A DNA stretch of 64,000 bases from Reyranella massiliensis 521 (GTDB taxonomy: Bacteria > Pseudomonadota > Alphaproteobacteria > Reyranellales > Reyranellaceae), in assembly GCA_945860205.1 (NCBI GenBank), contig CAMARK010000008.1:1-64000 (forward strand), read 5' to 3'. Both the position numbers and the translations under genes were made by a program. Positions 1-64,000 of this stretch are shown in pieces (the first letter of the stretch is position 1; the number at the start of each line of letters is the position of its first letter). The notes beneath the pieces are model-generated. The model had not been told where the DNA came from and did no database searches. It was given only the letters and a program-made list of their open reading frames with translations.

Positions 1-504
1 GCCATGGACCTCGCCGACGCGGAACACAGTGTGCTTGTCGCCGCCCTTGGCGACGGTGCGGCGGATGCGGGCGGGCTCGAACATGTCGACCGAGATCAGC
101 GAGGCTACCATGCCCACCGTCTTGCCCCAGCCGACGACGCCCGCGATGCGCTCCTCGTTCAGGCAGTTCTGCAGCGACACGACATAGCCGTCCGGCGCCA
201 GGTATTGCTTGATCAGTGCCGTCGCCCATTCGGTGTCATAGGACTTCATCGACACGAAGGCGATGTCGATCGGCTTCTGGCGTGAGAGATCCTGGATCTC
301 CGTCAGGTGCATGGTCTTGGCCTCGGTGACGGTGAATTTCTCCTCCGGCGTCACGCCGTCGAGCTCCAGACCGCGCTTGCGGATGGTCTCGATATTCTCC
401 GGCCAGAAGTCGATCAGGGTCACATCCTCGCCCGCCTTGGCGAGATAGCCGCCGACATAGCCGCCCAATGCACCGACGCCGACGACTGCGATTCGCTTGC
501 CCAT
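1..504 (-). CDS. Ketopantoate reductase-like (ApbA/PanE family), partial
   Basis: The gene starts at ATG 504-502 and runs off the left edge; 168 codons are visible. The N-terminus carries a dinucleotide-binding fold with G9-x-G11-x-x-G14 (VVGVGALGG), followed by an acidic beta-2 end (LIDFW), as in NAD(P)H-dependent 2-oxoacid reductases that include ketopantoate reductase. The middle contains the family-like VSMKSYDT and SLQNCLNEE segments. It is the last visible gene of a minus-strand operon, 11 bp after the alpha/beta hydrolase. Next to an acyl-CoA-dehydrogenase-like enzyme and hydrolases it more likely reduces a 2-oxoacid in a catabolic route than serves pantothenate synthesis; that is inference. 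The C-terminal helical domain lies outside the window. Confidence 0.85.
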   Translation of the reverse strand, partial: MGKRIAVVGVGALGGYVGGYLAKAGEDVTLIDFWPENIETIRKRGLELDGVTPEEKFTVTEAKTMHLTEIQDLSRQKPIDIAFVSMKSYDTEWATALIKQYLAPDGYVVSLQNCLNEERIAGVVGWGKTVGMVASLISVDMFEPARIRRTVAKGGDKHTVFRVGEVHG

Positions 505-515
505 GGTCCTGCTCC

Positions 516-1295
516 CTAAACTGCCGGCAGCTTGGCGAGGAACGCCTCGACTGCCCGATTGAAAAGCGCGGGCTGATGCAGGTTCGCCGCATGTCCCGCG
601 TCGGGAACGACCGCCTTGGTCGCTCCCTTGATCTTGGCCGCCATGTAATCGGTGGCGGCGAGGAAGTTCGTGTCGTTGGCGCCGACCAGCACCAGGGTCG
701 GGACAGTCACCGTCTCGAGCGAGCGTATCACCCGGTCGTTCTGCTGGGCCAGCATGCCGCGCGCAGCGCCGGCCAGGCCCGTGGCGTCGCGATGGCGCGT
801 GAGCTTGACCTCGTCGCTGGTGTTCAGCGCCGCGAGGCCGCGGGCATCTAAGTCGGCCGCGCGCTTTTGCGCCGTCTCGTTCCATTTGAGCCGCGCCTCG
901 TCCTTCTTGAAGCCGGGCCCGGTGTCGAACAGCATCAGGGCACGCACCCGCTCGGGGTGGCTGGCATGGAAGGCCAGCGACATGTAGCCACCCAGCGACA
1001 GGCCGGCCACGATCGCCTTTTGGGCCCTCACGAGGTCGAGCAGGGCCAGCATGTCGCCCACCGTCAGCGCCTCGGAATAGAGCGCCGGATCGGCCGGGTA
1101 GTCGCTCTCGCCATGGCCGCGGAAGTCCCAGACGACGACTTGGTAGCGGTCCTTGAGGGCGGCGATCTGGCCATCCCACATGCGGCAGGTCGAGCTGTAG
1201 CCGTGGCTCAGCAGGATGGTCGGCCCCGCTTTCCCATTATTTGGGCCATGGACCTCGTAGTGGATCGAAACGCCGTTGCGGTCGAGCTTGGCCAT
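516..1295 (-). CDS. Alpha/beta-fold hydrolase
   Basis: A 259-residue hydrolase of the alpha/beta superfamily. The oxyanion segment LLSHGYSST, nucleophile elbow G-L-S-L-G-G, a candidate acid in VGANDTN and the C-terminal histidine in PDAGHAAN give a complete Ser-Asp-His triad. No signal peptide is present, so it should be cytoplasmic. Its ATG (1295-1293) overlaps the TGA of the upstream hydrolase gene by one base, which implies translational coupling. It resembles 3-oxoadipate enol-lactonase or carboxylesterase-type enzymes; the substrate cannot be told from sequence. The in-frame ORF extends much further upstream, but that part is only the shadow of the neighbouring gene. Confidence 0.88.
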   Translation of the reverse strand: MAKLDRNGVSIHYEVHGPNNGKAGPTILLSHGYSSTCRMWDGQIAALKDRYQVVVWDFRGHGESDYPADPALYSEALTVGDMLALLDLVRAQKAIVAGLSLGGYMSLAFHASHPERVRALMLFDTGPGFKKDEARLKWNETAQKRAADLDARGLAALNTSDEVKLTRHRDATGLAGAARGMLAQQNDRVIRSLETVTVPTLVLVGANDTNFLAATDYMAAKIKGATKAVVPDAGHAANLHQPALFNRAVEAFLAKLPAV

Positions 1296-3124
1296 CAGGG
1301 GTTCACGCGACTCTCGTTGCGTGCCTTCTCGAGATACTTGTCGGCATCTTCCTGCAGCAGCAGGCGCTCCTTCTTCAGCGCGTCCACCGCGTCCTGGACC
1401 TTGGCGACGTAGTCGGCGCGGTTCCTGTAGCGCTGGGCGATCTTGGCGGCGGAGAAAGCGAGGTAGCTGCCGTCGCGGTCGGCGATCTCGCCTACCGGAT
1501 AGGGTGCCTGGTATTCGTTCCAGCCGGTGTAGGCGGCGAGCGGCACGGCGATGTCGGGCAGGCGAATGCCCGCGACCTCGTTGCCGTCGGCATCGACGCG
1601 GCTCACCAGCGTGCGATAGGCCTGCTCGGTGGGCCTGGGGTTCACCCAGTCGCCGGGCGGAGTCACGCGGTTGGTGACGCGCACGATGGCGGCGCCGGAA
1701 AGGGCGGGAAAGCCGGTCTTGTCCGGTTCGACCAGCGTGCCGTCGCCCAGGGCCGGCACGCGGCTGGGCGGCGGCGCCTTGCCCGACGCCACCCATTCGT
1801 CGAGCGCCACGAGGAGCGCGCGCACGGCCGGCATGGGATTGTGCGGATTGCGCGGATTGACGTTGGGGCCGGGGTCGGTGGTCGCCCCGGCACGGCCGCC
1901 GTGCTGGGTGCCGGCGATCATGTAGACGCGGCTGTTCTCCGGCAGGGCCACATCTTTCAGGCCGAGCGGATCGGTGGTGAGCAGGGAGGCGCCCTTCTGC
2001 CAATACTCGGTCGAGGTATTGGTCTCGATCAGCTTGGGATCGGAACCGTCGCCTCGGAACAGCGATGCCTTCTGTTTGGTGAGCGGGTCCTCGAGTGTCG
2101 CCGTCGAGAACGGGAAGGCATTCTCGGGATAGTCGTGGTCCTCGTGCTGCGTGCCGGTCCGCGCGGGCTGGGCGAAGGGCGCGTTGAAGAAAACCCGGCC
2201 GACGCCGGCGATATGACTATGGATGCCGTCGAAGACACGGCGGCCCTGTTCGTCGCGGTTGAAGCCCTGGCCGATATGGTCGCGCAAGTAACGGCCGGCC
2301 TGCGAGAAGCCGATGGCCAGTGCATGGGTGATCGGCCGGCCAGTCACCGTGGCGCCGGCGGGGTCGTACCGCAGCCAGCTCACGAAATCGCGCGTGGCGG
2401 CAAAGCCCAGGCCCTGCACCTTGGGGTTCTTGGCCTCGTAGTGGAATTCATAGAGGAAGCCGGGCTTTGCGTTGCCTTCGGCGAGCTTGATCGAGCGCGC
2501 GTCGACCGGCGCCCAGCCAATGGTCTCTCCCTTGTCGGAAGCACGCTCGCGAACCGTGAGACGGGCGCCGTCGGGGCTCGCCATTTCATGGGAGAGCTTG
2601 AAGGTTTCCAGCACGCCCAGCCGCGTGCCCGAGACCCATTCCTCGCGCACGGTCTGGACGATCGGCTTGCCGTTGTCGGTCGCCACCGGTGCTGTAAGCG
2701 CTAGACCCAGGTTGGCGCGCGGTGCATCGGGATCCCAACCCGACCAGACGATGGTGTAGCCCAGCTTCAGTGGAAAGCCGTTGCCGACGTCGGCCAGCGT
2801 CTTCGGATCGTTCATGCCCTGGGGGCCGTCGCAGATGTTGCCGAACAGCATCTTGCGGCCGCGGTTGTTGACCTCGTAGAGGATGCGGCCGTTGCCGCGC
2901 GTCGGATCCGTCGGCCGCAGGATGAAGATCACGGTCGAATACTCGACCCGCCCGCGCGCGTTGAGCGGCACCTTGTCGATGTTGACGATACTCCGGTTGG
3001 CGGGATCGTTGGGATCGACCTCGCCTCGCGCGGTGCCGATCACGCGTTCATAGGCCCCGGCCGCGCCGAAAGCCGCGCCGCCGGCCAGCGGTTCGACGGC
3101 CTGGATATCGACCGAAAGGAGCAC
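1295..3124 (-). CDS. Large alpha/beta hydrolase-domain protein
   Basis: A 609-residue protein starting at GTG 3124, five bases after the stop of the VOC gene. It resembles the large 'alpha/beta hydrolase domain' family (Abhydrolase_10 type). The N-terminal half is beta-rich (VEYSTVIFILRPTDP, GYTIVWSGWD). The nucleophile elbow is G-F-S-Q-A-G with Ser274, followed by a motif-rich region (GTQHGG, TDPGPNVNP). No secretion signal is visible. It belongs to the same operon as the acyl-CoA-dehydrogenase-like and VOC genes, which suggests ester or lactone hydrolysis in breakdown of one compound. Substrate unknown. Confidence 0.85.
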   Translation of the reverse strand: MLLSVDIQAVEPLAGGAAFGAAGAYERVIGTARGEVDPNDPANRSIVNIDKVPLNARGRVEYSTVIFILRPTDPTRGNGRILYEVNNRGRKMLFGNICDGPQGMNDPKTLADVGNGFPLKLGYTIVWSGWDPDAPRANLGLALTAPVATDNGKPIVQTVREEWVSGTRLGVLETFKLSHEMASPDGARLTVRERASDKGETIGWAPVDARSIKLAEGNAKPGFLYEFHYEAKNPKVQGLGFAATRDFVSWLRYDPAGATVTGRPITHALAIGFSQAGRYLRDHIGQGFNRDEQGRRVFDGIHSHIAGVGRVFFNAPFAQPARTGTQHEDHDYPENAFPFSTATLEDPLTKQKASLFRGDGSDPKLIETNTSTEYWQKGASLLTTDPLGLKDVALPENSRVYMIAGTQHGGRAGATTDPGPNVNPRNPHNPMPAVRALLVALDEWVASGKAPPPSRVPALGDGTLVEPDKTGFPALSGAAIVRVTNRVTPPGDWVNPRPTEQAYRTLVSRVDADGNEVAGIRLPDIAVPLAAYTGWNEYQAPYPVGEIADRDGSYLAFSAAKIAQRYRNRADYVAKVQDAVDALKKERLLLQEDADKYLEKARNESRVNP

Positions 3125-3129
3125 GCCGC

Positions 3130-3540
3130 CTACTTGGCGTCAGGTGGCGGGAAGTTGATTTCCACGCCGACGCCGTCGGGATCGTAGAGGAAGATCTGCT
3201 GGCCGCCGGTGCGCGGGATGGTCTGCTCGCGGAACTTCACCTTTTTGGTCTTCAGCTTCTTGCGCACGCCGTCGATGTCGGTGCCGGCGAAGGCGATATG
3301 ATCGAAACGGCCGGTGTCCTTGAACTTCTTCTTGGTGCCGCGCACGACGATGCCTTCGCGTGGCTTGCGTGGTCCCAGGATATGTACGGTGGCGACGCCG
3401 CCGGAATAGAGCCAGTTGCCGGGGAAGCCGAGGGGCGGACGGTCGCCGTCCTCGAGGCCCAGCACCTCGCAGTAGAATTTCACGGTCTTCTTCAGGTTGG
3501 AGGGTTCGATCGTATAGTGCTGCAGAGCGCCGAGCGGCAT
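3130..3540 (-). CDS. VOC-superfamily (glyoxalase/dioxygenase fold) protein
   Basis: A 136-residue protein with one vicinal-oxygen-chelate module pair: N-terminal HYTIEPSNLKKTVKFYCEVLGL and C-terminal FDHIAFAGTDIDGVRKKL ... IFLYDPDGVGVEINF. The metal-ligand positions of the fold (His8, His80 in FDHIAF, Glu near the C-terminus in VEIN) look present. Members include glyoxalase I, methylmalonyl-CoA epimerase and ring-cleavage dioxygenases, so the reaction is undecided. The start ATG (3540) follows a GAGGAG Shine-Dalgarno that overlaps the upstream stop, with an 11 bp gap, so it is co-transcribed with the flavoprotein gene. Confidence 0.88.
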   Translation of the reverse strand: MPLGALQHYTIEPSNLKKTVKFYCEVLGLEDGDRPPLGFPGNWLYSGGVATVHILGPRKPREGIVVRGTKKKFKDTGRFDHIAFAGTDIDGVRKKLKTKKVKFREQTIPRTGGQQIFLYDPDGVGVEINFPPPDAK

Positions 3541-3551
3541 GGGAGGTCTCC

Positions 3552-4757
3552 TCAGACGAAGGTGAGATCGGTGTCGACGTCCATCATCCAGGCACCGACG
3601 GTCTCGAAATGCGAGAGTCGGCCCTGCAGTTGCTGGGTCACGGTATGGATGTCGCGGAAGCGGCGCTCCAGCGGATGGTTCTCGAAGATCGCCGTGGCAC
3701 CGGCGGCATTGTAGGCGAAGTCGACGGCTTCGCGCGCCTTGTGGATGGCGTTGGTCGAGGCGCCGCGGATGACGATGCGGTGATCGATCGTGAGGGCTGC
3801 CCCGTCCGAGACGTCATTCCAGATCCGGGCCAGTTCCTGCAGCAGGTAGGCGCGGGCGGTGCGGACGCCGATCTCGGCTTGCGCCAGATTGGTCTGCACC
3901 ACCGTGCTGTCGCGGATCGGGCTCTTGCCGCCGCGCGGGACCTTGGTCTTGGCCGTCTCGACGAAATCGTCGAGCGCGCCGCGCGCGATGCCGAGCGCCA
4001 CGCCCGCGAAGCCCACCTCGTAGCAGGTCATCGCCGACATGCGGTAGAGCGCGCCCGGCTCGCGGCGCTCGAAAGCGGGTTGCGAGAAGTCGCGGCTGAA
4101 CGAATAGCCGTCGGGCACGAAGAGGTCGGTGACGGCGAACTGATCCGACGCCGTGCCGCGCAGCCCGACCACGTTCCAGATATCGGTCCAGGTCACGGAC
4201 GAGGACGGCACCAGGAAGGTGCGCTCGATCTGCCGTCCGTCCTTGGTCATGACCGGTGAGCCGTCGGCCCCGAAGAGCGGCGAATGGCAGCCGATCCAGG
4301 TGGCGTGACGGCCACCCGAGGCGAAGGCCCACGTGCCCGTGACCTTGTGGCCACCCTCGCACTGGACAGCGCGGGTTCTGGGTCCGGGTCCCCAGGCCAG
4401 CACGGCGCGATCGTCGCCGAAGATGTCGCTGGCGATCTTGGGAGCGAGATAGGCCGCCGTCATGGCGCAGCCGCCGGCCTGGCTCAGGCACCAGGCGGTC
4501 GAGGCGTCGCCGCGGGCGATCGTCTCGATGACATGGAAGAAGGTGACGGGGTCCGTCTCGATGCCGTCCGATGAGCGCGGCAGCAGCAGGCGGAACAGCC
4601 GCGCCTCGTGGAGTTGGTCGAGCAGGGCCGGCGGCAGCCGGCGCGTATCCTCGATCTCGTTCGAGGCGGCCTCGACGGCCGGCCGCAGGGCCTCGGCGCG
4701 GGCCACGACCGCGGGGTCTCCCGCCAGTATGCTGGGTGTCGGAATCGCGGTGTCCAA
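3552..4757 (-). CDS. Acyl-CoA dehydrogenase-like flavoprotein
   Basis: About 401 residues of acyl-CoA dehydrogenase fold: an N-terminal helical domain (LRPAVEAASNEIEDTRRLPPA), a beta-domain around TGTWAFASGG and WNVVGLRGTASDQF, and a C-terminal helical bundle. The pattern is closer to flavin-dependent group D monooxygenases and hydroxylases of the ACAD superfamily (HsaA/HpaH-like) than to true fatty acyl-CoA dehydrogenases. I place the start at TTG 4757 because GGGAGG sits five bases upstream; an upstream TTG at 4775 has no such site. It is the first gene of the five-gene minus operon and diverges from the lyase gene at 4877. Confidence 0.85.
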   Translation of the reverse strand: MDTAIPTPSILAGDPAVVARAEALRPAVEAASNEIEDTRRLPPALLDQLHEARLFRLLLPRSSDGIETDPVTFFHVIETIARGDASTAWCLSQAGGCAMTAAYLAPKIASDIFGDDRAVLAWGPGPRTRAVQCEGGHKVTGTWAFASGGRHATWIGCHSPLFGADGSPVMTKDGRQIERTFLVPSSSVTWTDIWNVVGLRGTASDQFAVTDLFVPDGYSFSRDFSQPAFERREPGALYRMSAMTCYEVGFAGVALGIARGALDDFVETAKTKVPRGGKSPIRDSTVVQTNLAQAEIGVRTARAYLLQELARIWNDVSDGAALTIDHRIVIRGASTNAIHKAREAVDFAYNAAGATAIFENHPLERRFRDIHTVTQQLQGRLSHFETVGAWMMDVDTDLTFV

Positions 4758-4876
4758 GGCAGCCTCCCATGGCAACGCTACGCCCGCAGGGCGGGTTAAA
4801 ACAAGGGTGGGAGGTCCTCGGTTTTGCCCCGTGGTTTTGCTATGCAGGGGCCCGAATCGAGGAAGGACTGACCGTC

Positions 4877-5737
4877 ATGCATTGGACCGACCGCCGCCGG
4901 CGCTTTCGCGCGCTTCTCGCCGGGGATCGCTGCTTTCACCCCGGGTCGGTCTACGATCCGATCTCCGCCCGTATCGCCGAGGATCTCGGCTTCGAAATCG
5001 GCATGTTCGCGGGCTCCGTCGCCTCGATGACGGTGCTGGGCGCCCCCGACCTGATCGTGCTGACGCTCTCGGAGTTCGCCGCCCAGGCCTACCGCATCAA
5101 CCGCGCCGGAAATCTCGCCCTGATGGTCGATGCCGATCATGGCTACGGCAACGCACTCAACGTCAAGCGCACGGTCGAGGAGCTGGAGACCGCCGGCGTC
5201 TGCGGCATGAGCATCGAGGACACCGAGCTGCCGACGCCCCACGGCACGACCAAGCCGCGGCTGATTTCCATCGCCGAAGGCGTCGGCAAGATGAAAGCGG
5301 CGCTGAGTGGCCGCCAGGACCCGCTGCTCTGCATCGCCGGCCGCACCAGTGCGATCACCATCACCGGCCTCGACGATGCCATCGCCCGCGGCCAGGCCTA
5401 CGAGGCGGCCGGCGTCGATGCGCTGTTCTTCGTCGGCATCAAGACGCGGGCCGAGCTCGACGCCATCTCGGCCGCGACCAAGCTGCCGCTGATCATGGGT
5501 GGCGTGTCGGGCGACCTCGCCGACCGCGACTATCTCGCGTCGCGTCGTGTCCGAATCGCCCTGCAGGGCCACCAACCTTTCGCCGCCGGCGTGAAAGCCG
5601 TGCATGACACGCTGAAGGCGCTGCGCGACGGCACCGCGCCGTCGAAGCTGCAGGGTGTCGCGAGCGCCGAGCTCATGAAGAAGGTGACGCGCGACGACGA
5701 CTATACGCGCTGGACCAAGGACTTCCTCGGCGGCTGA
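4877..5737 (+). CDS. Oxaloacetate decarboxylase / PEP mutase-ICL superfamily lyase
   Basis: A 286-residue TIM-barrel protein of the isocitrate lyase/PEP mutase superfamily. Visible signatures are the start of the barrel (GSVYDPISARIAEDLGFEIGMFAGS), the Mg-binding acidic strand VDADHGYGN and the SIEDTELP segment. It most resembles the oxaloacetate decarboxylase subgroup rather than methylisocitrate lyase because the KKCGH-type loop is absent and replaced by ELPTPHGTTKP. The start ATG 4877 lies eight bases after GAGGAAGGA. It stands alone, divergent from the acyl-CoA-dehydrogenase-like operon across 119 bp, and converges with the transglutaminase gene three bases downstream. Confidence 0.85.
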   Translation: MHWTDRRRRFRALLAGDRCFHPGSVYDPISARIAEDLGFEIGMFAGSVASMTVLGAPDLIVLTLSEFAAQAYRINRAGNLALMVDADHGYGNALNVKRTVEELETAGVCGMSIEDTELPTPHGTTKPRLISIAEGVGKMKAALSGRQDPLLCIAGRTSAITITGLDDAIARGQAYEAAGVDALFFVGIKTRAELDAISAATKLPLIMGGVSGDLADRDYLASRRVRIALQGHQPFAAGVKAVHDTLKALRDGTAPSKLQGVASAELMKKVTRDDDYTRWTKDFLGG

Positions 5738-5740
5738 GGC

Positions 5741-6619
5741 TCAGCCCGTCGGCACCAGCGTGACGCCGACGCTATAAGTGTGGGAGTCGCCGCCCAGGAT
5801 CACGCCGCGCAGCGGGCTCACGTCGGCGAAGTCGCGGCCCCAGGCCACGGCGACATGATCCTCGTGGGCCACCAGGTCGTTGGTCGGGTCGAGATGGACC
5901 CAGCCCGCGGCCTCGCCGCACCACACCGCCACCCAGGCGTGGCTGGCATCGGCGCCGCGCAGCGCGATCTCGTCTTTGGAGTGAATTGTTCGGATGTAGC
6001 CCGAGACGTAGCTGGCGGCGAGACCATGGGCGCGCAGTGCCGCGATCTCGACATGGGCGAAGTCCTGGCAGACGCCCGATTTGCCGGCGAAGACCTCGGC
6101 CAGGGGCGTGCTGATGTCGGTGGCGCCGGGTTCATAGGCAAAGTCGGCTTTTATGCGCGCGGTGAGTTCGCGCGCGGCTTCGAGGATCGGCCGGCCCGCC
6201 GTGAGCGACTGGGCGCCATAGGCCCGTAGCGCCTCGACGGCCGGCACCAGGGGGGAGTCGTAGACGAATTCGCTGGCCTCGACCGGCACCGGGAAACCGT
6301 CACCGCTTAGCGCCGCACGGATATCCTCCCAGCGCGGCGTCGAGGCGGCGGGCGGCGGATCGGGAAAACACACGTCGATTGCGGCGCGGACCTCGATGTC
6401 GAAGCGCGTGTGCGGCTTGTCGATCCGGTAGATGTCGATGTGATTGCCGAAATGATCGATGTGCTGCACGGCCAGCGCCGGCGCCGGATCGGTCTCGATG
6501 CCGATCGAGGTCACTTTCTGGCCGGGGAACGCGCGGGCCCTGAGATGGGCGATATGATGCGCTGAGTCGACGCTGCTGGCGTAACTGTAGGAGGTGCGGT
6601 GCGAGAGCATGTATTTCAT
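5741..6619 (-). CDS. Transglutaminase-like cysteine protease-fold protein
   Basis: A 292-residue protein. The N-terminal bacterial transglutaminase beta-domain (SHRTSYSYASSVDSAHHIAHLR) precedes a transglutaminase core with Cys184 (SGVCQDFAH), His227 (ASHAWVAVW) and Asp244 (LDPTND), a complete papain-like triad. No signal peptide is visible. It lies 14 bp after the ATP-grasp/alpha-E gene and is the third gene of a minus-strand operon. In this conserved cluster the protein is predicted to hydrolyse or transfer peptide bonds made by the partner ligase; the substrate is unknown. Confidence 0.9.
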   Translation of the reverse strand: MKYMLSHRTSYSYASSVDSAHHIAHLRARAFPGQKVTSIGIETDPAPALAVQHIDHFGNHIDIYRIDKPHTRFDIEVRAAIDVCFPDPPPAASTPRWEDIRAALSGDGFPVPVEASEFVYDSPLVPAVEALRAYGAQSLTAGRPILEAARELTARIKADFAYEPGATDISTPLAEVFAGKSGVCQDFAHVEIAALRAHGLAASYVSGYIRTIHSKDEIALRGADASHAWVAVWCGEAAGWVHLDPTNDLVAHEDHVAVAWGRDFADVSPLRGVILGGDSHTYSVGVTLVPTG

Positions 6620-6633
6620 GGCCCGCGTCTCCC

Positions 6634-9132
6634 TCAGCCGCCCGAGGTGCCGACGGCCTGCGACGCCGGCACGTGTGAGAAATAGGCACGTGTGATCGCC
6701 TCCGAGAGCGCTTCCAGCCGCTCGTCAGCGTCGGCCGCGACGTCGCGCAACATGGCCAGCGCCAGCCCCTCGTGGCGCCACGCCTGCTCGTCGCCGGCGA
6801 ACTGGCGGACCACGGCGGCGAGGTCCTTGTCGAGTGAGTCGGGTAGTGCCGGCACCTGCACACCGGAGGCATTGGCGAGATAGTCGAGATGGGTGTTGAT
6901 GGTGCGGAGCTGGAAGGCGAGCGCGCGGGGGTTGCTGTCGTCGAGGATAACGAGATCAAGCACCGGCGCCGGCTGGAGCTGGCCGAGGTAGCGGGTGCGA
7001 TAGGTGATCGTGCTGTCGCAGAGTTCGAGGGCCAGGCGCATCGCGGCATCCCAGTCGATCGGCGACTGGGTGAAGGGGTTGAGCGCGCCGGTCAGGATGA
7101 ACTGTGCGCGCTCGAGGCGCCGGCCGAGATCGAGGAAGCGCCAGCCCGTGCCGCGGGTCATGTTCTCCTGCGCCAGACCCGAGAGCGTGGCCACGAAGCG
7201 CACGATTTCGTCGAGCGCCGCCAGCAGAGGATCGAGGTTGCCGCGGGCCGACATCAGGCGCTGGCGCACCTCGGCCATCAACGGCCCAGCCGCGATCGTC
7301 ATGTCGGCGGAGAAGCGGTCGCGCAGCGTGCCGGCGAGCCGCTGGATGGCGTCGAGCACGGTGGCGAGCCCGCGTTCGTCGGCGGCCACGGCGTCGAGGC
7401 CCTGCTGGAAAGCGGCACTTTCCGGCGCCGACAGGGCCGAGGCCGACTCCATCAGGTTGGCTTCGCTCAGCAGCCGGCCGAGCATGCGCAGCTCGATCGA
7501 ATCGCGCGGTCCCATGGCGCCCTGCGCGACCCTTGTGGCGGTGGTGCGCAGCAGGCGGGAATCGTTGTCCAGCCGCTCGATGTAGCGGCCGAGCCAGAAC
7601 AGATTGTCGGCGACGCGGCTTTGCAGGTCGGCGCCGCCGCGCTCGACGGCGAGCTGGTGGAACCGCCGGGTCGCCGGCAGTTCGACGTCGGCGGCATCCT
7701 CGGCCAGCACCCAGACGTCCTTCAGCGTGCCGTTCAGCCGGCCGAGCGAGTGCAGCGCCGTCTCGCCCGTCGGTTCGCGTGCCAGGCCGCCCGGCAGCAC
7801 GCGATAGCCGTCGCCGTCGGCGCTCACGAAGACGCGCATCACCACGCTCGCGGGCGCCAGCCCCTTGCCGTCCCAGCGCGGGCTGAGCGAGGGTGTGAAA
7901 GGATGCTGGGCCACGAACTGACCAGGCTGCGCCTTGATGCGCTCCACCAGCGCCTTGCGTTCCTCGGGCTCCAGCATGCCGACCACGATCGGCTCGCGGT
8001 CGTTGCCGAGGCAGGGCCGCACGATCATGGAATCGAGGTTGGCCAGCACGAAGGTCGCGGCCAAAGGCTCGCCCAGCCACCACACGTCGAGCGACGGAAG
8101 GCCCAAGGGCTGGCCGAGCAGGCGTTCGCAGAGGCGTTCGAGGAAGGGCATGAAGGCTGGCGTCTCGACGACGCCGGAGCCCAATGCATTGGCGAGCTCA
8201 ATGCGGCCGCTGCGTGTCGCCTCGACCAGGCCGGTGACGCCCAGCGCCGAATCGGCGCGCAGTTCCAGGGGATCGACGAAGGCGCTGTCGAGGCGGCGCA
8301 GCAGCATGTGCACGGGCCGCAGCCCAGCCAGCGTCTTCAGCGACACTTGCCCATCGCGCGCCACCAGGTCGCCGCCCTCGACCAGCGGCACCCCCAGCGC
8401 TCGCGCGAGGTAGACATGCTCGAAATAGGTCGCCGACAGCGAGCCCGGCGTCAGCACCGCCATGTTGGGCTGGCCGATGTCGGCCGGTGCCAGCGCCAGC
8501 AGCGAATCGTGCCAGCGGTCGACGAAGGGCCGGAGATGGCGCACCGGGATCGAGCGGAACGCCTCGGGCAGGCTGCGCGCCAGCACCCGGCGCATTTCCA
8601 GCGCATAGCCGATGCCGGCAGGCACCTCGGTGTGATCGGCCAGCACATGCCAGCGGCCGTCGCCCAGCCGCACCAGGTCGACGGCATAGTGGGCGAGGTG
8701 ACGGGTCGGCGCCGCGCCGTCGGTCACCTGACAGGGCCGGTGGAAATGCCGGTTGGCGTGAACCAGCATCGGCGGCAGCAGCTGGTCCTTCAGGAGGGTT
8801 TGGGGCCCGTAGACGTCGGCCAGGATGGCGTCGAGCAGGCGGGCGCGCTGGATCAGGCCGGTCTCGAGCGCCGCCCATTCGTCGGGCGCGACAACGAACG
8901 GCAGGGGATCAAACGTCCAGCGCGGTGCGGCGCGGTCATCGAGCAGGTTGACGGTGGCGCCAGATTCCTCGAGCTGGCGCCGCGAGCTTTCCACGCGCTC
9001 GCCCAGCCCGCCCGGCAGCGCGCGGATGACGCTCAGGATGCCCTGCCAGTGATAGCGGATCGACTTCTGGCCGGTGACCAGCTCGTCGTAGGCGCTTGCC
9101 GGCGAAGAAAGGAGGCCGCGCAACGACTCCAT
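6634..9132 (-). CDS. Circularly permuted ATP-grasp + alpha-E domain protein
   Basis: An 832-residue two-domain fusion. The first half (about residues 60-460) is the circularly permuted ATP-grasp type 2 module, with motifs such as RHLAHYAVDLVRLGDG, VLTPGSLSATYFEHVYLARALGVPLVEGGDLV and LPSLDVWWLGEP. The second half (about 500-820) is the helical alpha-E domain, recognisable by DNLFWLGRYIERLDNDSRLLR and repeated long helices. In many genomes these are two adjacent genes; here they are fused. ATP-grasp proteins join a carboxylate to an amine, so with flanking transglutaminase-like proteins this is a predicted peptide ligase/peptidase system. The 73 bp upstream to the 1140-residue gene show no terminator. 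Confidence 0.9.
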   Translation of the reverse strand: MESLRGLLSSPASAYDELVTGQKSIRYHWQGILSVIRALPGGLGERVESSRRQLEESGATVNLLDDRAAPRWTFDPLPFVVAPDEWAALETGLIQRARLLDAILADVYGPQTLLKDQLLPPMLVHANRHFHRPCQVTDGAAPTRHLAHYAVDLVRLGDGRWHVLADHTEVPAGIGYALEMRRVLARSLPEAFRSIPVRHLRPFVDRWHDSLLALAPADIGQPNMAVLTPGSLSATYFEHVYLARALGVPLVEGGDLVARDGQVSLKTLAGLRPVHMLLRRLDSAFVDPLELRADSALGVTGLVEATRSGRIELANALGSGVVETPAFMPFLERLCERLLGQPLGLPSLDVWWLGEPLAATFVLANLDSMIVRPCLGNDREPIVVGMLEPEERKALVERIKAQPGQFVAQHPFTPSLSPRWDGKGLAPASVVMRVFVSADGDGYRVLPGGLAREPTGETALHSLGRLNGTLKDVWVLAEDAADVELPATRRFHQLAVERGGADLQSRVADNLFWLGRYIERLDNDSRLLRTTATRVAQGAMGPRDSIELRMLGRLLSEANLMESASALSAPESAAFQQGLDAVAADERGLATVLDAIQRLAGTLRDRFSADMTIAAGPLMAEVRQRLMSARGNLDPLLAALDEIVRFVATLSGLAQENMTRGTGWRFLDLGRRLERAQFILTGALNPFTQSPIDWDAAMRLALELCDSTITYRTRYLGQLQPAPVLDLVILDDSNPRALAFQLRTINTHLDYLANASGVQVPALPDSLDKDLAAVVRQFAGDEQAWRHEGLALAMLRDVAADADERLEALSEAITRAYFSHVPASQAVGTSGG

Positions 9133-9205
9133 GGGCCCGCTGAAGGATGAAATAGGAAGGATTAGAATCGCATGGCGAGGGGGCGAGGTCTACCTCAGGC
9201 CCGCC

Positions 9206-12200
9206 TCAGATCGCCCGCCTCAGATCGAGTGTCAGGGGATGCTCGGGATTGTCCATGGCCCGCGGCTCGGGGGTCTCGCCCGGCGTGTGGCCGATCGGGA
9301 AGAAGCGGAGACGGCGGCGCGCCTCGGCCTCGTTGGCGTTGACGGGCACGCGGTCGTAGCTGAGGCCGCCGGGGTGGGCGACGTGATAGCTGCAGCCGCC
9401 CAGCGACCGCCCACTCCAGGTGTCGTGGATGTCGAAGGTGAGCGGGGCATGAACACCGATGGTCGGGTGCAGCGCATTGGCCGGCTGCCAGGCGCGATAA
9501 CGGACGCCGGCCACATATTCGCCTGATGTGCCGGTGGCGCGCAGCGGCACGCGCCAGCCGTTGCAGGCGATCACATGGCGGGCATCGTTCAGCCCCTCGA
9601 CCTTGACCTGCAGGCGTTCGACCGAGGAATCGACGTAACGCACCGCGCCGCCGCCGCCCGGCTCCTCGCCCAGCACGTGCCACGGTTCCAGCGCATGGCG
9701 CAGTTCGAGCCCGATGCCGCGCCGGGCAATTTCGCCGAGGCGTGGAAAGCGGAACTCGAAATGCGGCGCGAACCATTCCGGCTCGAAGCGGTAGCCCGCC
9801 TCGGCCAGATCCGCCAGCACGTCGCTGAAATCCTGCCACACGAAGTGCGGCAGCATGAAATCGTCGTGCAGGCGCGTGCCCCAGCGGCTGAGGGGCCGGT
9901 CGTAGGGCCGCTCCCAGAATTTTGCGACCAGACCGCGCAGCAGCGCCTGCTGGGCCACGCTCATGCGCCAGTGCGGCGGCATCTCGAAGGCGCGGAGTTC
10001 AAGCAGCCCGCGCCGGCCGGACGCCGAATCGGGCGTGAAGAGCTTGTCGATGCAGAACTCGGTGCGGTGCGCGTTGCCGGTGGCGTCGACCAGCAGGTTG
10101 CGGAAGACGCGGTCGACCAGCCACGGCGGCGTCTGCTTGCCCCCATTTTTTGAAGGGGGCGCAATCTGGCGGAAGGCGATCTCCAGCTCATGCAGCGAAT
10201 CGTTGCGCGCTTCGTCGACCCTCGGATGCTGGCTGGTCGGGCCGATGAACAGGCCCGAGAACAGGTACGAGAGCGAGGGATGGTTGATCCAGTAGCCCAA
10301 CAGGCTCTTCAGCAGGTCGGGCCGGCGCAGCATCGGCGAATCGGGCGCCGAAGGACCACCCAGCACGAAGTGATTGCCGCCGCCGGTGCCGGTGTGTCGG
10401 CCGTCGATCATGAATTTCTGCGCGCCGAGCCTGGTCGTGCGCGCCTCCTCGTAGACGATCTCGGTGCGCTCCACGAGTTCGGGCCAGCTCGCCGAGGGAT
10501 GGATGTTGACCTCGATCACGCCGGGGTCGGGTGTGACGCTGAAGTTCAGCAGCCGCGAATCGCTGCCGGGCGGCGGATAGCCTTCGATGAAGACCGGCTG
10601 GCCCAGTTCCTCGGCGGTGTCCTCCACTGCCGCCACCAGGTCGAGATAATCCTCGGTGCGCTCGACCGGCGGCATGAAGACGAAGAGATGCCCATCGCGT
10701 GTCTCGAACGACATGGCGGTGCGCACGATGGCGCCGGCCGAGGCGCCGACGCCGGGCCGGGCCGCGAGATCGGGCGCCAGCGCGCGGCGCCAGGCCTCGC
10801 GGCGGGCGTCGCCCTCGCCGTTGGTGTCGCCATTGGGATGGGGGGCGATGCCGCGTTCCTGGCGGCGCAGCACCGGGGCGCGGCGGGATGTGTCGAGCGG
10901 CGGCAGGTCGGGATAGGGCGCCATCGGGTCGGGATCGGCGAGGAAGCTGGCGTCGGCCGGGGTCGCCCACGGCAGGGAATCGAGCGGCAGGCGATAGCCG
11001 AGCGCGGAATCGCCGGGGATCAGGTAGCACTTCTCCGCGCGCAGGAACCACGGCCCGCTGCGCCAGCGCCCCCCATGTCCGTTGCCGTGTCCGTTGCCGT
11101 GGCCGTTTGCCCGCCCGTTTTGTTCGCGGGTGATCGGCAGGACGTAGCCCGCGGGACTTTCCAGGCCCTTCTCGAAGACCCGAGCCAGCCGCTCCCGCTC
11201 CAGCGGGTCCTTCAGCTTGGCGGCATCGACCGCGACGTTGCTGGGCAGGCGCCGCTCGCGCCACAGGTAGTACCAGGTGTCTTCGTAGGCTCCGAAGAGA
11301 TAACCGGGATTGAGTTGTAGCCGTTCGGCGATGGCGAGTGCGAAGCGCTGCGCCGCTTCGGGTGTGGCACCGACGGGCTTGGATTCGACGGCGGTGAGGT
11401 GCGGGTCGCGCCAGATCGGCTGGCCGTCCTTGCGCCAGAAGCAGCCCAGCGCCCAGCGCGGCAGCTGCTCGCCGGGATACCATTTGCCCTGGCCGAAATG
11501 CAGCAGCGGCTTCGCAGCGAACCGATCCGCGAGCTTGCGGAACAGCACGCCGGCCAGCCGGCGCTTCTCCGGCCCCAGCGCCAGCGTGTTCCATTCCGCG
11601 CCGTCCATGTCATCGATCGACACGAAGGTCGGCTCGCCGCCCATGGTGAGCCGGACGTCGCCCTTGGCGATATCGCCTTCGATCGCCTCGCCGACCTTGA
11701 GCAGCGTCGCCCATTGCGCCTCGGTGTAGGGCTTGGTCGTGCGCGGCGTCTCGCGCACGCGCACCACGGTCATCTCGTGCTCGAACTCGACTTCGGATTT
11801 CTCGACCGCGCCCTCGATCGGCGCCGCGCTCGACGGCTCGGGTGTGCAAGCCAGCGGAATGTGGCCCTCGCCCGTCAGCAGGCCCGAGGTCGGGTCGAGC
11901 CCGATCCAGCCGGCGCCCGGCAGATAGATCTCGCACCAGGCATGGAGGTCGGTGAAATCGCCGGTCGGGCCTTCGGGTCCGTCGAGTGGCTTCTCGTCGG
12001 GCTTGAGCTGGATCAGGTAGCCCGAGGCGAAGCGCGCGGCGAAACCCAGATGGCGCATGATGGTGACCAGCAGCCAGCCGGTGTCGCGGCAGGAGCCCTT
12101 GGTGAGCGATAGCGTCTCCTCGCAGGTCTGCACGCCAGGCTCCATCCGCACGATGTAGCCGATCTCCTTTTGCAGCCGCGCATTGAGGCCGACGATGAAA

Positions 12201-12628
12201 TCGACGGTGCGCATTTTCTTGGTATCGACCTTGGCCAGCCATGCCTTGAGCAGCGGCCCCGGCGGCTCCAGCTTGCGGAACGGCGCGATCTCCTCGGCCA
12301 GCGCGGGATCGTAGGCGAAGGGCCAGGTCTCGGCCTCGGGCTCGAGGAAGAAGCCGAAGGGGTTGATGACCGACATGTCGGCCACGAGATCGACCACGAT
12401 CTCGAAGGTTTCGGTCTTCTCCGCGAACACCAGCCGCGCCAGGTGGTTGCCCTGCGGGTCCTGCTGCCAGTTGATGAAATGGTCGGCCGGCGTGACTTTC
12501 AGCGAATACGACAGGACGGGGGTGCGCGAATGCGGCGCCGGACGCAGCCGGACGACCTGCGGCCCCAGCGTGACCGGCCGGTCGTAGCGGTAGGTCGTTC
12601 GATGATGCAGCGCGACGTGGATGCTCAT
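9206..12628 (-). CDS. Transglutaminase + DUF2126 giant protein
   Basis: 1140 residues. The N-terminal 250 residues form a transglutaminase domain: beta-rich entry HVALHHRTTYRYDRPVTLGPQVVRLRP, Cys180 (TKGSCRDTGWL), His229 (LHAWCEIYL) and Asp245 (LDPTSG). The remaining ~800 residues match DUF2126, the proteobacterial transglutaminase-associated domain, with conserved stretches such as MGGEPTFVSIDDMDGAEWNT, GTGGGNHFVLGG and PLSRWGTRLHDDFMLPHFV. The DUF2126 part has amidoligase-like (GCS-type) character in published predictions. A low-complexity Asn-Gly-His-Gly tract lies near 11071-11110. It is the first gene of the minus-strand cluster. Confidence 0.92.
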   Translation of the reverse strand: MSIHVALHHRTTYRYDRPVTLGPQVVRLRPAPHSRTPVLSYSLKVTPADHFINWQQDPQGNHLARLVFAEKTETFEIVVDLVADMSVINPFGFFLEPEAETWPFAYDPALAEEIAPFRKLEPPGPLLKAWLAKVDTKKMRTVDFIVGLNARLQKEIGYIVRMEPGVQTCEETLSLTKGSCRDTGWLLVTIMRHLGFAARFASGYLIQLKPDEKPLDGPEGPTGDFTDLHAWCEIYLPGAGWIGLDPTSGLLTGEGHIPLACTPEPSSAAPIEGAVEKSEVEFEHEMTVVRVRETPRTTKPYTEAQWATLLKVGEAIEGDIAKGDVRLTMGGEPTFVSIDDMDGAEWNTLALGPEKRRLAGVLFRKLADRFAAKPLLHFGQGKWYPGEQLPRWALGCFWRKDGQPIWRDPHLTAVESKPVGATPEAAQRFALAIAERLQLNPGYLFGAYEDTWYYLWRERRLPSNVAVDAAKLKDPLERERLARVFEKGLESPAGYVLPITREQNGRANGHGNGHGNGHGGRWRSGPWFLRAEKCYLIPGDSALGYRLPLDSLPWATPADASFLADPDPMAPYPDLPPLDTSRRAPVLRRQERGIAPHPNGDTNGEGDARREAWRRALAPDLAARPGVGASAGAIVRTAMSFETRDGHLFVFMPPVERTEDYLDLVAAVEDTAEELGQPVFIEGYPPPGSDSRLLNFSVTPDPGVIEVNIHPSASWPELVERTEIVYEEARTTRLGAQKFMIDGRHTGTGGGNHFVLGGPSAPDSPMLRRPDLLKSLLGYWINHPSLSYLFSGLFIGPTSQHPRVDEARNDSLHELEIAFRQIAPPSKNGGKQTPPWLVDRVFRNLLVDATGNAHRTEFCIDKLFTPDSASGRRGLLELRAFEMPPHWRMSVAQQALLRGLVAKFWERPYDRPLSRWGTRLHDDFMLPHFVWQDFSDVLADLAEAGYRFEPEWFAPHFEFRFPRLGEIARRGIGLELRHALEPWHVLGEEPGGGGAVRYVDSSVERLQVKVEGLNDARHVIACNGWRVPLRATGTSGEYVAGVRYRAWQPANALHPTIGVHAPLTFDIHDTWSGRSLGGCSYHVAHPGGLSYDRVPVNANEAEARRRLRFFPIGHTPGETPEPRAMDNPEHPLTLDLRRAI

Positions 12629-12776
12629 TACGACCGTCTTGTTTCGCTCCAGAGTACCTTAAGCAAGGCACATGCCAGCCGCCAGTGCGTCCCGCCCGGG
12701 GCCTTTCCGACATGAAACAGTCATGACGCCGTGATTGATGCCGGAATCAAGGAAACGGTTCCTGGAGGGTCTCTTG

Positions 12777-13364
12777 GTGACGGCCACGAAAGAGTTGTCG
12801 GGCGAGGCGGCGTTGCCCCTCGTCGTGCGGCCGTCGGTGGAAAGCGACGTGCCGGCCATGCTGGCCATCTACGAGCATCATATCCGCGACGGCCAGTCGG
12901 ACCTCGATGCCGAGTTCATGGCGCCCGATCCCTTGCGCGACGATGACATCAAGCGCCGCCGCAAGAACATGCTGCGCCGCCGCCTGCCCCATCTCGTCGC
13001 CGAACGCGGCGGTACCGTCGTCGGCTATGCCTACGCCGTGCCCTTCCGGAAGCGGCCGGCCTATCGATATGCCGTGAAGCATTCGATCTACGTCCATCCC
13101 GACCATCTCCACTCGGGCATAGGCCGCGCGCTGCTGCCGATGCTGGTCGAGGCCTGCACGCAGGAGGGCTTCCGCCAGATGTTCGCCTACATCGATGCAA
13201 CCAACGTCGCATCGCGGAACCTCCACGAGGCCTTCGGCTTCAGGCTGGTCGGCGTCCTCGAAGGCGTCGGGCTAAAATTCGGGCGCTGGACCGACAGTGT
13301 GCTGATGCAGCGTGCTCTCGGTCCGGGCGCCGGCGAACCGCCGGCCTATTCGCGGACCACGTAG
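12777..13364 (+). CDS. GNAT N-acetyltransferase (phosphinothricin acetyltransferase-like)
   Basis: About 195 residues of GNAT fold. The acetyl-CoA loop is IYVHPDHLHSGIGRALLPML, with a typical C-terminal NVASRNLHEAFGFRLVG ... DSVLMQR ending, as in phosphinothricin or methionine sulfoximine acetyltransferases. I choose GTG 12777 because GGAGGG ends seven bases before it; an upstream ATG at 12738 would add 13 residues that look unrelated. Its last 19 bp overlap the convergent decarboxylase gene. It diverges from the transglutaminase cluster across about 150 bp. Its true substrate, amine or amino acid, is unknown. Confidence 0.82.
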   Translation: MTATKELSGEAALPLVVRPSVESDVPAMLAIYEHHIRDGQSDLDAEFMAPDPLRDDDIKRRRKNMLRRRLPHLVAERGGTVVGYAYAVPFRKRPAYRYAVKHSIYVHPDHLHSGIGRALLPMLVEACTQEGFRQMFAYIDATNVASRNLHEAFGFRLVGVLEGVGLKFGRWTDSVLMQRALGPGAGEPPAYSRTT

Positions 13365-15682
13365 GTGTGGAACCGGACGGTGCCGTTTTTGTCCGTCTCG
13401 CGATAGATGCCCTGGATCTCGACATCGAAGCCGGGAAAGAGATTGGCACTCCGCTCGAACATTTTCAGATAATCGAGCATCGGCCGCGCCCGCTCGTCGA
13501 GCCGCTCGCCGGGCACGATGCTGGCGATGCCGGGCGGGTAGACGACGAACATGGTGGTGGCGATCCGGTCTTGCGCTTCGTCGATCGGCACATAGTCCAC
13601 GTCGTTGCGGACAAGCCGTCGCACCGCCTCGTGCGGCGCCAACACCGGCTCCGGCAGGTGTTCAGGAGCGAATTGCGCGCGCTGCAGCGTGCTCACCGCG
13701 CTCTCCCGAAAGAAGGCATGCATCTCGGCGCACAGGTCGCGCAGCCGCAGGCCGGCATAGCGGGCCGGCCGTCTTCGCACGAACTCGCCGATCACATCGT
13801 CGAGGCGCGCATTGTCGTCGTGCAGCTTCTTGAAGGCGACGAGCGCGCTCAGCAGCGTGCCGGCCTTGCTCGACTCCACGCCCGGCGTCAGCAGGAACAG
13901 GAGCGAATTGAGGTCGTTCTTCTCCGGCACGACCTGGTTTTCGCGCAGATACTGCGCGACCACTGGCGCCGGGATGCCGTGGTCGGCGTACGCTCCCGTT
14001 TCGCGGTCGAAGCCCGGTGTCAGCACGATCAGCTTGTTGGGGTCGGTGATGGCGTAGCCGGGCGCCAGGTGGCGGAACCCGTGCCAGCGCGCGTCGGGCG
14101 CCAGCTCCCAGTGCCGGACGTCTCGCGCCAGCTCGTCGGTCGGCACGTCCTCCCAGGCCACCTCGCGCCCACCCGAGATGGCACGGTCGGGGACGAACGG
14201 CTCGAAGAACCAGCGACGGGCGAGGTCGCTCTCCTTGTCCTCGAACTCGCGGCGGATGGCGCGCATCTTCTTGCGGATCTCGATTCCCAGGCGGATCGTG
14301 TCGTCCCACAGCACTTCGCCCGACTTGCCCTTCATCATCTGCGCGCCGACGTCGAGCGAGGCGAACAGCGGATAGAAGGGCGAGGTCGAGGCGTGCAGCA
14401 TGAAGAATTCGTTGAAGCGCCGGTGTTCGATTCGCCGCCGCTGGCCCGCGATATGGCTATCCCTGACATGGATCTGAGAGGCCTGGCTGAAGCTCGCGAG
14501 CTGCTTGTGCGCCGACTGCGTGGCGAAGATGCCCGGACTGTCCGGCCCCAGCCCTTCAAGGCCCATGGCGAAGCGGCCGGCATAGAGCGGATGGAACTTC
14601 ATGAAGCCCGCCCACGCCTCATCGAACAGGATGTAGTCGCACAGGTGACCGATCTTCTCGATGATGGCGCGCGCGTCGTGGATCGTGCCGTCGTAGGTGC
14701 ACTGTTCGATCACCGCGACGCAGAAGGGCCGTTCGCGCTTAAATGCTTCCTTGTCCTTGATCAGCGGGTGGGTGCGAATCTTCTCTCGGATGCGCGCCTC
14801 GTCGAACGCCTCGTGGAAGATCGGCCCGATCAGCCCATGCGCGTTGCGATCGGTTTCGAGGTACACCGGCGTGCCGCGACCCAGGAACAGCGCGCCATGA
14901 TGGGCGGCCTTGTGGTTGTTGCGGTCGAACAGCACGAGGTCGTCTTCCGCCACCAGCGCCTGCAGGACGATCTTGTTCGACGAAGACGTGCCGTTCAGCA
15001 CGAAATAGGTCTTCTCCGCGCCGAAGATCTGCGCCGCCTCCTGTTGGGCTTTCAGCGCCGGGCCCTCGTGGACCAGCAGGTCGCCGAGATCGAGGACCGA
15101 GTTGTCGAGGTCGTCGCGGAACACCGCCTCGCCGAGATGCTCCACGAAAATCCGGCCGATCGGGCTCCTGTTGTAGAAGATGCCGCCGTTATGGCCCGGG
15201 CAGGTCCAGAGCTGGTTGCCTTCTTCGGCATAGTCGACCAGGGCGCCGAAGAACGGTGTCTTCAGCGTTTCGGCGTACTGCTTCAGGCGGCTCACCAGGT
15301 TCCGGGCGATGAAATCCGGCGTCTCCTCTGAGAGGAAGATGTAGCCGTCGATGTAATCCATCACCTCGACCGGAATGTCCTCCAGCCGCTTGCGGCGGAC
15401 CAGGATGACGATCGGCATTTCCAGCCCGCGCCGGCGCATCAGGTTGATCAGTGCCGCCGACTTGCCGTCGAGACCCTTCTTGCCCCAGTCGACCACCATG
15501 CAGCCGATGGCCGCGTCGGTCTGCACCACGATCTCCGCATCCTCGACGCGCCGGGCCCGCACGACCTGGAAGCCGAGCCGTTCGATGGACGTCGTTATCT
15601 CGCTGAGGCGATGGCCTTCGAGATCGTCGGCGTCGAAGGCCGGCGCACAAATCAGGATGGTGAAGCGTCTGAAGAAATCCAT
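13346..15682 (-). CDS. Orn/Lys/Arg decarboxylase, PLP fold type I
   Basis: A 778-residue protein of the bacterial ornithine/lysine/arginine decarboxylase family. It has an N-terminal response-regulator-like wing domain (FTILICAPAFDADDLEGHRLSEITTSIERLGF), a large PLP-binding domain with Ser-x-His-Lys (TQSAHKQLASFSQ, Lys near residue 390) and a C-terminal domain (VYPPGIASIVPGER). It decarboxylates a basic amino acid to a polyamine or diamine with H+ consumption. ATG 15682 is chosen because MDFFRRFTILICAP is the expected N-terminus. It follows the PPK2 gene after 13 bp and is likely co-transcribed with it. Which amino acid is used cannot be decided by eye. Confidence 0.92.
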   Translation of the reverse strand: MDFFRRFTILICAPAFDADDLEGHRLSEITTSIERLGFQVVRARRVEDAEIVVQTDAAIGCMVVDWGKKGLDGKSAALINLMRRRGLEMPIVILVRRKRLEDIPVEVMDYIDGYIFLSEETPDFIARNLVSRLKQYAETLKTPFFGALVDYAEEGNQLWTCPGHNGGIFYNRSPIGRIFVEHLGEAVFRDDLDNSVLDLGDLLVHEGPALKAQQEAAQIFGAEKTYFVLNGTSSSNKIVLQALVAEDDLVLFDRNNHKAAHHGALFLGRGTPVYLETDRNAHGLIGPIFHEAFDEARIREKIRTHPLIKDKEAFKRERPFCVAVIEQCTYDGTIHDARAIIEKIGHLCDYILFDEAWAGFMKFHPLYAGRFAMGLEGLGPDSPGIFATQSAHKQLASFSQASQIHVRDSHIAGQRRRIEHRRFNEFFMLHASTSPFYPLFASLDVGAQMMKGKSGEVLWDDTIRLGIEIRKKMRAIRREFEDKESDLARRWFFEPFVPDRAISGGREVAWEDVPTDELARDVRHWELAPDARWHGFRHLAPGYAITDPNKLIVLTPGFDRETGAYADHGIPAPVVAQYLRENQVVPEKNDLNSLLFLLTPGVESSKAGTLLSALVAFKKLHDDNARLDDVIGEFVRRRPARYAGLRLRDLCAEMHAFFRESAVSTLQRAQFAPEHLPEPVLAPHEAVRRLVRNDVDYVPIDEAQDRIATTMFVVYPPGIASIVPGERLDERARPMLDYLKMFERSANLFPGFDVEIQGIYRETDKNGTVRFHTYVVRE

Positions 15683-15695
15683 TGTGTGGCCTGTC

Positions 15696-16628
15696 TCAAA
15701 AGACGCTGGGAACGTGGAGTTCGGCTGGCACCGGTCTGCGCACGTAGTCCGGCTTGCGCGCCCGCGCGGGCAAGGCAATGGGGTCCTGCTCGACGTCGCT
15801 GTAGGGAATCTGCCGCAGCAGGTGATGGATGCAGTTGAGCCGTGCCCGCTTCTTGTCGTTGCCCTCGATCACCCACCAGCGCGCCTCGGGAATGTGCGTG
15901 TGCTCCAGCATCTCCTCCTTGGCCTTGGTGTACTCTTCCCATCGCCGCCGCGATTCGAGATCCATGGGAGAGAGCTTCCACTGCTTCAGCGGGTCGTGGA
16001 TGCGCATCAGGAACCGGAGGTTCTGCTGCTCGTCGGTGATCGAAAACCAGTACTTGATGAGGATGATCCCCGACCGCACGAGCATGCGCTCGAACTCGGG
16101 TGCCGCCCGGAAGAATTCCTGGACGTCGTCCTCGTTGCAGAAGCCCATCACCCGCTCGACGCCGGCACGATTGTACCAGCTTCGGTCGAACAGCACGATC
16201 TCGCCGGCTCCCGGCAGATGCGCGGCATAGCGCTGGAAATACCACTGCGTGCGCTCGCGCTCGGTGGGTGCCGACAGGGCCACGGTGCGGCAGATGCGCG
16301 GATTGAGCCGCTGCGCCACGCGCTTGATGACGCCGCCCTTGCCGGCGGCATCCCGCCCCTCGAACAGGATGACGACCTTCAGGCCTTTGTGAACCACCCA
16401 GTTCTGCAGCTTCACCAGCTCGCGCTGCAGGCGCAGCAGCTCCGAGAAGTAACGGCGGCGGTCGATGGGTGGGGTCGTGTCGACCGGGAAGGTCTCGTCG
16501 GCGATGCCCGGCGGCAGGCGGGACAGAAATTCGTCGCCGATCTCCAGTTCCAGCTCCTCGTCGATGCTGTCGATCATCTCGTCGTGGAGCAGGTCCTGGA
16601 GGCTCTGGAGCTCGGGTCCGGTGGCCAT
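15696..16628 (-). CDS. ppk2: Polyphosphate kinase 2 family protein
   Basis: A 310-residue PPK2. The Walker A motif is GRDAAGKGG (residues 91-99), followed by lid and Walker B segments TERERTQWYFQRY and EIVLFDRSWYNRAG, and the conserved SDEQQ-like ITDEQQNLRFLMR. The single-domain length fits the PPK2 family that transfers phosphate between polyphosphate and nucleotides. The start is ATG 16628, preceded by GAGGAGAAACGG; the longer in-frame extension is upstream noise. It lies 13 bp before the amino acid decarboxylase gene on the same strand and diverges from the SDR gene at 16813. Confidence 0.95.
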   Translation of the reverse strand: MATGPELQSLQDLLHDEMIDSIDEELELEIGDEFLSRLPPGIADETFPVDTTPPIDRRRYFSELLRLQRELVKLQNWVVHKGLKVVILFEGRDAAGKGGVIKRVAQRLNPRICRTVALSAPTERERTQWYFQRYAAHLPGAGEIVLFDRSWYNRAGVERVMGFCNEDDVQEFFRAAPEFERMLVRSGIILIKYWFSITDEQQNLRFLMRIHDPLKQWKLSPMDLESRRRWEEYTKAKEEMLEHTHIPEARWWVIEGNDKKRARLNCIHHLLRQIPYSDVEQDPIALPARARKPDYVRRPVPAELHVPSVF

Positions 16629-16812
16629 CCGTTTCTCCTCGGTCGGGGCGCTGGGGGGCGCAGGGGGCGCGAAAGTGGCGTGCACATGTGACAAACGCGC
16701 GACGGGGCGGGAGGTGGCGTGCAGGTACGGACCGGAGAGGCATTTCGGATCGCGAGCCCGCCGCGTTCCCGGCATATGGGCCTCGGGCCGGCCAGTCCGG
16801 TATGCTGCGGCC

Positions 16813-17559
16813 ATGAGCAGCACCTATTTCGACCTCACGGGCAAGGTAGCCCTCGTCACCGGCGGCAGCCGGGGACTGGGCTATCAGATGGTGAAGGCCT
16901 TTGCCGCCCACGGCGCCGATATCTTCATCACCAGCCGCAAACTGGACGCCTGCGACAAGGCCGCCGCCGAGGTGCGGGCGCTGGGGCGCAAGGCGGCGAC
17001 CCATGCCTGCAATGTCGCCAACTGGCAGGAGCTGGAGGGCCTGGTCGATGCGGCCTACGCCGCCTTCGGCAAGGTCGACATCCTGGTGAACAATGCGGGC
17101 TCCTCGCCGCTCGCGCCCTCGTCGCTGGAAACCTCCGAGCAGCTCTTCGATCGCATCGTGTCGCTCAACTTCAAGGCGCCGTTCCGGCTGATGTCGCTGG
17201 TCGGCAGCCGCATGGCAGCGGGCGACGGTGGCTCGATCATCAACATTTCCAGCGCCGGCGCGCTCCGCCCCCGGCCGCAGATCGCACCCTATGCCGGCGC
17301 CAAGGCCGCGCTCAACGCGCTGACCGAAGCCTTCGCCTTCGAATATGGCCCCAAGGTCCGCGTGAACACCATTTCGCCCGGCCGCTTCCTCACCGACGTC
17401 TCCAAGGCCTGGCCCGAAGAGCACAAGGCCAACCCGACGGCCGCGCTCAAGCGCAGCGGCCAGCCGGAAGAGATCGTGACGGCCGCGCTCTATCTCGCCT
17501 CGAGCAAATCGAGCTTCACCACCGGATCGCTGGTCCGGGTCGACGGAGGAATCTCATAA
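16813..17559 (+). CDS. SDR-family oxidoreductase
   Basis: A 248-residue classical short-chain dehydrogenase. It has the NAD(P)-binding TGGSRGLG, NNAG, catalytic Ser in INISSAG, and Tyr-x3-Lys in YAGAKAA, ending in the family's VDGGIS. Its TAA overlaps the ATG of the zinc alcohol dehydrogenase by one base (TAATG), so the two oxidoreductases form a coupled pair. They probably oxidise or reduce consecutive intermediates of one pathway; the substrate is not visible. Confidence 0.92.
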   Translation: MSSTYFDLTGKVALVTGGSRGLGYQMVKAFAAHGADIFITSRKLDACDKAAAEVRALGRKAATHACNVANWQELEGLVDAAYAAFGKVDILVNNAGSSPLAPSSLETSEQLFDRIVSLNFKAPFRLMSLVGSRMAAGDGGSIINISSAGALRPRPQIAPYAGAKAALNALTEAFAFEYGPKVRVNTISPGRFLTDVSKAWPEEHKANPTAALKRSGQPEEIVTAALYLASSKSSFTTGSLVRVDGGIS

Positions 17560-18689
17560 TGAAAATGAAAGCCGGCGTTCTCACCACCTGCGGCGCGCCC
17601 CGCCCCTTCGCCAAGTCGAAGCCCATCCATGTCGTGGAAGTCGATCTCGATCCGCCCGGCGAGGGCGAGGTGCTGGTCAAGGTGGGTGGCGCCGGCCTCT
17701 GCCATTCCGACTTGTCCCTCATCAATGGCGATCGGCCGCGGCCGGTGCCGATCGTGCTGGGCCACGAGGGCGCGGGCGAGATCGTCGAACTGGGCAAGGG
17801 TGTGCACGACGTGAAGGTGGGCGACCATGTCTGCTTCACCTTCAACGTGAGCTGCGGCCGCTGCCGGCGCTGCCTGGAAGGCCGGCCCTATATCTGCGAG
17901 CGTTCGGTGACGCCGCGCGCCGCGGGCCAGCTCCTCTCGGGCCACCATCGCCTCCACATGGACGGCAAGCCGGTGAACCATCAGTCCGGCGTCTCCTGCT
18001 ACGCCGAATATGCCGTGGTCGACCGCGGTTCGATCGTGGTGATCGACAAGACCTTGCCGCTCGACGTGGCGGCCCTGTTCGGTTGCGCCGTGGTGACCGG
18101 CGTCGGCGCGGTGATCAACACCGCCCAGATCCAGCCCGGCAGCTCGGTGGCGGTCGTCGGCCTGGGCGGCGTGGGCCTCAGCGGCCTGATGGGCGCGGTG
18201 CTGGCGGGTGCGGGCCGCATCGTCGCCATCGACCTCTCCGACGACAAGCTCGGCCTCGCGCGCCAGCTCGGCGCCACCGATACGGTGAATGCCAAGGATG
18301 TCGACCACGTAAAGCAGGTGCGCGACCTCACCAACGGCGGCGTCGACTATGCCTTCGACCTCGCCGGCACCATCAAGGCGATGGAGACGGCCTATCTGGT
18401 GACGCGCTGGGGCGGCACGACGGTGACAGCCGGCCTCTCGCCCATCGCCGCCGATTTCTCGTTCAAGCAGAGCGCGCTCGTGAGCGAGGAGAAGACCATC
18501 AAGGGCAGCTACATGGGAAGCTGCGTGCCGGTGCGCGACATCCCGCGCTTCATCGCGCTCTACCAGCAGGGCAAGCTGCCGGTCGACCGCATGGTCAGCC
18601 AGCGCATCGGCTTCGACGAGCTGAACCTGGGCTTCGACCGGCTGCAGGACGTGGCGACGGTGCGGCAGATCCTGGTGCCGCACGGCTGA
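17559..18689 (+). CDS. Zinc-dependent alcohol dehydrogenase (MDR family)
   Basis: A 376-residue medium-chain zinc alcohol dehydrogenase. The catalytic zinc site is Cys48 (GLCHSD) with GHEGAGEIVELG; the structural zinc site is a Cys cluster, SCGRCRRCLEGRPYIC. The NAD fold GLGGVGLSGLMGAV is followed by an acidic AIDLSDDK end, suggesting NAD. A GGAGGA Shine-Dalgarno stands eight bases before the ATG. The last nine codons (VRQILVPHG) are duplicated, with two base changes in 27, beyond the downstream higBA module. It is like class III/benzyl-alcohol-type dehydrogenases of aromatic or acyclic alcohol catabolism. Confidence 0.92.
   Translation: MKMKAGVLTTCGAPRPFAKSKPIHVVEVDLDPPGEGEVLVKVGGAGLCHSDLSLINGDRPRPVPIVLGHEGAGEIVELGKGVHDVKVGDHVCFTFNVSCGRCRRCLEGRPYICERSVTPRAAGQLLSGHHRLHMDGKPVNHQSGVSCYAEYAVVDRGSIVVIDKTLPLDVAALFGCAVVTGVGAVINTAQIQPGSSVAVVGLGGVGLSGLMGAVLAGAGRIVAIDLSDDKLGLARQLGATDTVNAKDVDHVKQVRDLTNGGVDYAFDLAGTIKAMETAYLVTRWGGTTVTAGLSPIAADFSFKQSALVSEEKTIKGSYMGSCVPVRDIPRFIALYQQGKLPVDRMVSQRIGFDELNLGFDRLQDVATVRQILVPHG
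18660..18686 (+). repeat. Direct repeat, left copy (adh 3' end)
   Basis: The last nine sense codons of the zinc alcohol dehydrogenase (VRQILVPHG). This 27-base block recurs at 19382-19408 with 25 of 27 matches, and the two copies bracket the higBA module. One of the two changes turns Ile into Val, a conservative change suggesting both copies derive from coding sequence. Confidence 0.75.
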
Positions 18690-18713
18690 GCCGCGACGCC
18701 AAGCTTGCGTATT

Positions 18714-18735
18714 GTACCATAGAGTGGTACTCTAT
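18714..18735. promoter_or_regulatory. higBA operator, overlapping palindromes
   Basis: Two overlapping inverted repeats lie just before the toxin gene: GTACCA-5-TGGTAC (18714-18730) and ATAGAGT-3-ACTCTAT (18719-18735). They are AT-richer than their surroundings and sit 20-40 bases upstream of the TTG start, where HigA-type antitoxins autoregulate their own operon. The position over the expected promoter is consistent with repression. Binding by this HigA is inference. Confidence 0.6.
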
Positions 18736-18755
18736 CCCATAGTAGGAGTGTCTGC

Positions 18756-19052
18756 TTGATCCTGGATTTTCGGGATGAATGGCTTCGGGCCTTCTTTGTC
18801 GATGACGTGCGGTCGCGGAAGATTCCCCCGGACCTCGAAGACCGTTTGTTCCGCAAGCTCCAGATGATCGACGATGCGACGACCGATCAGGATTTGCGCG
18901 TGCCGCCCAGCAATCACTTCGAGAAGCTGCGCGGCAATCTGGCGGGGTTCCATTCGATCCGCGTCAACAGGCAATGGCGGCTGGTGTTCCGGTGGAACAG
19001 CGGCAAGGGCGAGGCGGTCGACCTATATCTCGATGACCACAGCTACAGGTGA
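18756..19052 (+). CDS. higB: HigB-like type II toxin (RelE superfamily)
   Basis: A 98-residue protein of the HigB/killer family of ribosome-dependent mRNA interferases. It has the expected small alpha-beta fold with RKLQMIDDATTDQDLRVPPSNHFEKLRG, NRQWRLVFRW and a C-terminal VDLYLDDHSYR, where a basic face and a late His/Tyr are typical. The start is TTG 18756, placed by AGGAG seven bases upstream. The toxin precedes the antitoxin, the normal higBA order. A palindromic operator lies directly upstream. Confidence 0.9.
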   Translation: MILDFRDEWLRAFFVDDVRSRKIPPDLEDRLFRKLQMIDDATTDQDLRVPPSNHFEKLRGNLAGFHSIRVNRQWRLVFRWNSGKGEAVDLYLDDHSYR

Positions 19053-19064
19053 CGCGAGGCAAAC

Positions 19065-19373
19065 ATGCTGATGACGAAGCGCAAGCCGACCACGGTCGGT
19101 GAGATTCTTATCGAAGAGTTCATGCAACCGCTGGGGCTGACCCAAGGCGCGCTCGCCAAGGCGATGGGCGTTCAGCGCAAGCACGTCAACGAATTGTGCA
19201 ACGACCGTCGCAACGTGACGGCGTCGACTGCCCTCATCCTGGCCCGCGTGTTTGGCAACACGGCGGATTTCTGGTTGAACGTCCAGCGCCGCACCGACTT
19301 GTGGAACGCGCTGCATAGTCCGCGTGAGCGGGACAGGATCGATCGTGCGCGACCTTTGAAAGTCGCCGCCTAG
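19065..19373 (+). CDS. higA: HigA-like antitoxin, XRE helix-turn-helix
   Basis: A 102-residue HigA-family antitoxin, 12 bp after the toxin. The helix-turn-helix is LTQGALAKAMGVQRKHVNELCN, followed by the HigA-typical RRNVTASTALILARVFGNTADFWLNVQ. It neutralises HigB by binding and represses the operon at the upstream palindromes. The start ATG 19065 is preceded by GAGG. The pair seems newly placed, because an imperfect copy of the adh gene end follows directly after it. Confidence 0.93.
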   Translation: MLMTKRKPTTVGEILIEEFMQPLGLTQGALAKAMGVQRKHVNELCNDRRNVTASTALILARVFGNTADFWLNVQRRTDLWNALHSPRERDRIDRARPLKVAA

Positions 19374-19381
19374 ATTCTCAC

Positions 19382-19408
19382 CGTGCGGCAGGTGCTGGTG
19401 CCGCACGG
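19382..19408 (+). repeat. Direct repeat, right copy (adh 3'-end remnant)
   Basis: A 27-base copy of the adh 3' end (VRQVLVPHG in frame), eight bases after the higA stop. It has no stop codon at the equivalent place and no adh sequence upstream of it, so it is a remnant. It may mark the join left when higBA entered at the gene end, or the tail of a lost paralogue. Confidence 0.7.
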
Positions 19409-19424
19409 CCAGATCTCGAAATCG

Positions 19425-19586
19425 CTAGTCCGACGAAGGACTCGTCGGCAGCGACTTGGTCTCCCGGGGACGCTCGGTGGCGGCTCCCACGGCGAAGGCT
19501 CGTGCTTCCAGTTCGCGCGCTTTTTCGCGCTCGATGGCGACCGCGAGCAAGGCGATCGCCCGTCGGTATTCCGACCTGAGCAGCAT
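19425..19586 (-). CDS. Small hypothetical protein after dsrE
   Basis: A possible 53-residue protein starting at ATG 19586, two bases after the DsrE stop, rich in Ala, Arg and Glu (YRRAIALLAVAIEREKARELEARAF), predicting one amphipathic helix and a disordered tail. No family is recognised. Close coupling to dsrE is its main support; it may be noise. Confidence 0.35.
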   Translation of the reverse strand: MLLRSEYRRAIALLAVAIEREKARELEARAFAVGAATERPRETKSLPTSPSSD

Positions 19587-19588
19587 GC

Positions 19589-19957
19589 TCAGAACGACAG
19601 TGTCGCCGCGCCCTGCTTGATCGGCTCGTGCAGGGCGCTCGCGCCGACGATGGTGACGCCGTCGATCAGGTCGGCCTGCACGTAGCCGCGCGACTTCACG
19701 CACGGCGGGCACGCCCAGATCTCGCCGCCGCGCTTTTGGAAGTCCTGGATCAGGGCGGCGAGCGGCTGCAGCGGTGCGACGTGCGTCAGTTCGTGGCCGC
19801 GCTTGCGGACGAGGTCGATGGCGGTGCTGGTCAGGAACATCGCGACCTTGAGACCGGCGGTGAGGCCACCGTTGGCGATAGTGAAGGCGACCGAGGAGAG
19901 TCCCGAATCGATACCCTTGGTGGCGACGATCACGAGCTTGTCAGTTCCGGCTTGCAT
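19589..19957 (-). CDS. DsrE-family protein
   Basis: A 122-residue DsrE/DsrF-like protein. The fold starts with KLVIVATKGIDSGLSSVAFTIANGGLTAGLKVAMFLTSTAIDLV and carries Cys-Pro-Pro-Cys (WACPPCVKSRG), where sulfur-carrier members hold their active cysteines. Such proteins act in sulfur relay or are of unknown role. The start ATG 19957 follows GGAGG. The gene diverges from the decayed AraC gene. It is clearly distinct in strand from higBA and therefore unrelated to that module. Confidence 0.88.
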   Translation of the reverse strand: MQAGTDKLVIVATKGIDSGLSSVAFTIANGGLTAGLKVAMFLTSTAIDLVRKRGHELTHVAPLQPLAALIQDFQKRGGEIWACPPCVKSRGYVQADLIDGVTIVGASALHEPIKQGAATLSF

Positions 19958-20071
19958 TGGATAACCTCCGTTGGCGTTGAAAAGCGCGCGGCATTTACGC
20001 CGGGAGGGGAGCGCCGTCTTTGGCCAGGCTGCCGAAAAACATCGCCGCGAATCCGGGCCGAGAACGATGCC

Positions 20072-21012
20072 TTGTCGGACGTGCTGCGCGGGATCCGGCT
20101 CACCGGCACGCTGCAGTTCTGCTTCATGCCATCGGGCGCCTGGCAGACCGACGGCAAGCCGCGCCTTGCCGCCCTGGCAGCGGGTGCCACGCCCACCATC
20201 CCGTTCCACATCCTGGTCGACGGCAGTTGCTGGCTCAGGATGGACGGCGAGGAGTTTGCCGTCGCGGCGGGAGATGTCATGGCGTTCCCGCACGCCACGG
20301 CACACTCGTTGGGCGCCGGCCGCGGTGGCATGACCGTCACGCCGGTGCTCGACCTGCCGCTCAAGCCGTGGCGGGCGTTGCCGATCCTGCGCTACGGCGA
20401 CAGCGGGCCCCGGTCCGCCCGCTGTGCGGCTACCTTCAGTGCGAGGCGCTCAATTTCGGCCCGCTGCGGCAGGCCTTGCCCAAGATGGTCCATGTCACGA
20501 CCGGCAAGGACGCCCGCGCCGCCTGGCTCGGCGCTACGCTCAGCCAGATCGTCGAGGAGGTCGACCGGCCCAATGCCGGCGGGCTCTCCATGCTGGAGCG
20601 GCTGACCGAGGTCACCTTCATCGAGCTGCTACGGCACGAGATCCTCGCCGCCGATCCGGGCTCGGCCGGCTGGCTGGCGGCGCTGGCCGATCCCTCGCTC
20701 GGCCGTTGCCTGACGAGCATCCACGACGATCCATACCGCAACTGGACGGTGCAGAGCCTGGCCGCGGCCTCGGGCCTGTCGCGCAGCACCTTCGCCGAGC
20801 GCTTCGAGGAGGTGCTCGAAACATCGCCGATCCGCTAAGTCTGCGACTGGCGCCTCTATCTCGCGAGCGTGGCGCTCAGCACCACACGAAAGCCTGTTGC
20901 CGCCGTGGCGCACGAGGCCGGCTATGAAAGCGAGGCCGCCTTCAGCCGCGCCTTCTCGCGGGCCTATGGCATGCCGCCGGCGACGTGGCGGCAACGTAGC
21001 CGGAAGGGATGA
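20072..21012 (+). pseudogene. AraC-type regulator with cupin domain, decayed
   Basis: Two reading frames together give one AraC-family protein with an N-terminal cupin (LAALAAGATPTIPFHILVDGSCWLRMDGEEF) and a C-terminal double helix-turn-helix (NWTVQSLAAASGLSRSTFAERFEE ... PVAAVAHEAGYESEAAFSRAFSRAYG). The frame breaks at about 20405-20415 (net -1, in a GGGCCCC run). A TAA at 20836-20838 sits where the family has Tyr/Gln in SPIxY, between the two HTH motifs, after which the frame reads on to TGA 21012. No good start codon remains; TTG 20072 is a guess. One lesion could be a sequencing error, but two make a real pseudogene likely. The downstream GNAT ATG overlaps its final stop. Confidence 0.8.
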
Positions 21013-21476
21013 CGATGAGCCTCACCATCGCCGTCGAAACGCCGCTGCAGGACGAGGTCCGCACGCTCGTGGCCGAGCTGAATGCCGTTCTGATCGAGCT
21101 GACGCCACCCGAGCACTGCCATCACCTGACGGTGGAGCAGATGGCGGATGACAGCACCACGGTCTTCATCGCCCGCGAGAGCGGCACGGCCATCGCCTGT
21201 AGGGCGCTGAAGCGGCACGCCGACGGGATCGGCGAGGTCAAGCGCATGTATACGCGGCCCTCGCATCGCGGCCGCAAGATCGGCGAGGAGATCGTGGCGC
21301 GCATCGAGGCGCTGGCGCGGTCCGAGGGGCTGAAGCGTCTCGTGCTGGAAACCGGCGACCGCCACCACGCTGCCTGGAAAGTCTACGAGCGCGCCGGTTT
21401 TACGCGCTGCGGCCCGGTGCTCGATTATGCCGACGTATCCTGGTCGGTGTTCTACGAAAAGAACCTGGTTGGTTGA
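21009..21476 (+). CDS. GNAT N-acetyltransferase
   Basis: A 155-residue GNAT. It has the acetyl-CoA loop RMYTRPSHRGRKIGEEIVARIEALA, then LVLETGDRHHAAWKVYERAGFTRCG, as in the YjdJ/PA-type small acetyltransferases. It starts four bases inside the end of the AraC pseudogene frame (ATGA), so it was probably translated with the regulator before that decayed. A second in-frame ATG two codons on is possible. Substrate unknown. Confidence 0.88.
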   Translation: MTMSLTIAVETPLQDEVRTLVAELNAVLIELTPPEHCHHLTVEQMADDSTTVFIARESGTAIACRALKRHADGIGEVKRMYTRPSHRGRKIGEEIVARIEALARSEGLKRLVLETGDRHHAAWKVYERAGFTRCGPVLDYADVSWSVFYEKNLVG

Positions 21477-21477
21477 T

Positions 21478-21579
21478 TTGCAAGTTCAGCAGGTTTCGTG
21501 CTGATTTTCCGCTATGGTCGGCGCCCTGTGCGGGCGCTGCTGGCAACGCCCGAAGCGCGATCCGCTCCGGGCGTTTTTC
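21478..21579 (+). ncRNA. Leader/terminator unit, copy A (candidate small RNA)
   Basis: The block begins with TTGCAAGTTCAGCA (21478-21491) and ends with a strong intrinsic terminator. The same layout and sequence recur at 34531-34632. The -35-like TTGCAA is intact, but the -10 region is poor here. About 45 bases separate the promoter box from the terminator stem. The unit may be an RNA leader (attenuator) for a lost downstream gene or a small RNA. The only ORF after it is short and unconvincing (ATG 21580, 43 codons). Confidence 0.4.
21545..21579 (+). terminator. Intrinsic terminator, copy A
   Basis: Stem AACGCCCG (21545-21552) pairs perfectly with CGGGCGTT (21568-21575), and an inner AGCG/CGCT pairing extends it; a T-run follows (TTTTT, 21574-21578). 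It also serves as terminator for the preceding GNAT gene. Confidence 0.75.
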
Positions 21580-21732
21580 ATGGTCGATTTTCTGGACAAT
21601 TCCGACGATTCGACGTTTGTCGAAAAGAATCGTCCGTTCCAAGTGGGGCGGCGATTTGCAAATATTCAGACAGACACATTCTGGACAACTCGTGTCCGGG
21701 AAAGCGCCTGAAAAGCGGGTCTAAAAGTCGCT
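21580..21732. other. Intergenic, no clear gene
   Basis: Between the terminator and the nitroreductase stop. A 43-codon ORF from ATG 21580 (MVDFLDNSDDSTFVEKNRPF...) has no recognisable domain. Part of it (ATTCAGACA...ACATTC) weakly resembles the end of the HTH gene at 34654, so this may be an eroded relative of that unit. Confidence 0.35.
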
Positions 21733-22572
21733 CTAGCGGATCTCGAAGCCGAGCTTCTTCAGCGACGCGCGAATCGTCTCGCGGCCGTTCATCGATTTGA
21801 GGGGGCCGAGACGGTTTAGAACCCGCTGCGTCCAGGTTGCGGCCTGCAGATCGTGACGGGCCGAGAACTTGCTCATCGCAGCGTCGTAGGCGGCACGCTG
21901 GGCGGCCTCCCGGGTGGCGTCGTAGCGGTCGTGATGCAGCACGGTCGACTGCGGCAGGCGGGGCTTCACCTCGCCCTGGGCCTTGCCGTCGGCATAGCCG
22001 ACGCAGAGGCCGAAGACGACGAAGGACTGCGGCGGCAGGCCCAGCAGTTCGGCGACCTTGATCGGGTCGTTGCGCATGGCGCCGATATAGACCGTGCCGA
22101 GGCCGATCGACTGGGCGGCCACCACGGCGTTCTGGGCGGCGAGTGCCGCATCGATGCAGGCGACCATGAAGGTTTCCAGCCAGGGCATCGTCTCGAAGTC
22201 GGTCTTCGTGGCCTCCGAGATGCGCTGGTTGCGCGACATGTCGGCCACCCAGCAGATGTAGAGCGGGCATTGCTCGATATGCTTCTGGCCGCCGGCTATC
22301 TCGGCCAGCACCTTCTTCGTGGCGGGATCGGTGATGGCGATCGCCGACCACCACTGCATGTTGGAGCTGGTCGCCGCCGACTGCGCCGCGGCGATCAGGG
22401 TTTCCAGCGTGCCCGGCGGCACCGGGTCGGGTTTGTAGCCGCGCACCGAGCGGTGATCGAGCATGGTGGCGATGGTCTCGTTCCACGGCCCGGCGGGCGG
22501 GAGCGCGTCGACGCCGTAGCGCCTGGCGAGCGCGTCGGTCTTCTTGTCGGTGGCGGGCGCTAGCGAGTCCAT
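21733..22572 (-). CDS. Nitroreductase-family FMN protein
   Basis: A 279-residue NfsA/FRP-like nitroreductase. It has the FMN-binding start TMLDHRSVRGYKPDPVPPGTLETLIAAAQSAATSSNMQWW, the middle CIDAALAAQNAVVAAQSIGLGTVYIGAMRND and the GLCVGYAD segment typical of NAD(P)H-dependent oxidoreductases that reduce nitro groups, quinones or flavins. The start ATG 22572 overlaps the MFS stop by 13 bp, so the genes are coupled. It is the last gene of the minus operon. Confidence 0.92.
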   Translation of the reverse strand: MDSLAPATDKKTDALARRYGVDALPPAGPWNETIATMLDHRSVRGYKPDPVPPGTLETLIAAAQSAATSSNMQWWSAIAITDPATKKVLAEIAGGQKHIEQCPLYICWVADMSRNQRISEATKTDFETMPWLETFMVACIDAALAAQNAVVAAQSIGLGTVYIGAMRNDPIKVAELLGLPPQSFVVFGLCVGYADGKAQGEVKPRLPQSTVLHHDRYDATREAAQRAAYDAAMSKFSARHDLQAATWTQRVLNRLGPLKSMNGRETIRASLKKLGFEIR

Positions 22573-23828
22573 GCGGTGGTCCCTTGCGGTTTGGCACGGG
22601 TGATTGCGGTCACCAGGGCAAGAAGGATGAAGGCGACGACAATCATGAAGATGGCGCGCGGTTCGCCGCGGTCCATCAGCCAGCCGAAGAGCAACGGAGC
22701 GACCATGCCGCCGAGATTGAAGCCGGTGCTGACGAAGCCGAACACCTTGCCGAACGAGCCCGGCGGCGTGACGGCCCGCACCATCATGTCGCGCGACGGC
22801 TGGATCATGCCGTTCAGCAGGCCGCCCAGCGACATCACGCCGACCAGGACGGCCGCCGGCATGTTCACCCAGGCCATCAGGATCGCCATGGTCGAGGTAA
22901 AGGCGAAGCCAACGGCCGCCACACGCTCGTGGTGCGGCGTGCGGTCGGCGATGATGCCGCCCAGCAGCACGCCGAAGGCGCTGCACAGCAGGAAGCCGGA
23001 GAGCGCCACGTTGGCGGCCGAGAAGCTCGTGCCGTGAATGGCTTCTAGGCCGACCACCGTAAAAGTCTGGAGGCCGCTGTTGGCCATGGCGAGGCAGAAG
23101 AAGAACAGCAGGTTGCGCAGGATCGGCGCACTCAGCAGCAGGTCGAGCCCGACCTTGGTTTCACCCCCCTTGGATGGTTCGAGGCCGGGCTGCTGGCCGG
23201 GCTTGGGCACGACGCGGGGCAGGATGCTGCCGGCCACGATCACCAGCAGGGCGACCGCGAACGAGAGTCCGGCGGCGAACAGGAAGCCGCCGCGCCAGCC
23301 CCAGACCGCGGCGCACGCCAGCACCAGGGCGGGCGTGACGCCGGAGCCCAGGTAGCCTGCGAAGGTATGGATCGAGAAGGCCTTGCCGATCCGCCGGTGG
23401 TCGACGGTGGCCGACAGGATCGTGTAGTCGGCCGGGTGGTAGACGGTGTTGGCGACGCCGAGGAAGGCGTAGGCGATGACGAAGAACCAGTAGCCCGGCA
23501 GCAGGGCGGCGGCGGCGATCGCCACGGCGCCCAGCAGCAGCCCGCCGGTCAGCATGGCGCGCGGGCCGATGCGGTCGACCAGGAAGCCGGCCGGCGTCTG
23601 CAGCAGCGCCGAGGCGATGTTGAAGGCCGTCAGCGCCAGGCCGATCTGGATGTAGCTGACGCCGAAGGCCTCGCGGACCTCGCCGAACAGCGGCGGCAGC
23701 AGCATGATGTGCACATGGCTCACGAAATGCGCCACGGCGACCAGGGCGATCACCTTGGTCTCGCGGCTCCATTTCGGGCCGGAGGCGGCCTCGGCCGGCA
23801 GGTCGATCGGTTCACTCGTCGACGACAT
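22560..23828 (-). CDS. MFS transporter
   Basis: A 422-residue, about 12-helix major facilitator. The first helix is VIALVAVAHFVSHVHIMLLPPL and the loop 2-3 motif is GFLVDRIGPRAMLTGG. The centre has a cytoplasmic loop rich in Lys and Pro around PKPGQQPGLEPSKGGETKVG, followed by the second six-helix half. It resembles exporters of the fosmidomycin-resistance type as well as aromatic-acid carriers, so direction and substrate are open. It overlaps both operon neighbours (17 bp with the FAH-type gene, 13 bp with nitroreductase). Confidence 0.92.
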   Translation of the reverse strand: MSSTSEPIDLPAEAASGPKWSRETKVIALVAVAHFVSHVHIMLLPPLFGEVREAFGVSYIQIGLALTAFNIASALLQTPAGFLVDRIGPRAMLTGGLLLGAVAIAAAALLPGYWFFVIAYAFLGVANTVYHPADYTILSATVDHRRIGKAFSIHTFAGYLGSGVTPALVLACAAVWGWRGGFLFAAGLSFAVALLVIVAGSILPRVVPKPGQQPGLEPSKGGETKVGLDLLLSAPILRNLLFFFCLAMANSGLQTFTVVGLEAIHGTSFSAANVALSGFLLCSAFGVLLGGIIADRTPHHERVAAVGFAFTSTMAILMAWVNMPAAVLVGVMSLGGLLNGMIQPSRDMMVRAVTPPGSFGKVFGFVSTGFNLGGMVAPLLFGWLMDRGEPRAIFMIVVAFILLALVTAITRAKPQGTTAWTR

Positions 23829-24654
23829 TGACGCCCAATATGCCGATGCCGGAAATCTCGACCTCGACCTTGTCGCCGCCCTTCATCCAGAGCGGCGGCT
23901 TGCGGCCGGCGCCGACGCCATCGGGCGTGCCGGTGGCAATGATGTCGCCCGGCTCCAGCCACGTCACGGTCGAGAGATATTCGATGATGGTGGCGACGTC
24001 GAAGATCATGTGCTCCGTCGTGTCGTGCTGCACCACGTTGCCGTTGAGGCGGGTCGTGAGCTCGAGCCGCTGCGGGTCGGGGATCACGTCCGAGGTGACC
24101 ATCCACGGTCCGAGCGGGCCGGTCGCTGGGAAATTCTTGCCGGCCGTCACCGAGTGCTTCTGGAAGTCGCGCACGCTGCCGTCGAGGAAGCAGGTGTAGC
24201 CGGCAATGACCGAGAGCGCACTGGCGCGTGAGACGTGCCGGCAGCGTTCGCCGATCACGACCGCGAGTTCGCCCTCGAAGTCGAAATCGATCGAGGCGCG
24301 CGGCCGCACGATGTCGCCGCCATGCGCCACCAGCGTGTTGTGGAGGCGCGAGAAGACGCTGGGCACCGTCGGCACCTGGCGGCCGACCTCGCCGACGTGG
24401 CTTGCATAGTTGAGACCGATGCAGAGGATTTTTTCAGGATCGGGAATGGCCGGCAGCAGCTCGACCTCGTCCATCCTGAAGTCGGCGGCCACGCCCTTGG
24501 CGGCCGCGGCCAGCTCGGCCAGCGCCTTGCCGGCGAGGACGGCGCGCAGGCTGGGCCAGCGCTGGCCGGTACGCTCCGACAAATCGACGATACCGCCGTC
24601 CACGGCGGCGCCGAATTTGAGCGCGCCCGCCTGGCGAAAACTGACCAATCGCAT
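23812..24654 (-). CDS. Fumarylacetoacetate hydrolase-family protein
   Basis: A 280-residue FAH-family enzyme. It has the domain start KILCIGLNYASHVGEVGRQVP and metal-binding acids in DFDFEGELAVVIGERCRHVS; the family core GYTCFLDGSVRDFQ ... GKNFPATGPLGPWMVTSD ... TGTPDGVG is complete. Such enzymes hydrolyse C-C bonds of acylpyruvates or isomerise/decarboxylate 2-oxo-dienoates in aromatic breakdown. The start ATG 24654 gives MRLVSFRQ, the typical family N-terminus. It lies 16 bp after the racemase-like gene in the same operon. Confidence 0.92.
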   Translation of the reverse strand: MRLVSFRQAGALKFGAAVDGGIVDLSERTGQRWPSLRAVLAGKALAELAAAAKGVAADFRMDEVELLPAIPDPEKILCIGLNYASHVGEVGRQVPTVPSVFSRLHNTLVAHGGDIVRPRASIDFDFEGELAVVIGERCRHVSRASALSVIAGYTCFLDGSVRDFQKHSVTAGKNFPATGPLGPWMVTSDVIPDPQRLELTTRLNGNVVQHDTTEHMIFDVATIIEYLSTVTWLEPGDIIATGTPDGVGAGRKPPLWMKGGDKVEVEISGIGILGVNVVDE

Positions 24655-24670
24655 GGCCGGGAGCCTAGGA

Positions 24671-25411
24671 TTATCCGAGCAGCTTTGCGAGGCCCTTGGA
24701 GAGGTTGATGCTCGGCACGGGCGCGGGACGGGCGAGCGCACCGCTACTGGCCTTGACCGGTTTCTGGCGCGCCAGCCCCTCGGCCATCGAGATCGCGCAA
24801 GCAACCCCATCGAGAAGAGGGGCATCGACCATGGTCTTCAGTTTGGCGGCCAGGCCCGCGAGGCCCGCACCACCCAGGATGACGACGTCGGCGCCGTCCT
24901 CGCGGACGCAGGCGGTGCAGCCTTTGGCGAGCAGTGCCATGGCTGCCTTGGGGTTGCGGGCGATGTCGGCGCCGGTCGGCGCCACGGTCCGCACGGAGGC
25001 GAGGCGCGAGGTGAGGCCGTGGCTCGCCACGAATTCCTCGAGCATCGACTTCCAGCGTTCGCCGCCGGTCACGATCGAAAAGCGGTTGCCCATGGCGCAG
25101 GCCTGCAGGATCGACGCATCAGCCATGCCGACCACCGGCACGGGGCTCACTTCCTTCAGCGCCGCGAGACCGGGATCGCCGAAGCAGGCCAGCACGACGG
25201 CGTCCTTGCGTCCCTTGTCGTTCGCCAGCGCGTCGAGCGCGGCGTGGCCGGCAATCGCATAGGCCGCGCGCGAGGCGATGTAGCGCGGCCCGAAGCTGCC
25301 GGTCAGCGCGCGCAGTTTCGTATCCGGCCGAGCGAAGCGCTTCGCGGTCTTCAGCACCAGGTCGGTGATCGAGGCCGTCGTGTTGGGATTGATCAGCAAG
25401 ATGTCGGTCAC
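24671..25411 (-). CDS. Asp/Glu/hydantoin racemase-family protein, one catalytic Cys lost
   Basis: A 246-residue protein of the Asp/Glu/hydantoin racemase superfamily (DILLINPNTTASIT start; VVLACFGDPGLAALKE with the first catalytic Cys; VGMADASI). The second catalytic position, normally Gly-Cys-Ala-Gly, reads Gly-Gly-Ala-Gly (ILGGAGLAGL), so a two-base racemisation is unlikely. It could instead be a decarboxylase or isomerase of the same fold, such as arylmalonate-decarboxylase-like enzymes, which use one Cys. GTG 25411 overlaps the upstream TGA (GTGA), so translation is coupled to the glycosylase gene. Confidence 0.85.
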   Translation of the reverse strand: MTDILLINPNTTASITDLVLKTAKRFARPDTKLRALTGSFGPRYIASRAAYAIAGHAALDALANDKGRKDAVVLACFGDPGLAALKEVSPVPVVGMADASILQACAMGNRFSIVTGGERWKSMLEEFVASHGLTSRLASVRTVAPTGADIARNPKAAMALLAKGCTACVREDGADVVILGGAGLAGLAAKLKTMVDAPLLDGVACAISMAEGLARQKPVKASSGALARPAPVPSINLSKGLAKLLG

Positions 25412-26139
25412 GTCTGCATGCCCTCGCGCAGCCGCTCGGCCGGATGATTCTCGCCGATCGACATCGAGCAGATACGCGAGATGTGGGTGAGCGGCAGGCC
25501 TGTCTCCTTGGCCCATTCGTTGAGCTGCGCCTGCGCCAGCCTGAGATCCTTCTTCGACGTGCCCTTTTCGCTGATTGGCACGCCCGAATCGCGCAGGCAG
25601 AGCATCAGGTCGTTGGTCAGGATGAAGGAGTCGCGGCCCAGGAAGCGCAGCAGGTACTGGCAGCTATTGCCGCCCAGCCTGGAGCCGCGCTTGGCGAGCA
25701 CTTCCATCAGGCCGATCTGATCGTCGACGGGCCAAGTGGCCAGGAACTTGCCGAAGCTTCCGTGGTCGGCCGCGATATCGCTCACGAACCTGGCGTTCTC
25801 GCGCACCGACTTGATCTTCTGCGGATTGCGGACGATGCGCTTGTCGGAGGCGAGGTCGTGCCAGAACTCGGCGGGCTGGAATAGGAGCCGCTTCGGATTG
25901 AAGCCGAGGAACGCCTCCTCGAAGCCCGGCCATTTCTGGTCGATCACGCGCCACACGAAGCCGGCCGAGAAAACCCGCCGCGCCATCTCGGCCAGCACGC
26001 GATCGTCGCTAAGCTTCGCGAGGTCCTTGTTGTTGCGCTTCTTCGAAAGGAGCGACGTCAGCACCTTCTCGCCGCCCTTGCGTTTGGCGGCACGCTCTCG
26101 GATGCGCTTGAAGGGCACTCTTGCCGCAACTTTGGCCAA
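25408..26139 (-). CDS. Tag-like (3-methyladenine DNA glycosylase I family) protein
   Basis: About 243 residues resembling the adenine-glycosylase (Tag) family: SDDRVLAEMARRVFSAGFVWRVI-DQKWPGFEEAF-GF, VRENARFVSDIAADHGSFGKFLATW and RFLGRDSFILTND-L. The classical Tag zinc cysteines at the N-terminus are not present; instead a lysine/arginine-rich extension (residues 1-35) precedes. TTG 26139 is chosen because GGAG lies eight bases upstream, five bases after the previous stop. It sits oddly in a catabolic operon; a base-excision role is inference from the fold. Confidence 0.78.
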   Translation of the reverse strand: MAKVAARVPFKRIRERAAKRKGGEKVLTSLLSKKRNNKDLAKLSDDRVLAEMARRVFSAGFVWRVIDQKWPGFEEAFLGFNPKRLLFQPAEFWHDLASDKRIVRNPQKIKSVRENARFVSDIAADHGSFGKFLATWPVDDQIGLMEVLAKRGSRLGGNSCQYLLRFLGRDSFILTNDLMLCLRDSGVPISEKGTSKKDLRLAQAQLNEWAKETGLPLTHISRICSMSIGENHPAERLREGMQT

Positions 26140-26144
26140 GGGAG

Positions 26145-26909
26145 CTACTCCAGCCAGCCGTCGAAGAAGTCGAAGACGCTGGCCTTGAACAGCGGATGGC
26201 CGATGCACGAGAAGTGATCGCAGCCCGGCAGCGTCACCGCCTTGGCGCCGGGAATGGCGTCGGCCAGTCCCTGCGGCGGCCCGGCGAGCTGGTCGCGGGC
26301 GCCGGCCACGACCAGGGTCGGCCGGCTGATCGCCATCAGCGAGTCGCGCGTGAGCGGCACGCGGGCGCCGCGCGAGCAGGCCGCTAAGGCGAGGCGATCC
26401 TCCTTCTGCTCGTCGGCGAAGTGGCGAAAGCTTTTCAGCATCGGATCGCTGATCGAGTCGGGTGATTCGGCCTCCATGGCCTCGGCCATCGCCCCTTCCT
26501 CGCGCGGCGGATCGAACATCCTGGCGCCGACGCCTGCCACCACGAGATGGTCGATGCGGCTGCCATCGACGAGAGCGGCGGTCAGCGAGATGTGCGAGCC
26601 CATGGAGAAGCCCAGCAGATGAGCGCGCTCGACGCCGGCATGATCCATCAGGGCAAAGACATCGCGCGCCATCGCGTCGCGGTCGTACCTGGCGGGATCG
26701 TGCGGCTTGGCGCTTTCACCATGGCCGCGATTGTCGAGGGCGAAGCCGCGCAGGCCCTTGGACGCGATGGCATCGTACCAGCCCATGCGCTTCCAGTTCT
26801 CGTACCGGTTGGCGGAAAAGCCGTGCACCAGCACGATCGCCTTTTTGGCGTCGGCGGGACCGAATTCGTCGTAGGCCAGCGAGAGCCCATCGGAGGTGAA
26901 CTGAGCCAT
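26145..26909 (-). CDS. Alpha/beta hydrolase
   Basis: A 254-residue alpha/beta hydrolase. It has HGFSANRYENW, a nucleophile elbow G-F-S-M-G-S, a candidate acid in VAGARDQ and a late His in GCDHFSCIG. DNRGHGES is the family's classic loop. No signal peptide is visible. It is the first gene of the six-gene minus operon and diverges from the sulfatase gene over 88 bp in which I see no clear promoter motif. Substrate unknown. Confidence 0.9.
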   Translation of the reverse strand: MAQFTSDGLSLAYDEFGPADAKKAIVLVHGFSANRYENWKRMGWYDAIASKGLRGFALDNRGHGESAKPHDPARYDRDAMARDVFALMDHAGVERAHLLGFSMGSHISLTAALVDGSRIDHLVVAGVGARMFDPPREEGAMAEAMEAESPDSISDPMLKSFRHFADEQKEDRLALAACSRGARVPLTRDSLMAISRPTLVVAGARDQLAGPPQGLADAIPGAKAVTLPGCDHFSCIGHPLFKASVFDFFDGWLE

Positions 26910-26997
26910 GACTTTCCCTAACCCGGGCCATGAATTGCGACAAGGTTGATCCAATGGGCCAAGTGTCGGACAACCGTTTTAACGAAAAGGGAAACGC

Positions 26998-29214
26998 ATG
27001 ACGCAGCCACATTGGCCAGAGGCCCCGAAACGGCCCCTCGGTATTCAAGGGGGCGGCGCGCCCAACATCCTGGTCATCCTGTTCGACGATGTCGGCTTCT
27101 CCGACCTCGGCTGCTACGGCTCGCCGATCGCCACGCCCACCATCGATGCCATCGCCGGCCGAGGCCTGCGCTACACCGGCTTCCATACGACGGCCATGTG
27201 CTCGACCACGCGCGCAGCCCTTCTGACGGGCCGCAACCACCATTCGGTCGGCGTCGGCTGCCTCGCCAATTTCGATTCGGGCTATCCCGGCTATCGCGGC
27301 AAGATTTCGAAGGAAGCCGGCACCATCGCCGAGATGCTGCGCCCGCACGGCTATCGCAACTACATGCTGGGCAAGTGGCACGTGACGCCACTTACCGAAT
27401 CGGGTGCGACCGGTCCGTTCGACGGCTGGCCGCTCGGTCGCGGCTTCGACCGCTACTACGGCTTCATGGATGCCGAGACGGATCAGTACGCACCTGAGCT
27501 GGTGCGCGACAACACGCCGGTCGATCCGCCCGGCACCTTCGCCACCGGCTATCACCTCACGTCCGATCTGGTCGACCAGGGCATCCGCTACATCGCCGAC
27601 CATGTCGGCGACAATGCCGAGACGCCTTGGTTGATGTGGCTGGCCCCAGGCGCCTGTCATGCGCCGCATCAGGCGCCGTTCGATCTCATTGACAAGTACG
27701 ACGTCCTCTTCGCCGAAGGCTGGGACGTGGAGCGCGAGAGGCGGCTCGCCCGCCAGATTGCGCTCGGCATCGTGCCCAAGGGCACGCGACTGCCACCGCG
27801 CAACGATGCCGTGCGGCCGTGGGCCGAGGTGCCCGACGGTGAGAAGCGGCTCTTCTCGCGCCTGCAGGCCGCCTACGCCGCCATGCTCGACCACGCCGAC
27901 CAGCACATCGCGCGGCTGGTGAAGTTCCTCGAGACCGCTGGCCAGCTCGACGACACGCTGGTCATCGTCATGTCCGACAACGGCGCCAGCCAGGAGGGCG
28001 GACCCTTCGGCCTGGTCAATGCCATGGGTCCGTACAATCTCCGTCGCGAGCCGATGGAGGAGAAGATCGCGCGCATCGGCGACATCGGTGGTCCCGATAC
28101 GCATTCCAACTTTCCGCTGGGCTGGGGCATGGCCGCCAACACGCCGCTCCGCCGCTATAAGCAGAACACGCATGGTGGCGGCATCCGCGATCCGCTGGTC
28201 ATGGCGTGGAACAAGGGCATCGCCGCCAGGGGCGAGCTGCGCCATCAGTTCTGCCACGCCAGCGATCTCGCGCCGACCTTGCTGGATATCGTCGGCGTAA
28301 AACCGCCCAAGGCGATCAATGGCGTAAAACAGATGGCGATCGAGGGCACGAGCTTTGCCAGGAGCCTGAAAAACCGCAAGGCCAAGTCCAAGTCCAAGCC
28401 GCAGTATTTCGAGATGTTCGGCCATCGTGGCCTGGTGCAGGACGGCTGGAAGGCCGTCTCCTTCCATCCGCCGGGCAGCGACTTCGCCAGCGACAAGTGG
28501 GAGCTCTACCATCTCGACAAGGACTTCAACGAACTCGACAACCTCGCCGAGCGCGAGCCCGAGCGGTTGGCGGCGATGGTCGAGGAATGGTGGCGTCAGG
28601 CCGAGAAGAGCAATGTGCTGCCGCTCGACGACCGCTTCGCGCCGCGCTTCGCCGACAATGCCAAGCGCTTCCATGGGCCGCGCAACCGCTTCGTGTTCCA
28701 TGCCGGCATGGGCCATGTGCCGACCGACGTGGCGCCCGACGTGCGCAACCGCACCTATACGATCGAGGCCGACGCGCAGGTCGACGGGCCGGCGACGGAG
28801 GGCGTACTGATCGCCCACGGCGACGCCACGACCGGCTACTCGCTCTACATGAAGGACGGCAAGCTCGCCTACGACATGAACATCGGCGGCGAGCATCACC
28901 TGATCGTCTCCGACCGTCCGGTGCCGGCCGGCAATCGGCAGCTCGGTGTGCGCATGCGGCGCAAGGACGGGCGCAACTTCGCCACCCTGCTGATCGACGG
29001 CGAGCCTGTCGGCGGCTTCGACACCCAGAACGGGTTCGTGAGCTTCATCTCCTGGTCGGGCCTCGACATCGGCCGCGACCGCTCGAGCCCGGTGTCGCAC
29101 TACCGGGCGCCGTTCGCCTTCACCGGCAAGCTGCGCAAGGTGACCGTGCTGATGGACGACGACCAGGTGCTCGACGCCAAGGCTGCGGCCGACGCGGCCC
29201 TCGCGCGCGAATGA
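26998..29214 (+). CDS. Sulfatase (arylsulfatase type)
   Basis: A 738-residue type I sulfatase without a signal peptide. Metal-binding Asp30-Asp31 lie in ILFDDVGFSDLGCYG. The active-site cysteine that becomes formylglycine is Cys68 in CSTTRAALLTGRNHH; the usual Pro/Ala at the third position is Thr. LMWLAPGACHAPHQAP and VMSDNGAS are the later core motifs, followed by a C-terminal beta-rich part (residues 560-738) of unknown role. It releases sulfate from sulfate esters. Its stop overlaps the MFS ATG by four bases (ATGA), so the enzyme and a transporter are coupled. Confidence 0.93.
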   Translation: MTQPHWPEAPKRPLGIQGGGAPNILVILFDDVGFSDLGCYGSPIATPTIDAIAGRGLRYTGFHTTAMCSTTRAALLTGRNHHSVGVGCLANFDSGYPGYRGKISKEAGTIAEMLRPHGYRNYMLGKWHVTPLTESGATGPFDGWPLGRGFDRYYGFMDAETDQYAPELVRDNTPVDPPGTFATGYHLTSDLVDQGIRYIADHVGDNAETPWLMWLAPGACHAPHQAPFDLIDKYDVLFAEGWDVERERRLARQIALGIVPKGTRLPPRNDAVRPWAEVPDGEKRLFSRLQAAYAAMLDHADQHIARLVKFLETAGQLDDTLVIVMSDNGASQEGGPFGLVNAMGPYNLRREPMEEKIARIGDIGGPDTHSNFPLGWGMAANTPLRRYKQNTHGGGIRDPLVMAWNKGIAARGELRHQFCHASDLAPTLLDIVGVKPPKAINGVKQMAIEGTSFARSLKNRKAKSKSKPQYFEMFGHRGLVQDGWKAVSFHPPGSDFASDKWELYHLDKDFNELDNLAEREPERLAAMVEEWWRQAEKSNVLPLDDRFAPRFADNAKRFHGPRNRFVFHAGMGHVPTDVAPDVRNRTYTIEADAQVDGPATEGVLIAHGDATTGYSLYMKDGKLAYDMNIGGEHHLIVSDRPVPAGNRQLGVRMRRKDGRNFATLLIDGEPVGGFDTQNGFVSFISWSGLDIGRDRSSPVSHYRAPFAFTGKLRKVTVLMDDDQVLDAKAAADAALARE

Positions 29215-30434
29215 CCGCTGCTGTCCAGAGTCCGGGAGTAGACAGCGCTTACGCCTGGCGGCTGGCGTTCGTCTCGATGCTTTGCATCACGTTGGGCGGC
29301 GGCGCTCTCTACCTGCCGGTGGTCGCGCTCAAGGAGATGGCCGCCGAGTTCGGCGAACGCCGTGCCGTGCCGTCGTTCGCCTACATGGTCGGCTTCTTCT
29401 TCATGGGCGTCGGCGGCGTTTTCATGGGCTGGCTGGCCGACCGCACCAGCCCGCGCGTGCCGCTGTTTATTGCCGGCGTCTCGATCCTGGCCGGCGGCTG
29501 GCTGGCCAGCAGCGGCGGCGAGCTGGCGCTCTACCTGGGCTATGCCATTCCGCTAGGCTTCCTCGGCAATTCCGCCACCTTCACGCCGGCCATGAACAAC
29601 ATCCAGGGCTGGTTCGACCGCCGCCGCAGCACGGCGGTGTCCCTCATCTCGGTGGGGCCCGCGATCTCGGGCTTCGTCTGGCCGCAGGTCTACCGCTGGC
29701 TGGTGCCCGAGGTCGGCTGGCGCGAGACGCTGGTGATCTACGGCGTGACGGCCGGCGTCCTGATCTTCTTGTGCGCGTTCTACATACGGCCCTCACCGAT
29801 GGCGCGCAGCAAGGCGGCGCGGCCGGCCGAGGATCATTCGGCCCTGCCGATGTCGTCGCGCTCGATCATGGTGGTGCTCTCGGCGGCGGGCTTCTGCTGC
29901 TGCACCGCCATGGCCGTGCCGTTCGTGCACATGGTGGCCTTCTGTGGCGACCTCGGCTTCTCGTCGGCGCGCGGCTCCGAGGCGATCGCGCTGATCCTGC
30001 TGACGGCGGTGGCCGCGACCTTCGCCATGGGCCGGCTCTCCGACTACATCGGCCCGATCAAGGTGAGCCTGCTCTGCGCCCTCATCCAGATCGCCTCGCT
30101 GGTCGGCTTCGTGTTCGTCGAGAGCCTGACGGGCATCTACACGCTCTCGGTCATCCACGGCATTCCCTACATCGCCATCGTGCAGGGCTACGCGCTGATC
30201 CTGCGTTATCTCTACGGCCCCACCATCGGCGGCTGGCGCCTGGGCGTGGTCATGCTGTTTGCCATGGCGGGCATGGCGGTCGGCGGCTGGCTGGGCGGCG
30301 CGATCTTCGACGCCACGCTCTCCTACCGCTCGGCCTTCGAGGCAGCCCTTGCCTTCAATCTCCTGAACCTGATGCTGCTCGGCCTGCTCTACTTCGCCCA
30401 GCGCCGGCGCAGCGCCGTGATCAACTTGCCGTAA
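29211..30434 (+). CDS. MFS transporter
   Basis: A 407-residue MFS protein with about 12 membrane segments. Its motifs include GWLADRTSPRVPLF, NNIQGWFDRRRSTAVSLISVGPAISGF (as in monocarboxylate/oxalate-formate antiporter-like carriers) and MGRLSDYIGPIKVSLL. It is coupled by ATGA overlap to the sulfatase and lies 14 bp before the amidase, so it probably moves the sulfated compound or its product. Direction is not determinable. Confidence 0.92.
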   Translation: MTAAVQSPGVDSAYAWRLAFVSMLCITLGGGALYLPVVALKEMAAEFGERRAVPSFAYMVGFFFMGVGGVFMGWLADRTSPRVPLFIAGVSILAGGWLASSGGELALYLGYAIPLGFLGNSATFTPAMNNIQGWFDRRRSTAVSLISVGPAISGFVWPQVYRWLVPEVGWRETLVIYGVTAGVLIFLCAFYIRPSPMARSKAARPAEDHSALPMSSRSIMVVLSAAGFCCCTAMAVPFVHMVAFCGDLGFSSARGSEAIALILLTAVAATFAMGRLSDYIGPIKVSLLCALIQIASLVGFVFVESLTGIYTLSVIHGIPYIAIVQGYALILRYLYGPTIGGWRLGVVMLFAMAGMAVGGWLGGAIFDATLSYRSAFEAALAFNLLNLMLLGLLYFAQRRRSAVINLP

Positions 30435-30448
30435 GACCGAGGACACTC

Positions 30449-31900
30449 ATGAGCGACGATCTCTGGAAGATGACGGCGGTCGAGGCGGTGACGCGGCTGA
30501 AGAAGCGCGAGATTTCCCCGCTCGACTTGATCGAGGCCTCGGCAAAGCGCATCGCCGCAGTCGAGCCCAACGTGAACGCGCTTCCCACTCTGTGCCTCGA
30601 TCGCGCCCGCGATCACGCCAAACGGATCATGGCCGGCGGCGCAGCCTGCGAAGCCTCTGGCGAAGCAGGCTGGATGGCCGGCCTGCCGGTCTCGATCAAG
30701 GACCTGACGGACGTGGCCGGCGTGCGCACCACCTACGGCTCGCCGATCTTCGCCGATCATGTGCCAGTCAAGTCGCATCCGCTGGTCGAGCGCATCGAGC
30801 GTAAGGGCGGCATCGTCATGGGAAAGTCCAACACACCGGAGTTTGGCGCCGGCGGCAGCACCTTCAACGAAGTGTTTGGCCGCACGCGCAATCCCTGGAA
30901 CACCTCGCTCACCTGTGGCGGGTCGACCGGTGGCGGCTCCGTCTCGGTGGCGACCGGCGAGGTCTGGCTGGCGCACGGCTCCGATCATGGCGGCTCGCTG
31001 CGCCGTCCCGGCACCTACTGCTCGACCGTCGGCATCCGGCCATCGCCCGGCCGCGTCACGCGCGGCACGTCCAACAACCTCTGGTCGCCGCAGTCGGTGC
31101 AGGGGCCGATGGCGCGCAACGTCGCCGATCTGGCGCTGTTCCTCGACGCCATGGCCGGATTCTGCCCGCACGACCCCATGACCTTCGATGCGCCCGCCCT
31201 GTCGTTCAGCGCCGCGGTCGCCAGGCCCATGGCGCCGAAGCGGGTGGCCTTCAGCATCGATTTCGGCGGCAGATTCGAGGTCGACGGCGAGATCCGCGAG
31301 ATCTGCGCCAGGATGGCGCGGCGCTTCGAGGAGCTGGGCTGCATCGTCGAGGAGGCCTCGCCCGATTTCGGGCCGGTCGACAACGTGTTCATGGCGCTGC
31401 GCAGCCAGCAGTTCGTCGTCGACCGCGAGCAGCAGATCGAGCAGCACCGCGACAAGATCAAGCCCGACATCATCTGGAACACCGAGCTTGGCCTCGCGCA
31501 GACCGCGAGCCGGCTGGCCTGGGCCGAACGCGAGCGGGCGGCGCTCTACCGGCGCATGGGCGCGTTCTTCCAGACCTACGACCTGTTCGTGACGCCGGGC
31601 GCGCCGACCGCCGCCTTCGACGTCAACCTGCGCGCGCCCGCCACCATCGCCGGCAAGAAGCTCGAGAACTACATGGCGGGCTCGACCCTCAACTCGGCCA
31701 TCACCGTGACGGGCTGCCCCGCCATCGCCGTGCCCTGCGGCTTCGACAAGTACGGCCGGCCCGTTGGCCTCCAACTGGTCGGCAGGCCCCGGGGCGAGGC
31801 GGCGTTGCTGCAGGCTGCCGTCCTCTACGAGCAGTTGATTGGCTTGGATCGCCTGCTACCCATCGACCCCAGGCCCGGAACCGTGCCACCATCGGACTAG
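30449..31900 (+). CDS. Amidase (amidase signature family)
   Basis: A 483-residue amidase-signature hydrolase. The Ser-cisSer-Lys triad is visible as Lys84 (VSIKDL), Ser159 (CGGSTGG) and Ser183 (HGGSLRRP), with the 24-residue Ser-Ser spacing of the family; the signature region GGSTGGGSVSVATG differs a little from the standard GGSSGG. It hydrolyses C-N bonds of amides or ureas in the cytoplasm. It follows the MFS gene by 14 bp. A REP palindrome directly after the stop probably ends or stabilises the transcript. Confidence 0.93.
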   Translation: MSDDLWKMTAVEAVTRLKKREISPLDLIEASAKRIAAVEPNVNALPTLCLDRARDHAKRIMAGGAACEASGEAGWMAGLPVSIKDLTDVAGVRTTYGSPIFADHVPVKSHPLVERIERKGGIVMGKSNTPEFGAGGSTFNEVFGRTRNPWNTSLTCGGSTGGGSVSVATGEVWLAHGSDHGGSLRRPGTYCSTVGIRPSPGRVTRGTSNNLWSPQSVQGPMARNVADLALFLDAMAGFCPHDPMTFDAPALSFSAAVARPMAPKRVAFSIDFGGRFEVDGEIREICARMARRFEELGCIVEEASPDFGPVDNVFMALRSQQFVVDREQQIEQHRDKIKPDIIWNTELGLAQTASRLAWAERERAALYRRMGAFFQTYDLFVTPGAPTAAFDVNLRAPATIAGKKLENYMAGSTLNSAITVTGCPAIAVPCGFDKYGRPVGLQLVGRPRGEAALLQAAVLYEQLIGLDRLLPIDPRPGTVPPSD

Positions 31901-31909
31901 TGACGATAA

Positions 31910-32015
31910 CCTCACCCTGAGGAGCGGCCCATAGGGCCGCGTCTCGAAGGGTGGGAGCGAGCACTGCGTGTGTTGCCCATCCTTCGAGACGCGCTGCGCG
32001 CTCCTCAGGATGAGG
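31910..32015. repeat. REP/BIME-type palindromic element
   Basis: Two imperfect inverted arms, 31910-31955 and 31976-32015. The left arm holds CCTCACCCTGAGGAGCG and CGTCTCGAAGGGTGGG; the right arm holds CCCATCCTTCGAGACGCG and CGCTCCTCAGGATGAGG, separated by a 20-base loop. It fills the gap between the amidase and the SDR. Elements of this sequence are common between genes in alphaproteobacterial chromosomes. Confidence 0.85.
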
Positions 32016-32039
32016 AGCGAGCGGTAGGGGAGAGAGTCC

Positions 32040-32822
32040 ATGCGGGTCGTGATCACGGGCGCGAGCCGGGGGATCGGTCGGGCGACGGCACTGAAGCTCG
32101 CGGCCGACGGCGCCGAGGCGCTGACCCTCTGCGACGTGGCCTATCTCGACGAGCTCGAGGCGCTGGCGGCCAATCTCCGGACGTCGGGCTGCAAGGTCCA
32201 CGCGCTGCGGGCCGACATGGTCAGGCCCAACGAACCCGCGCGGGTGATCGCCGCCGCGGTCAAGGCGATGGGCGGCATCAGCGGCATCGTCGGCAATGCC
32301 GGCATTGCCGCCCCCGCCAAGCTGGTCGATCTCGACGTCGCGACCTGGGATCGCATTTTCAACATCAACCTCCGGGCCAACTGGCTGCTGGCCAAGGCGG
32401 CGTATCCGCATCTCCGGAAGTCGAAGGGCGCCATCGTGATGGTGTCGTCGATGTCCGGCGTCATGCCGCAGCTCCCGACCGGCGCCTACAGCCCGGCCAA
32501 GGCAGCCCTGATCATGCTCGCCGAGATGATGGCGATGGAATGGGGACCCGATGGCATCCGCGCCAATTCGGTCTGCCCCGGCTTCGTCCATACCTCGATG
32601 ACCGACGCGATCTACAGCCAGCCCAAGCTGGCGCGCGGCCGCGCCAAGCTGGTGCCGCTGGGCCGCGTCGCCAAGCCGGGCGACATTGCCGACGCCATCG
32701 CTTTCCTGCTGAGCCCGGAGGCGGGCTACATCACCGGCCAGGCGCTGGTGGTGGATGGCGGCCTCACGCGGTCGATCCTCAATCATGCGCCGGGTGTCGC
32801 CGCCACGCCGAAGGGAAAGTGA
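32040..32822 (+). CDS. SDR-family oxidoreductase
   Basis: A 260-residue short-chain dehydrogenase. It has TGASRGIG at the N-terminus, GNAGIA, catalytic Ser in MVSSMSG and Tyr-x3-Lys in YSPAKAA; the end VVDGGLTRS is typical of the FabG-like group. ATG 32040 gives the short N-terminus (MRVVITGAS). It is separated from the amidase by the REP element and 34 bp before the amidohydrolase gene, so may be transcribed with the latter. Substrate unknown. Confidence 0.92.
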   Translation: MRVVITGASRGIGRATALKLAADGAEALTLCDVAYLDELEALAANLRTSGCKVHALRADMVRPNEPARVIAAAVKAMGGISGIVGNAGIAAPAKLVDLDVATWDRIFNINLRANWLLAKAAYPHLRKSKGAIVMVSSMSGVMPQLPTGAYSPAKAALIMLAEMMAMEWGPDGIRANSVCPGFVHTSMTDAIYSQPKLARGRAKLVPLGRVAKPGDIADAIAFLLSPEAGYITGQALVVDGGLTRSILNHAPGVAATPKGK

Positions 32823-32856
32823 AACCTAGCCAGCTTCCGATGCACGGAGACAAGCC

Positions 32857-34359
32857 ATGGGAATGTTGAGCGACGAAGAACACGCGAGCCTGGTGCCGGC
32901 CCGCCTGGCCGGCGGCCAGACGCCGGTACCGACACAGGTTGTTTCGAGCGACGAATTCCTGCCGACCCCACAGACCGAACGGCAGAAGAGCGTCGAGGCG
33001 CGCATGAATGCGCTGGCCGACGACTACGGCAGGAAAAACGGCCTGTCGCGGCGGCGCTTCTTCCAGACCGCGGCCGGCATGGCCACCGCCTTCGTCGCCA
33101 TGAACGAAATCTACGGCCCGCTCTACGGCGCCTCGCCGGCCGAGGCCAGGAGCGTCGATCTCGCCCAGGCGCGTGCGTCGTCGCTGTCCGGCCAGTTCAT
33201 CATGGACGTGCACACGCACTTCCTGCGCGACGACACGCGGCTGCAAGGCTTCGTGCGTGGCCGCGAGGCGGTCGGCAAGGCGGGCTGGAACCCGACCCTG
33301 GTCGACAAGCCCCAGACCATCGACGACCTCAAGTATCCGAACTGGTTCAAGGAGATCTATCTCGACAGCGACACCAAGGTGGCGCTGATCAGCGGCTCGG
33401 CCTCGGAGGATCCGCGCGACTGGTTCCTGACCAACGAGATGAAGGCCGAGGCGCGCGAGAAGGTGAACAAGGCGGCCGGCTCCAGGCGCTGCCTGTCGCA
33501 CGCCATCTTCCAGCCGGGCATGCCGGGCTGGCTCGACGATGTCGATCGCTGGAGCGAGACGCTGAAGCCCGATTCGTGGAAGGGCTATACGGTCGGCGAC
33601 AACACCAACAAGGACCTGGCGCGCCATCCCTGGCGGATGGACGACGAGAAGCTGATGTATCCGTTCTACGAGAAGATCCTGAAGGCGGGGCAGGACATCG
33701 TCTGCGTCCACAAGGGTCTCTACCCGCCCTCGACCGAGCAGCGCTGGCCGCACCTCACCAAATACGCAACGGTCGACGATGTCGGGAAGGCCGGCAAGGA
33801 CTGGCCGCAGATCCGCTTCGTGATCTACCACTCGGCCTTCCGGTGGACGGGCGGGGCGGGCGCCAACGCGAAGGACGGCTACGCCCAATTCGAGAAGACC
33901 GGCCGGGTCGAGTGGACCAGCGACCTCGCCGAGATCCCGGCGAAGTATGGCGTCAGCAACGTCTACGCCGACCTCGGCCAGATCTTCGCCCAGACCACGG
34001 TCACCGAGCCCCGGCTGTGCGCGGCCCTCATGGGCATGCTGGTCAAGGGCATGGGTGTCGATCACGTCGTGTGGGGCACCGACGCGGTGTGGACCGGCGC
34101 GCCGCAGTGGCAGATCGAGGCGCTGCGCCGCCTGGAAATCCCCGAGGACATGCAGAAGAAGTTCGGCTACGCGCCGCTCGGACCGGCCGACGGCCCAATC
34201 AAGCGCGCCATCTTCGGCGAGACTTCGGCCAAGATGTACAAGTACGAGATCAAGAAGGCGGCATGGCGCGACGACCGCTTCGCCGGGATCAAGTCGGACT
34301 ACGAGCGCGCCGGCCGCAAGCCGTCGAACCTGCGCTATGGGTTCGTTGTGCCGTCCTAG
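32857..34359 (+). CDS. Amidohydrolase-family protein with Tat motif
   Basis: A 500-residue amidohydrolase-2-type protein. The metal-binding His-x-His is in DVHTHFL, with later metal-site candidates in VCVHKGLYPP, VIYHSAFRW and VVWGTDAVWTG (Asp). A twin-arginine motif S-R-R-R-F-F lies at residues 64-69 followed by a hydrophobic stretch (TAAGMATAFVAM) and a signal-peptidase-like region around ASPAEA. The signal is unusually far from the N-terminus. It is probably exported and hydrolyses or decarboxylates a cyclic acid substrate; the exact reaction is not visible. Confidence 0.85.
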   Translation: MGMLSDEEHASLVPARLAGGQTPVPTQVVSSDEFLPTPQTERQKSVEARMNALADDYGRKNGLSRRRFFQTAAGMATAFVAMNEIYGPLYGASPAEARSVDLAQARASSLSGQFIMDVHTHFLRDDTRLQGFVRGREAVGKAGWNPTLVDKPQTIDDLKYPNWFKEIYLDSDTKVALISGSASEDPRDWFLTNEMKAEAREKVNKAAGSRRCLSHAIFQPGMPGWLDDVDRWSETLKPDSWKGYTVGDNTNKDLARHPWRMDDEKLMYPFYEKILKAGQDIVCVHKGLYPPSTEQRWPHLTKYATVDDVGKAGKDWPQIRFVIYHSAFRWTGGAGANAKDGYAQFEKTGRVEWTSDLAEIPAKYGVSNVYADLGQIFAQTTVTEPRLCAALMGMLVKGMGVDHVVWGTDAVWTGAPQWQIEALRRLEIPEDMQKKFGYAPLGPADGPIKRAIFGETSAKMYKYEIKKAAWRDDRFAGIKSDYERAGRKPSNLRYGFVVPS

Positions 34360-34362
34360 GGG

Positions 34363-34505
34363 TAGGGCAATCGCATATGGCTCAAGGATCCTTCGCTGCG
34401 CTCCAGGGCGGGGGTTACCCCGCCCGCGATGCGTAGCGAAGGATCTTTCTCTACCCGTCAGAACGCAAGCTGCTACAGCAATTTAGGCCATATGCGATTG
34501 CCCTA
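34363..34505. mobile_element. MITE-like nested palindrome, TA-flanked
   Basis: Perfect 19-bp terminal inverted repeats, TAGGGCAATCGCATATGGC (34363-34381) and GCCATATGCGATTGCCCTA (34487-34505). TA at both ends suggests IS630/Tc1-type target duplication. Inside lie a second, imperfect hairpin (GATCCTTCGCTGCGC with GCGTAGCGAAGGATC) and an inner GGGCGGGG-gtta-CCCCGCCC, probably a REP-like element inserted in or captured by it. There is no transposase, so it is non-autonomous. It lies 3 bp after the amidohydrolase stop. Confidence 0.75.
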
Positions 34506-34530
34506 CGCTAGGGGAATCTCGAAGGCATAT

Positions 34531-34653
34531 TTGCAAGTTCAGCAAGTTTCTGCTATATTTTTCATGAGGCTGGCGACATGCGTCCCACCCTCAGCGAACG
34601 CCCGGCGGATTTTCCGACCGGGCGTTTTTCTTATTTCAAATGGAGCAACTGCC
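34531..34653 (+). promoter_or_regulatory. Promoter and leader of unit B
   Basis: TTGCAA (34531-34536), a 17-base spacer and TATATT (34554-34559) form a good sigma70-type promoter. Transcription would start near 34566 and meet the terminator at 34597-34632 before the HTH gene, so this is an attenuator-like leader or a ~65-nt RNA. It is homologous to copy A at 21478. Confidence 0.55.
34597..34632 (+). terminator. Intrinsic terminator, copy B
   Basis: AACGCCCGG (34597-34605) pairs with CCGGGCGTT (34618-34626); inner CGG/CCG extends the stem, then a T-run. The outer 8 bp stem (AACGCCCG / CGGGCGTT) is the same as in copy A. Confidence 0.75.
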
Positions 34654-34902
34654 ATGAACGACGCCGCGAAAGGCCTGAGGCGCGACCATTTTCTCGACTG
34701 TCTGCAACGGTTGGGGTCGGCAAGGGCCGCCTGCCGGGCCGCCAACCTGCCGCGCTCGACGCTCTACAAGTGGCGGGAGGCCCTGCCGGACTTCGCCGAG
34801 GAATGGCGGGAGGCCCTGGGCGCGGGCGAGGTCGCGGCGGGTGGTCCACGGCTGCCGCGGCCCGGCGCGATTATTCAGACACGCATTCCGGAACGGAGAT
34901 AG
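34654..34902 (+). CDS. Small phage-type helix-turn-helix protein
   Basis: An 82-residue protein with a helix-turn-helix like those of phage-associated homeodomain/terminase-small-subunit relatives: DHFLDCLQRLGSARAACRAANLPRSTLYKWREALPDFAEEWREALGAGE. The C-terminus after residue 60 is probably unstructured. GGAG stands nine bases before ATG 34654. It is isolated downstream of a terminator-bearing leader and a MITE, so probably mobile-element residue. DNA target unknown. Confidence 0.55.
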   Translation: MNDAAKGLRRDHFLDCLQRLGSARAACRAANLPRSTLYKWREALPDFAEEWREALGAGEVAAGGPRLPRPGAIIQTRIPERR

Positions 34903-35109
34903 GCGAAATCCGTGGCAGGCGCCGGCCGGATAGCGCTGGCCGATCAAAGCGTTGACCGGGATTTTCAGACACTGAGCGCAGACGAACACCACCGCGTCAG
35001 CCGTGGCACGGTTTGGTCCACTTTTGGGCGCCGGCCGGCGGCGTCGGCCGGTCCATGGCTAGACCGGGAAAGTCCCGAGGTCCACACTGCTGCAGATGCT
35101 AGGGGAGAC
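34903..35109. promoter_or_regulatory. Leader region of the nucleoside operon
   Basis: 207 bp before the BMP-family lipoprotein-like gene. GGTCCA occurs three times (35015, 35050 and 35079), and GC-rich inverted blocks (GCCGGCCG ... CGGCCGG) lie between. No standard promoter or known riboswitch is recognised. The first gene has an AGGGGAG ribosome-binding site. The triple motif could be an operator. Confidence 0.35.
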
Positions 35110-36117
35110 ATGATGAAACGCTGGATTGCACCGCTGGTCGCCCTGCTGGCGGGGGCCTTGCTGCCTCTGCAGGCCGGGGCGCAGACCGCCATCAAGCCCG
35201 CCGTCGTCTACAGCACGGGCGGAAAATTCGACAAATCCTTCAATGAAGGCGTGAGCGAGGGCGCCGAGAAGTTCAAGAAGGAGACGTCGATCGCCGTTGC
35301 CGAGTTCGAGCCCAGCAACGAGACGCAGTTCGAGCAGGCGCTTCGCCGGTTCGCCCAGCGCGGCCAGGATCCCATCATCGCCGTCGGCTTCTCGCAGGCG
35401 GTGGCGCTGGAGAAGATCGCCAAGGAATTCCCCAACGTCCGCTTCACCATCATCGACAGCGTCGTCAACCTGCCCAACGTGCAGTCGGTGGTGTTCAAGG
35501 AGCAGGAAGGCTCCTTCCTGGTCGGCGTGCTGGCCGCACTCGCCTCCAAGAGCGGCAAGATCGGTTTTGTTGGCGGCATGGACATCCCGCTAGTCCGGCG
35601 CTTCCAGTGCGGCTTCGAGCAGGGCATCAAGTACGCCAATCCCAATGCCGAGCTGATCACCAACATGACCGGCACGACGCCGGCTGCGTGGAACGATCCG
35701 GGCCGCGGCGCCGAGCTCGCCAAGGGCCAGTTCGACCGCGGCGTCGACGTGGTCTATGCCGCCGCAGGCTCGACCGGCATCGGAATCCTGCAGGCCGCCA
35801 AGGACCGAGGCAAGCTCGGCATCGGCGTCGATTCCAACCAGAACCACCTGCATCCCGGCACGATGCTGACCTCGATGCTGAAGCGCGTCGATCTCGCCAC
35901 CTACAACAGTTTTAAGGCGGCGCAGACGGGCACATGGAAGGGCGGCGTCCAGGTGCTCGGCCTCAAGGATGGCGGCGTCGACTGGACCCTCGACAAGGAC
36001 AACGAGAAGCTTGTGACGCCGGAGATGAAGGCCAAGGTCGAGGCCGCCAAGGCCGACATCGTGTCGGGCAAGATCGTGGTCCACGACTACATGAGCAACA
36101 ATTCGTGCAAGCCCTGA
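35110..36117 (+). CDS. BMP-family nucleoside-binding protein of ABC importer
   Basis: A 335-residue periplasmic substrate-binding protein of the basic membrane protein (PnrA/BMP) family. It starts with a signal peptide (MMKRWIAPLVALLAGALLPLQAGAQ) without a lipobox cysteine. The core contains the family motifs KFDKSFNEGVSEGAEKF, AVGFSQAVALEKIAKEFPN and GVDSNQNHLHPGTMLTSMLKRVD. BMP proteins bind nucleosides, which fits the downstream genes exactly. The GTG of the ATPase gene lies inside its last 13 bp, so translation is coupled. Confidence 0.93.
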   Translation: MMKRWIAPLVALLAGALLPLQAGAQTAIKPAVVYSTGGKFDKSFNEGVSEGAEKFKKETSIAVAEFEPSNETQFEQALRRFAQRGQDPIIAVGFSQAVALEKIAKEFPNVRFTIIDSVVNLPNVQSVVFKEQEGSFLVGVLAALASKSGKIGFVGGMDIPLVRRFQCGFEQGIKYANPNAELITNMTGTTPAAWNDPGRGAELAKGQFDRGVDVVYAAAGSTGIGILQAAKDRGKLGIGVDSNQNHLHPGTMLTSMLKRVDLATYNSFKAAQTGTWKGGVQVLGLKDGGVDWTLDKDNEKLVTPEMKAKVEAAKADIVSGKIVVHDYMSNNSCKP

Positions 36118-37643
36118 CGCCTGCGGCAGCGGCCATCGAGCTACGCGGGATCGACAAGTCGTTTGGGGTCGTTCATGCCGTTCGCGGTGTGTCGCTCAGG
36201 ATCGAGGCGGGCACGATCACCGGCATCGTGGGCGAGAACGGCGCCGGAAAATCGACGCTGATGAGCATCCTCTACGGCCTCTATCGCGCCGATGCCGGCG
36301 AGATATGGGTCGATGGCCAGCCGGTCGAGATGGCGAGCCCGCGAGACGCCATCGCCCACGGCATCGGCATGGTCCACCAGCATTTCATGCTGATCGATAC
36401 CTTCACCGTGCTCGAGAACATGGTGCTGGGCGCCGAGGGCGGCCTGATGCTGGCGGGCGGCCTCGCGGCGGCACGGGCCGAACTGGAACGGCTGGGGCGC
36501 GACTATGGCCTCACGATCGACCCGGATGCGCGCGTCGCCGATCTTTCCGTTGGCGAGCAGCAGCGGGTCGAAATCCTGAAGGTGCTGTTCCGCGGCGCGC
36601 GGACATTGATCCTCGACGAGCCCAGTGCCGTGCTGACGCCGCAGGAAACCGACCGCCTGTTCCGCATCCTGCAGACGCTGAAGGCGCGCGGCGTGACCGT
36701 CGTGCTGATCACCCACAAGCTGCGGGAGATCATGGCGGCGACTGACCGCGTCTACGTGGTGCGCCAAGGCCAGATCGTGGCCGAGCGCCGCACCATCGAT
36801 ACCGGGACGGAGGATCTGGCCGAGCTGATGGTCGGCCGCAAGGTCCGTCTCGACCTCGACAAGTCGCCATCCCGGCACGGCGAGGTCCTGCTGCAGGCCG
36901 AGCATCTCTCGCTGATCGACGGACGCGGTGTGCGGTTGCTCGACGACATCGGGATCGAGCTGCGCGCCGGCGAGATCGTGGGCATCGCCGGCGTTACCGG
37001 CAACGGACAAAGCGAATTGCTGCAGGTGCTGGCCGGTATCCGCCCGCCGAGCGGTGGCCGGCTGACCGTCTGCGGCCACGCCCTCGATGCGCACCACCCG
37101 GGCAACCCCGCGGAAATGCGCACGCTCGGCCTCGCCCATGTGCCCGAGGACCGGCTGCGCCAGGGCCTGGTGGCAGCGTTCGAGGCTTCGGAAACGTCGA
37201 TCCTGGGCTACCAGGATGGGCCGCCGTTTACCCGCAACTATCTGCTCGACGGGCCGGCCGTCGGCGCCCATTGCGCCCGCCTGATGGAGCGCTTCGATGT
37301 GCGGCCGCGGTCGCCCAGCCTGCGGTCGTCGTCCTTTTCCGGCGGCAACCAACAGAAGCTGGTGCTGGCGCGCGAGATCGCGCGCGAACCCAGGGTTCTG
37401 CTGGTCGGACAGCCGACGCGCGGCGTCGACATCGGCGCCATCGAATTCATCCATCGCGAGCTGGTGAAGGCGCGCGACGCGGGCTGCGCGGTACTGGTCG
37501 TGTCGGTGGAACTCGACGAGATCCTCTCCCTGGCCGACCGCATCCTGGTGATGTTCGCCGGCCGTATCGTGGGGGAGGTCGCCCCGGATCGCGCCGACGA
37601 ACGCCGGCTCGGCCTGATGATGGCGGGCGCCGACGCGGCATGA
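36105..37643 (+). CDS. Nucleoside ABC transporter ATPase (tandem NBD)
   Basis: A 512-residue protein with two ATP-binding domains, as in RbsA/YufO-type importers. NBD1 has Walker A GENGAGKS, signature LSVGEQQR and Walker B LILDEPSAVL. NBD2 has a modified Walker A GVTGNGQS, signature FSGGNQQK and VLLVGQPTRGVD; the replaced Glu/degenerate motif is typical of the second half. It starts at GTG 36105 within the preceding gene and overlaps the next by four bases. It energises uptake by the two permeases downstream. Confidence 0.95.
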   Translation: MQALTPAAAAIELRGIDKSFGVVHAVRGVSLRIEAGTITGIVGENGAGKSTLMSILYGLYRADAGEIWVDGQPVEMASPRDAIAHGIGMVHQHFMLIDTFTVLENMVLGAEGGLMLAGGLAAARAELERLGRDYGLTIDPDARVADLSVGEQQRVEILKVLFRGARTLILDEPSAVLTPQETDRLFRILQTLKARGVTVVLITHKLREIMAATDRVYVVRQGQIVAERRTIDTGTEDLAELMVGRKVRLDLDKSPSRHGEVLLQAEHLSLIDGRGVRLLDDIGIELRAGEIVGIAGVTGNGQSELLQVLAGIRPPSGGRLTVCGHALDAHHPGNPAEMRTLGLAHVPEDRLRQGLVAAFEASETSILGYQDGPPFTRNYLLDGPAVGAHCARLMERFDVRPRSPSLRSSSFSGGNQQKLVLAREIAREPRVLLVGQPTRGVDIGAIEFIHRELVKARDAGCAVLVVSVELDEILSLADRILVMFAGRIVGEVAPDRADERRLGLMMAGADAA

Positions 37644-38740
37644 GGGCGCCCCGTCGTCCTTTGCCGACCTGGGCGGAGATCGTGCTGCTGCCGCTGGTCA
37701 ACATCGCGCTCGCCTTCATCGTCGTCGGCGTGATCGTGGCGATCATCGGTGTCGATCCCTTCCATGCGTTGCGGCTCCTGGTCGTGGGCGCCATAGGGTC
37801 GTCCGAATCGATCGGCTACACGCTCTATTACGCCACCAACTTCGCCTTCACCGGGCTCGCGGTGGCGGTAGCCTTCCATGCCGGCCTGTTCAACATCGGC
37901 GGCGAAGGCCAGGCCTACATCGGTGGCCTGGGCTGCGGCCTCGCCATACTGGCGCTCGATGGCTGGCTGCCGGGCTGGCTCCTGATCCCCCTCGCCATTG
38001 CCGCGTCGGCGCTTTTCGGTGCCGCGTGGGCCGCCGTGCCGGCCTGGGCGCAGGCCTGGCGCGGCAGCCACATCGTCATCACCACCATCATGTTCAACTT
38101 CGTGGCCTCGGCGCTGATGGTCTACCTGATGGTGAACGTGCTGATCGCGCCGGGCTCGATGACACCGCAGAGCCGCACCTTCGCGCCCTCGGGCCGGATT
38201 CCGGCGATGCACGACGCGCTGGCGGCGATTGGCATCACCGTGGCGCCATCGGCCCTCAACCTCACGATCGTGCTGGCGGTGCTGTGCTGCGTGGGCGTCT
38301 GGGTGTTCCTGTGGCACACGCCATGGGGTTATGCGCTGCGCACCATGGGGCACAATCCCGAGGCCGCGATCTATGCCGGCACCAATCCCAGGCGCATGAT
38401 CATGCTCGCCATGTGTCTCTCGGGCGCTCTGGCGGGCTTCGTGGGCGTCAACGAGTTGATGGGTGTGCATCATCGCATCGTGCTCGATTTCCCCGCGGGC
38501 TACGGCTTCGCCGGCATCGCCGTCGCCCTGATGGGGCGTAGCCATCCGCTGGGCATCGCGCTGGCGGCGCTGCTGTTCGGCGCGCTGCAGCAGGGCGGCA
38601 CCGAGCTGGCGTTCGAAATCCCCTCGATCACACGCGAGATGGTGGTGGTGATCCAGGGCCTGGTCATCCTGTTCTCGGGCGCGCTGGCGCACCTGCCGCG
38701 GCCCTGGTTGCAGCTCCTGTTGGCGCGCCGGGCCTCGTGA
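37640..38740 (+). CDS. Nucleoside ABC transporter permease 1
   Basis: A 366-residue BPD-type 2 permease (RbsC/YufP family) with about 9-10 membrane segments. The characteristic FNIGGEGQAYIGG occurs in the first third, and GTNPRRMIMLAMCLSGALAGFVGVNELMG later, as in nucleoside importer permeases. The ATG overlaps the ATPase stop by four bases. Confidence 0.94.
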   Translation: MRAPRRPLPTWAEIVLLPLVNIALAFIVVGVIVAIIGVDPFHALRLLVVGAIGSSESIGYTLYYATNFAFTGLAVAVAFHAGLFNIGGEGQAYIGGLGCGLAILALDGWLPGWLLIPLAIAASALFGAAWAAVPAWAQAWRGSHIVITTIMFNFVASALMVYLMVNVLIAPGSMTPQSRTFAPSGRIPAMHDALAAIGITVAPSALNLTIVLAVLCCVGVWVFLWHTPWGYALRTMGHNPEAAIYAGTNPRRMIMLAMCLSGALAGFVGVNELMGVHHRIVLDFPAGYGFAGIAVALMGRSHPLGIALAALLFGALQQGGTELAFEIPSITREMVVVIQGLVILFSGALAHLPRPWLQLLLARRAS

Positions 38741-39660
38741 TGGACGAGGCCTTCTCCTTCGTCCTGCTGATGCTGGCCTCGACGCTCCGGGTCGCCACGC
38801 CATTGGTGCTCTGCGCCATGGGTGGGCTGTTCTCGGAGAAGAGTGGCATCGTCGACGTCGGCCTCGAAGGCAAGATGCTGATGGCGGCCTTCTTTGCCGC
38901 AGCAACAGCGTCGGTCACCGGCTCGGCCTGGGCAGGCGTCGCCGCGGCCATCCTGGCGGCGGAGGCGCTGGCGCTGCTGCATGGCCTCGCCTGCATCACC
39001 TATCGCGGCAACCAGGTGGTGAGCGGTGTTGCCATCAACATCCTGGCGGCCGGGCTCACCGTCGTCCTCGGCACAGCCTGGTTCGCGCGCGGCGGCCAGA
39101 CACCGCCGCTCCTCGACGGCCAGCGGCTGATGCCGCTCTTCCTGCCGAGGGCGGGGGACAATGTCCTGGTCTATGCCGCGCTACTGTCGGTGCCGCTCAC
39201 CTGGTGGGTCATCGCCCGCACGCGATTTGGCCTCCGCCTGCGCGCCGTGGGTGAGATGCCGCTCGCCGTCGATGCCGCCGGCCTCTCGGTCGCCTGGCTG
39301 CGCTACCGGGCGGTGCTGCTCTGCGGGCTGCTGGCCGGCCTCGCCGGCGCCTATCTGTCGATCGGCCAGAACGCCGGCTTCAGCCGCGACATGACGGCGG
39401 GGCAGGGCTTCATTGCGCTGGCTGCCATCATCTTCGGCAAGTGGCGGCCGCTGCCGGCCTTCGCCGCCTGCCTGATCTTCGGCCTGCTCGATGCCATGGC
39501 CATCCGCCTCCAGGGCGTCCGGGTGCCGGGCGTGGGCGAAGTTCCGGTGCAACTGATCCAGGCCATGCCGTATCTTCTCACCATGTTCCTGCTGGCCGGC
39601 TTCATCGGCCGTGCGATCGCCCCCAAGGCGGCCGGCGTGCCCTACGAGAAAGAGCACTGA
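38740..39660 (+). CDS. Nucleoside ABC transporter permease 2
   Basis: A 306-residue partner permease (YufQ-like). It has GLFSEKSGIVDVGLEGKMLMAAFFAA near the N-terminus and RLRAVGEMPLAVDAAGLSVAWLRYRAVLLCGLLAGLAGAYLSIG, the EAA-like loop of this class. ATG 38740 overlaps the TGA by one base; GTG 38737 three bases earlier is also possible. It completes the importer of BMP, ATPase and two permeases. Confidence 0.94.
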   Translation: MDEAFSFVLLMLASTLRVATPLVLCAMGGLFSEKSGIVDVGLEGKMLMAAFFAAATASVTGSAWAGVAAAILAAEALALLHGLACITYRGNQVVSGVAINILAAGLTVVLGTAWFARGGQTPPLLDGQRLMPLFLPRAGDNVLVYAALLSVPLTWWVIARTRFGLRLRAVGEMPLAVDAAGLSVAWLRYRAVLLCGLLAGLAGAYLSIGQNAGFSRDMTAGQGFIALAAIIFGKWRPLPAFAACLIFGLLDAMAIRLQGVRVPGVGEVPVQLIQAMPYLLTMFLLAGFIGRAIAPKAAGVPYEKEH

Positions 39661-39661
39661 A

Positions 39662-40057
39662 ATGGACGAGCTGCTCCATCTCGCGCGCCGCATGATGCTG
39701 TGCGCCCACGTGCCCTACTCGAAGTTCCATGTCGGCGCGGCGGTGCGCGCCGAGGACGGCACGATCCATGGCGGCTGCAATATCGAGAACGCCGCCTATC
39801 CGCAGGGGCTCTGTGCCGAGGCCTCGGCGATCGCGGCCATGGTGGCGGCCGGCCAGAAGCGTATCCTGGAATGCCTCGTCGTAGGGCCCGGTCCGGAGGT
39901 CATCACGCCCTGTGGCGGCTGCCGCCAGAAGCTGCGTGAGTTTGCCGGCGACGAGCTGCCGGTCCATCTATGCGGTCCCGATGGGTTGCATCGCACCGTG
40001 ACGCTGGGCCAGCTCCTGCCGATGTCGTTCGGCCCGCATCACCTCGGCAAGCCATGA
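39662..40057 (+). CDS. cdd: Cytidine deaminase
   Basis: A 131-residue homotetramer-type cytidine deaminase. Zinc ligands Cys51 in CAE (with catalytic Glu53) and Cys84/Cys87 in PCGGC are intact; SKFHVGAAVRAEDGTIHGGCNIEN is the substrate loop. It converts cytidine and deoxycytidine to uridine and deoxyuridine. One base separates it from the permease stop, so it belongs to the uptake operon, acting on imported nucleosides. Confidence 0.95.
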   Translation: MDELLHLARRMMLCAHVPYSKFHVGAAVRAEDGTIHGGCNIENAAYPQGLCAEASAIAAMVAAGQKRILECLVVGPGPEVITPCGGCRQKLREFAGDELPVHLCGPDGLHRTVTLGQLLPMSFGPHHLGKP

Positions 40058-40845
40058 ACGACGCCATCACCCGCGCGGCGCCCGGCTTTCGGCCGAAGGT
40101 TGCCGTGGTGCTGGGCTCGGGCCTCGGCGAGTTTGCTGACGAGGTGAAGAAAGTCGCCACCATTTCCTACAGCGAGCTGCCAGATTTTCCGCAGACGACC
40201 GTCGGCGGCCACGCCGGCAAGCTGGTCCTGGGCCATGTCGGCCCGACGCCCGTTGCCGTGCTGCAGGGCCGTGCGCACTATTATGAACGCGGCCGCGCCG
40301 ACGAGATGAAAGGCGCCATCGACGCGCTGGCCGGCCTCGGCTGCGAGACGCTGCTGCAGACCAATGCCGCGGGCAGCCTCCGTCTCGACATGCCGCCAGG
40401 CTCGGCCATGGTCATCACCGACCACATCAACTTCACCGGGGTCAACCCGCTGTTCGGCGTGGGATCGGGCAACAATCGTTTCGTCGACATGGTCGATGCC
40501 TACGATCCCGCCTTGGTCAAGAACCTGCTGATGGCCGCCAAGCAGGCCAACGTCCTTTGCCATGACGGTATCTACATGTGGTTCAGCGGTCCCAGTTTCG
40601 AGACACCGGCCGAAATCCGGGCTGCCCGTATCCTGGGCGCTGACGCCGTGGGCATGTCGACCGCACCGGAGACGATCCTGGCACGGCACGCCGGCATGAA
40701 GGTGGTGGCGGTATCGCTGATGACCAACTACGCCGCGGGTCTCGTCCCTGGCACGCTCGCTCACGACCAGACGATCGCCATTGCCAGCTCGGCGTCGGGC
40801 GATATGCGCCGCCTGCTGCGGCTCTTCCTCGAGCAGTACGCCTAG
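40054..40845 (+). CDS. Purine nucleoside phosphorylase
   Basis: A 263-residue class I (trimeric PunA/PNP type) purine nucleoside phosphorylase. It has the phosphate-binding VLGSGLGE, HAGKLVLGHVGPTPVAVLQGR-HYYE, LLQTNAAGSL, the conserved YMWFSGPSFETPAEIRAARILGADAVGMSTAPE and NYAAG. It cleaves (deoxy)inosine/guanosine to base and (deoxy)ribose-1-phosphate. The ATG overlaps the preceding stop by four bases. Its position after the importer fits catabolic use of imported purine nucleosides. Confidence 0.95.
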   Translation: MNDAITRAAPGFRPKVAVVLGSGLGEFADEVKKVATISYSELPDFPQTTVGGHAGKLVLGHVGPTPVAVLQGRAHYYERGRADEMKGAIDALAGLGCETLLQTNAAGSLRLDMPPGSAMVITDHINFTGVNPLFGVGSGNNRFVDMVDAYDPALVKNLLMAAKQANVLCHDGIYMWFSGPSFETPAEIRAARILGADAVGMSTAPETILARHAGMKVVAVSLMTNYAAGLVPGTLAHDQTIAIASSASGDMRRLLRLFLEQYA

Positions 40846-40850
40846 GCCTC

Positions 40851-42173
40851 ATGCTGCCGCAGGAGATCATCCGCCGGAAACGCGACGGCCACGAGCTGTC
40901 GGCGGCGGAGATCGCCTTCATCGTGCGCGGCATCCACGACGGCACCTTGAGCGAGGGCCAGGTCGCCTCATTCGCCATGTCGGTGTTCTTCCGCGGCATG
41001 ACCGTGCCGGAACGCGTGGCACTCACCCTCGGCCTTGCCCGCTCGGGCATCATGCTCGACTGGCGGGATCTCGCACTGCCTGGCCCGGTGATCGACAAGC
41101 ATTCGAGCGGTGGTGTCGGCGACAAGGTGAGCCTGATGCTGGCGCCGATCGTGGCAGCTTGCGGCGGCTTCGTGCCCATGATCTCCGGCCGCGGCCTTGG
41201 CCACACCGGTGGCACGCTCGACAAGCTCTCGGCGATCTCGGGCTACCAGACCCAGCCCGATATCGCGACCTTCCGCCGGATCGTCCGCGAGGTCGGCTGC
41301 GCCGTGATCGGCCAGACCGACGAGCTGGCACCGGCCGACCGTCGGCTCTATGCGGTGCGCGACGTCACCGGCAGCGTCGAGTCGATCCCGCTGCTGGTGA
41401 GTTCGATCCTGTCGAAAAAGGTCGCCGAGGGCCTCGACGGGCTGGTGATGGACGTGAAATGCGGCTCCGGCGCCTTTTGCGACACCGAGGAGATGGCGCG
41501 CGACCTGGCGCAGAGCCTCGTGGCCGTGGCCAACCAGGCGGGCCTGCCCACCATCGCGCTGGTCACCGACATGGACCGGGTGCTGGGCCGCGAAGTCGGC
41601 AATGCGCTCGAGGTCATGGAGGCGGTGGCCTATCTGACCGGCCGCGATACGCGCGAGCCGCGCCTGCACGAGGTGACGATGGCGCTCGCCGGCGAAATGC
41701 TGGCGCTGGGCGGCCTTGTGCCCGACGTTGCCGCCGGTCGCGCGCGGGCCGAGGCGGTGCTGGCCGACGGCCGGGCGGCGGAGGTCTTCGGCCGCATGGT
41801 GTCGGCCCTGGGTGGCCCGGACGACTTCCTCGACCACGCCGGCCGCTATCTGTCGCAGGCGCCGGTAATCAAGGCCTGCACGGCCGAGCGCTCGGGCCAT
41901 GTCGTGGGCATGGATGCGCGCCAGGTCGGCATCGCCGTGGTGGCGCTGGGCGGCGGTCGCGCCCATGCTGACGACGCGATCGATCCATCGGTCGGCCTCA
42001 GCGAAGTGACCGATGTCGGCGTGCCGATCCGGGCCGGCAATCCGCTCTGCATCGTCCATGCCGCGAGCGATGCCGACGCCGATGCGGCCATCGCGCTGGT
42101 CCGCCAGGCCGTCCGCATCGGCGATCAGCCGGTGGCCGAACGGCCCGTTGTCATGGAACGCATCGTCCGATGA
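40851..42173 (+). CDS. deoA: Thymidine phosphorylase
   Basis: A 440-residue pyrimidine nucleoside phosphorylase of the DeoA type. The glycosyltransferase signature is DKHSSGGVGDKVSLMLAPIVAA-CGG and SGRGLGHTGGTLDKLSAI-GYQ, then KKVAEGLDGLVMDVKCGSGAF. The full length and the C-terminal domain (ALGGGRAHADDAIDPSVGL) are complete. It splits thymidine or deoxyuridine to base and deoxyribose-1-phosphate. The gap to the PNP gene is 5 bp and the downstream gene overlaps its stop. Confidence 0.95.
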   Translation: MLPQEIIRRKRDGHELSAAEIAFIVRGIHDGTLSEGQVASFAMSVFFRGMTVPERVALTLGLARSGIMLDWRDLALPGPVIDKHSSGGVGDKVSLMLAPIVAACGGFVPMISGRGLGHTGGTLDKLSAISGYQTQPDIATFRRIVREVGCAVIGQTDELAPADRRLYAVRDVTGSVESIPLLVSSILSKKVAEGLDGLVMDVKCGSGAFCDTEEMARDLAQSLVAVANQAGLPTIALVTDMDRVLGREVGNALEVMEAVAYLTGRDTREPRLHEVTMALAGEMLALGGLVPDVAAGRARAEAVLADGRAAEVFGRMVSALGGPDDFLDHAGRYLSQAPVIKACTAERSGHVVGMDARQVGIAVVALGGGRAHADDAIDPSVGLSEVTDVGVPIRAGNPLCIVHAASDADADAAIALVRQAVRIGDQPVAERPVVMERIVR

Positions 42174-42982
42174 GCGTGCCCGATCTGGCGGCTTACGCGC
42201 GCGACGGCTTTCTGGTCCTGGAAGACTTTCTGCCGCCGGCCGATTGCGACGCGCTGCAGGCGCGGGCGGCGGAACTGGTCGCCGGCTTCGATCCCGGCCC
42301 GGCGCGCACGGTCTTCTCGACCCGCGACCAGGGTCGTGCCCAGGATCTCTACTTCCAGGAATCGGGCGGGGCGATCCGCTTCTTCTTCGAGGAGCAGGCG
42401 ACCGACCAGCCGGTGTCGCTGGCCTTGAACAAGATCGGTCACGCACTGCACGATCTCGATCCCGTCTTCGACCGGGTCTCGCGCCAGCCACGGCTGGCCA
42501 GCCTTGCGCACGCGCTCGGCTTCGTCCGGCCCTTGCTGCTGCAATCCATGTATCTCTTCAAGCAGCCGCGGATCGGCGCAGAGGTCGACTGGCATCAGGA
42601 CGCCACCTACCTGTACACGCGGCCCTCGACGGTGACGGGCTTCTGGATCGCCCTCGACGATGCCGACCAGGACAACGGTTGCCTGATGGCGCTGCCGGGC
42701 GGCCATCAGGGACCACTGCGCCAGCGGTTCCGGCGCGAGAATGGCCGGATGGTCACCCATACGCTTGACTCTATGCCGCGGCCCTCCATTGCGCCGGTGG
42801 CGCTGGAAGCCCGGCGCGGCACACTGGTCGTTCTGCACGGCCTGCTGCCTCACGCCAGCGCGCCTAACCGCTCGTCCCGTGCCCGGCACGCCTATGCCTT
42901 GCATCTGATCGATGGCAGGGCCGATTATCCGATGGACAACTGGCTGCAACGGCCAGACCTGCCGCTGCGAGGTTTCACGTGA
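42170..42982 (+). CDS. PhyH-type 2-oxoglutarate/Fe(II) dioxygenase
   Basis: A 270-residue phytanoyl-CoA dioxygenase-family protein. The iron ligands are His142 and Asp144 in DWHQDATYLY and His228 in LLPHASAPNRS; Arg238 can bind 2-oxoglutarate. The N-terminal FLVLEDFLPPADCDAL is typical of the family. It lies between thymidine phosphorylase and adenosine deaminase with four-base overlaps on both sides, so it is a true operon member. By analogy with fungal nucleoside 2'-hydroxylases of the same superfamily it may oxidise a nucleoside, base or sugar; this is inference. Confidence 0.9.
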   Translation: MSVPDLAAYARDGFLVLEDFLPPADCDALQARAAELVAGFDPGPARTVFSTRDQGRAQDLYFQESGGAIRFFFEEQATDQPVSLALNKIGHALHDLDPVFDRVSRQPRLASLAHALGFVRPLLLQSMYLFKQPRIGAEVDWHQDATYLYTRPSTVTGFWIALDDADQDNGCLMALPGGHQGPLRQRFRRENGRMVTHTLDSMPRPSIAPVALEARRGTLVVLHGLLPHASAPNRSSRARHAYALHLIDGRADYPMDNWLQRPDLPLRGFT

Positions 42983-43938
42983 TTCCCAAGATTGAACTGC
43001 ACTGCCATCTCGAGGGTTCGATCGCGCCCGGGCTCGCGCGCGAGCTGGCCGTCCGTAATGGCCTCGAGCTGCCCAAGGGACTTTTCGGGCCCGACGGCCA
43101 CTATGTGTGGCACGACTTCTGGAGTTTCCTCGCCGCCTACGATCGGGTCTGCACCGTGCTGCGCACGCCGCGCGATTTCGGCGACGTGATCTATTCCTAC
43201 CTTGCCGGTGTGGCCGCCGAAGGGGCGGTCTACGTCGAGATGTTCTGCTCGCCCGAGCGGCCGGCGGCACTAGGCATTTCATACGCAGCATGGCTCGAGG
43301 CGCTGGCCGAGGGCATCGACCGTGCCCGGCGCGAGTTCGGCATCGTGGGCCGCATCATCGTCGTCTGCATCCGCCATCTCGGATCTGAACGCGCTCTGGC
43401 GATCGTGCGCACCATGGTCGCCGAGCCGCATCCTTACGTCGTTGGCTTCGGCATGGGCGGTGACGAGGCGAAGTTCGTGCCCGCCGATTTTACGCCGGCT
43501 TACCGGCTGGCCCACGACAAGGGCTATGGCTGCACCGTCCATGCCGGCGAGGTGGTCGGCCCGGAAAGCGTGTGGGCCGCGATCGACTCCCTGCCGGTGA
43601 CCCGGATCGGCCACGGCGTGCGCTCAGTCGACGATCCCGCGCTGATGGCTGAGCTGGCGCGTCGCGGCACGGTCCTGGAAGTCTGTCCGGGCAGCAACGT
43701 TGCCTTGGGATTGTATCCTGACCGGGCTTCCCATCCGTTGCATCGCTTGATCGCCGCGGGCGTTCCCGTCACGCTCAATTCCGACGATCCGCCGTTCTTC
43801 CACACGACGCTCGGCAACGAATACGACAAGGCGGGTCTCGACGATGCGGCGTTGAGGCATGTCGCGCGAACGGCTGTCGAAGCCTCCTTCGCCGATGAGA
43901 CGACCAAACGAAGATTGTTGAAGGAGATCGGCTCATGA
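42979..43938 (+). CDS. add: Adenosine deaminase
   Basis: A 319-residue adenosine/adenine deaminase of the metallo-dependent hydrolase superfamily. The zinc site is His8 and His10 in IELHCHLEGS, a later His in VHAGE, and Asp in NSDDPPFF; RIGHGVRS holds a further conserved His. It turns adenosine to inosine, feeding the phosphorylase upstream. GTG 42979 overlaps the preceding TGA (GTGA), and its stop overlaps the phosphatase ATG. Confidence 0.93.
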   Translation: MIPKIELHCHLEGSIAPGLARELAVRNGLELPKGLFGPDGHYVWHDFWSFLAAYDRVCTVLRTPRDFGDVIYSYLAGVAAEGAVYVEMFCSPERPAALGISYAAWLEALAEGIDRARREFGIVGRIIVVCIRHLGSERALAIVRTMVAEPHPYVVGFGMGGDEAKFVPADFTPAYRLAHDKGYGCTVHAGEVVGPESVWAAIDSLPVTRIGHGVRSVDDPALMAELARRGTVLEVCPGSNVALGLYPDRASHPLHRLIAAGVPVTLNSDDPPFFHTTLGNEYDKAGLDDAALRHVARTAVEASFADETTKRRLLKEIGS

Positions 43939-44792
43939 TCGCAAGGATCGCTCTGGCGCTCGGCGCCACCCTTTCCGCGCTTCTGTCGCCGGGTGCCGCG
44001 TGGGCGCAGGAGACTCCGCCGCAAAACGACATGTTGCTGGCGACCCTGTGGACCCAGCGGTCCATCGAGTTCAAGGGCAATGCGCTCACGGTCTTCGCCT
44101 TGGCCCGCATCCGCCTCGACGAAGCCCTAGCCGACAAGAACTGGACGGCGTCGCCCGCCGAGCAGAAGGCCGACTACCAGAACCTGCCGCCCGCCGTCAT
44201 TCTCGACATCGATGAGACGCTGCTCGACAACTCGCGCTATCAGGTCTGGATGCTGAAGAACAACCTGACCTTCAGCACCAAGACCTGGAACCAGTTCTGT
44301 GCTGCCCGGGTGTCGACGGCGATTCCGGGAGCGCTGGAATTCGCCAAGTATGCCGATTCCAAAGGCGTGAAGATCTTCTACATCACCAACCGCGGTGCCG
44401 AGACTGAGAAGGACACCCGCGAGAACATGGCCAAGCTCGGCTTCCCGATAGGCGGCAACGTCGACACGTTTCTGATGCAGGGCGAGAAGCCGGAGTGGGG
44501 CGGCGCCAAGGGGAACCGCCGCGCCGTGGTCACCAAGGATTACAGGGTCCTGCTCAACATCGGCGACAACTTCGGCGATTTCGACGACCGCTACCGCGGC
44601 AGCGAGGCCGAGCGGGCCCAGGCGTTCGAAGCCGACATGGCCTATTGGGGCCGCCAGTGGCTGGTGATCGCCAACCCGACTTACGGCTCGTTCGACACGG
44701 CAGCCTTCGGCCATGACTTCAAGAAGCCGCGTGAGGAGCAACGCAAGGCCAAGTGGGATGTGCTGGAGGCGTGGGTGGGCCCCACGCCGTAG
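43935..44792 (+). CDS. HAD acid phosphatase / 5'-nucleotidase, e(P4)-like
   Basis: A 285-residue secreted class C acid phosphatase. The signal peptide ends after AAWA (about residue 24), without a lipobox, unlike the classical lipoprotein e(P4). The HAD motif I is LDIDETLLDNS (Asp91 and Asp93), then TNRGAE and GDNFGDFDDRY supply motifs II-III and the late acidic pair. In the periplasm it would dephosphorylate nucleotides to nucleosides for the BMP importer. It is the last gene of the operon, convergent with the MalK-type gene with one base between the stops. Confidence 0.92.
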   Translation: MIARIALALGATLSALLSPGAAWAQETPPQNDMLLATLWTQRSIEFKGNALTVFALARIRLDEALADKNWTASPAEQKADYQNLPPAVILDIDETLLDNSRYQVWMLKNNLTFSTKTWNQFCAARVSTAIPGALEFAKYADSKGVKIFYITNRGAETEKDTRENMAKLGFPIGGNVDTFLMQGEKPEWGGAKGNRRAVVTKDYRVLLNIGDNFGDFDDRYRGSEAERAQAFEADMAYWGRQWLVIANPTYGSFDTAAFGHDFKKPREEQRKAKWDVLEAWVGPTP

Positions 44793-44793
44793 G

Positions 44794-45885
44794 CTAGATC
44801 GCCGCTTCGGTCTCGGAGTCGAACAGGTGGAGCCGCTCGGGCTTCAGCGACAGGCGTAGCTTGTCGTTGCTGCGGACCCGGGTGGTGGGCTCGACGCTGG
44901 CCACCACCGTCGCCGTGCCGACCCGCGTGTCGAGCAGGATTTCTGACCCAAGCTGTTCCACGACCTCGACGATGGCGTCGAAGCAAAGATCTGCGGGATC
45001 GGAGGCGGTTGCGATATGGACGTCCTCCGGGCGGATGCCGATGGTGACGGCGCGACCGGCCTTGGCGCGCGCGCGGGCGGCCAGTGGGCCCGGCAGGGCA
45101 AGCCGCAGGCCAGGCGCTTCCGCCACGACGGCGCCGTCGCTCTCGCTCAGCTTGGCCGGGATGAAGTTCATGGCCGGCGAGCCGATGAAGCCCGCCACGA
45201 AGAGGTTGGCCGGGGTGTTGTAGAGCTCAAGGGGCTCGCCCACCTGCTGGACCCAGCCGTCCTTCATCACCACCACGCGGTCGCCCAGCGTCATCGCCTC
45301 GACCTGGTCGTGGGTGACGTAGATCGCCGTGGTGCCCAGCCGCTCGTGCAGCTTCTTGAGTTCCACGCGCATCTGCACGCGGAGCTTGGCGTCGAGGTTG
45401 GAGAGCGGCTCGTCGAACAGGAAGACCTTCGGATCGCGCACGATGGCGCGGCCGAGCGCCACGCGCTGGCGCTGGCCGCCGGAGAGCTGGCGCGGCTTGC
45501 GTTCCAACAGGTTCTCGATGCTCAGGATCGTGGCGGCCCGCTTGATGCGGCTCTCGATCTCCGCCTTGGCGAATTTGCGCATCTTGAGGCCGAACGCCAT
45601 GTTCCCGGCGACGCTCATGTGCGGGTAGAGCGCGTAATTCTGGAACACCATGGCGATGTCGCGGTCCATCGGCGGCACTTCGTTGACCACGTTGTCGTCG
45701 ATCCTGATCTCGCCCGAGGTGATCGCCTCCAGGCCCGCGACCATGCGGAGCGTCGTGGTCTTGCCGCAGCCTGATGGCCCGACCAGGACGACGAATTCCT
45801 TGTCGTGGATCTCGAGGTCGACGTCCTTCACCACATGGGTGACGTCGAACATCTTGTTGAGCTTCCGGATACTGACCTCAGCCAT
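44794..45885 (-). CDS. ABC transporter ATPase (UgpC/MalK type)
   Basis: A 363-residue ATPase of the MalK/UgpC family. It has Walker [10 protein letters not shown], signature LSGGQRQRV, Walker [13 protein letters not shown], a Q-loop in VFQNYALYP and the C-terminal regulatory OB domain ([12 protein letters not shown]). It energises the two permeases upstream, whose operon ends here. Substrate is probably a carbohydrate or polyol phosphate; this cannot be fixed from sequence. Confidence 0.95.
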
Positions 45886-45891
45886 GACGCG

Positions 45892-46743
45892 CTACCCCTT
45901 GACCGACCCGGTGAGGCCCGAGACGTAGTGTTCCACGAAGAATGAATAGACGATTGCCACCGGAATGGAGCCCAGCAGGGCACCGGCCATCAGCGGCCCC
46001 CAGAAGAACACGTCTCCGCGGATCAGCTCCGAGGTGACCCCGACGGGGACGGTCTTCTGATCCGGCGAGGACAGGAAGACCAGGGCGTAGATGAACTCGT
46101 TCCACGACAGGGTGAAGGCGATGATGCCCGACGACAGGATGCCGGGCACGGCGACCGGAATGATGATGTAGATCATCGCCTTCCAGCGTGAGGCACCGTC
46201 GATGCGGGCGCACTCCTCGAGTTCCTTCGGGATGGCCTTGAAGTATCCCATCATCAGCCAGGTGCAGAACGGGATCAGGAACGTCGGATAGGTCAGGATC
46301 AGCGCCCACGGGGTGTCGCCGATTTTGAAGTTCCGGATGATCTCCGCCAGCGGGATGAACAGCAGCGTCTGCGGCACCAGGTAGGTGATGAAGATCGCCG
46401 TGCCGAGGCCGCCGGCGTAAGGGAAGTTGAGGCGGGCCAGCGCATAACCCGCGAGCACGCCGCAGAACAGCGAGATCAGCGTCGACACCAGCGCGATGAA
46501 CATGGTGTTGAACATCCAGCGCGCGAAGTTGGTCTCCTCGAACAGATAGAGGATGTGCTCGAACGTCGGGTTGTTGGTCCAGAACGGCATGTAGTTCGGC
46601 GCGTTCCACGGCAGGTAGAGTTCGCCGTCCGGCCGGAAGGTCGTCACGATCATCCAGTAGAACGGAAACAGCAGGACGAAGACGAACAGGATCAGCGGGA
46701 TGTTGTAGAAAACCCACCGTCTCCAGAGTGCACCCTCGATCAT
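45892..46743 (-). CDS. ABC sugar-type permease (MalG/UgpE family)
   Basis: A 283-residue inner-membrane permease with about six helices. It has the EAA loop EECARIDGASRWKAMIYIIIPVAVPG that docks on the MalK-type ATPase. The start is ATG 46743. It follows the MalF-type permease by 30 bp and precedes the ATPase gene by 6 bp. Confidence 0.94.
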   Translation of the reverse strand: MIEGALWRRWVFYNIPLILFVFVLLFPFYWMIVTTFRPDGELYLPWNAPNYMPFWTNNPTFEHILYLFEETNFARWMFNTMFIALVSTLISLFCGVLAGYALARLNFPYAGGLGTAIFITYLVPQTLLFIPLAEIIRNFKIGDTPWALILTYPTFLIPFCTWLMMGYFKAIPKELEECARIDGASRWKAMIYIIIPVAVPGILSSGIIAFTLSWNEFIYALVFLSSPDQKTVPVGVTSELIRGDVFFWGPLMAGALLGSIPVAIVYSFFVEHYVSGLTGSVKG

Positions 46744-46773
46744 GTCAGCGGGTCTCCAGTCTCATCGGGGGGC

Positions 46774-47703
46774 TCATCGGGTTTCGACCCGGCGAATGTA
46801 GAGCAGTTGCACGACCACGATGATGAACAGGAACGGGAACATCGCGAGCGATATCGCGGCGCCTTCGGCCAACAACCCGGTACCGATGCCGAGCTGGTAG
46901 GCGTAGGTCGCGAAGAGGTGGGTCGCGTTGGCCGGTCCGCCGCCGGTCATGACGTAGACCAGCTGGAAGTCGGCGAAAGTCTGGATGACCGAGAACAGCA
47001 CGACCACCAGGGTGACCGGCATGAGCAGCGGCCAGGTGACGTGCCAGAAGCGCTGCCACGGGCGCGCGCCGTCGATGGCGGCAGCCTCATGAAGCTCGGG
47101 GCTGATGGTCTGCAGGCCGGCCAGCAGGGTGATGGCGAAGAACGGCACGCCGCGCCAGATGTTGATGATGATGATCGACGTCATGGCGAGGTCAGCATCG
47201 CCCAGCCAGTTGATGCGGGTGGTGATGAAGCCGAGCTGGAACAGGGTCCAGTTGATGACGCTGAAGGTGGGATCGAACATCCACTTCCAGGCGAAGGTCG
47301 AGAGCACCGTGGGGATGATGAACGGCAGCAGGATGAAAGCGCGGATGATCGCCTTGCCCCTGAAATGCCGGTTGAGCAGGATCGCCAGCCACAGTCCCAG
47401 GGCCAGCTTGAACACCGTCGTGACGCCCGTGTACCAGAACGTGTTCCACACGGTCGTGCGGAAGATGCTGTCGTTCCATATCTTGTGAAAGTTCTTCAGC
47501 CCGACGAATTCGCCGGGCTGGCCGACGCGGGTGCTGCTGAGCGACAGCATGACGCCTTCGAAGAAGGGATAGGCAATGAACAGGCCGAGCAGGACCGCGG
47601 TTGGCGTCAGCAACGCCAACGCGAGCCAGCGTTCGTCTTCAAGCTTACGCAACCGCGGGGAGAGCCGTTTGCCCTCCGCCGCCGGAAGTGATGTCACCGC
47701 CAT
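46774..47703 (-). CDS. ABC sugar-type permease (MalF/UgpA family)
   Basis: A 309-residue permease with about six helices. The EAA-type loop is HEAAAIDGARPWQRFWHVTWPLLMP. The N-terminal 25 residues are cytoplasmic and basic. It pairs with the MalG-type partner downstream. It follows the binding-protein gene by 32 bp. Confidence 0.94.
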   Translation of the reverse strand: MAVTSLPAAEGKRLSPRLRKLEDERWLALALLTPTAVLLGLFIAYPFFEGVMLSLSSTRVGQPGEFVGLKNFHKIWNDSIFRTTVWNTFWYTGVTTVFKLALGLWLAILLNRHFRGKAIIRAFILLPFIIPTVLSTFAWKWMFDPTFSVINWTLFQLGFITTRINWLGDADLAMTSIIIINIWRGVPFFAITLLAGLQTISPELHEAAAIDGARPWQRFWHVTWPLLMPVTLVVVLFSVIQTFADFQLVYVMTGGGPANATHLFATYAYQLGIGTGLLAEGAAISLAMFPFLFIIVVVQLLYIRRVETR

Positions 47704-47735
47704 GGACGGGTTACCCTAAACGCAGTTTCCCGGAC

Positions 47736-49055
47736 TCAGACGTAGACCTTCTTGAGCTCGGCTTCGGCCCACTTCACCGCTTCCTCGGCGGGCATGCCCT
47801 GCACCGCCTTGGCATACATGTCGGTGACGATGTACTTCGAGAGGACTTCCTGGGCCTTGGCGTCCGGTGGCCCGGCGTTGCCGATGGCCTGGCCGAGGCG
47901 GGCCGCCACCTTGAACGGCGCCATGACCGGATCGACGTCCCACAGCTTGTCGGACTCCCACTTGACCGTGCACGGCGTTGCGAAGCCCTTCTGCGATTCG
48001 AAGAACTTCCTGTAGTTCGCCTCGGCGTGAATCCACTTGAGGAATTCCTTCGCGGCGTCCTGGTTCTTCGAATACTTCATCAGCATGTTCGACTGCAGGA
48101 GGTGGAAGCCGAACTGTCCCGCCGGACCCTTGGGCAGGGGCGCATGCAGGATGTCCTTGTTCATCGGCGTACCCTTCTCAGTCTTGTACTGATCGGGCTT
48201 GCGCAGCGTCTCGATGTAGATCGAGGCGCCGTTCAGGGTCGCCGAGATGGTCTGCGACAGGAACGCGCGGTTGTTGTTGGTGTCGTCCCAGGCGAGGCCG
48301 CCCTCGTCCATGCCGTCCTTCCACAGGCCTTGCATGAACTTGACCGACTCGACGGTCTCCTTGCTGTTGATCACCACCTTGCCGCTGGCGTCGATTTCCT
48401 TTCCACCCCAGGACCACATGTACGGATAGGTGAAGCCCGGTGCGTCGCCGAAGGTGTGGCCCAACGTCTGGCCGAATGGCCGGCCCTTGGCCTTCAGTTT
48501 CTTGGCGGCCTCTCGATAGCTGTCCCAGGTGTCGGGGAATTTGGTGATTCCCGCCTCGTCGAACCACGACTTGCGGTAGGCGATCATGCCGCCGATCACG
48601 GCCCATGGCATGCCCATGTAGACCTTGCCGTTGCTGCAGATCGCCTTTGCGTACGGGAAGATGCCGCCTTCACGCTTGCCGACTTCCTCGGCGATCGCGG
48701 AGACATCGACGACGCTGTTGGCGTAGAGATGGGTATAGCTGTTGAACGACATGATCAGGTCGGGACCGGCGCCCGACTGGATGCCGGCGGTGATGCGCGG
48801 CTGAAGGTCGTTGCCGTTCACGGTCTCGAGGTTGATCTTGATGCCCAGTGCCTTTTCGGCCTCCGGCATCATTTCCCTCTTCAAAAGCGCATCGGTGGCC
48901 GGCACGAAGTCGACCCACTTCAGCCAGTGAACCGTCCGCTGCTGGGCGAAGGCCGGCATGCGGCCGGTGGCGAGAATGCCCGCCATGCCGCCCATCGAGG
49001 CGACTGCGGCGGTTCCGGCAAGCTTGAGTACGTTGCGACGCTTCGTCTTGGCCAT
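47736..49055 (-). CDS. ABC extracellular solute-binding protein (family 1)
   Basis: A 439-residue periplasmic binding protein. The N-terminus MAKTKRRNVLKLAGTAAVASMGGMAG has a Tat-like R-R-N-V-L-K signal with cleavage near AFAQQ. The lobe patterns WAVIGGMIAYRKSWFDEAG and GFTYPYMWSWGGKE are of the family-1 (sugar/glycerol-phosphate) type. ATG 49055 follows GGGAGGAC; the longer ORF upstream is noise. It is the first gene of the minus operon and determines substrate specificity. Confidence 0.93.
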   Translation of the reverse strand: MAKTKRRNVLKLAGTAAVASMGGMAGILATGRMPAFAQQRTVHWLKWVDFVPATDALLKREMMPEAEKALGIKINLETVNGNDLQPRITAGIQSGAGPDLIMSFNSYTHLYANSVVDVSAIAEEVGKREGGIFPYAKAICSNGKVYMGMPWAVIGGMIAYRKSWFDEAGITKFPDTWDSYREAAKKLKAKGRPFGQTLGHTFGDAPGFTYPYMWSWGGKEIDASGKVVINSKETVESVKFMQGLWKDGMDEGGLAWDDTNNNRAFLSQTISATLNGASIYIETLRKPDQYKTEKGTPMNKDILHAPLPKGPAGQFGFHLLQSNMLMKYSKNQDAAKEFLKWIHAEANYRKFFESQKGFATPCTVKWESDKLWDVDPVMAPFKVAARLGQAIGNAGPPDAKAQEVLSKYIVTDMYAKAVQGMPAEEAVKWAEAELKKVYV

Positions 49056-49200
49056 GATTGTCCTCCCAAGGACTGCCGCCACATTGAGCGGCTTCGTTGT
49101 ATTGCCACCATCGTAGGCATCGGGAGGGTCCAGGCGCAAGCCGAATAGCGGGAGTTCGACTGGCGAATCTTTCCGGCAGGTTTTTCAAACCGGCGGAGGG

Positions 49201-49692
49201 CTATTCCAGGAGCGACCGCAGCATCCAGGCCGTCTGCTCGTGGACCGTCAGTCGCTGTGTCAGCAGGTCGGCCGTCGGCTCGTCGTTGGCCTTGTCGGCG
49301 AGTGGAAAGACGCCGCGTGCCGTCCGCGCCACGGCCTCGTGGCCGGTGACCAGGATGCGCACCATGTCCATCGCCTTGGGCGGCGTCGCCGGCGCGTCCT
49401 TGAGCGAGCTCAGCTTGCCGAACTGGGCGTAGGAGCCGGGCGCTGCGTGGCCCAGCGAACGGATGCGCTCGGCGATCGGGTCCACCGCATTCCACAGTTC
49501 GGTGTACTGCGTCATGAACATGGTGTGCAGCGAGGTGAACATCGGGCCGGTGACGTTCCAGTGGAAATTGTGCGTGGTCAGGTACAGCGTGTAGGTGTCG
49601 GCCAGCAGATGGCTGAGGCCAGTGGCGATCTTGCGCCGGTCTGCTTCCGTGATGTCGATGGAAATGGTCGGTGCCTGCGCGCTCTTTGCCAT
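49201..49692 (-). CDS. dps: Dps-family ferritin-like protein
   Basis: A 163-residue Dps/ferritin-like protein. The dinuclear iron site motifs are visible: [37 protein letters not shown]. The family DPS1/DPS2 signature is intact. It stores iron and shields DNA during starvation. ATG 49692 gives the expected N-terminus ([13 protein letters not shown]). It lies 29 bp downstream of the cyclase gene on the same strand and may share its transcript. Confidence 0.93.
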
Positions 49693-49721
49693 GTGTCCCC
49701 GGGAAGTTGTCAGTCCGTATC

Positions 49722-50936
49722 CTACAGCAGGGCGGGGTCGACGGTGAACAGCTCCTGGGCGCGACCGACGCCGCGGAGCGCGAAACGGCCGACCGACACC
49801 AGCCGCGCGCGTTCCGCCGGCGGCAGCGCATCCGCCAGGGCCTGCGACACCAGGACAGACCGGTCGACCGACCGGCACATCGAGGCGATGCGGCTGGTCT
49901 CGTTCACCGCGGGGCCCACGACCGTGAAGTCGAGCCGGTCGATGCTGCCGACGTTGCCGTAAAACACCTCGCCGATGTGCAAGCCGACATAGACCGACGT
50001 TACCGGCCGTTCCTCGGCCTGGCGCCGTTCGTTTACGGCGCGCACCTTTTCGCGCATGTCGACCTCGGCCCGCAGCGCCTTGGCGCTGGCCTCCGCCGGA
50101 TCCTCAGCGCGAAAGATCGCCAGCGTGCCGTCGCCGATCAGCTTCAGTACCTCGCCGCCGGCATCCTGGATCGCGGTGATGACGGCCTCGGCATAGTCGT
50201 TCAGCAGCGGGATCACCTCGTCCGGCGAGGCGGTATCGGTGATCCTGGTGTAGGCGCTCAAGTCGGAGAACCACAGGACCGCATCGATGCGGTCGGCGAC
50301 GCCGCGCGAGATGCGGCCGCTCAGCACGCGTTTGCCGGCGTCGCGACCGAGATAGACCTCGACCAGCGTGCCGGCCACGCGCGCGAGCGCGGCGGCCTTG
50401 ATGGCCAACGCCAGCGGCGGCACCAGGCGACGCAACGCCACCAGGCCGGCGTCGCTGAAACCCTCGGGATGGCGCGTCATCCAGGACGAGTAGACGCAGT
50501 CCATCTCGCCGATCGCATTGTCGTCGGCGAAGCGATGGACGAAGACGAGGTAGTCCGTGTGGCCGGCATCTTTCATCTCCTGGACGGCCGGGAAATCGGC
50601 GGCGTCGCCGAAGCCGATGCGTCGGCGCAGTTCCTCCTCGCCAGTCTGCAGGAGATGGAAGAACGGGCTGCGCTGCCACATTACGGCTCCCTCGCCCTGG
50701 TCGCTGCTGCCGTACTCGACCATGGCAGGATCGTTCGATTCGTCGTCGCGCCAGCGGAAGACGCGGCCTTCATGGACGGGATGCAGCGTGTCGATGAGGG
50801 CCATCGCGCGCGACACGTCGAGGCCGGCGGCGCGGCACTTCTCGCAAAATTCGCGCAGCAGGTCCTCTTCCGTCATGCCGGCGAGGCCGCGGCGAACCAC
50901 CCAACCGGCGATACGGACGATGTCGGCGTCTTTCAT
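49722..50936 (-). CDS. Adenylate/guanylate cyclase, class III
   Basis: A 404-residue class III nucleotidyl cyclase. An N-terminal ~180-residue sensor-like domain without membrane segments precedes the catalytic domain. Metal-binding Asp225 (WFSDLSAYT) and Asp269 ([12 protein letters not shown]) are present; [34 protein letters not shown] holds the conserved substrate and transition-state Asn/Arg. It makes cAMP or cGMP; the substrate-choice Asp/Lys pair favours cAMP weakly. It follows the peptide ABC operon by 16 bp. Confidence 0.93.
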
Positions 50937-50952
50937 GGGACCTCAGTCCCTA

Positions 50953-51925
50953 TCAAATAACGCGGTCGCGGAAGTGACAAGCCGCAAGATGGCCAGGAGA
51001 GACCGCCTCCAGGAGTGGCGTCTCGACCGTGCAGAGATCGGCCTTCATCGGGCAGCGCGGATTGAAATGGCAGCCCGGCGGCGGGTTCAGCGCGCTCGCG
51101 ATCTCGCCTTTGGCCTTTGCCCCGGCGACCGTGGCGGCGGCGCGATGGAACGGATCCGGGATCGCGGCAATGAGGGCGCGCGTATAGGGGTGGCGCGGGT
51201 TCTCGAAGATCTCCTGCCAGTCGCCCTGCTCGACGATGCGACCGAGATACATCACGGCCACGCGATCGCTCACATGCTCGACCACGCCGAGGTCGTGGCT
51301 GATCATGATGTAGGCTAGGCCCATCTCGTCCTTGAGCTCGAGCAGCAGGTTGATGATCTGGGCGCGGATCGAGACGTCGAGCGCCGACACGGGCTCGTCG
51401 CAGATCACCAGCTTGGGCTTCAGGATCAGGGCGCGGGCGATGCCGATCCGCTGGCGTTGTCCGCCGGAGAACTCGTGCGGATAGCGGTCGGCATGCTCGG
51501 GCCGGAGCCCGACCTTGGCCATCATGTCGATGACGCGTGCCTCGACCTCGGCCTTGTCGCCGACGCCGTGCAGGTGCAGCGGATCGGCCAAGGTGCGGCG
51601 CACGGTCTGCCGCGGGTTGAGCGAGGCGTATGGGTCCTGGAAGACCATCTGCACTGTGCGCGCCATCTCCATGCGGTCGGGCGGTTTGTCGCCCGATATC
51701 TGCTGGCCGCCGACATGGATGCGGCCGCGCGTCGGCAGCACCAGGCCCATGATGGCGAGCGCCAGGGTGGACTTGCCGCAGCCCGACTCGCCCACCAGCC
51801 CCAGGCACTCGCCGGGCTTTACGTCGAGCGTCACGCCGTCCACGGCCTTCAAGGTTTTGATGCCGCCGGCCAGCATGCTGCCGACCTTGAACTGGACGGC
51901 GAGGTCTTCGAGCGAAAGCAGTGAC

Positions 51926-51933
<8 letters not shown>
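50953..51933 (-). CDS. Peptide ABC transporter ATPase (OppF/DppF type)
   Basis: A 326-residue ATPase. It has Walker A GESGCGKST, signature FSGGQRQRIGIARAL, Walker B LVICDEPVSALD and the C-terminal oligopeptide-type tail with a Cys-rich end (HFNPRCPMKADLC ... ACHF). Its start overlaps the OppD gene by 8 bp. It is the last ABC gene of the operon. Confidence 0.94.
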
Positions 51934-52899
<966 letters not shown>

Positions 52900-52903
<4 letters not shown>

Positions 52904-53721
52904 GCGCGCCTCGTCGTTGCCTGCGGATCGAAGATGTCGCGCAGGCCGTCACCCAGGAGATTGAGTCCCAGCACGGTGAGGAAGATCGCGAGGCCCGGGA
53001 ATATCGAGACCCAGGGCGCGACGGCGATGGTCTCGCGGGCGTCCGACAGCATGCTGCCCCAGCTCGGGAAGGGCGGGCGGATGCCGAGGCCGAGGAAGGA
53101 GAGCGCGGCCTCGGCCAGGATTGTGCCGCCCATGCCCAAGGTGGCGATGACGATGATCGGCCCCAGCATGTTGGGCAGGAGCTGGGTGAACATGATGCGG
53201 AAGGGGCCGTAGCCCAGGATGCGCGCCGCCTGGACGTAGCCCTGGCTCTTCAGCGACAGCGCCTGGGCGCGCGCGATGCGGCACGAGTAGGACCAGTTGG
53301 TGAGGCCGAGCGCGATCAGCAGGCTGACCAGGCCCGGCCCCAGGATCGCCATGATGGCGAGCGCAAAGATCAGCGAGGGGATGGCCAGCATGACGTTGGT
53401 GAGGCCGTTCACGAAGTCGTCCCACCAGCCGCCCCAGTAGCCCGCCGTCAGGCCCAGGGTGACGCCGATGATGCTGTTGGCGATCTGGCTGACGACGCCG
53501 ACCGTGAGCGAGATTTGCGCGCCGTAGACGACGCGGGAATAGATGTCGCGGCCCTGGGCGTCGGTGCCGAACGGGAACTCCCGGCTGGGCGGCAGCTCGG
53601 CGTTCAGGAGGTTGGCGTCCATCACCGGATCGGTGAGCGCGATCCACGGTGCCGTGACGGCGACGGCAAGGGCCACGGCGAACAGTCCGCCGCCGATCCA
53701 GGTATTGGCGCCGAGTCTCAT
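52900..53721 (-). CDS. Peptide ABC transporter permease (DppC/OppC type)
   Basis: A 273-residue permease with about six helices. Its sequence has the DppC-like FPFGTDAQGRDIYSRVVYGAQISLTVG and EAA loop QGYVQAARILGYGPFRIMFTQLLPN. ATG 53721 is chosen; a GTG three bases earlier is possible. It lies 5 bp after DppB. Confidence 0.93.
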
Positions 53722-53726
53722 CACTG

Positions 53727-54659
53727 TCAGCCGTACCGGATGCGCGGGTCGATCGCGACATAGGCGAGGTCGACCAGCGTGTTGATGACGAGGAAGAAGA
53801 GAACGAACACCAGGATGCAGCCCTGCACCGCCGGGATGTCGCGCTGGAACACCGAGTCGACCAGCAGCGAGCCGAGGCCGGGCCACGAGAACAGTTTCTC
53901 GACGACCACCGCCTGGCCCATCAGCGAGCCGAACTGCAGGCCGACGGTGGTGACCACCAGGACCAGCGCGTTGCGCATGACATGCCACGTCACGACGCGG
54001 CGCTCGCTCATGCCCTTGCTGCGGGCGGTGCGCACGAAATCGGCGTTGAGCACGTCGAGCACGGCGGCACGCGTCGTGCGCGCCAGAAGCGCCAGCGGGC
54101 TGACGCCCAGTGCAATCGCCGGCAGGATGAGATGGGTGAGCCCACCATCGCCATAGCCGAAGCTCGGCAGCCATTTGAGCTGCAGGGCGAAGAAGTACAT
54201 CAGCAGCAGGCCGAGCCAGAACTTGGGTAGCGAGAGACCCGAGACCGCACCCACCATGGAGACCGTGTCGACCAGGCTGCCCGGCCGCAACGCTGCGACG
54301 AAGCCCAGGGGGATTCCGATCGCCATCGCCACCAGCATCGCCGCCATGGTGAGCTTGAGCGACGGCCACAGCCGGCCGGCGATCAGCTTGGTCACCGGCT
54401 CGCGGGTGCGGAACGAGGTGCCGAGGTCGCCAACCAGGGTGGCGCCGGCATATTTGACGAAGCGCTCGAGCAGGGGCTGGTCGAGGCCCATCTCCTTGCG
54501 CATGCGCTCCATGACGGCGGGATCCATCGTGCGGCCGTCGTCGCCCAGCCCCGACATGAAGCTGCCGGGAATGACGCTGAACAGCACGAAGATCAGCGCG
54601 ATGACCGCCGCCAGCGTCGGCACCATGTTGCCGACGCGGCGGACGAGAACGAGGAGCAT
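53727..54659 (-). CDS. Peptide ABC transporter permease (DppB/OppB type)
   Basis: A 310-residue permease. It has PGSFMSGLGDDGRTMDPAVMERMRKEMGLDQPLLERF at the N-terminal third (DppB-type periplasmic domain) and the EAA loop DFVRTARSKGMSERRVVTWHVMRNAL. It lies 4 bp after the binding protein gene and forms the channel with the DppC-type partner. Confidence 0.94.
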   Translation of the reverse strand: MLLVLVRRVGNMVPTLAAVIALIFVLFSVIPGSFMSGLGDDGRTMDPAVMERMRKEMGLDQPLLERFVKYAGATLVGDLGTSFRTREPVTKLIAGRLWPSLKLTMAAMLVAMAIGIPLGFVAALRPGSLVDTVSMVGAVSGLSLPKFWLGLLLMYFFALQLKWLPSFGYGDGGLTHLILPAIALGVSPLALLARTTRAAVLDVLNADFVRTARSKGMSERRVVTWHVMRNALVLVVTTVGLQFGSLMGQAVVVEKLFSWPGLGSLLVDSVFQRDIPAVQGCILVFVLFFLVINTLVDLAYVAIDPRIRYG

Positions 54660-54663
54660 CAGC

Positions 54664-56274
54664 TCACTTCACTGGCGAGCGCTCGTCGACCCAGAGTTCC
54701 TCGGGATACTGGTGGGCCAGCTCCGTCGGGTTGGCCTGCAGGCCGTGCAGCCACGGCTGATAGGCCATCACCGCCTTGTTGTAGTTGAAGAACCACACCG
54801 GCGCCTCGTCGTAGAGGATGGCATTGGCTGTACGGATCAGCTCGAGCTGCTTTTCCGGATCGGCCGCCTGGCCCGCCGCATCGAGCGTCTTGTCAAATTC
54901 GGCGTTGTTGAAGGCAGTGTAATTGCAGGCCGTGCGGGGCGTCTTGGAGTGGAAGCACTTCAGCGTCGCCAGCGAATCCGGGCCGGTGACGTTGGAGCCG
55001 ATATAGGCCTCGAACGTGCCCTTCATCGCCGTTTCGGTCAGCACCGTCGTCTCGATCAGCTTCGGTTTGGCCTTGATGCCGACCCTGTTCAACATCGGCA
55101 GCACCGCCTCGACAATCGGCAGGCCCCAGCTCTCGTTCGGGCTGGTGGTCCACTCGAACTCGAAGCCGTTGGGATAGCCCGCCTCGGCCAGCAGCTTCTT
55201 GGCCTTCTCGGGATCGAAGGCATAGGGCTTCATGGCTTTGTCGAACGCCGGCGAGGAAGACGGAAGCCACGAGGCTGCGCGATAGGCCTTGTCCTTGGCG
55301 AGGCGCTTGACGATCAGCTCGGCGTCGATCGCGTGATTGATCGCCTGGCGCACCCGCTTGTCCTGGAACGGCTTGATGCTCGCCTGGTTCATCACCATGG
55401 AACGGGTGAACATCTCGGCCACTTCGAGAATGCCCTTGGAGAGCACAGGATCGGCCATGTAGGCGACGTACTGCACCGGGCCCAGGATCGAAGTGTCGAT
55501 CTCCTTGTTGCGGAAGGCGACATCGCGCGCCGCGGCCTCACCCATGATCAGCACGATCACCTTGTCGGCGTAGGGCTTGCCCGGCTTGTAGAATTTCTCC
55601 CAGCGCTCGGTCACCAGACGCGAACCCGGCACGTGCTCGACGAACTTGAACGGGCCCAGTCCCACCGGGTTGGAATTGAAGTTGCCCTTCTCGACTTCTT
55701 CCTTGGGCAGGATGGCGGTGACGCCGACGAAGAACAGGAGGCCGGGGTTTACCCGCTCGGCCAGCGTCATTTCCACGGTGAAGTCGTCGATCTTCCTGAG
55801 GCCCGAGATTTCCTTGGCTGCGCCCTTCTCGACATCGACCGCGCCCTTGATGAAGCGCACGTAGCGCGCGCCCGGGAAGCCCTTGGTCGGGTCCATGATG
55901 CGCGTGTACGACCAGATGATGTCGTCGGCCGTCATGCGCCGGCCGTTATGGAAGTAGGCGTTGTCCAGCAGTTTGTAGGTGTAGACCATGCCGTCGCCGG
56001 AGACCGCGACCTCCTTGGCCAGCTCCAGCGCGGGCTGGGCCTTGGCTGAGTCCCAATTGTAGAGCGTGCGATGCAGGATCTTGCCGGCGATGTCGTCCTG
56101 CGCGCGCGGCGATGTATGAATGTCGAGGCTGGTGAGTGAGCCGCCGTAGGGCGCCGTCATGCGCACCGTGCCGCCCTTCCTTGGCGTTTGAGTCTGGGGC
56201 GTCTGTTGCGCTTCGGCCGCGCCAAAGCCTACGACGGCGACCGCCACGGCGGTCAGCCACATCAATTTCTTCAT
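54664..56274 (-). CDS. Peptide ABC substrate-binding protein (family 5)
   Basis: A 536-residue periplasmic binding protein (DppA/OppA family). The signal peptide is MKKLMWLTAVAVAVVGFGAAEA. Family-5 motifs include GMVYTYKLLDNAYFHNGRRMTADDIIWSY, GPFKFVEHVPGS and VRQAINHAIDAELIVKRLAKDKAY. It begins the minus operon and sets specificity for peptides, nickel or opines; which one is not decidable. A weak 97 bp gap separates it from the divergent small gene at 56372. Confidence 0.93.
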   Translation of the reverse strand: MKKLMWLTAVAVAVVGFGAAEAQQTPQTQTPRKGGTVRMTAPYGGSLTSLDIHTSPRAQDDIAGKILHRTLYNWDSAKAQPALELAKEVAVSGDGMVYTYKLLDNAYFHNGRRMTADDIIWSYTRIMDPTKGFPGARYVRFIKGAVDVEKGAAKEISGLRKIDDFTVEMTLAERVNPGLLFFVGVTAILPKEEVEKGNFNSNPVGLGPFKFVEHVPGSRLVTERWEKFYKPGKPYADKVIVLIMGEAAARDVAFRNKEIDTSILGPVQYVAYMADPVLSKGILEVAEMFTRSMVMNQASIKPFQDKRVRQAINHAIDAELIVKRLAKDKAYRAASWLPSSSPAFDKAMKPYAFDPEKAKKLLAEAGYPNGFEFEWTTSPNESWGLPIVEAVLPMLNRVGIKAKPKLIETTVLTETAMKGTFEAYIGSNVTGPDSLATLKCFHSKTPRTACNYTAFNNAEFDKTLDAAGQAADPEKQLELIRTANAILYDEAPVWFFNYNKAVMAYQPWLHGLQANPTELAHQYPEELWVDERSPVK

Positions 56275-56371
56275 CGTCTATCCCTCATGAAGTGCTCTAT
56301 CGTTGGTGCGCATATCATCTTGCCCGGAGCGTTCGCGCAAGGGGTGAAACCTAAAGGCGAAGGGAAGTCGG

Positions 56372-56698
56372 ATGTTGCCCAACTGCCTTCTGATCGTGAC
56401 TGCCGAAGTCGATGCCGAGGTGGAGGCGGACTGGGGCCTCTGGTACGACGAGGTTCACCTGCCAGATGCGCTCGCCTGTCCCGGCGTACTGTCCGGACGA
56501 CGCTACGTTTCCGCGGGCGAGATCGCCGAAAGCGAGCGCGGCCAGAGCCGGCGCCACCGCGCCAAGCTCTACACCACGGTCTACGAACTCGAGTCGCCCG
56601 CCGCGGTCGAGACCAGGGAGTTCACGGCCATGCGTGGCTGGGGCCGCTTCGCGCCCCATGTCAGGTCGCAGACCCGAGTCGTGTCGGTGTTGCGATAG
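56372..56698 (+). CDS. Conserved small protein, DUF4286-like
   Basis: A 108-residue protein with the pattern LIVTAEVDAEVEADWGLWYDEVHLPDALACPGVLSGRRY, which resembles the DUF4286 / ABM-dimer-type alpha-beta barrel small proteins. It may act in catabolism of a metabolite like other dimeric alpha-beta barrel proteins. No catalytic residues are assured. ATG 56372 follows GAAGGGAAG. It is monocistronic. Confidence 0.72.
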   Translation: MLPNCLLIVTAEVDAEVEADWGLWYDEVHLPDALACPGVLSGRRYVSAGEIAESERGQSRRHRAKLYTTVYELESPAAVETREFTAMRGWGRFAPHVRSQTRVVSVLR

Positions 56699-56755
56699 CC
56701 GCAGGTCTTTTTGTCGAGGCATGCAACCTCGCGGAGCCCACGGCATTTACTGTCC

Positions 56756-57193
56756 ATGCTGATCTCCGAAATCATGACTCGTGACGTCGAAACCGTGGCC
56801 CCCGACGCCTCCCTGCAGAAGGCCGCGGAAGTGATGGAGGCGAGGGACGTTGGCTCGCTCCCGGTGTGCGACGGCAGGCGGCTGATCGGCGCCATCACCG
56901 ATCGCGACATTGTGGTGCGCGGCGTTGCGGCCGGCCTTTCGCCAGTTGATACGCTCGTTCAGGAATGCATGACGCCGGACATCGTCTATGCCTTCGAGGA
57001 CGAGGAAGCCGATGCCGTCCTCAATCGCATGAAGACCCTGCAGATCCGTCGCCTGGCGATCCTCGACCGGGGCAAGAGCCTGGTTGGCATCGTGGCGTTG
57101 GGGGATATCGCCACCGAACCGCGCGCCGCTGCGCTCCGCAGCGTTGGTGCGGCCGTCGCGGAAATCTCCGAGCCGTCGCGCCCGAAGAACTGA
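56756..57193 (+). CDS. CBS-domain pair protein
   Basis: About 145 residues made of two CBS modules: MLISEIMTRDVETVAPDASLQKAAEVMEARDVGSLPVCD-GRRLIGAITDRDIVVRG and VQECMTPDIVYAFEDEEADAVLNRMKTLQIRRLAILDRGKSLVGIVALGDIAT. Such pairs bind adenine nucleotides and regulate partner proteins. ATG 56756 starts at the usual point; the ribosome-binding site is weak. It converges with the GGT-like gene (4 bp gap). Confidence 0.9.
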   Translation: MLISEIMTRDVETVAPDASLQKAAEVMEARDVGSLPVCDGRRLIGAITDRDIVVRGVAAGLSPVDTLVQECMTPDIVYAFEDEEADAVLNRMKTLQIRRLAILDRGKSLVGIVALGDIATEPRAAALRSVGAAVAEISEPSRPKN

Positions 57194-57197
57194 GCGA

Positions 57198-58817
57198 CTA
57201 CGCCGGCACGCAGTAGCCGTCGCGCCGCGGATCGCAGCCGCCGGTGAAGGTGCCGGTCGCGGGGTCGACCGCCACGCCCTGCATGCCGCCCACCTTCATG
57301 GTCCAGTCCGGACCGCTGGTGAGGTCGTGGCCGCGATTGCGCAGCTCGGCATGGACCTCGGCGTCGACGCGGGACTCCAGCAGCACGGCGCGGCCGTCGG
57401 TCAGACGCGCGCGGGGCGCCTCGATCGCCTGTTGGAGCGGCAGGCCGTAGTCGATGTACTGCACGAAGGCCTGCGGCTGGGTCTGCAGGATGCCGTAGCT
57501 GCCGGGCGTGCCCAGCGCCATGACGGCCTTGTCGCCCTGGGTCACGATCGAGGGTGCGACGCAGATCGGCATCCGGCCGCCTGCTTTCACCCGGTTCGGA
57601 CTCTTGGGATTCACGTCCGCCCAATAGAGGAAATTGTTGAGGCAGAGGCCAGTGCCGGGCACGACCACGCCCGAGCCGAACACGCTGCCCAGGCTCTGCG
57701 TCACGCAGACCATGTTGCCGTCCGAATCGGCGATCGAGAACGACGTGGTGTGGCCTTCAGCCCCCGCAGGCGTCCCCATGTCGGGCGTCCATTGCTCGGT
57801 CGGGCCGGTGACCGGCTTCTTGTCGCGCACACGCGCGCGCAGCGATTCGACATGGCCCTCCGAGAGAAGCTCGGCCAGCTTCTGCGGCGAGGGGATGCCC
57901 GCCAGGATGCGCACGCCAGCGGCGACGCGGATGGCGCGCAGCACCGTGTCGACATGCTCGACGCCATCCCGCGGCATGCTCTTGAGGTCGAAGCCCTCGA
58001 GGATTCGCAAAGTCAGCAGGTACTGGAACGCCTCGCAGGGCGGCGGCGGCACATGCACCGTACGGCCGCGATAGTCGACGCTGATCGGATCGATCCAGAC
58101 GGCCTTCGCTTCCGCCAGATCGTCCATGGTGAGCACGCCGCCCAGCTCTTTTAGCCGATCGACCAGCTTCTTGCCGAGCGCGCCGCCGTAGAGCAGCGAC
58201 GGACCCTCGTTGGCGAGCGCTTCGAGAGTCTTGGCGAGATCGGGCTGGCGCAGCACGGCGCCGAGCTTCGGCTTCCCGCCGGCGATGCCTTCGAGATAGA
58301 CGCGGCTCCATTCGGGATAGAGTTCGGGCCGGCCCTTCAGCTCCGCGTTGACGCTGCCGCCAATCTCCTCGACGTTGAACTCGATCAGGCCGAAGCCGTC
58401 GCGGGCGAGCTTGATCGCCGGCGCGAACAACTCAGGCAGCTTCTTGGTGCCATAGGTGCTCACCATCTCGCACCAGCCGCCGAGATTGCCGGGCGCGCCC
58501 ACGGGGATCGGACCGCGGATCAGTTGCTCGCGGTTGGAGAGCTTGTCGACCGGGAAACCCTTGGGAATCTGCGTCACGAAGTCGAGCGAGCGCACGCGCC
58601 GTTCCTTGGCCACGTAGACCGTGGCCATGCCGCGCCCGGCCAGGCCCGACATGTAGGGCTCGACAACGTTCAGCGCCGCGGCCGTTGCCGCCGCCGCATC
58701 GAAGGCATTGCCGCCATTGGCGAGGATGCGCGCACCGGCCGCTGCCGCCAGCGGATGGGCCGCCGCCACCATTCCGTGTTGCGATGTGATGGTCGGACGC
58801 TTGCCGTGCTGCAACAT
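57198..58817 (-). CDS. Gamma-glutamyltransferase-like Ntn hydrolase
   Basis: A 539-residue protein of the GGT family. The N-terminus has AAAHPLAAAAGARILANGGNAFDAAAATAAALNVVEPYMSGLAGRG, and the autocatalytic nucleophile Thr is in GHTTSFSIADSDGNMV. The GGT-typical arginine motif (RETAP-type, binds the glutamyl carboxylate) reads LDFVTQIP, so the activity may not be on glutathione. No signal peptide is present, unlike the usual periplasmic enzyme. It may be a cephalosporin-acylase-like or other amide hydrolase. Confidence 0.85.
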   Translation of the reverse strand: MLQHGKRPTITSQHGMVAAAHPLAAAAGARILANGGNAFDAAAATAAALNVVEPYMSGLAGRGMATVYVAKERRVRSLDFVTQIPKGFPVDKLSNREQLIRGPIPVGAPGNLGGWCEMVSTYGTKKLPELFAPAIKLARDGFGLIEFNVEEIGGSVNAELKGRPELYPEWSRVYLEGIAGGKPKLGAVLRQPDLAKTLEALANEGPSLLYGGALGKKLVDRLKELGGVLTMDDLAEAKAVWIDPISVDYRGRTVHVPPPPCEAFQYLLTLRILEGFDLKSMPRDGVEHVDTVLRAIRVAAGVRILAGIPSPQKLAELLSEGHVESLRARVRDKKPVTGPTEQWTPDMGTPAGAEGHTTSFSIADSDGNMVCVTQSLGSVFGSGVVVPGTGLCLNNFLYWADVNPKSPNRVKAGGRMPICVAPSIVTQGDKAVMALGTPGSYGILQTQPQAFVQYIDYGLPLQQAIEAPRARLTDGRAVLLESRVDAEVHAELRNRGHDLTSGPDWTMKVGGMQGVAVDPATGTFTGGCDPRRDGYCVPA

Positions 58818-58918
58818 ACTTCATCCCTCTCAAAGGTCGGGCCCCAAGGTTGCGGATCGTGCCGATTAGAGGCGGTCGCGGCCAGAGCGAATTGCGCTAA
58901 GCTGCCCCGCAGGAGGAA

Positions 58919-60010
58919 ATGGACTCAAAAATGCGCAGATTGGAATTCGGCTGGTTCCTGCCGACCGCCGGCGACACCACGGCCTACGGGCTGGCGAATG
59001 CGCAGGTGGCGCCCTCGTTGCCGTTGTTCGACAAGATCGTCGCGGCGGCCGAGACAGCCGGCTTCGAATACATGCTGGTGCCGGTGCAGACCGCCTGCTG
59101 GGAGGCGTGGATTTCCAGCGCCATGATGGTGGCGCGCTCGAAGTCGATGCGCATGCTGGTGGCGGCGCGGCCGAGCTACATCAATCCGGTGCTGCTGGCC
59201 AAGATGATCACCACCTTCGACCAGCTCTCGGGTGGCCGCATCTGCATCAACCTGATCGCGGGGCAGAGCGAGGCCGAGAACGCCTCCGAAGGCGTCAAGT
59301 GGGGCAAGGAAGAGCGCTACGAGATCATGGACGAGGAAGTCTCGATCCTGAAGGCGCTGTGGACCACGCGCGGCCCGGTCGATTTCGACGGCAAGTTCTA
59401 TCAGCTGAAGGGCGCGCAGATCCGGCCCTATCCGCTGCAGCAACCCCATCCGCGCTTCTATCTCGGCGGCGGTTCCAAACAGGCCTGGGAGATCTCGGCC
59501 AAGCATTCCGACGTCCATCTCTTCTGGGGCGACACCTACGAGCGCATCCGCGCCAACATGGCGGAGATCAAGCAGATGGCCGCCGCACACGGCCGCGAGA
59601 AGGACATCGGCTTCGGCATGCGTCTGCAGGTCGTGTGCCGGCCGACGGAGAAAGAGGCGTGGGACTTCGCGCATGGGCTGGTGGCCCATGCCAGCGAGGC
59701 GCAGAAGGCCTTCGTGAAAGAGCGCTTCGCCACCTCCGAGGCCAACCGCCGCGTCCGCGAGCTGGCTGCGATCGGTGAGACCATCGAGCCGAATTTGTGG
59801 ACCGGGATCACCCAGGTCCGGCCGGGCGCCGGCATCGCCGTGGTTGGCGATCCCGAACAGTGCGCCAACACGTTGCAGAAGTTCATCGATCTCGGCTGTC
59901 ATTCCTTCTGCCTGTCGGGCTATCTGCACGACGAGGAAGCCGAGCGTTTCGGCAAATGGGTGATGCCGATCCTGCGCGAACGCAACCGAGAGCGGATGCT
60001 GGCGGCCTGA
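58919..60010 (+). CDS. LLM-class flavin-dependent oxidoreductase (SsuD-like)
   Basis: A 363-residue bacterial luciferase-family monooxygenase like alkanesulfonate monooxygenase. It shows EFGWFLPTAGDTTAYG, ARPSYINPVLLAKMITTFDQLSGGRICINLIAGQSEAEN, and FYLGGGSKQAWEISAKHSDVHLFWGDT. FMNH2 is supplied by a partner reductase; this enzyme oxidises or cleaves an organosulfur or other substrate. The ATG at 58919 is very close to AGGAGG; an in-frame ATG at 58931 (MRRLEFGW) is the alternative. It overlaps the LysR ATG (TGATG). Confidence 0.93.
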   Translation: MDSKMRRLEFGWFLPTAGDTTAYGLANAQVAPSLPLFDKIVAAAETAGFEYMLVPVQTACWEAWISSAMMVARSKSMRMLVAARPSYINPVLLAKMITTFDQLSGGRICINLIAGQSEAENASEGVKWGKEERYEIMDEEVSILKALWTTRGPVDFDGKFYQLKGAQIRPYPLQQPHPRFYLGGGSKQAWEISAKHSDVHLFWGDTYERIRANMAEIKQMAAAHGREKDIGFGMRLQVVCRPTEKEAWDFAHGLVAHASEAQKAFVKERFATSEANRRVRELAAIGETIEPNLWTGITQVRPGAGIAVVGDPEQCANTLQKFIDLGCHSFCLSGYLHDEEAERFGKWVMPILRERNRERMLAA

Positions 60011-60924
60011 TGGCCCGCGCCGCGCTGCCCGATGTCGGCGCCCGCCAGCTCGAGGCGGTGCTGGCGCTGGCCGAGTACGGCAGCTTCGTCGCCGCGGCGG
60101 CCCGGCTCAGGATTTCCCAACCCGCGCTCACCCGGATGCTGAAGCGGCTCGAGATGCAGCTCGGCGTGCGGCTGTTCGAGCGCAGCACGCGCCGGGTCCT
60201 GATCACGGCGGCGGGGCGGGAGTTCGCCGCTGTCGCCGAGCGCATGCTGAACGATCTCGGCATCACGGTGCAAAGCGTGCGCGAGGTAGCGCAGGAACGG
60301 CGCGGACTCGTCGTGATCTCGTGCGTGATGTCGGTCGCGGTCGGCCGGCTGCCGCACATGATCGCCGCCTATCGCGGCGACCGGCCGGGCGTCGAAATCC
60401 ATGTGCGCGAGGGCGTGTATGCGTCGATCCTCGACGATGTGCGGAGCGGCGTCGCCGATTTCGGCATCAGCTATGTCGATGAGCTGCCAGATTTCGCGGT
60501 TGGCACGGCGCTGGGCCGCGAGACATTCCATGCCGTGGTGCCGGCGCGTCACAAGCTTGCCGGCCGGCGCAGCGTCAGCCTGGCCGAGCTCGCCGCGCAT
60601 CCGATCGTCGCGCTGCCCACCGAGTCGCGCACGCGTCGCACGATCGATGCCGCGGCAGTGACGGCGGGTCTGCAGCTTCACCAGAGGGTGGTCGTGAACC
60701 AGATTGCGACGCTGTTGGCGCTGGTCGGCGCCGGCGTCGGCGTGGGAGTGGTACCCGGAGGCGCCACCCGTGGGCCGCTGGTCCGCGGTCTGCGCTTCAT
60801 TCCGCTGGCTGAGCCAAAGCTGGTGCGCCGCCTCGGCCTGATCGCCTTGCGCGGGCGCGAACCCACGCCAGTCGCGTCTGGCTTCATGGCATTGCTGCGC
60901 CGCGAGTGGCCCAAATCAGATTGA
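60010..60924 (+). CDS. LysR-family transcriptional regulator
   Basis: A 304-residue LysR regulator. The winged HTH is QLEAVLALAEYGSFVAAAARLRISQPALTRMLKRLEMQLGVRLFERSTRRVLIT, and the effector domain runs from GLVVISCVMSVAVGRLPHMIAAYRGDRPGVEIHVREG to the C-terminus. The ATG overlaps the LLM stop by one base. It may control the LLM gene and the following selenoprotein unit; the palindromes at 60929-60960 lie directly after its stop. Confidence 0.93.
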   Translation: MARAALPDVGARQLEAVLALAEYGSFVAAAARLRISQPALTRMLKRLEMQLGVRLFERSTRRVLITAAGREFAAVAERMLNDLGITVQSVREVAQERRGLVVISCVMSVAVGRLPHMIAAYRGDRPGVEIHVREGVYASILDDVRSGVADFGISYVDELPDFAVGTALGRETFHAVVPARHKLAGRRSVSLAELAAHPIVALPTESRTRRTIDAAAVTAGLQLHQRVVVNQIATLLALVGAGVGVGVVPGGATRGPLVRGLRFIPLAEPKLVRRLGLIALRGREPTPVASGFMALLRREWPKSD

Positions 60925-60928
60925 TGCG

Positions 60929-60960
60929 GATTGTGCAACAATCCCGTCTATCAAGTTGAT
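60929..60960. promoter_or_regulatory. Two palindromes before the selenoprotein unit
   Basis: A perfect GATTGT-GCA-ACAATC (60929-60943) is followed six bases later by ATCAA-G-TTGAT (60950-60960). They sit between the LysR stop and the GTG start at 61007, where an activator or repressor would bind. They do not exactly fit the T-N11-A LysR box. Binding is inference. Confidence 0.5.
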
Positions 60961-61006
60961 CTTGGCATAGCGCCGGCGCGGACTATGCTTGGCTTGGAGG
61001 TACAAC

Positions 61007-62062
61007 GTGCAGCTGGCATCCAGGATTTACGACGCCGACAGCATCTCCGCCGTTCAGGAGCTGTATCACAGCAGCGGCTGGACCGACGGCCTGCCGATCG
61101 TGCCGCCGACGGCGGACGCCGTCCAAGCCTGCCTCGAATGGGCGATGATGCCGCCGGACCAACTCATCGGCATCGAGCCGGTGCGCGGGCTCGCGATCAC
61201 CGCCGAGAAATTGGCGATCAATGCCGTCATGGCGGGCTGCCTGCCGATGCACTTTCCCGTCGTGATCACCGCCTGGATGGCGATGATGCAGGACGAGTTC
61301 CTGATGCATGGCGCCACTGCGAGCACCGGCGGCTGCGCCGTCCTGGTGGTGTTGAACGGCCCGATCCGCCTCGAACTCGGCGCCAGCGGCACGTTCAACG
61401 TGCTGGGCAACAGCGATCGCGCCACGGCCGTCATCGGCCGCGCGATCCGGCTTTGCCTGATCAACCTCATGGACGTGCGGCCGGGCGTTATCGATCGCTC
61501 GACCCTGGGTCATCCCGGCAAATTCAGCTATTGCCTGGCCGAGGACGAGGAGGATTCGTCCTGGCTGCCGCTGCACGAGCAGCGCGGCGTCGAACGGGCG
61601 GCTTCGGCTGTCACCGTGATGGCGGCTGGTGCGCCGCGCCAGCTCATGAACGAGTGGACGACCAAGCCGGAAGAGATTCTGGAAACCTTCGCCGCCGAGA
61701 TGCGCGCCAACCTGCGGCACTATTCGATCCATCCCGGCAACTACGCGCTGATCATTCCCAAGCAGTTGCGCGAGCATCTGCAGGTCGCGGGCTGGACCAA
61801 GACCGACATCGCCGAGTTCATCCACCAGCGGGCGCGCATCCACCGCCGCGAATGGGCCGACGTCGGCAAGGGCGCGGTCGTGCGCGACCGCGGCGACAGC
61901 GTCTATCCGGCGATGGAATCGCCCGATCAGCTCCTGGTCATTGCCGCGGGCGGGCCGGCCGGCGGCTTCGGCGCCGTCATCCCGCCCTGGCTCGGCAACA
62001 AGAGCCACGCCGTGACGCTCCCCCTGGGCGTCTGCGTCGATTGCGAACCGCCAAAGAAATAA
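61007..62062 (+). CDS. Conserved protein encoded with UGSC selenoprotein
   Basis: A 351-residue protein of unknown function. Conserved-looking blocks are DGLPIVPPTADAV, EKLAINAVMAGCLPMHFPVVITAW, VVLNGPIRLELGASGTFNVLGNSDRATAVIGRAIRLC and LGHPGKFSYCLAEDEEDSSWLPLHEQRG. Cysteines occur in ASTGGCAVL and GVCVDCEPPKK (C-x2-C near the C-terminus), which could serve thiol chemistry. No catalytic fold is recognised. GTG 61007 is chosen because GGAGG lies six bases before; the TTG at 60989 has no such site. It precedes the UGSC gene by 14 bp and probably forms one complex or pathway with it. Confidence 0.82.
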   Translation: MQLASRIYDADSISAVQELYHSSGWTDGLPIVPPTADAVQACLEWAMMPPDQLIGIEPVRGLAITAEKLAINAVMAGCLPMHFPVVITAWMAMMQDEFLMHGATASTGGCAVLVVLNGPIRLELGASGTFNVLGNSDRATAVIGRAIRLCLINLMDVRPGVIDRSTLGHPGKFSYCLAEDEEDSSWLPLHEQRGVERAASAVTVMAAGAPRQLMNEWTTKPEEILETFAAEMRANLRHYSIHPGNYALIIPKQLREHLQVAGWTKTDIAEFIHQRARIHRREWADVGKGAVVRDRGDSVYPAMESPDQLLVIAAGGPAGGFGAVIPPWLGNKSHAVTLPLGVCVDCEPPKK

Positions 62063-62076
62063 GCAAGAGGCACATC

Positions 62077-62601
62077 ATGGTTTTCCGCGTTCTCGATCCC
62101 ACGACCGAAAAGGCGCCGCCCGCCGGCAAGCTCGCGCCGCGTCTCGACACGCTCGAGGGCAAGACGATCGGCTTCATCTCCAACGGCAAGGAAGGCACCA
62201 AGGGTTTCTTCCTGCATCTCGACAGGATGCTGCGCGAGGAATTCGGCGTCGCCAAGGTCGTGAGCCGCACCAAGTCGAATTATAGCGCGCCGGCCGACAA
62301 GCACATCGTCGATGAGATCAAGGGCTGGGACGCCATGGTCTCCGGCCTTGGGGATTGAGGCAGCTGTTCATCGTGCAGTCTGCACGACTCAGTAACCGCT
62401 GAACGCCAGGGCGTTCCCGCCTTCAGCGTGATGACCACCCGGTTCGTGAGCGCGGCCGAGATGATGAGCCGCGTGCTGGGCATGCCCGATTACGCCTTTG
62501 CCACCATCGGCCATCCGGTCAGCAGCGCCACCGACGAGGGCTTGCGCGACATGGCCAGGACCGCTCTCGACCAGGGCCGCCGCCTGCTGCTGCGGCCCTG
62601 A
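62077..62601 (+). CDS. UGSC-family selenoprotein (in-frame TGA = Sec94)
   Basis: A 174-residue protein if TGA 62356-62358 is read as selenocysteine. The N-terminal half (RLDTLEGKTIGFISNGKEGTKGFF ... GWDAMVSGLGD) leads directly into Sec94-Gly95-Ser96-Cys97, the motif that names the UGSC family. The frame then stays open for 80 codons with family-typical sequence (HDSVTAERQGVPAFSVMT; GMPDYAFATIGHPVS) to TGA 62599-62601. A SECIS-like hairpin follows the TGA. Homologues with Cys at this place are known, so Sec/Cys is probably the catalytic redox residue. Standard callers stop at residue 93. The start ATG 62077 comes 14 bp after the upstream gene; AAGAGG precedes it. Confidence 0.88.
62356..62358 (+). 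other. Recoded UGA (selenocysteine codon)
   Basis: In-frame TGA within the Gly-Leu-Gly-Asp-[Sec]-Gly-Ser-Cys context of the UGSC family. The frame remains coding on both sides, and a hairpin starts 12 bases later, as needed for SelB-dependent decoding. Confidence 0.85.
62362..62400 (+). promoter_or_regulatory. SECIS-like element
   Basis: The upper stem TCGTGCA (62371-62377) pairs perfectly with TGCACGA (62381-62387) around a GTC loop. A lower stem AGCTGTT (62362-62368) pairs with AACCGCT (62394-62400) with one mismatch across an internal loop. The upper stem begins 12 bases after the UGA, close to E. coli fdhF. The tip TGCAGTCTGCA is nearly that of fdhF (TGCAGGTCTGCA). Confidence 0.75.
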
Positions 62602-62613
62602 ATCCGGGTTTTT
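62574..62613 (+). terminator. Possible terminator after the selenoprotein gene
   Basis: GGGCCGC (62574-62580) pairs with GCGGCCC (62592-62598), with TTTTT at 62609-62613, ten bases downstream. The hairpin overlaps the stop codon and the T-run is distant, so function is uncertain. Confidence 0.3.
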
Positions 62614-62650
62614 AGACGCAACCTTTCGTCGGCTCTGGCGTTGAGGCGGC

Positions 62651-62875
62651 ATGAAACCAATTGCTGTCCTGGGCGTCCTCCTGATCGCAATCGGCATCGC
62701 GGGTCTCGTGATCGCCAATATTTCCTTCACGGAGAAGAAGGTGATCGTCGATGCCGGCCCGCTGAAGGTGACGGCCGATCAACAACGCAACATTCCGATT
62801 CCCAGCATCGCCGGCGTCATTGCCATCGTTGTCGGCGCCGGCCTGCTGTTCTACGGACGCAAGGCGCGCACTTAA
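62651..62875 (+). CDS. Small two-helix membrane protein (DUF3185-like)
   Basis: A 74-residue protein with two membrane segments: residues 4-24 (IAVLGVLLIAIGIAGLVIA) and 53-68 (IAGVIAIVVGAGLLFY). A short polar loop lies between them. It resembles small DUF3185 membrane proteins of unknown role. Its last 4 bp overlap the convergent GST gene. No operon partner is evident. Confidence 0.75.
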   Translation: MKPIAVLGVLLIAIGIAGLVIANISFTEKKVIVDAGPLKVTADQQRNIPIPSIAGVIAIVVGAGLLFYGRKART

Positions 62876-63654
62876 CCTAGAGGCCAAGTGAAGCGGATGT
62901 TGTTCTTGGCGATGCCGTCGAGAACGATCTGCACGCCGCCCGATTTCATCATCCATTCCAGGCGATGATCGCGATACTCGCGCCGGATCTGTCCCGAGGC
63001 GAGTCGGTCGGCGGCATTCGCCATGCCTTCGGCCACGGCCTCAAACTCCTTGAAGGTGGCGGCCACCGACGGGCGCTCGCGCAGGCGGTCGCGCCAGCGC
63101 GCCAGTGACGAGCCGGCTGGCGTGCCCAGCCCATAGTGGAAGGAACGGTTGAGGTAGGGCGCGACGCTGAGGTCTGCCCAGCCGAAACTGTCACCGTTGA
63201 ACCAGGGCTTGTCGCCCAGTTTCTCGGCCAGCCACTTCTGCAGCTCGGCGGTTTGACGCGCGGCGGTGGCTTTGAGCTTCTCCGCCTGTTCGCCTTCGGC
63301 GCGCTTGAACCAGCGGATCTCGCTCAGACCCCAGTTCACGGCTTCATAGAGTGTGTCGCAGATATCCTCGATCATGCGCGCATCGGCCCGCGCCGCGGCG
63401 TCGCGGGGCAGCAGAGGCGGCGTGGGATATTTGTCCTCGAGATATTCGAGGATGATGGTCGAGTCGAAGATGCGCGCTTCGCCATCGATCAGCGCCGGCA
63501 CCTCGTTGCGCGGGCTGGCGGCAGCGAACAGACCTTCGGCTTTGCCGGAGCCCAGAGCCGCCGGCAGCTCGACGTCGAATTTCAGGCCCTTCTCCCGCAG
63601 CGCGATCTTGACCTTCTGCGCGTAGGATGAAAGCGGATGTTCGTAGAGCAGCAT
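62872..63654 (-). CDS. Glutathione S-transferase family protein
   Basis: A 260-residue GST. The N-terminal thioredoxin fold has YEHPLSSYAQKVKIALREKGLKFDVELP and the cis-Pro motif EVPALIDGEARIFDSTIILEYLEDKYP. The helical C-terminal domain is DAAARADARMIEDICDTLYEAVNWGLSEIRWF ... FNGDSFGWADLSVAPYLNR. It conjugates or reduces a glutathione substrate; Ser9-Ser10 are the catalytic candidates. The ATG overlaps the Lin0512 stop by one base. Confidence 0.92.
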   Translation of the reverse strand: MLLYEHPLSSYAQKVKIALREKGLKFDVELPAALGSGKAEGLFAAASPRNEVPALIDGEARIFDSTIILEYLEDKYPTPPLLPRDAAARADARMIEDICDTLYEAVNWGLSEIRWFKRAEGEQAEKLKATAARQTAELQKWLAEKLGDKPWFNGDSFGWADLSVAPYLNRSFHYGLGTPAGSSLARWRDRLRERPSVAATFKEFEAVAEGMANAADRLASGQIRREYRDHRLEWMMKSGGVQIVLDGIAKNNIRFTWPLG

Positions 63655-63998
63655 CAGGGTAGCTCCAGTCTTACGGCGACGGCGGCGCTGGCGATCACGG
63701 CCGGGTCGTTGTTGTCGGGATCGGCGACGTCGAGGCCGCCCTTCACCACCTTCACCGTGACGATGCCGTGCGGCAGCGAGGCGCGCACTTTCTCGACATC
63801 GACTTTGTCGGGTTGCTGCACGCCGATCGTCACGTCGACGAACATGTCCGTCTTCGGGTTGATTTTCAGCGTGCGGATCATCGCCAGCGAGGAATGATGG
63901 AGCGCGTCCTGCACGGCGCGGAGCGCTGCCTTGGTGTAGTCGCCACCGTGCAGGTCGTTGCCGGTGCCGAGTTCGAGAATGACGCGTCTGGCGGCCAT
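63654..63998 (-). CDS. Lin0512-family protein
   Basis: A 114-residue protein typical of the Lin0512 family: ILELGTGNDLHGGDYTKAALRAVQDALHHSSL and VDVTIGVQQPDKVDVEKVRASLPHGIVTVKVVKGGLDV. The length matches the family, so ATG 63998 is probably the true start although the window ends two bases later. The function is unknown in the family. It is the promoter-side gene of the GST pair. Confidence 0.88.
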   Translation of the reverse strand: MAARRVILELGTGNDLHGGDYTKAALRAVQDALHHSSLAMIRTLKINPKTDMFVDVTIGVQQPDKVDVEKVRASLPHGIVTVKVVKGGLDVADPDNNDPAVIASAAVAVRLELP

Positions 63999-64000
63999 GA

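What the first reader, a model, noticed from the sequence alone, without database searches (positions are those of the whole stretch)
42170..42982. A 2-oxoglutarate dioxygenase built into a nucleoside salvage operon
A PhyH-family enzyme with intact His142/Asp144/His228 iron ligands sits between thymidine phosphorylase and adenosine deaminase with 4-bp overlaps on both sides. Known fungal enzymes of the wider superfamily hydroxylate nucleosides (pyrimidine deoxynucleoside 2'-hydroxylase) and thymine. Inference: this enzyme may hydroxylate a nucleoside or base, perhaps a new route for deoxynucleoside or modified-nucleoside use.
Basis: partly seen in the sequence, partly recalled or inferred. Interest (0 to 1): 0.65.

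Follow-up and report, generated by a model that had tools for sequence, protein, structure and literature searches.

The report
Bacterial PHYHD1-type enzyme in nucleoside operon

Summary
ORF 42170-42982 (+) is an intact Fe(II)/2-oxoglutarate dioxygenase between thymidine phosphorylase and adenosine deaminase, with 4-bp overlaps on both sides, in a ten-gene nucleoside import and salvage cluster of a Reyranella-type alphaproteobacterium. Its nearest solved structure by sequence and by fold is human PHYHD1, far ahead of human phytanoyl-CoA hydroxylase. PHYHD1 and several bacterial relatives were shown in December 2025 (PMC12709175) to demethylate free 2'-O-methylnucleosides, not nucleotides or RNA. 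The window protein keeps the four ribose-contact residues proposed for PHYHD1 (K88, H91, Q125, W258), nearly invariant in 47 clade members and rare in the genome's 11 other PhyH proteins. The gene has nucleoside neighbours in 22 of 38 alphaproteobacterial genomes that carry it, in different gene orders, and tracks the operon's permease (35 of 38 genomes against 60 of 347). Best reading: a 2'-O-methylribonucleoside demethylase feeding RNA-derived nucleosides into salvage. Activity was not tested here. The enzyme activity is known; the conserved bacterial operon context was not found in print.

The parts
42170..42982 (+). PHYHD1-type Fe(II)/2OG dioxygenase, predicted 2'-O-methylribonucleoside demethylase (270 aa)
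40851..42173 (+). deoA, thymidine phosphorylase; overlaps the dioxygenase by 4 bp
   Evidence: TIGR02643 above cut-off; overlap read
42979..43938 (+). add, adenosine deaminase; overlaps the dioxygenase by 4 bp
   Evidence: TIGR01430 above cut-off; overlap read
43935..44792 (+). HAD acid phosphatase / 5'-nucleotidase related to lipoprotein e(P4); likely removes phosphate outside the cytoplasm (inference)
   Evidence: PF03767 135.5 bits, above cut-off; TIGR01533 190 bits, below its cut-off of 216; 4-bp overlap with add
40054..40845 (+). purine nucleoside phosphorylase
   Evidence: NF006054 above cut-off
39662..40057 (+). cdd, cytidine deaminase
   Evidence: TIGR01354 and NF004064 above cut-off
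38737..39660 (+). ABC permease 2 (perm2) of the BMP-type transporter, presumed for nucleosides
   Evidence: PF02653 above cut-off; nearest NCBIfam model is a putative B6 transporter permease, far below its cut-off (155 of 465 bits)
37640..38740 (+). ABC permease 1 of the BMP-type transporter
   Evidence: PF02653 above cut-off; NCBIfam B6 permease model 135 of 400 bits
36105..37643 (+). ABC ATPase of the transporter (start codon approximate)
   Evidence: PF00005 above cut-off; NCBIfam B6 ATPase model 430 of 670 bits
35110..36117 (+). BMP/PnrA-type substrate-binding protein (start codon chosen by eye)
   Evidence: PF02608 227 bits, above cut-off; start chosen; NCBIfam B6 model 77 of 400 bits

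Best explanation
The gene encodes a PHYHD1-type Fe(II)/2-oxoglutarate oxygenase that demethylates free 2'-O-methylribonucleosides (Cm, Um, Am, Gm, Im and similar) taken up from RNA turnover. Inferred steps: (1) the e(P4)-like phosphatase at the operon's end dephosphorylates nucleotides outside the cytoplasm; (2) the BMP-type ABC transporter imports the nucleosides; (3) the dioxygenase binds Fe(II) by H142/D144/H228 and 2OG with R239, holds the ribose with K88/H91/Q125/W258, stacks the base on Y147, and hydroxylates the 2'-O-methyl carbon; the hemiacetal falls apart to formaldehyde and the plain ribonucleoside, while 2OG becomes succinate and CO2; (4) cdd, add and the phosphorylases then process the freed nucleoside. 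Shown here: the gene, the operon, clade membership, conservation of the residues, and repeated linkage to nucleoside genes. Shown in print for relatives: the reaction and its restriction to unphosphorylated nucleosides. Inferred: that this protein does it, and steps 1, 2 and 4.
For: Best sequence hit in the PDB is human PHYHD1 over residues 4-261 (E 8.7e-58; next hit 4.2e-15), also with the clade profile (5.7e-85 against 9.1e-18). The predicted model (mean pLDDT 85) matches PHYHD1 3obz at TMq 0.88 with 41% identity, human PHYH at 0.64. PHYHD1 and bacterial, plant, fungal and viral relatives demethylate 2'-O-methylnucleosides; docking names K102/H105/Q139/W277 as ribose contacts and F161 (Tyr in bacterial enzymes) as the base stacker (PMC12709175). 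By the alignment these are K88/H91/Q125/W258 and Y147 here. K/H/Q/W occur in 47/46/47/45 of 47 clade proteins against 0/0/2/1 of 11 PhyH paralogues of the same genome, while Fe/2OG residues are in 47 of 47 and 11 of 11. Nucleoside-gene neighbours: 22 of 38 class genomes with the gene; 0 of 11 paralogue neighbourhoods and 0 of 9 arbitrary stretches (generic ABC ATPase hits set aside). Co-occurrence with the operon's permease 2: 35 of 38 against 60 of 347. A control permease from another gene set of the window: 18 of 38 against 43 of 347, and no significant association with the gene among genomes that have permease 2 (p 0.29).
Against: No activity was measured. 16 of 34 class hits outside the own genus, 5 of 6 new phylum hits and 3 of the 4 strong hits outside the genus in the GTDB scan have no marked nucleoside neighbours in the stretch examined, though several stretches are cut by contig ends. 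The residue mapping rests on published docking, not on a substrate complex; for 7 of 11 paralogues the K88 and H91 columns are gaps, so that part of the contrast reflects a differing region rather than a substitution. [quoted passage not shown] The helix at the pocket mouth lies in a low-confidence stretch (residues 50-60 under 50). The near NCBIfam models of the transporter are 'putative B6' ones, all below cut-off, so its nucleoside specificity is inferred. The operon's only pyrimidine phosphorylase is a thymidine phosphorylase; a uridine phosphorylase was only weakly found (E 2.2e-5), and no RihB-like hydrolase or DeoB was found in this genome with E. coli queries, so the fate of uridine is unclear. 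The control permease is also enriched (odds ratio 6.4), so part of the co-occurrence is a general genome effect.
Confidence: 0.86

Rival explanations
1. It hydroxylates 2'-deoxynucleosides at C2' (like fungal pyrimidine deoxynucleoside 2'-hydroxylase), converting deoxy- to ribonucleosides for salvage.
For: It lies beside deoA, and in some relatives in one cluster with deoC and deoB. Superfamily precedent in Neurospora is cited in PMC12709175. The position attacked, at or next to C2', is close in space.
Against: The sequence belongs with PHYHD1, shown in print to be a demethylase. The clade profile found no PDB entry named as a nucleoside or thymine hydroxylase at E<=1. The reaction would bypass the deoA/deoC route next door (inference).
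Confidence: 0.04
2. It demethylates or hydroxylates another modified nucleoside found in RNA (N- or C-methylated base, 5-methyl pyrimidine), with the 2'-O-methyl activity secondary.
For: Nucleoside context. The base position Y147 varies as F/Y/W in the clade (32/14/1 of 47), so base specificity could differ.
Against: In the published substrate table only the 2'-O-methyl group is lost from N6,2'-O-dimethyladenosine and N4,2'-O-dimethylcytidine. The ribose contacts are the conserved part here.
Confidence: 0.05
3. It is a generic PhyH hydroxylase of a small molecule (amino acid, ectoine, acyl-CoA) that happens to lie in the operon.
For: PhyH is a large, functionally mixed family; this genome has 12 members. 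24 of 47 clade members have no marked nucleoside neighbours.
Against: Conserved place in 24 of 24 genus loci, other gene orders in other families, permease co-occurrence, 0 of 11 paralogues in such a setting, and clade separation from the 11 paralogues (support 100/99).
Confidence: 0.04

Closest known systems
PHYHD1 (human, zebrafish, fly) 2'-O-methylnucleoside demethylase
   Same: Full-length similarity, fold, iron ligands, and all four proposed ribose contacts.
   Different: Here it lies in a bacterial import and salvage operon; S154 of the human enzyme is D140 here and Phe161 is Tyr147.
FJS and other bacterial PHYH-like demethylases (Acidisoma, Sphingomonas, Poribacteria)
   Same: Bacterial PhyH-family enzymes of this reaction in print.
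   Different: FJS has helices made by C-terminal residues over the pocket; the model here shows none after residue 248. FJS itself was not aligned here.
Human PHYH (phytanoyl-CoA 2-hydroxylase)
   Same: PF05721 fold, related active site.
   Different: Much weaker match (E 8.6e-12 against 8.7e-58; TMq 0.64 against 0.88); PHYH showed no 2'-O-methylnucleoside activity in print.
RK9NH/RK9DPA, nucleoside hydrolase plus aldolase for 2'-O-methyluridine
   Same: A bacterial gene pair proposed for use of 2'-O-methylnucleosides (PMC6278475, passages).
   Different: Cleaves the glycosidic bond; the word dioxygenase does not occur in that paper's text.
Neurospora pyrimidine deoxynucleoside 2'-hydroxylase and thymine 7-hydroxylase
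   Same: Fe/2OG oxygenases of free nucleosides or bases (the first named; the second recalled).
   Different: No entry so named in the PDB profile search; their family was not tested directly.

Membership tests
PHYHD1-type 2'-O-methylnucleoside demethylase | PhyH domain over the whole protein | tested here: met
   PF05721 158.5 bits, profile positions 1-213 of 213
PHYHD1-type 2'-O-methylnucleoside demethylase | HxD...H iron triad and 2OG-binding Arg | tested here: met
   H142, D144, H228, R239 in 47 of 47 clade proteins; the role of R239 is recalled
PHYHD1-type 2'-O-methylnucleoside demethylase | Ribose contacts K102, H105, Q139, W277 (human numbering) | tested here: met
   K88, H91, Q125, W258 by the alignment; 47/46/47/45 of 47 clade proteins against 0/0/2/1 of 11 paralogues
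PHYHD1-type 2'-O-methylnucleoside demethylase | Aromatic base stacker F161 (Tyr in bacterial demethylases) | tested here: met
   Y147; F 32, Y 14, W 1 of 47; rule from PMC12709175
PHYHD1-type 2'-O-methylnucleoside demethylase | Closer to PHYHD1 than to PHYH and other PhyH enzymes | tested here: met
   clade apart from 11 paralogues (100/99). Human PHYHD1 itself was not in the tree
PHYHD1-type 2'-O-methylnucleoside demethylase | Extra helix alpha4 at the pocket mouth (human 56-71) | tested here: inconclusive
   Helix 57-63 predicted, but residues 50-60 have pLDDT under 50
PHYHD1-type 2'-O-methylnucleoside demethylase | 2OG-dependent demethylation of free 2'-O-methylnucleosides | not testable with these tools
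   Needs an enzyme assay
FJS subtype | C-terminal helices over the pocket | tested here: not met
   No helix after residue 248 in the model, though the last ten residues have pLDDT about 63
Fe/2OG halogenase (chlorinating enzyme TIGR01762) | Gly/Ala in place of the Asp iron ligand; score over cut-off | tested here: not met
   D144 present; 22.3 bits against cut-off 226.3; the Gly/Ala rule is recalled
Fungal deoxynucleoside 2'-hydroxylase / thymine 7-hydroxylase | Membership of that oxygenase family | tested here: inconclusive
   Only Pfam hit is PF05721; none named so among 37 PDB hits at E<=1; no direct comparison with the fungal sequences was made

The most novel reading that the evidence does not exclude
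Many Alphaproteobacteria run a dedicated route for ribose-methylated nucleosides from environmental RNA. A PHYHD1-type demethylase has been recruited several times into BMP-type nucleoside import and salvage clusters, so 2'-O-methylnucleosides, otherwise a dead end, become a normal source of base, ribose and possibly one-carbon units (formaldehyde).
Probability: 0.55. Interest if true: 0.6.

Novelty: new member of a known kind. Interest (0 to 1): 0.5.

Why it matters
The demethylase activity of PHYHD1-like enzymes has only just been published, and neither the parts of that paper read here (7 of 9) nor a term search of its whole main text showed a discussion of where the bacterial genes lie. 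The conserved operon suggests a physiological role for the bacterial enzymes (salvage of RNA-derived modified nucleosides), makes that role directly testable by gene removal and growth on 2'-O-methylnucleosides, offers a four-residue signature that may separate likely demethylases from the many 'phytanoyl-CoA dioxygenase' annotations, and argues that handling free 2'-O-methylnucleosides is a task shared by bacteria and animals.

Tried and rejected
Rejected: phytanoyl-CoA hydroxylase (weaker in sequence and fold); ectoine hydroxylase and methylphosphonate hydroxylase (about 22 bits against cut-offs of 336.5 and 500); halogenase (Asp ligand present); deoxynucleoside or thymine hydroxylase (not favoured; not excluded). 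No PHROG hit at E<=0.001. Led nowhere: promoter and terminator scan (0 promoter-like sites; 8 terminator-like sites against 4.7 with sd 2.0 in shuffles). Literature searches for the operon in print: 0 papers; 1, the NAR paper; 2, the NAR paper and PMC6278475; 5 listed, none on this topic by title and start of abstract; 1, on BCG, seen as listing and start of abstract only. On the fungal hydroxylase, searches gave 0 papers.

Limits: the clade was picked by similarity to 11 sequences that include the window protein, so the residue counts are not independent of the selection. Dropped before counts: L091 (a partial 32% hit) and G016 (own genus, its locus counted but not among the 47). Genomes were treated as independent, beyond a repeat without the own genus (31 of 34 against 60 of 347). 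Marker cut-offs were E<=1e-4 and E<=1e-20. Gene finding was a simple greedy method; annotated 30 chosen proteins next to 21 of the 24 clade members without nucleoside markers (L131, L134 and L169 not looked at) and to L127. The control protein was called an ABC permease by eye; no family search was run on it. Four paralogues have long branches in the tree.
Full report
THE OBSERVATION. The ORF is real: 270 codons at 42170-42982 on the + strand, overlapping deoA and add by 4 bp each (ATGA and GTGA). It is a full-length PhyH protein (PF05721, 158.5 bits). The gene chain around it reads: BMP-type binding protein, ABC ATPase, two permeases, cytidine deaminase, purine nucleoside phosphorylase, thymidine phosphorylase, the dioxygenase, adenosine deaminase, and a HAD phosphatase related to the e(P4) 5'-nucleotidase. 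The e(P4) assignment is by Pfam above cut-off and by NCBIfam below its cut-off (190 against 216 bits). For the four transporter genes the best NCBIfam model is a 'putative B6' transporter, each far below its cut-off; that they carry nucleosides is inferred from the Bmp/PnrA family and the operon. The window lies in a 4.98-Mb genome. Many of the closest public records are titled Reyranella, among them R. massiliensis and R. soli; some MAG titles name other genera.

WHAT THE PROTEIN IS. Among solved structures the best sequence match is human PHYHD1, E 8.7e-58 over residues 4-261, with the next hit at 4.2e-15 and human PHYH at 8.6e-12. A profile of 17 sequences (window protein included) gives 5.7e-85 for PHYHD1 and 9.1e-18 for the next. 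An AlphaFold2 model from the same 17 sequences has mean pLDDT 85 and matches PHYHD1 at TMq 0.88 with 41% identity, PHYH at 0.64.

WHAT PHYHD1 DOES. In December 2025 Stonkus and colleagues (PMC12709175; I read parts 1 to 7 of 9 of the text, and searched it by terms; supplements not read) reported that the bacterial dioxygenase FJS, human PHYHD1 and relatives from animals, fungi, plants, bacteria and a giant virus remove the methyl group of free 2'-O-methylnucleosides; for FJS the dependence on 2OG and the formation of formaldehyde were shown. Mono- and triphosphates, 3'-O-methyluridine and 3'-terminal methylated RNA were not substrates. Some tested relatives, human PHYH among them, were inactive, and one acted on 2'-O-methylguanosine only (Figure 2 legend). 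Zebrafish without phyhd1 accumulate free 2'-O-methylnucleosides. Docking put the ribose between K102, H105, Q139 and W277, and the base on F161, which is tyrosine in bacterial demethylases. The alignment places these at K88, H91, Q125, W258 and Y147 of the window protein.

RESIDUE TEST. I compared 47 proteins of this clade (the window's, 36 others from the class sample, six, four) with the 11 other PhyH proteins of the same genome. K88, H91, Q125 and W258 are present in 47, 46, 47 and 45 of 47 clade proteins, and in 0, 0, 2 and 1 of 11 paralogues (in 7 of 11 the K88 and H91 columns are gaps). The iron and 2OG residues are in all of both sets. The 47 form one group against the 11 paralogues with support 100/99. 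Position 147 is F in 32, Y in 14 and W in 1 of 47. The clade was gathered by similarity, so this is a consistency test with a contrast, not an independent proof.

CONSERVATION IN THE GENUS. 24 of 25 same-genus genomes (own included) hold the gene at 69% identity or more; all 24 have it between deoA and add. In the one miss, G007, which is 73% complete, the contig ends inside deoA, so absence is not shown. In the GTDB scan, 48 of 53 loci are of this operon type; add follows in 48 of 48 and deoA precedes in 47 of 48, the exception starting at the gene. The two sets overlap in part. Another genus of the family (G210) has neither the gene nor the permease at the cut-offs used, though it has a deoA (63% identity).

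BEYOND THE GENUS. With a profile of 11 sequences, 38 of 385 alphaproteobacterial genomes (27 of 276 genera) hold a clade member, and 9 of 398 genomes of the phylum sample, three of them already in the class sample. Of the 38, 22 have nucleoside genes in the stretch examined (up to about 8 kb each side): 4 of 4 of the own genus and 18 of 34 others. The orders differ: deoA-X-add-e(P4) in the genus; deoA-X-e(P4) without add (L132); deoB-X-add, with deoC in the same cluster (L102, L103, L164); deoB-X without add (L104, L107-L109); X first, then BMP-ABC-permeases-cdd-pnp-deoC (L114, L116, L118, L130); X beside a RihB-type hydrolase and psuG (L127; IU_nuc_hydro); X divergent from BMP (L121). The phylum sample adds one more of six new genomes (G644, L164), and an Acidimicrobiia contig carries the ABC ATPase and the two permeases upstream (L086). 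On the tree of 47 plus 11, starred branches force at least 3 changes of the nucleoside-context label, so the linkage arose or was lost several times. The other 24 of 47 members have no such marker. For 21 of these 24, chosen neighbours were annotated and look unrelated, such as chorismate synthase, aldehyde dehydrogenase or a histidine kinase. Several of these stretches are cut by contig ends.

CONTROLS. Around the 11 PhyH paralogues of the own genome and in 9 arbitrary stretches none of the nucleoside markers was found, apart from generic ABC ATPase hits and the PhyH genes themselves. Permease 2 of this operon occurs in 35 of 38 genomes with the gene and in 60 of 347 without (odds ratio 56). 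A control protein from a neighbouring minus-strand gene set, an ABC permease by eye, gives 18 of 38 and 43 of 347 (odds ratio 6.4), which shows a general lifestyle or genome-size effect. Within control-positive and control-negative genomes the link to permease 2 stays (18 of 18 against 24 of 43; 17 of 20 against 36 of 304), and among genomes with permease 2 the control has no significant link to the gene (p 0.29). So the gene tends to go with this transporter even where it is not next to it. 60 genomes with permease 2 lack the gene, so it is an accessory to the salvage route, not part of its core.

HOW IT MOST LIKELY WORKS. External RNA and nucleotides are dephosphorylated by the e(P4)-like enzyme (inference); this step would make sense because the demethylases in print do not accept nucleotides. 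The ABC system imports nucleosides (inference from family). The dioxygenase frees the 2'-OH with release of formaldehyde (activity shown in relatives only). The deaminases and phosphorylases then take over (inference). Weak point: the operon has a thymidine phosphorylase but no clear uridine phosphorylase; the genome search gave only a weak hit (E 2.2e-5) and no RihB or DeoB match with E. coli queries, while the same RihB and DeoB queries did find matches in other Alphaproteobacteria. Either this DeoA accepts uridine or another enzyme does the job.

That the enzyme acts on a nucleoside and serves modified-nucleoside use is supported by context and relatedness. Hydroxylation of deoxynucleosides or thymine is not excluded by experiment but is disfavoured by relatedness to PHYHD1 and by the logic of the deo route beside it.

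NOVELTY. The enzyme kind is known since 2025, and a bacterial hydrolase cluster for 2'-O-methyluridine was proposed in 2018 (PMC6278475, passages only). What I did not find in print (searches; full-text term finds 14 and 62 in the NAR paper) is the repeated linkage of PHYHD1-type genes to nucleoside import and salvage operons in Alphaproteobacteria. The library holds open-licence papers only. I rate it a new member of a known kind with an informative setting.

Noticed in passing
L127 8023-10740 (G185, 1.6-Mb alphaproteobacterial genome): PHYHD1-type gene next to a RihB-type nucleoside hydrolase and, on the other strand, a psuG-like pseudouridine-5'-phosphate glycosidase: it looks like a small cluster for modified nucleosides.
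   Followed up: partly
L119 and L120 (two genomes of one genus, g161): PHYHD1-type gene beside an aldehyde dehydrogenase; perhaps linked to the aldehyde made by demethylation, untested.
   Followed up: no
L086 3-5323 (Acidimicrobiia contig): An actinobacterial relative (55% identity) downstream of an ABC ATPase and two permeases related to those of the window; the contig ends at the gene.
   Followed up: partly
window 35110-44792, whole genome G000: No DeoB or RihB match and only a weak uridine phosphorylase match in the genome with E. coli queries, so the fate of uridine and ribose-1-phosphate is unexplained.
   Followed up: partly
G000, 12 places: Twelve PhyH-family genes in one 4.98-Mb genome; the other 11 have no nucleoside markers nearby and their substrates are unknown.
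   Followed up: partly
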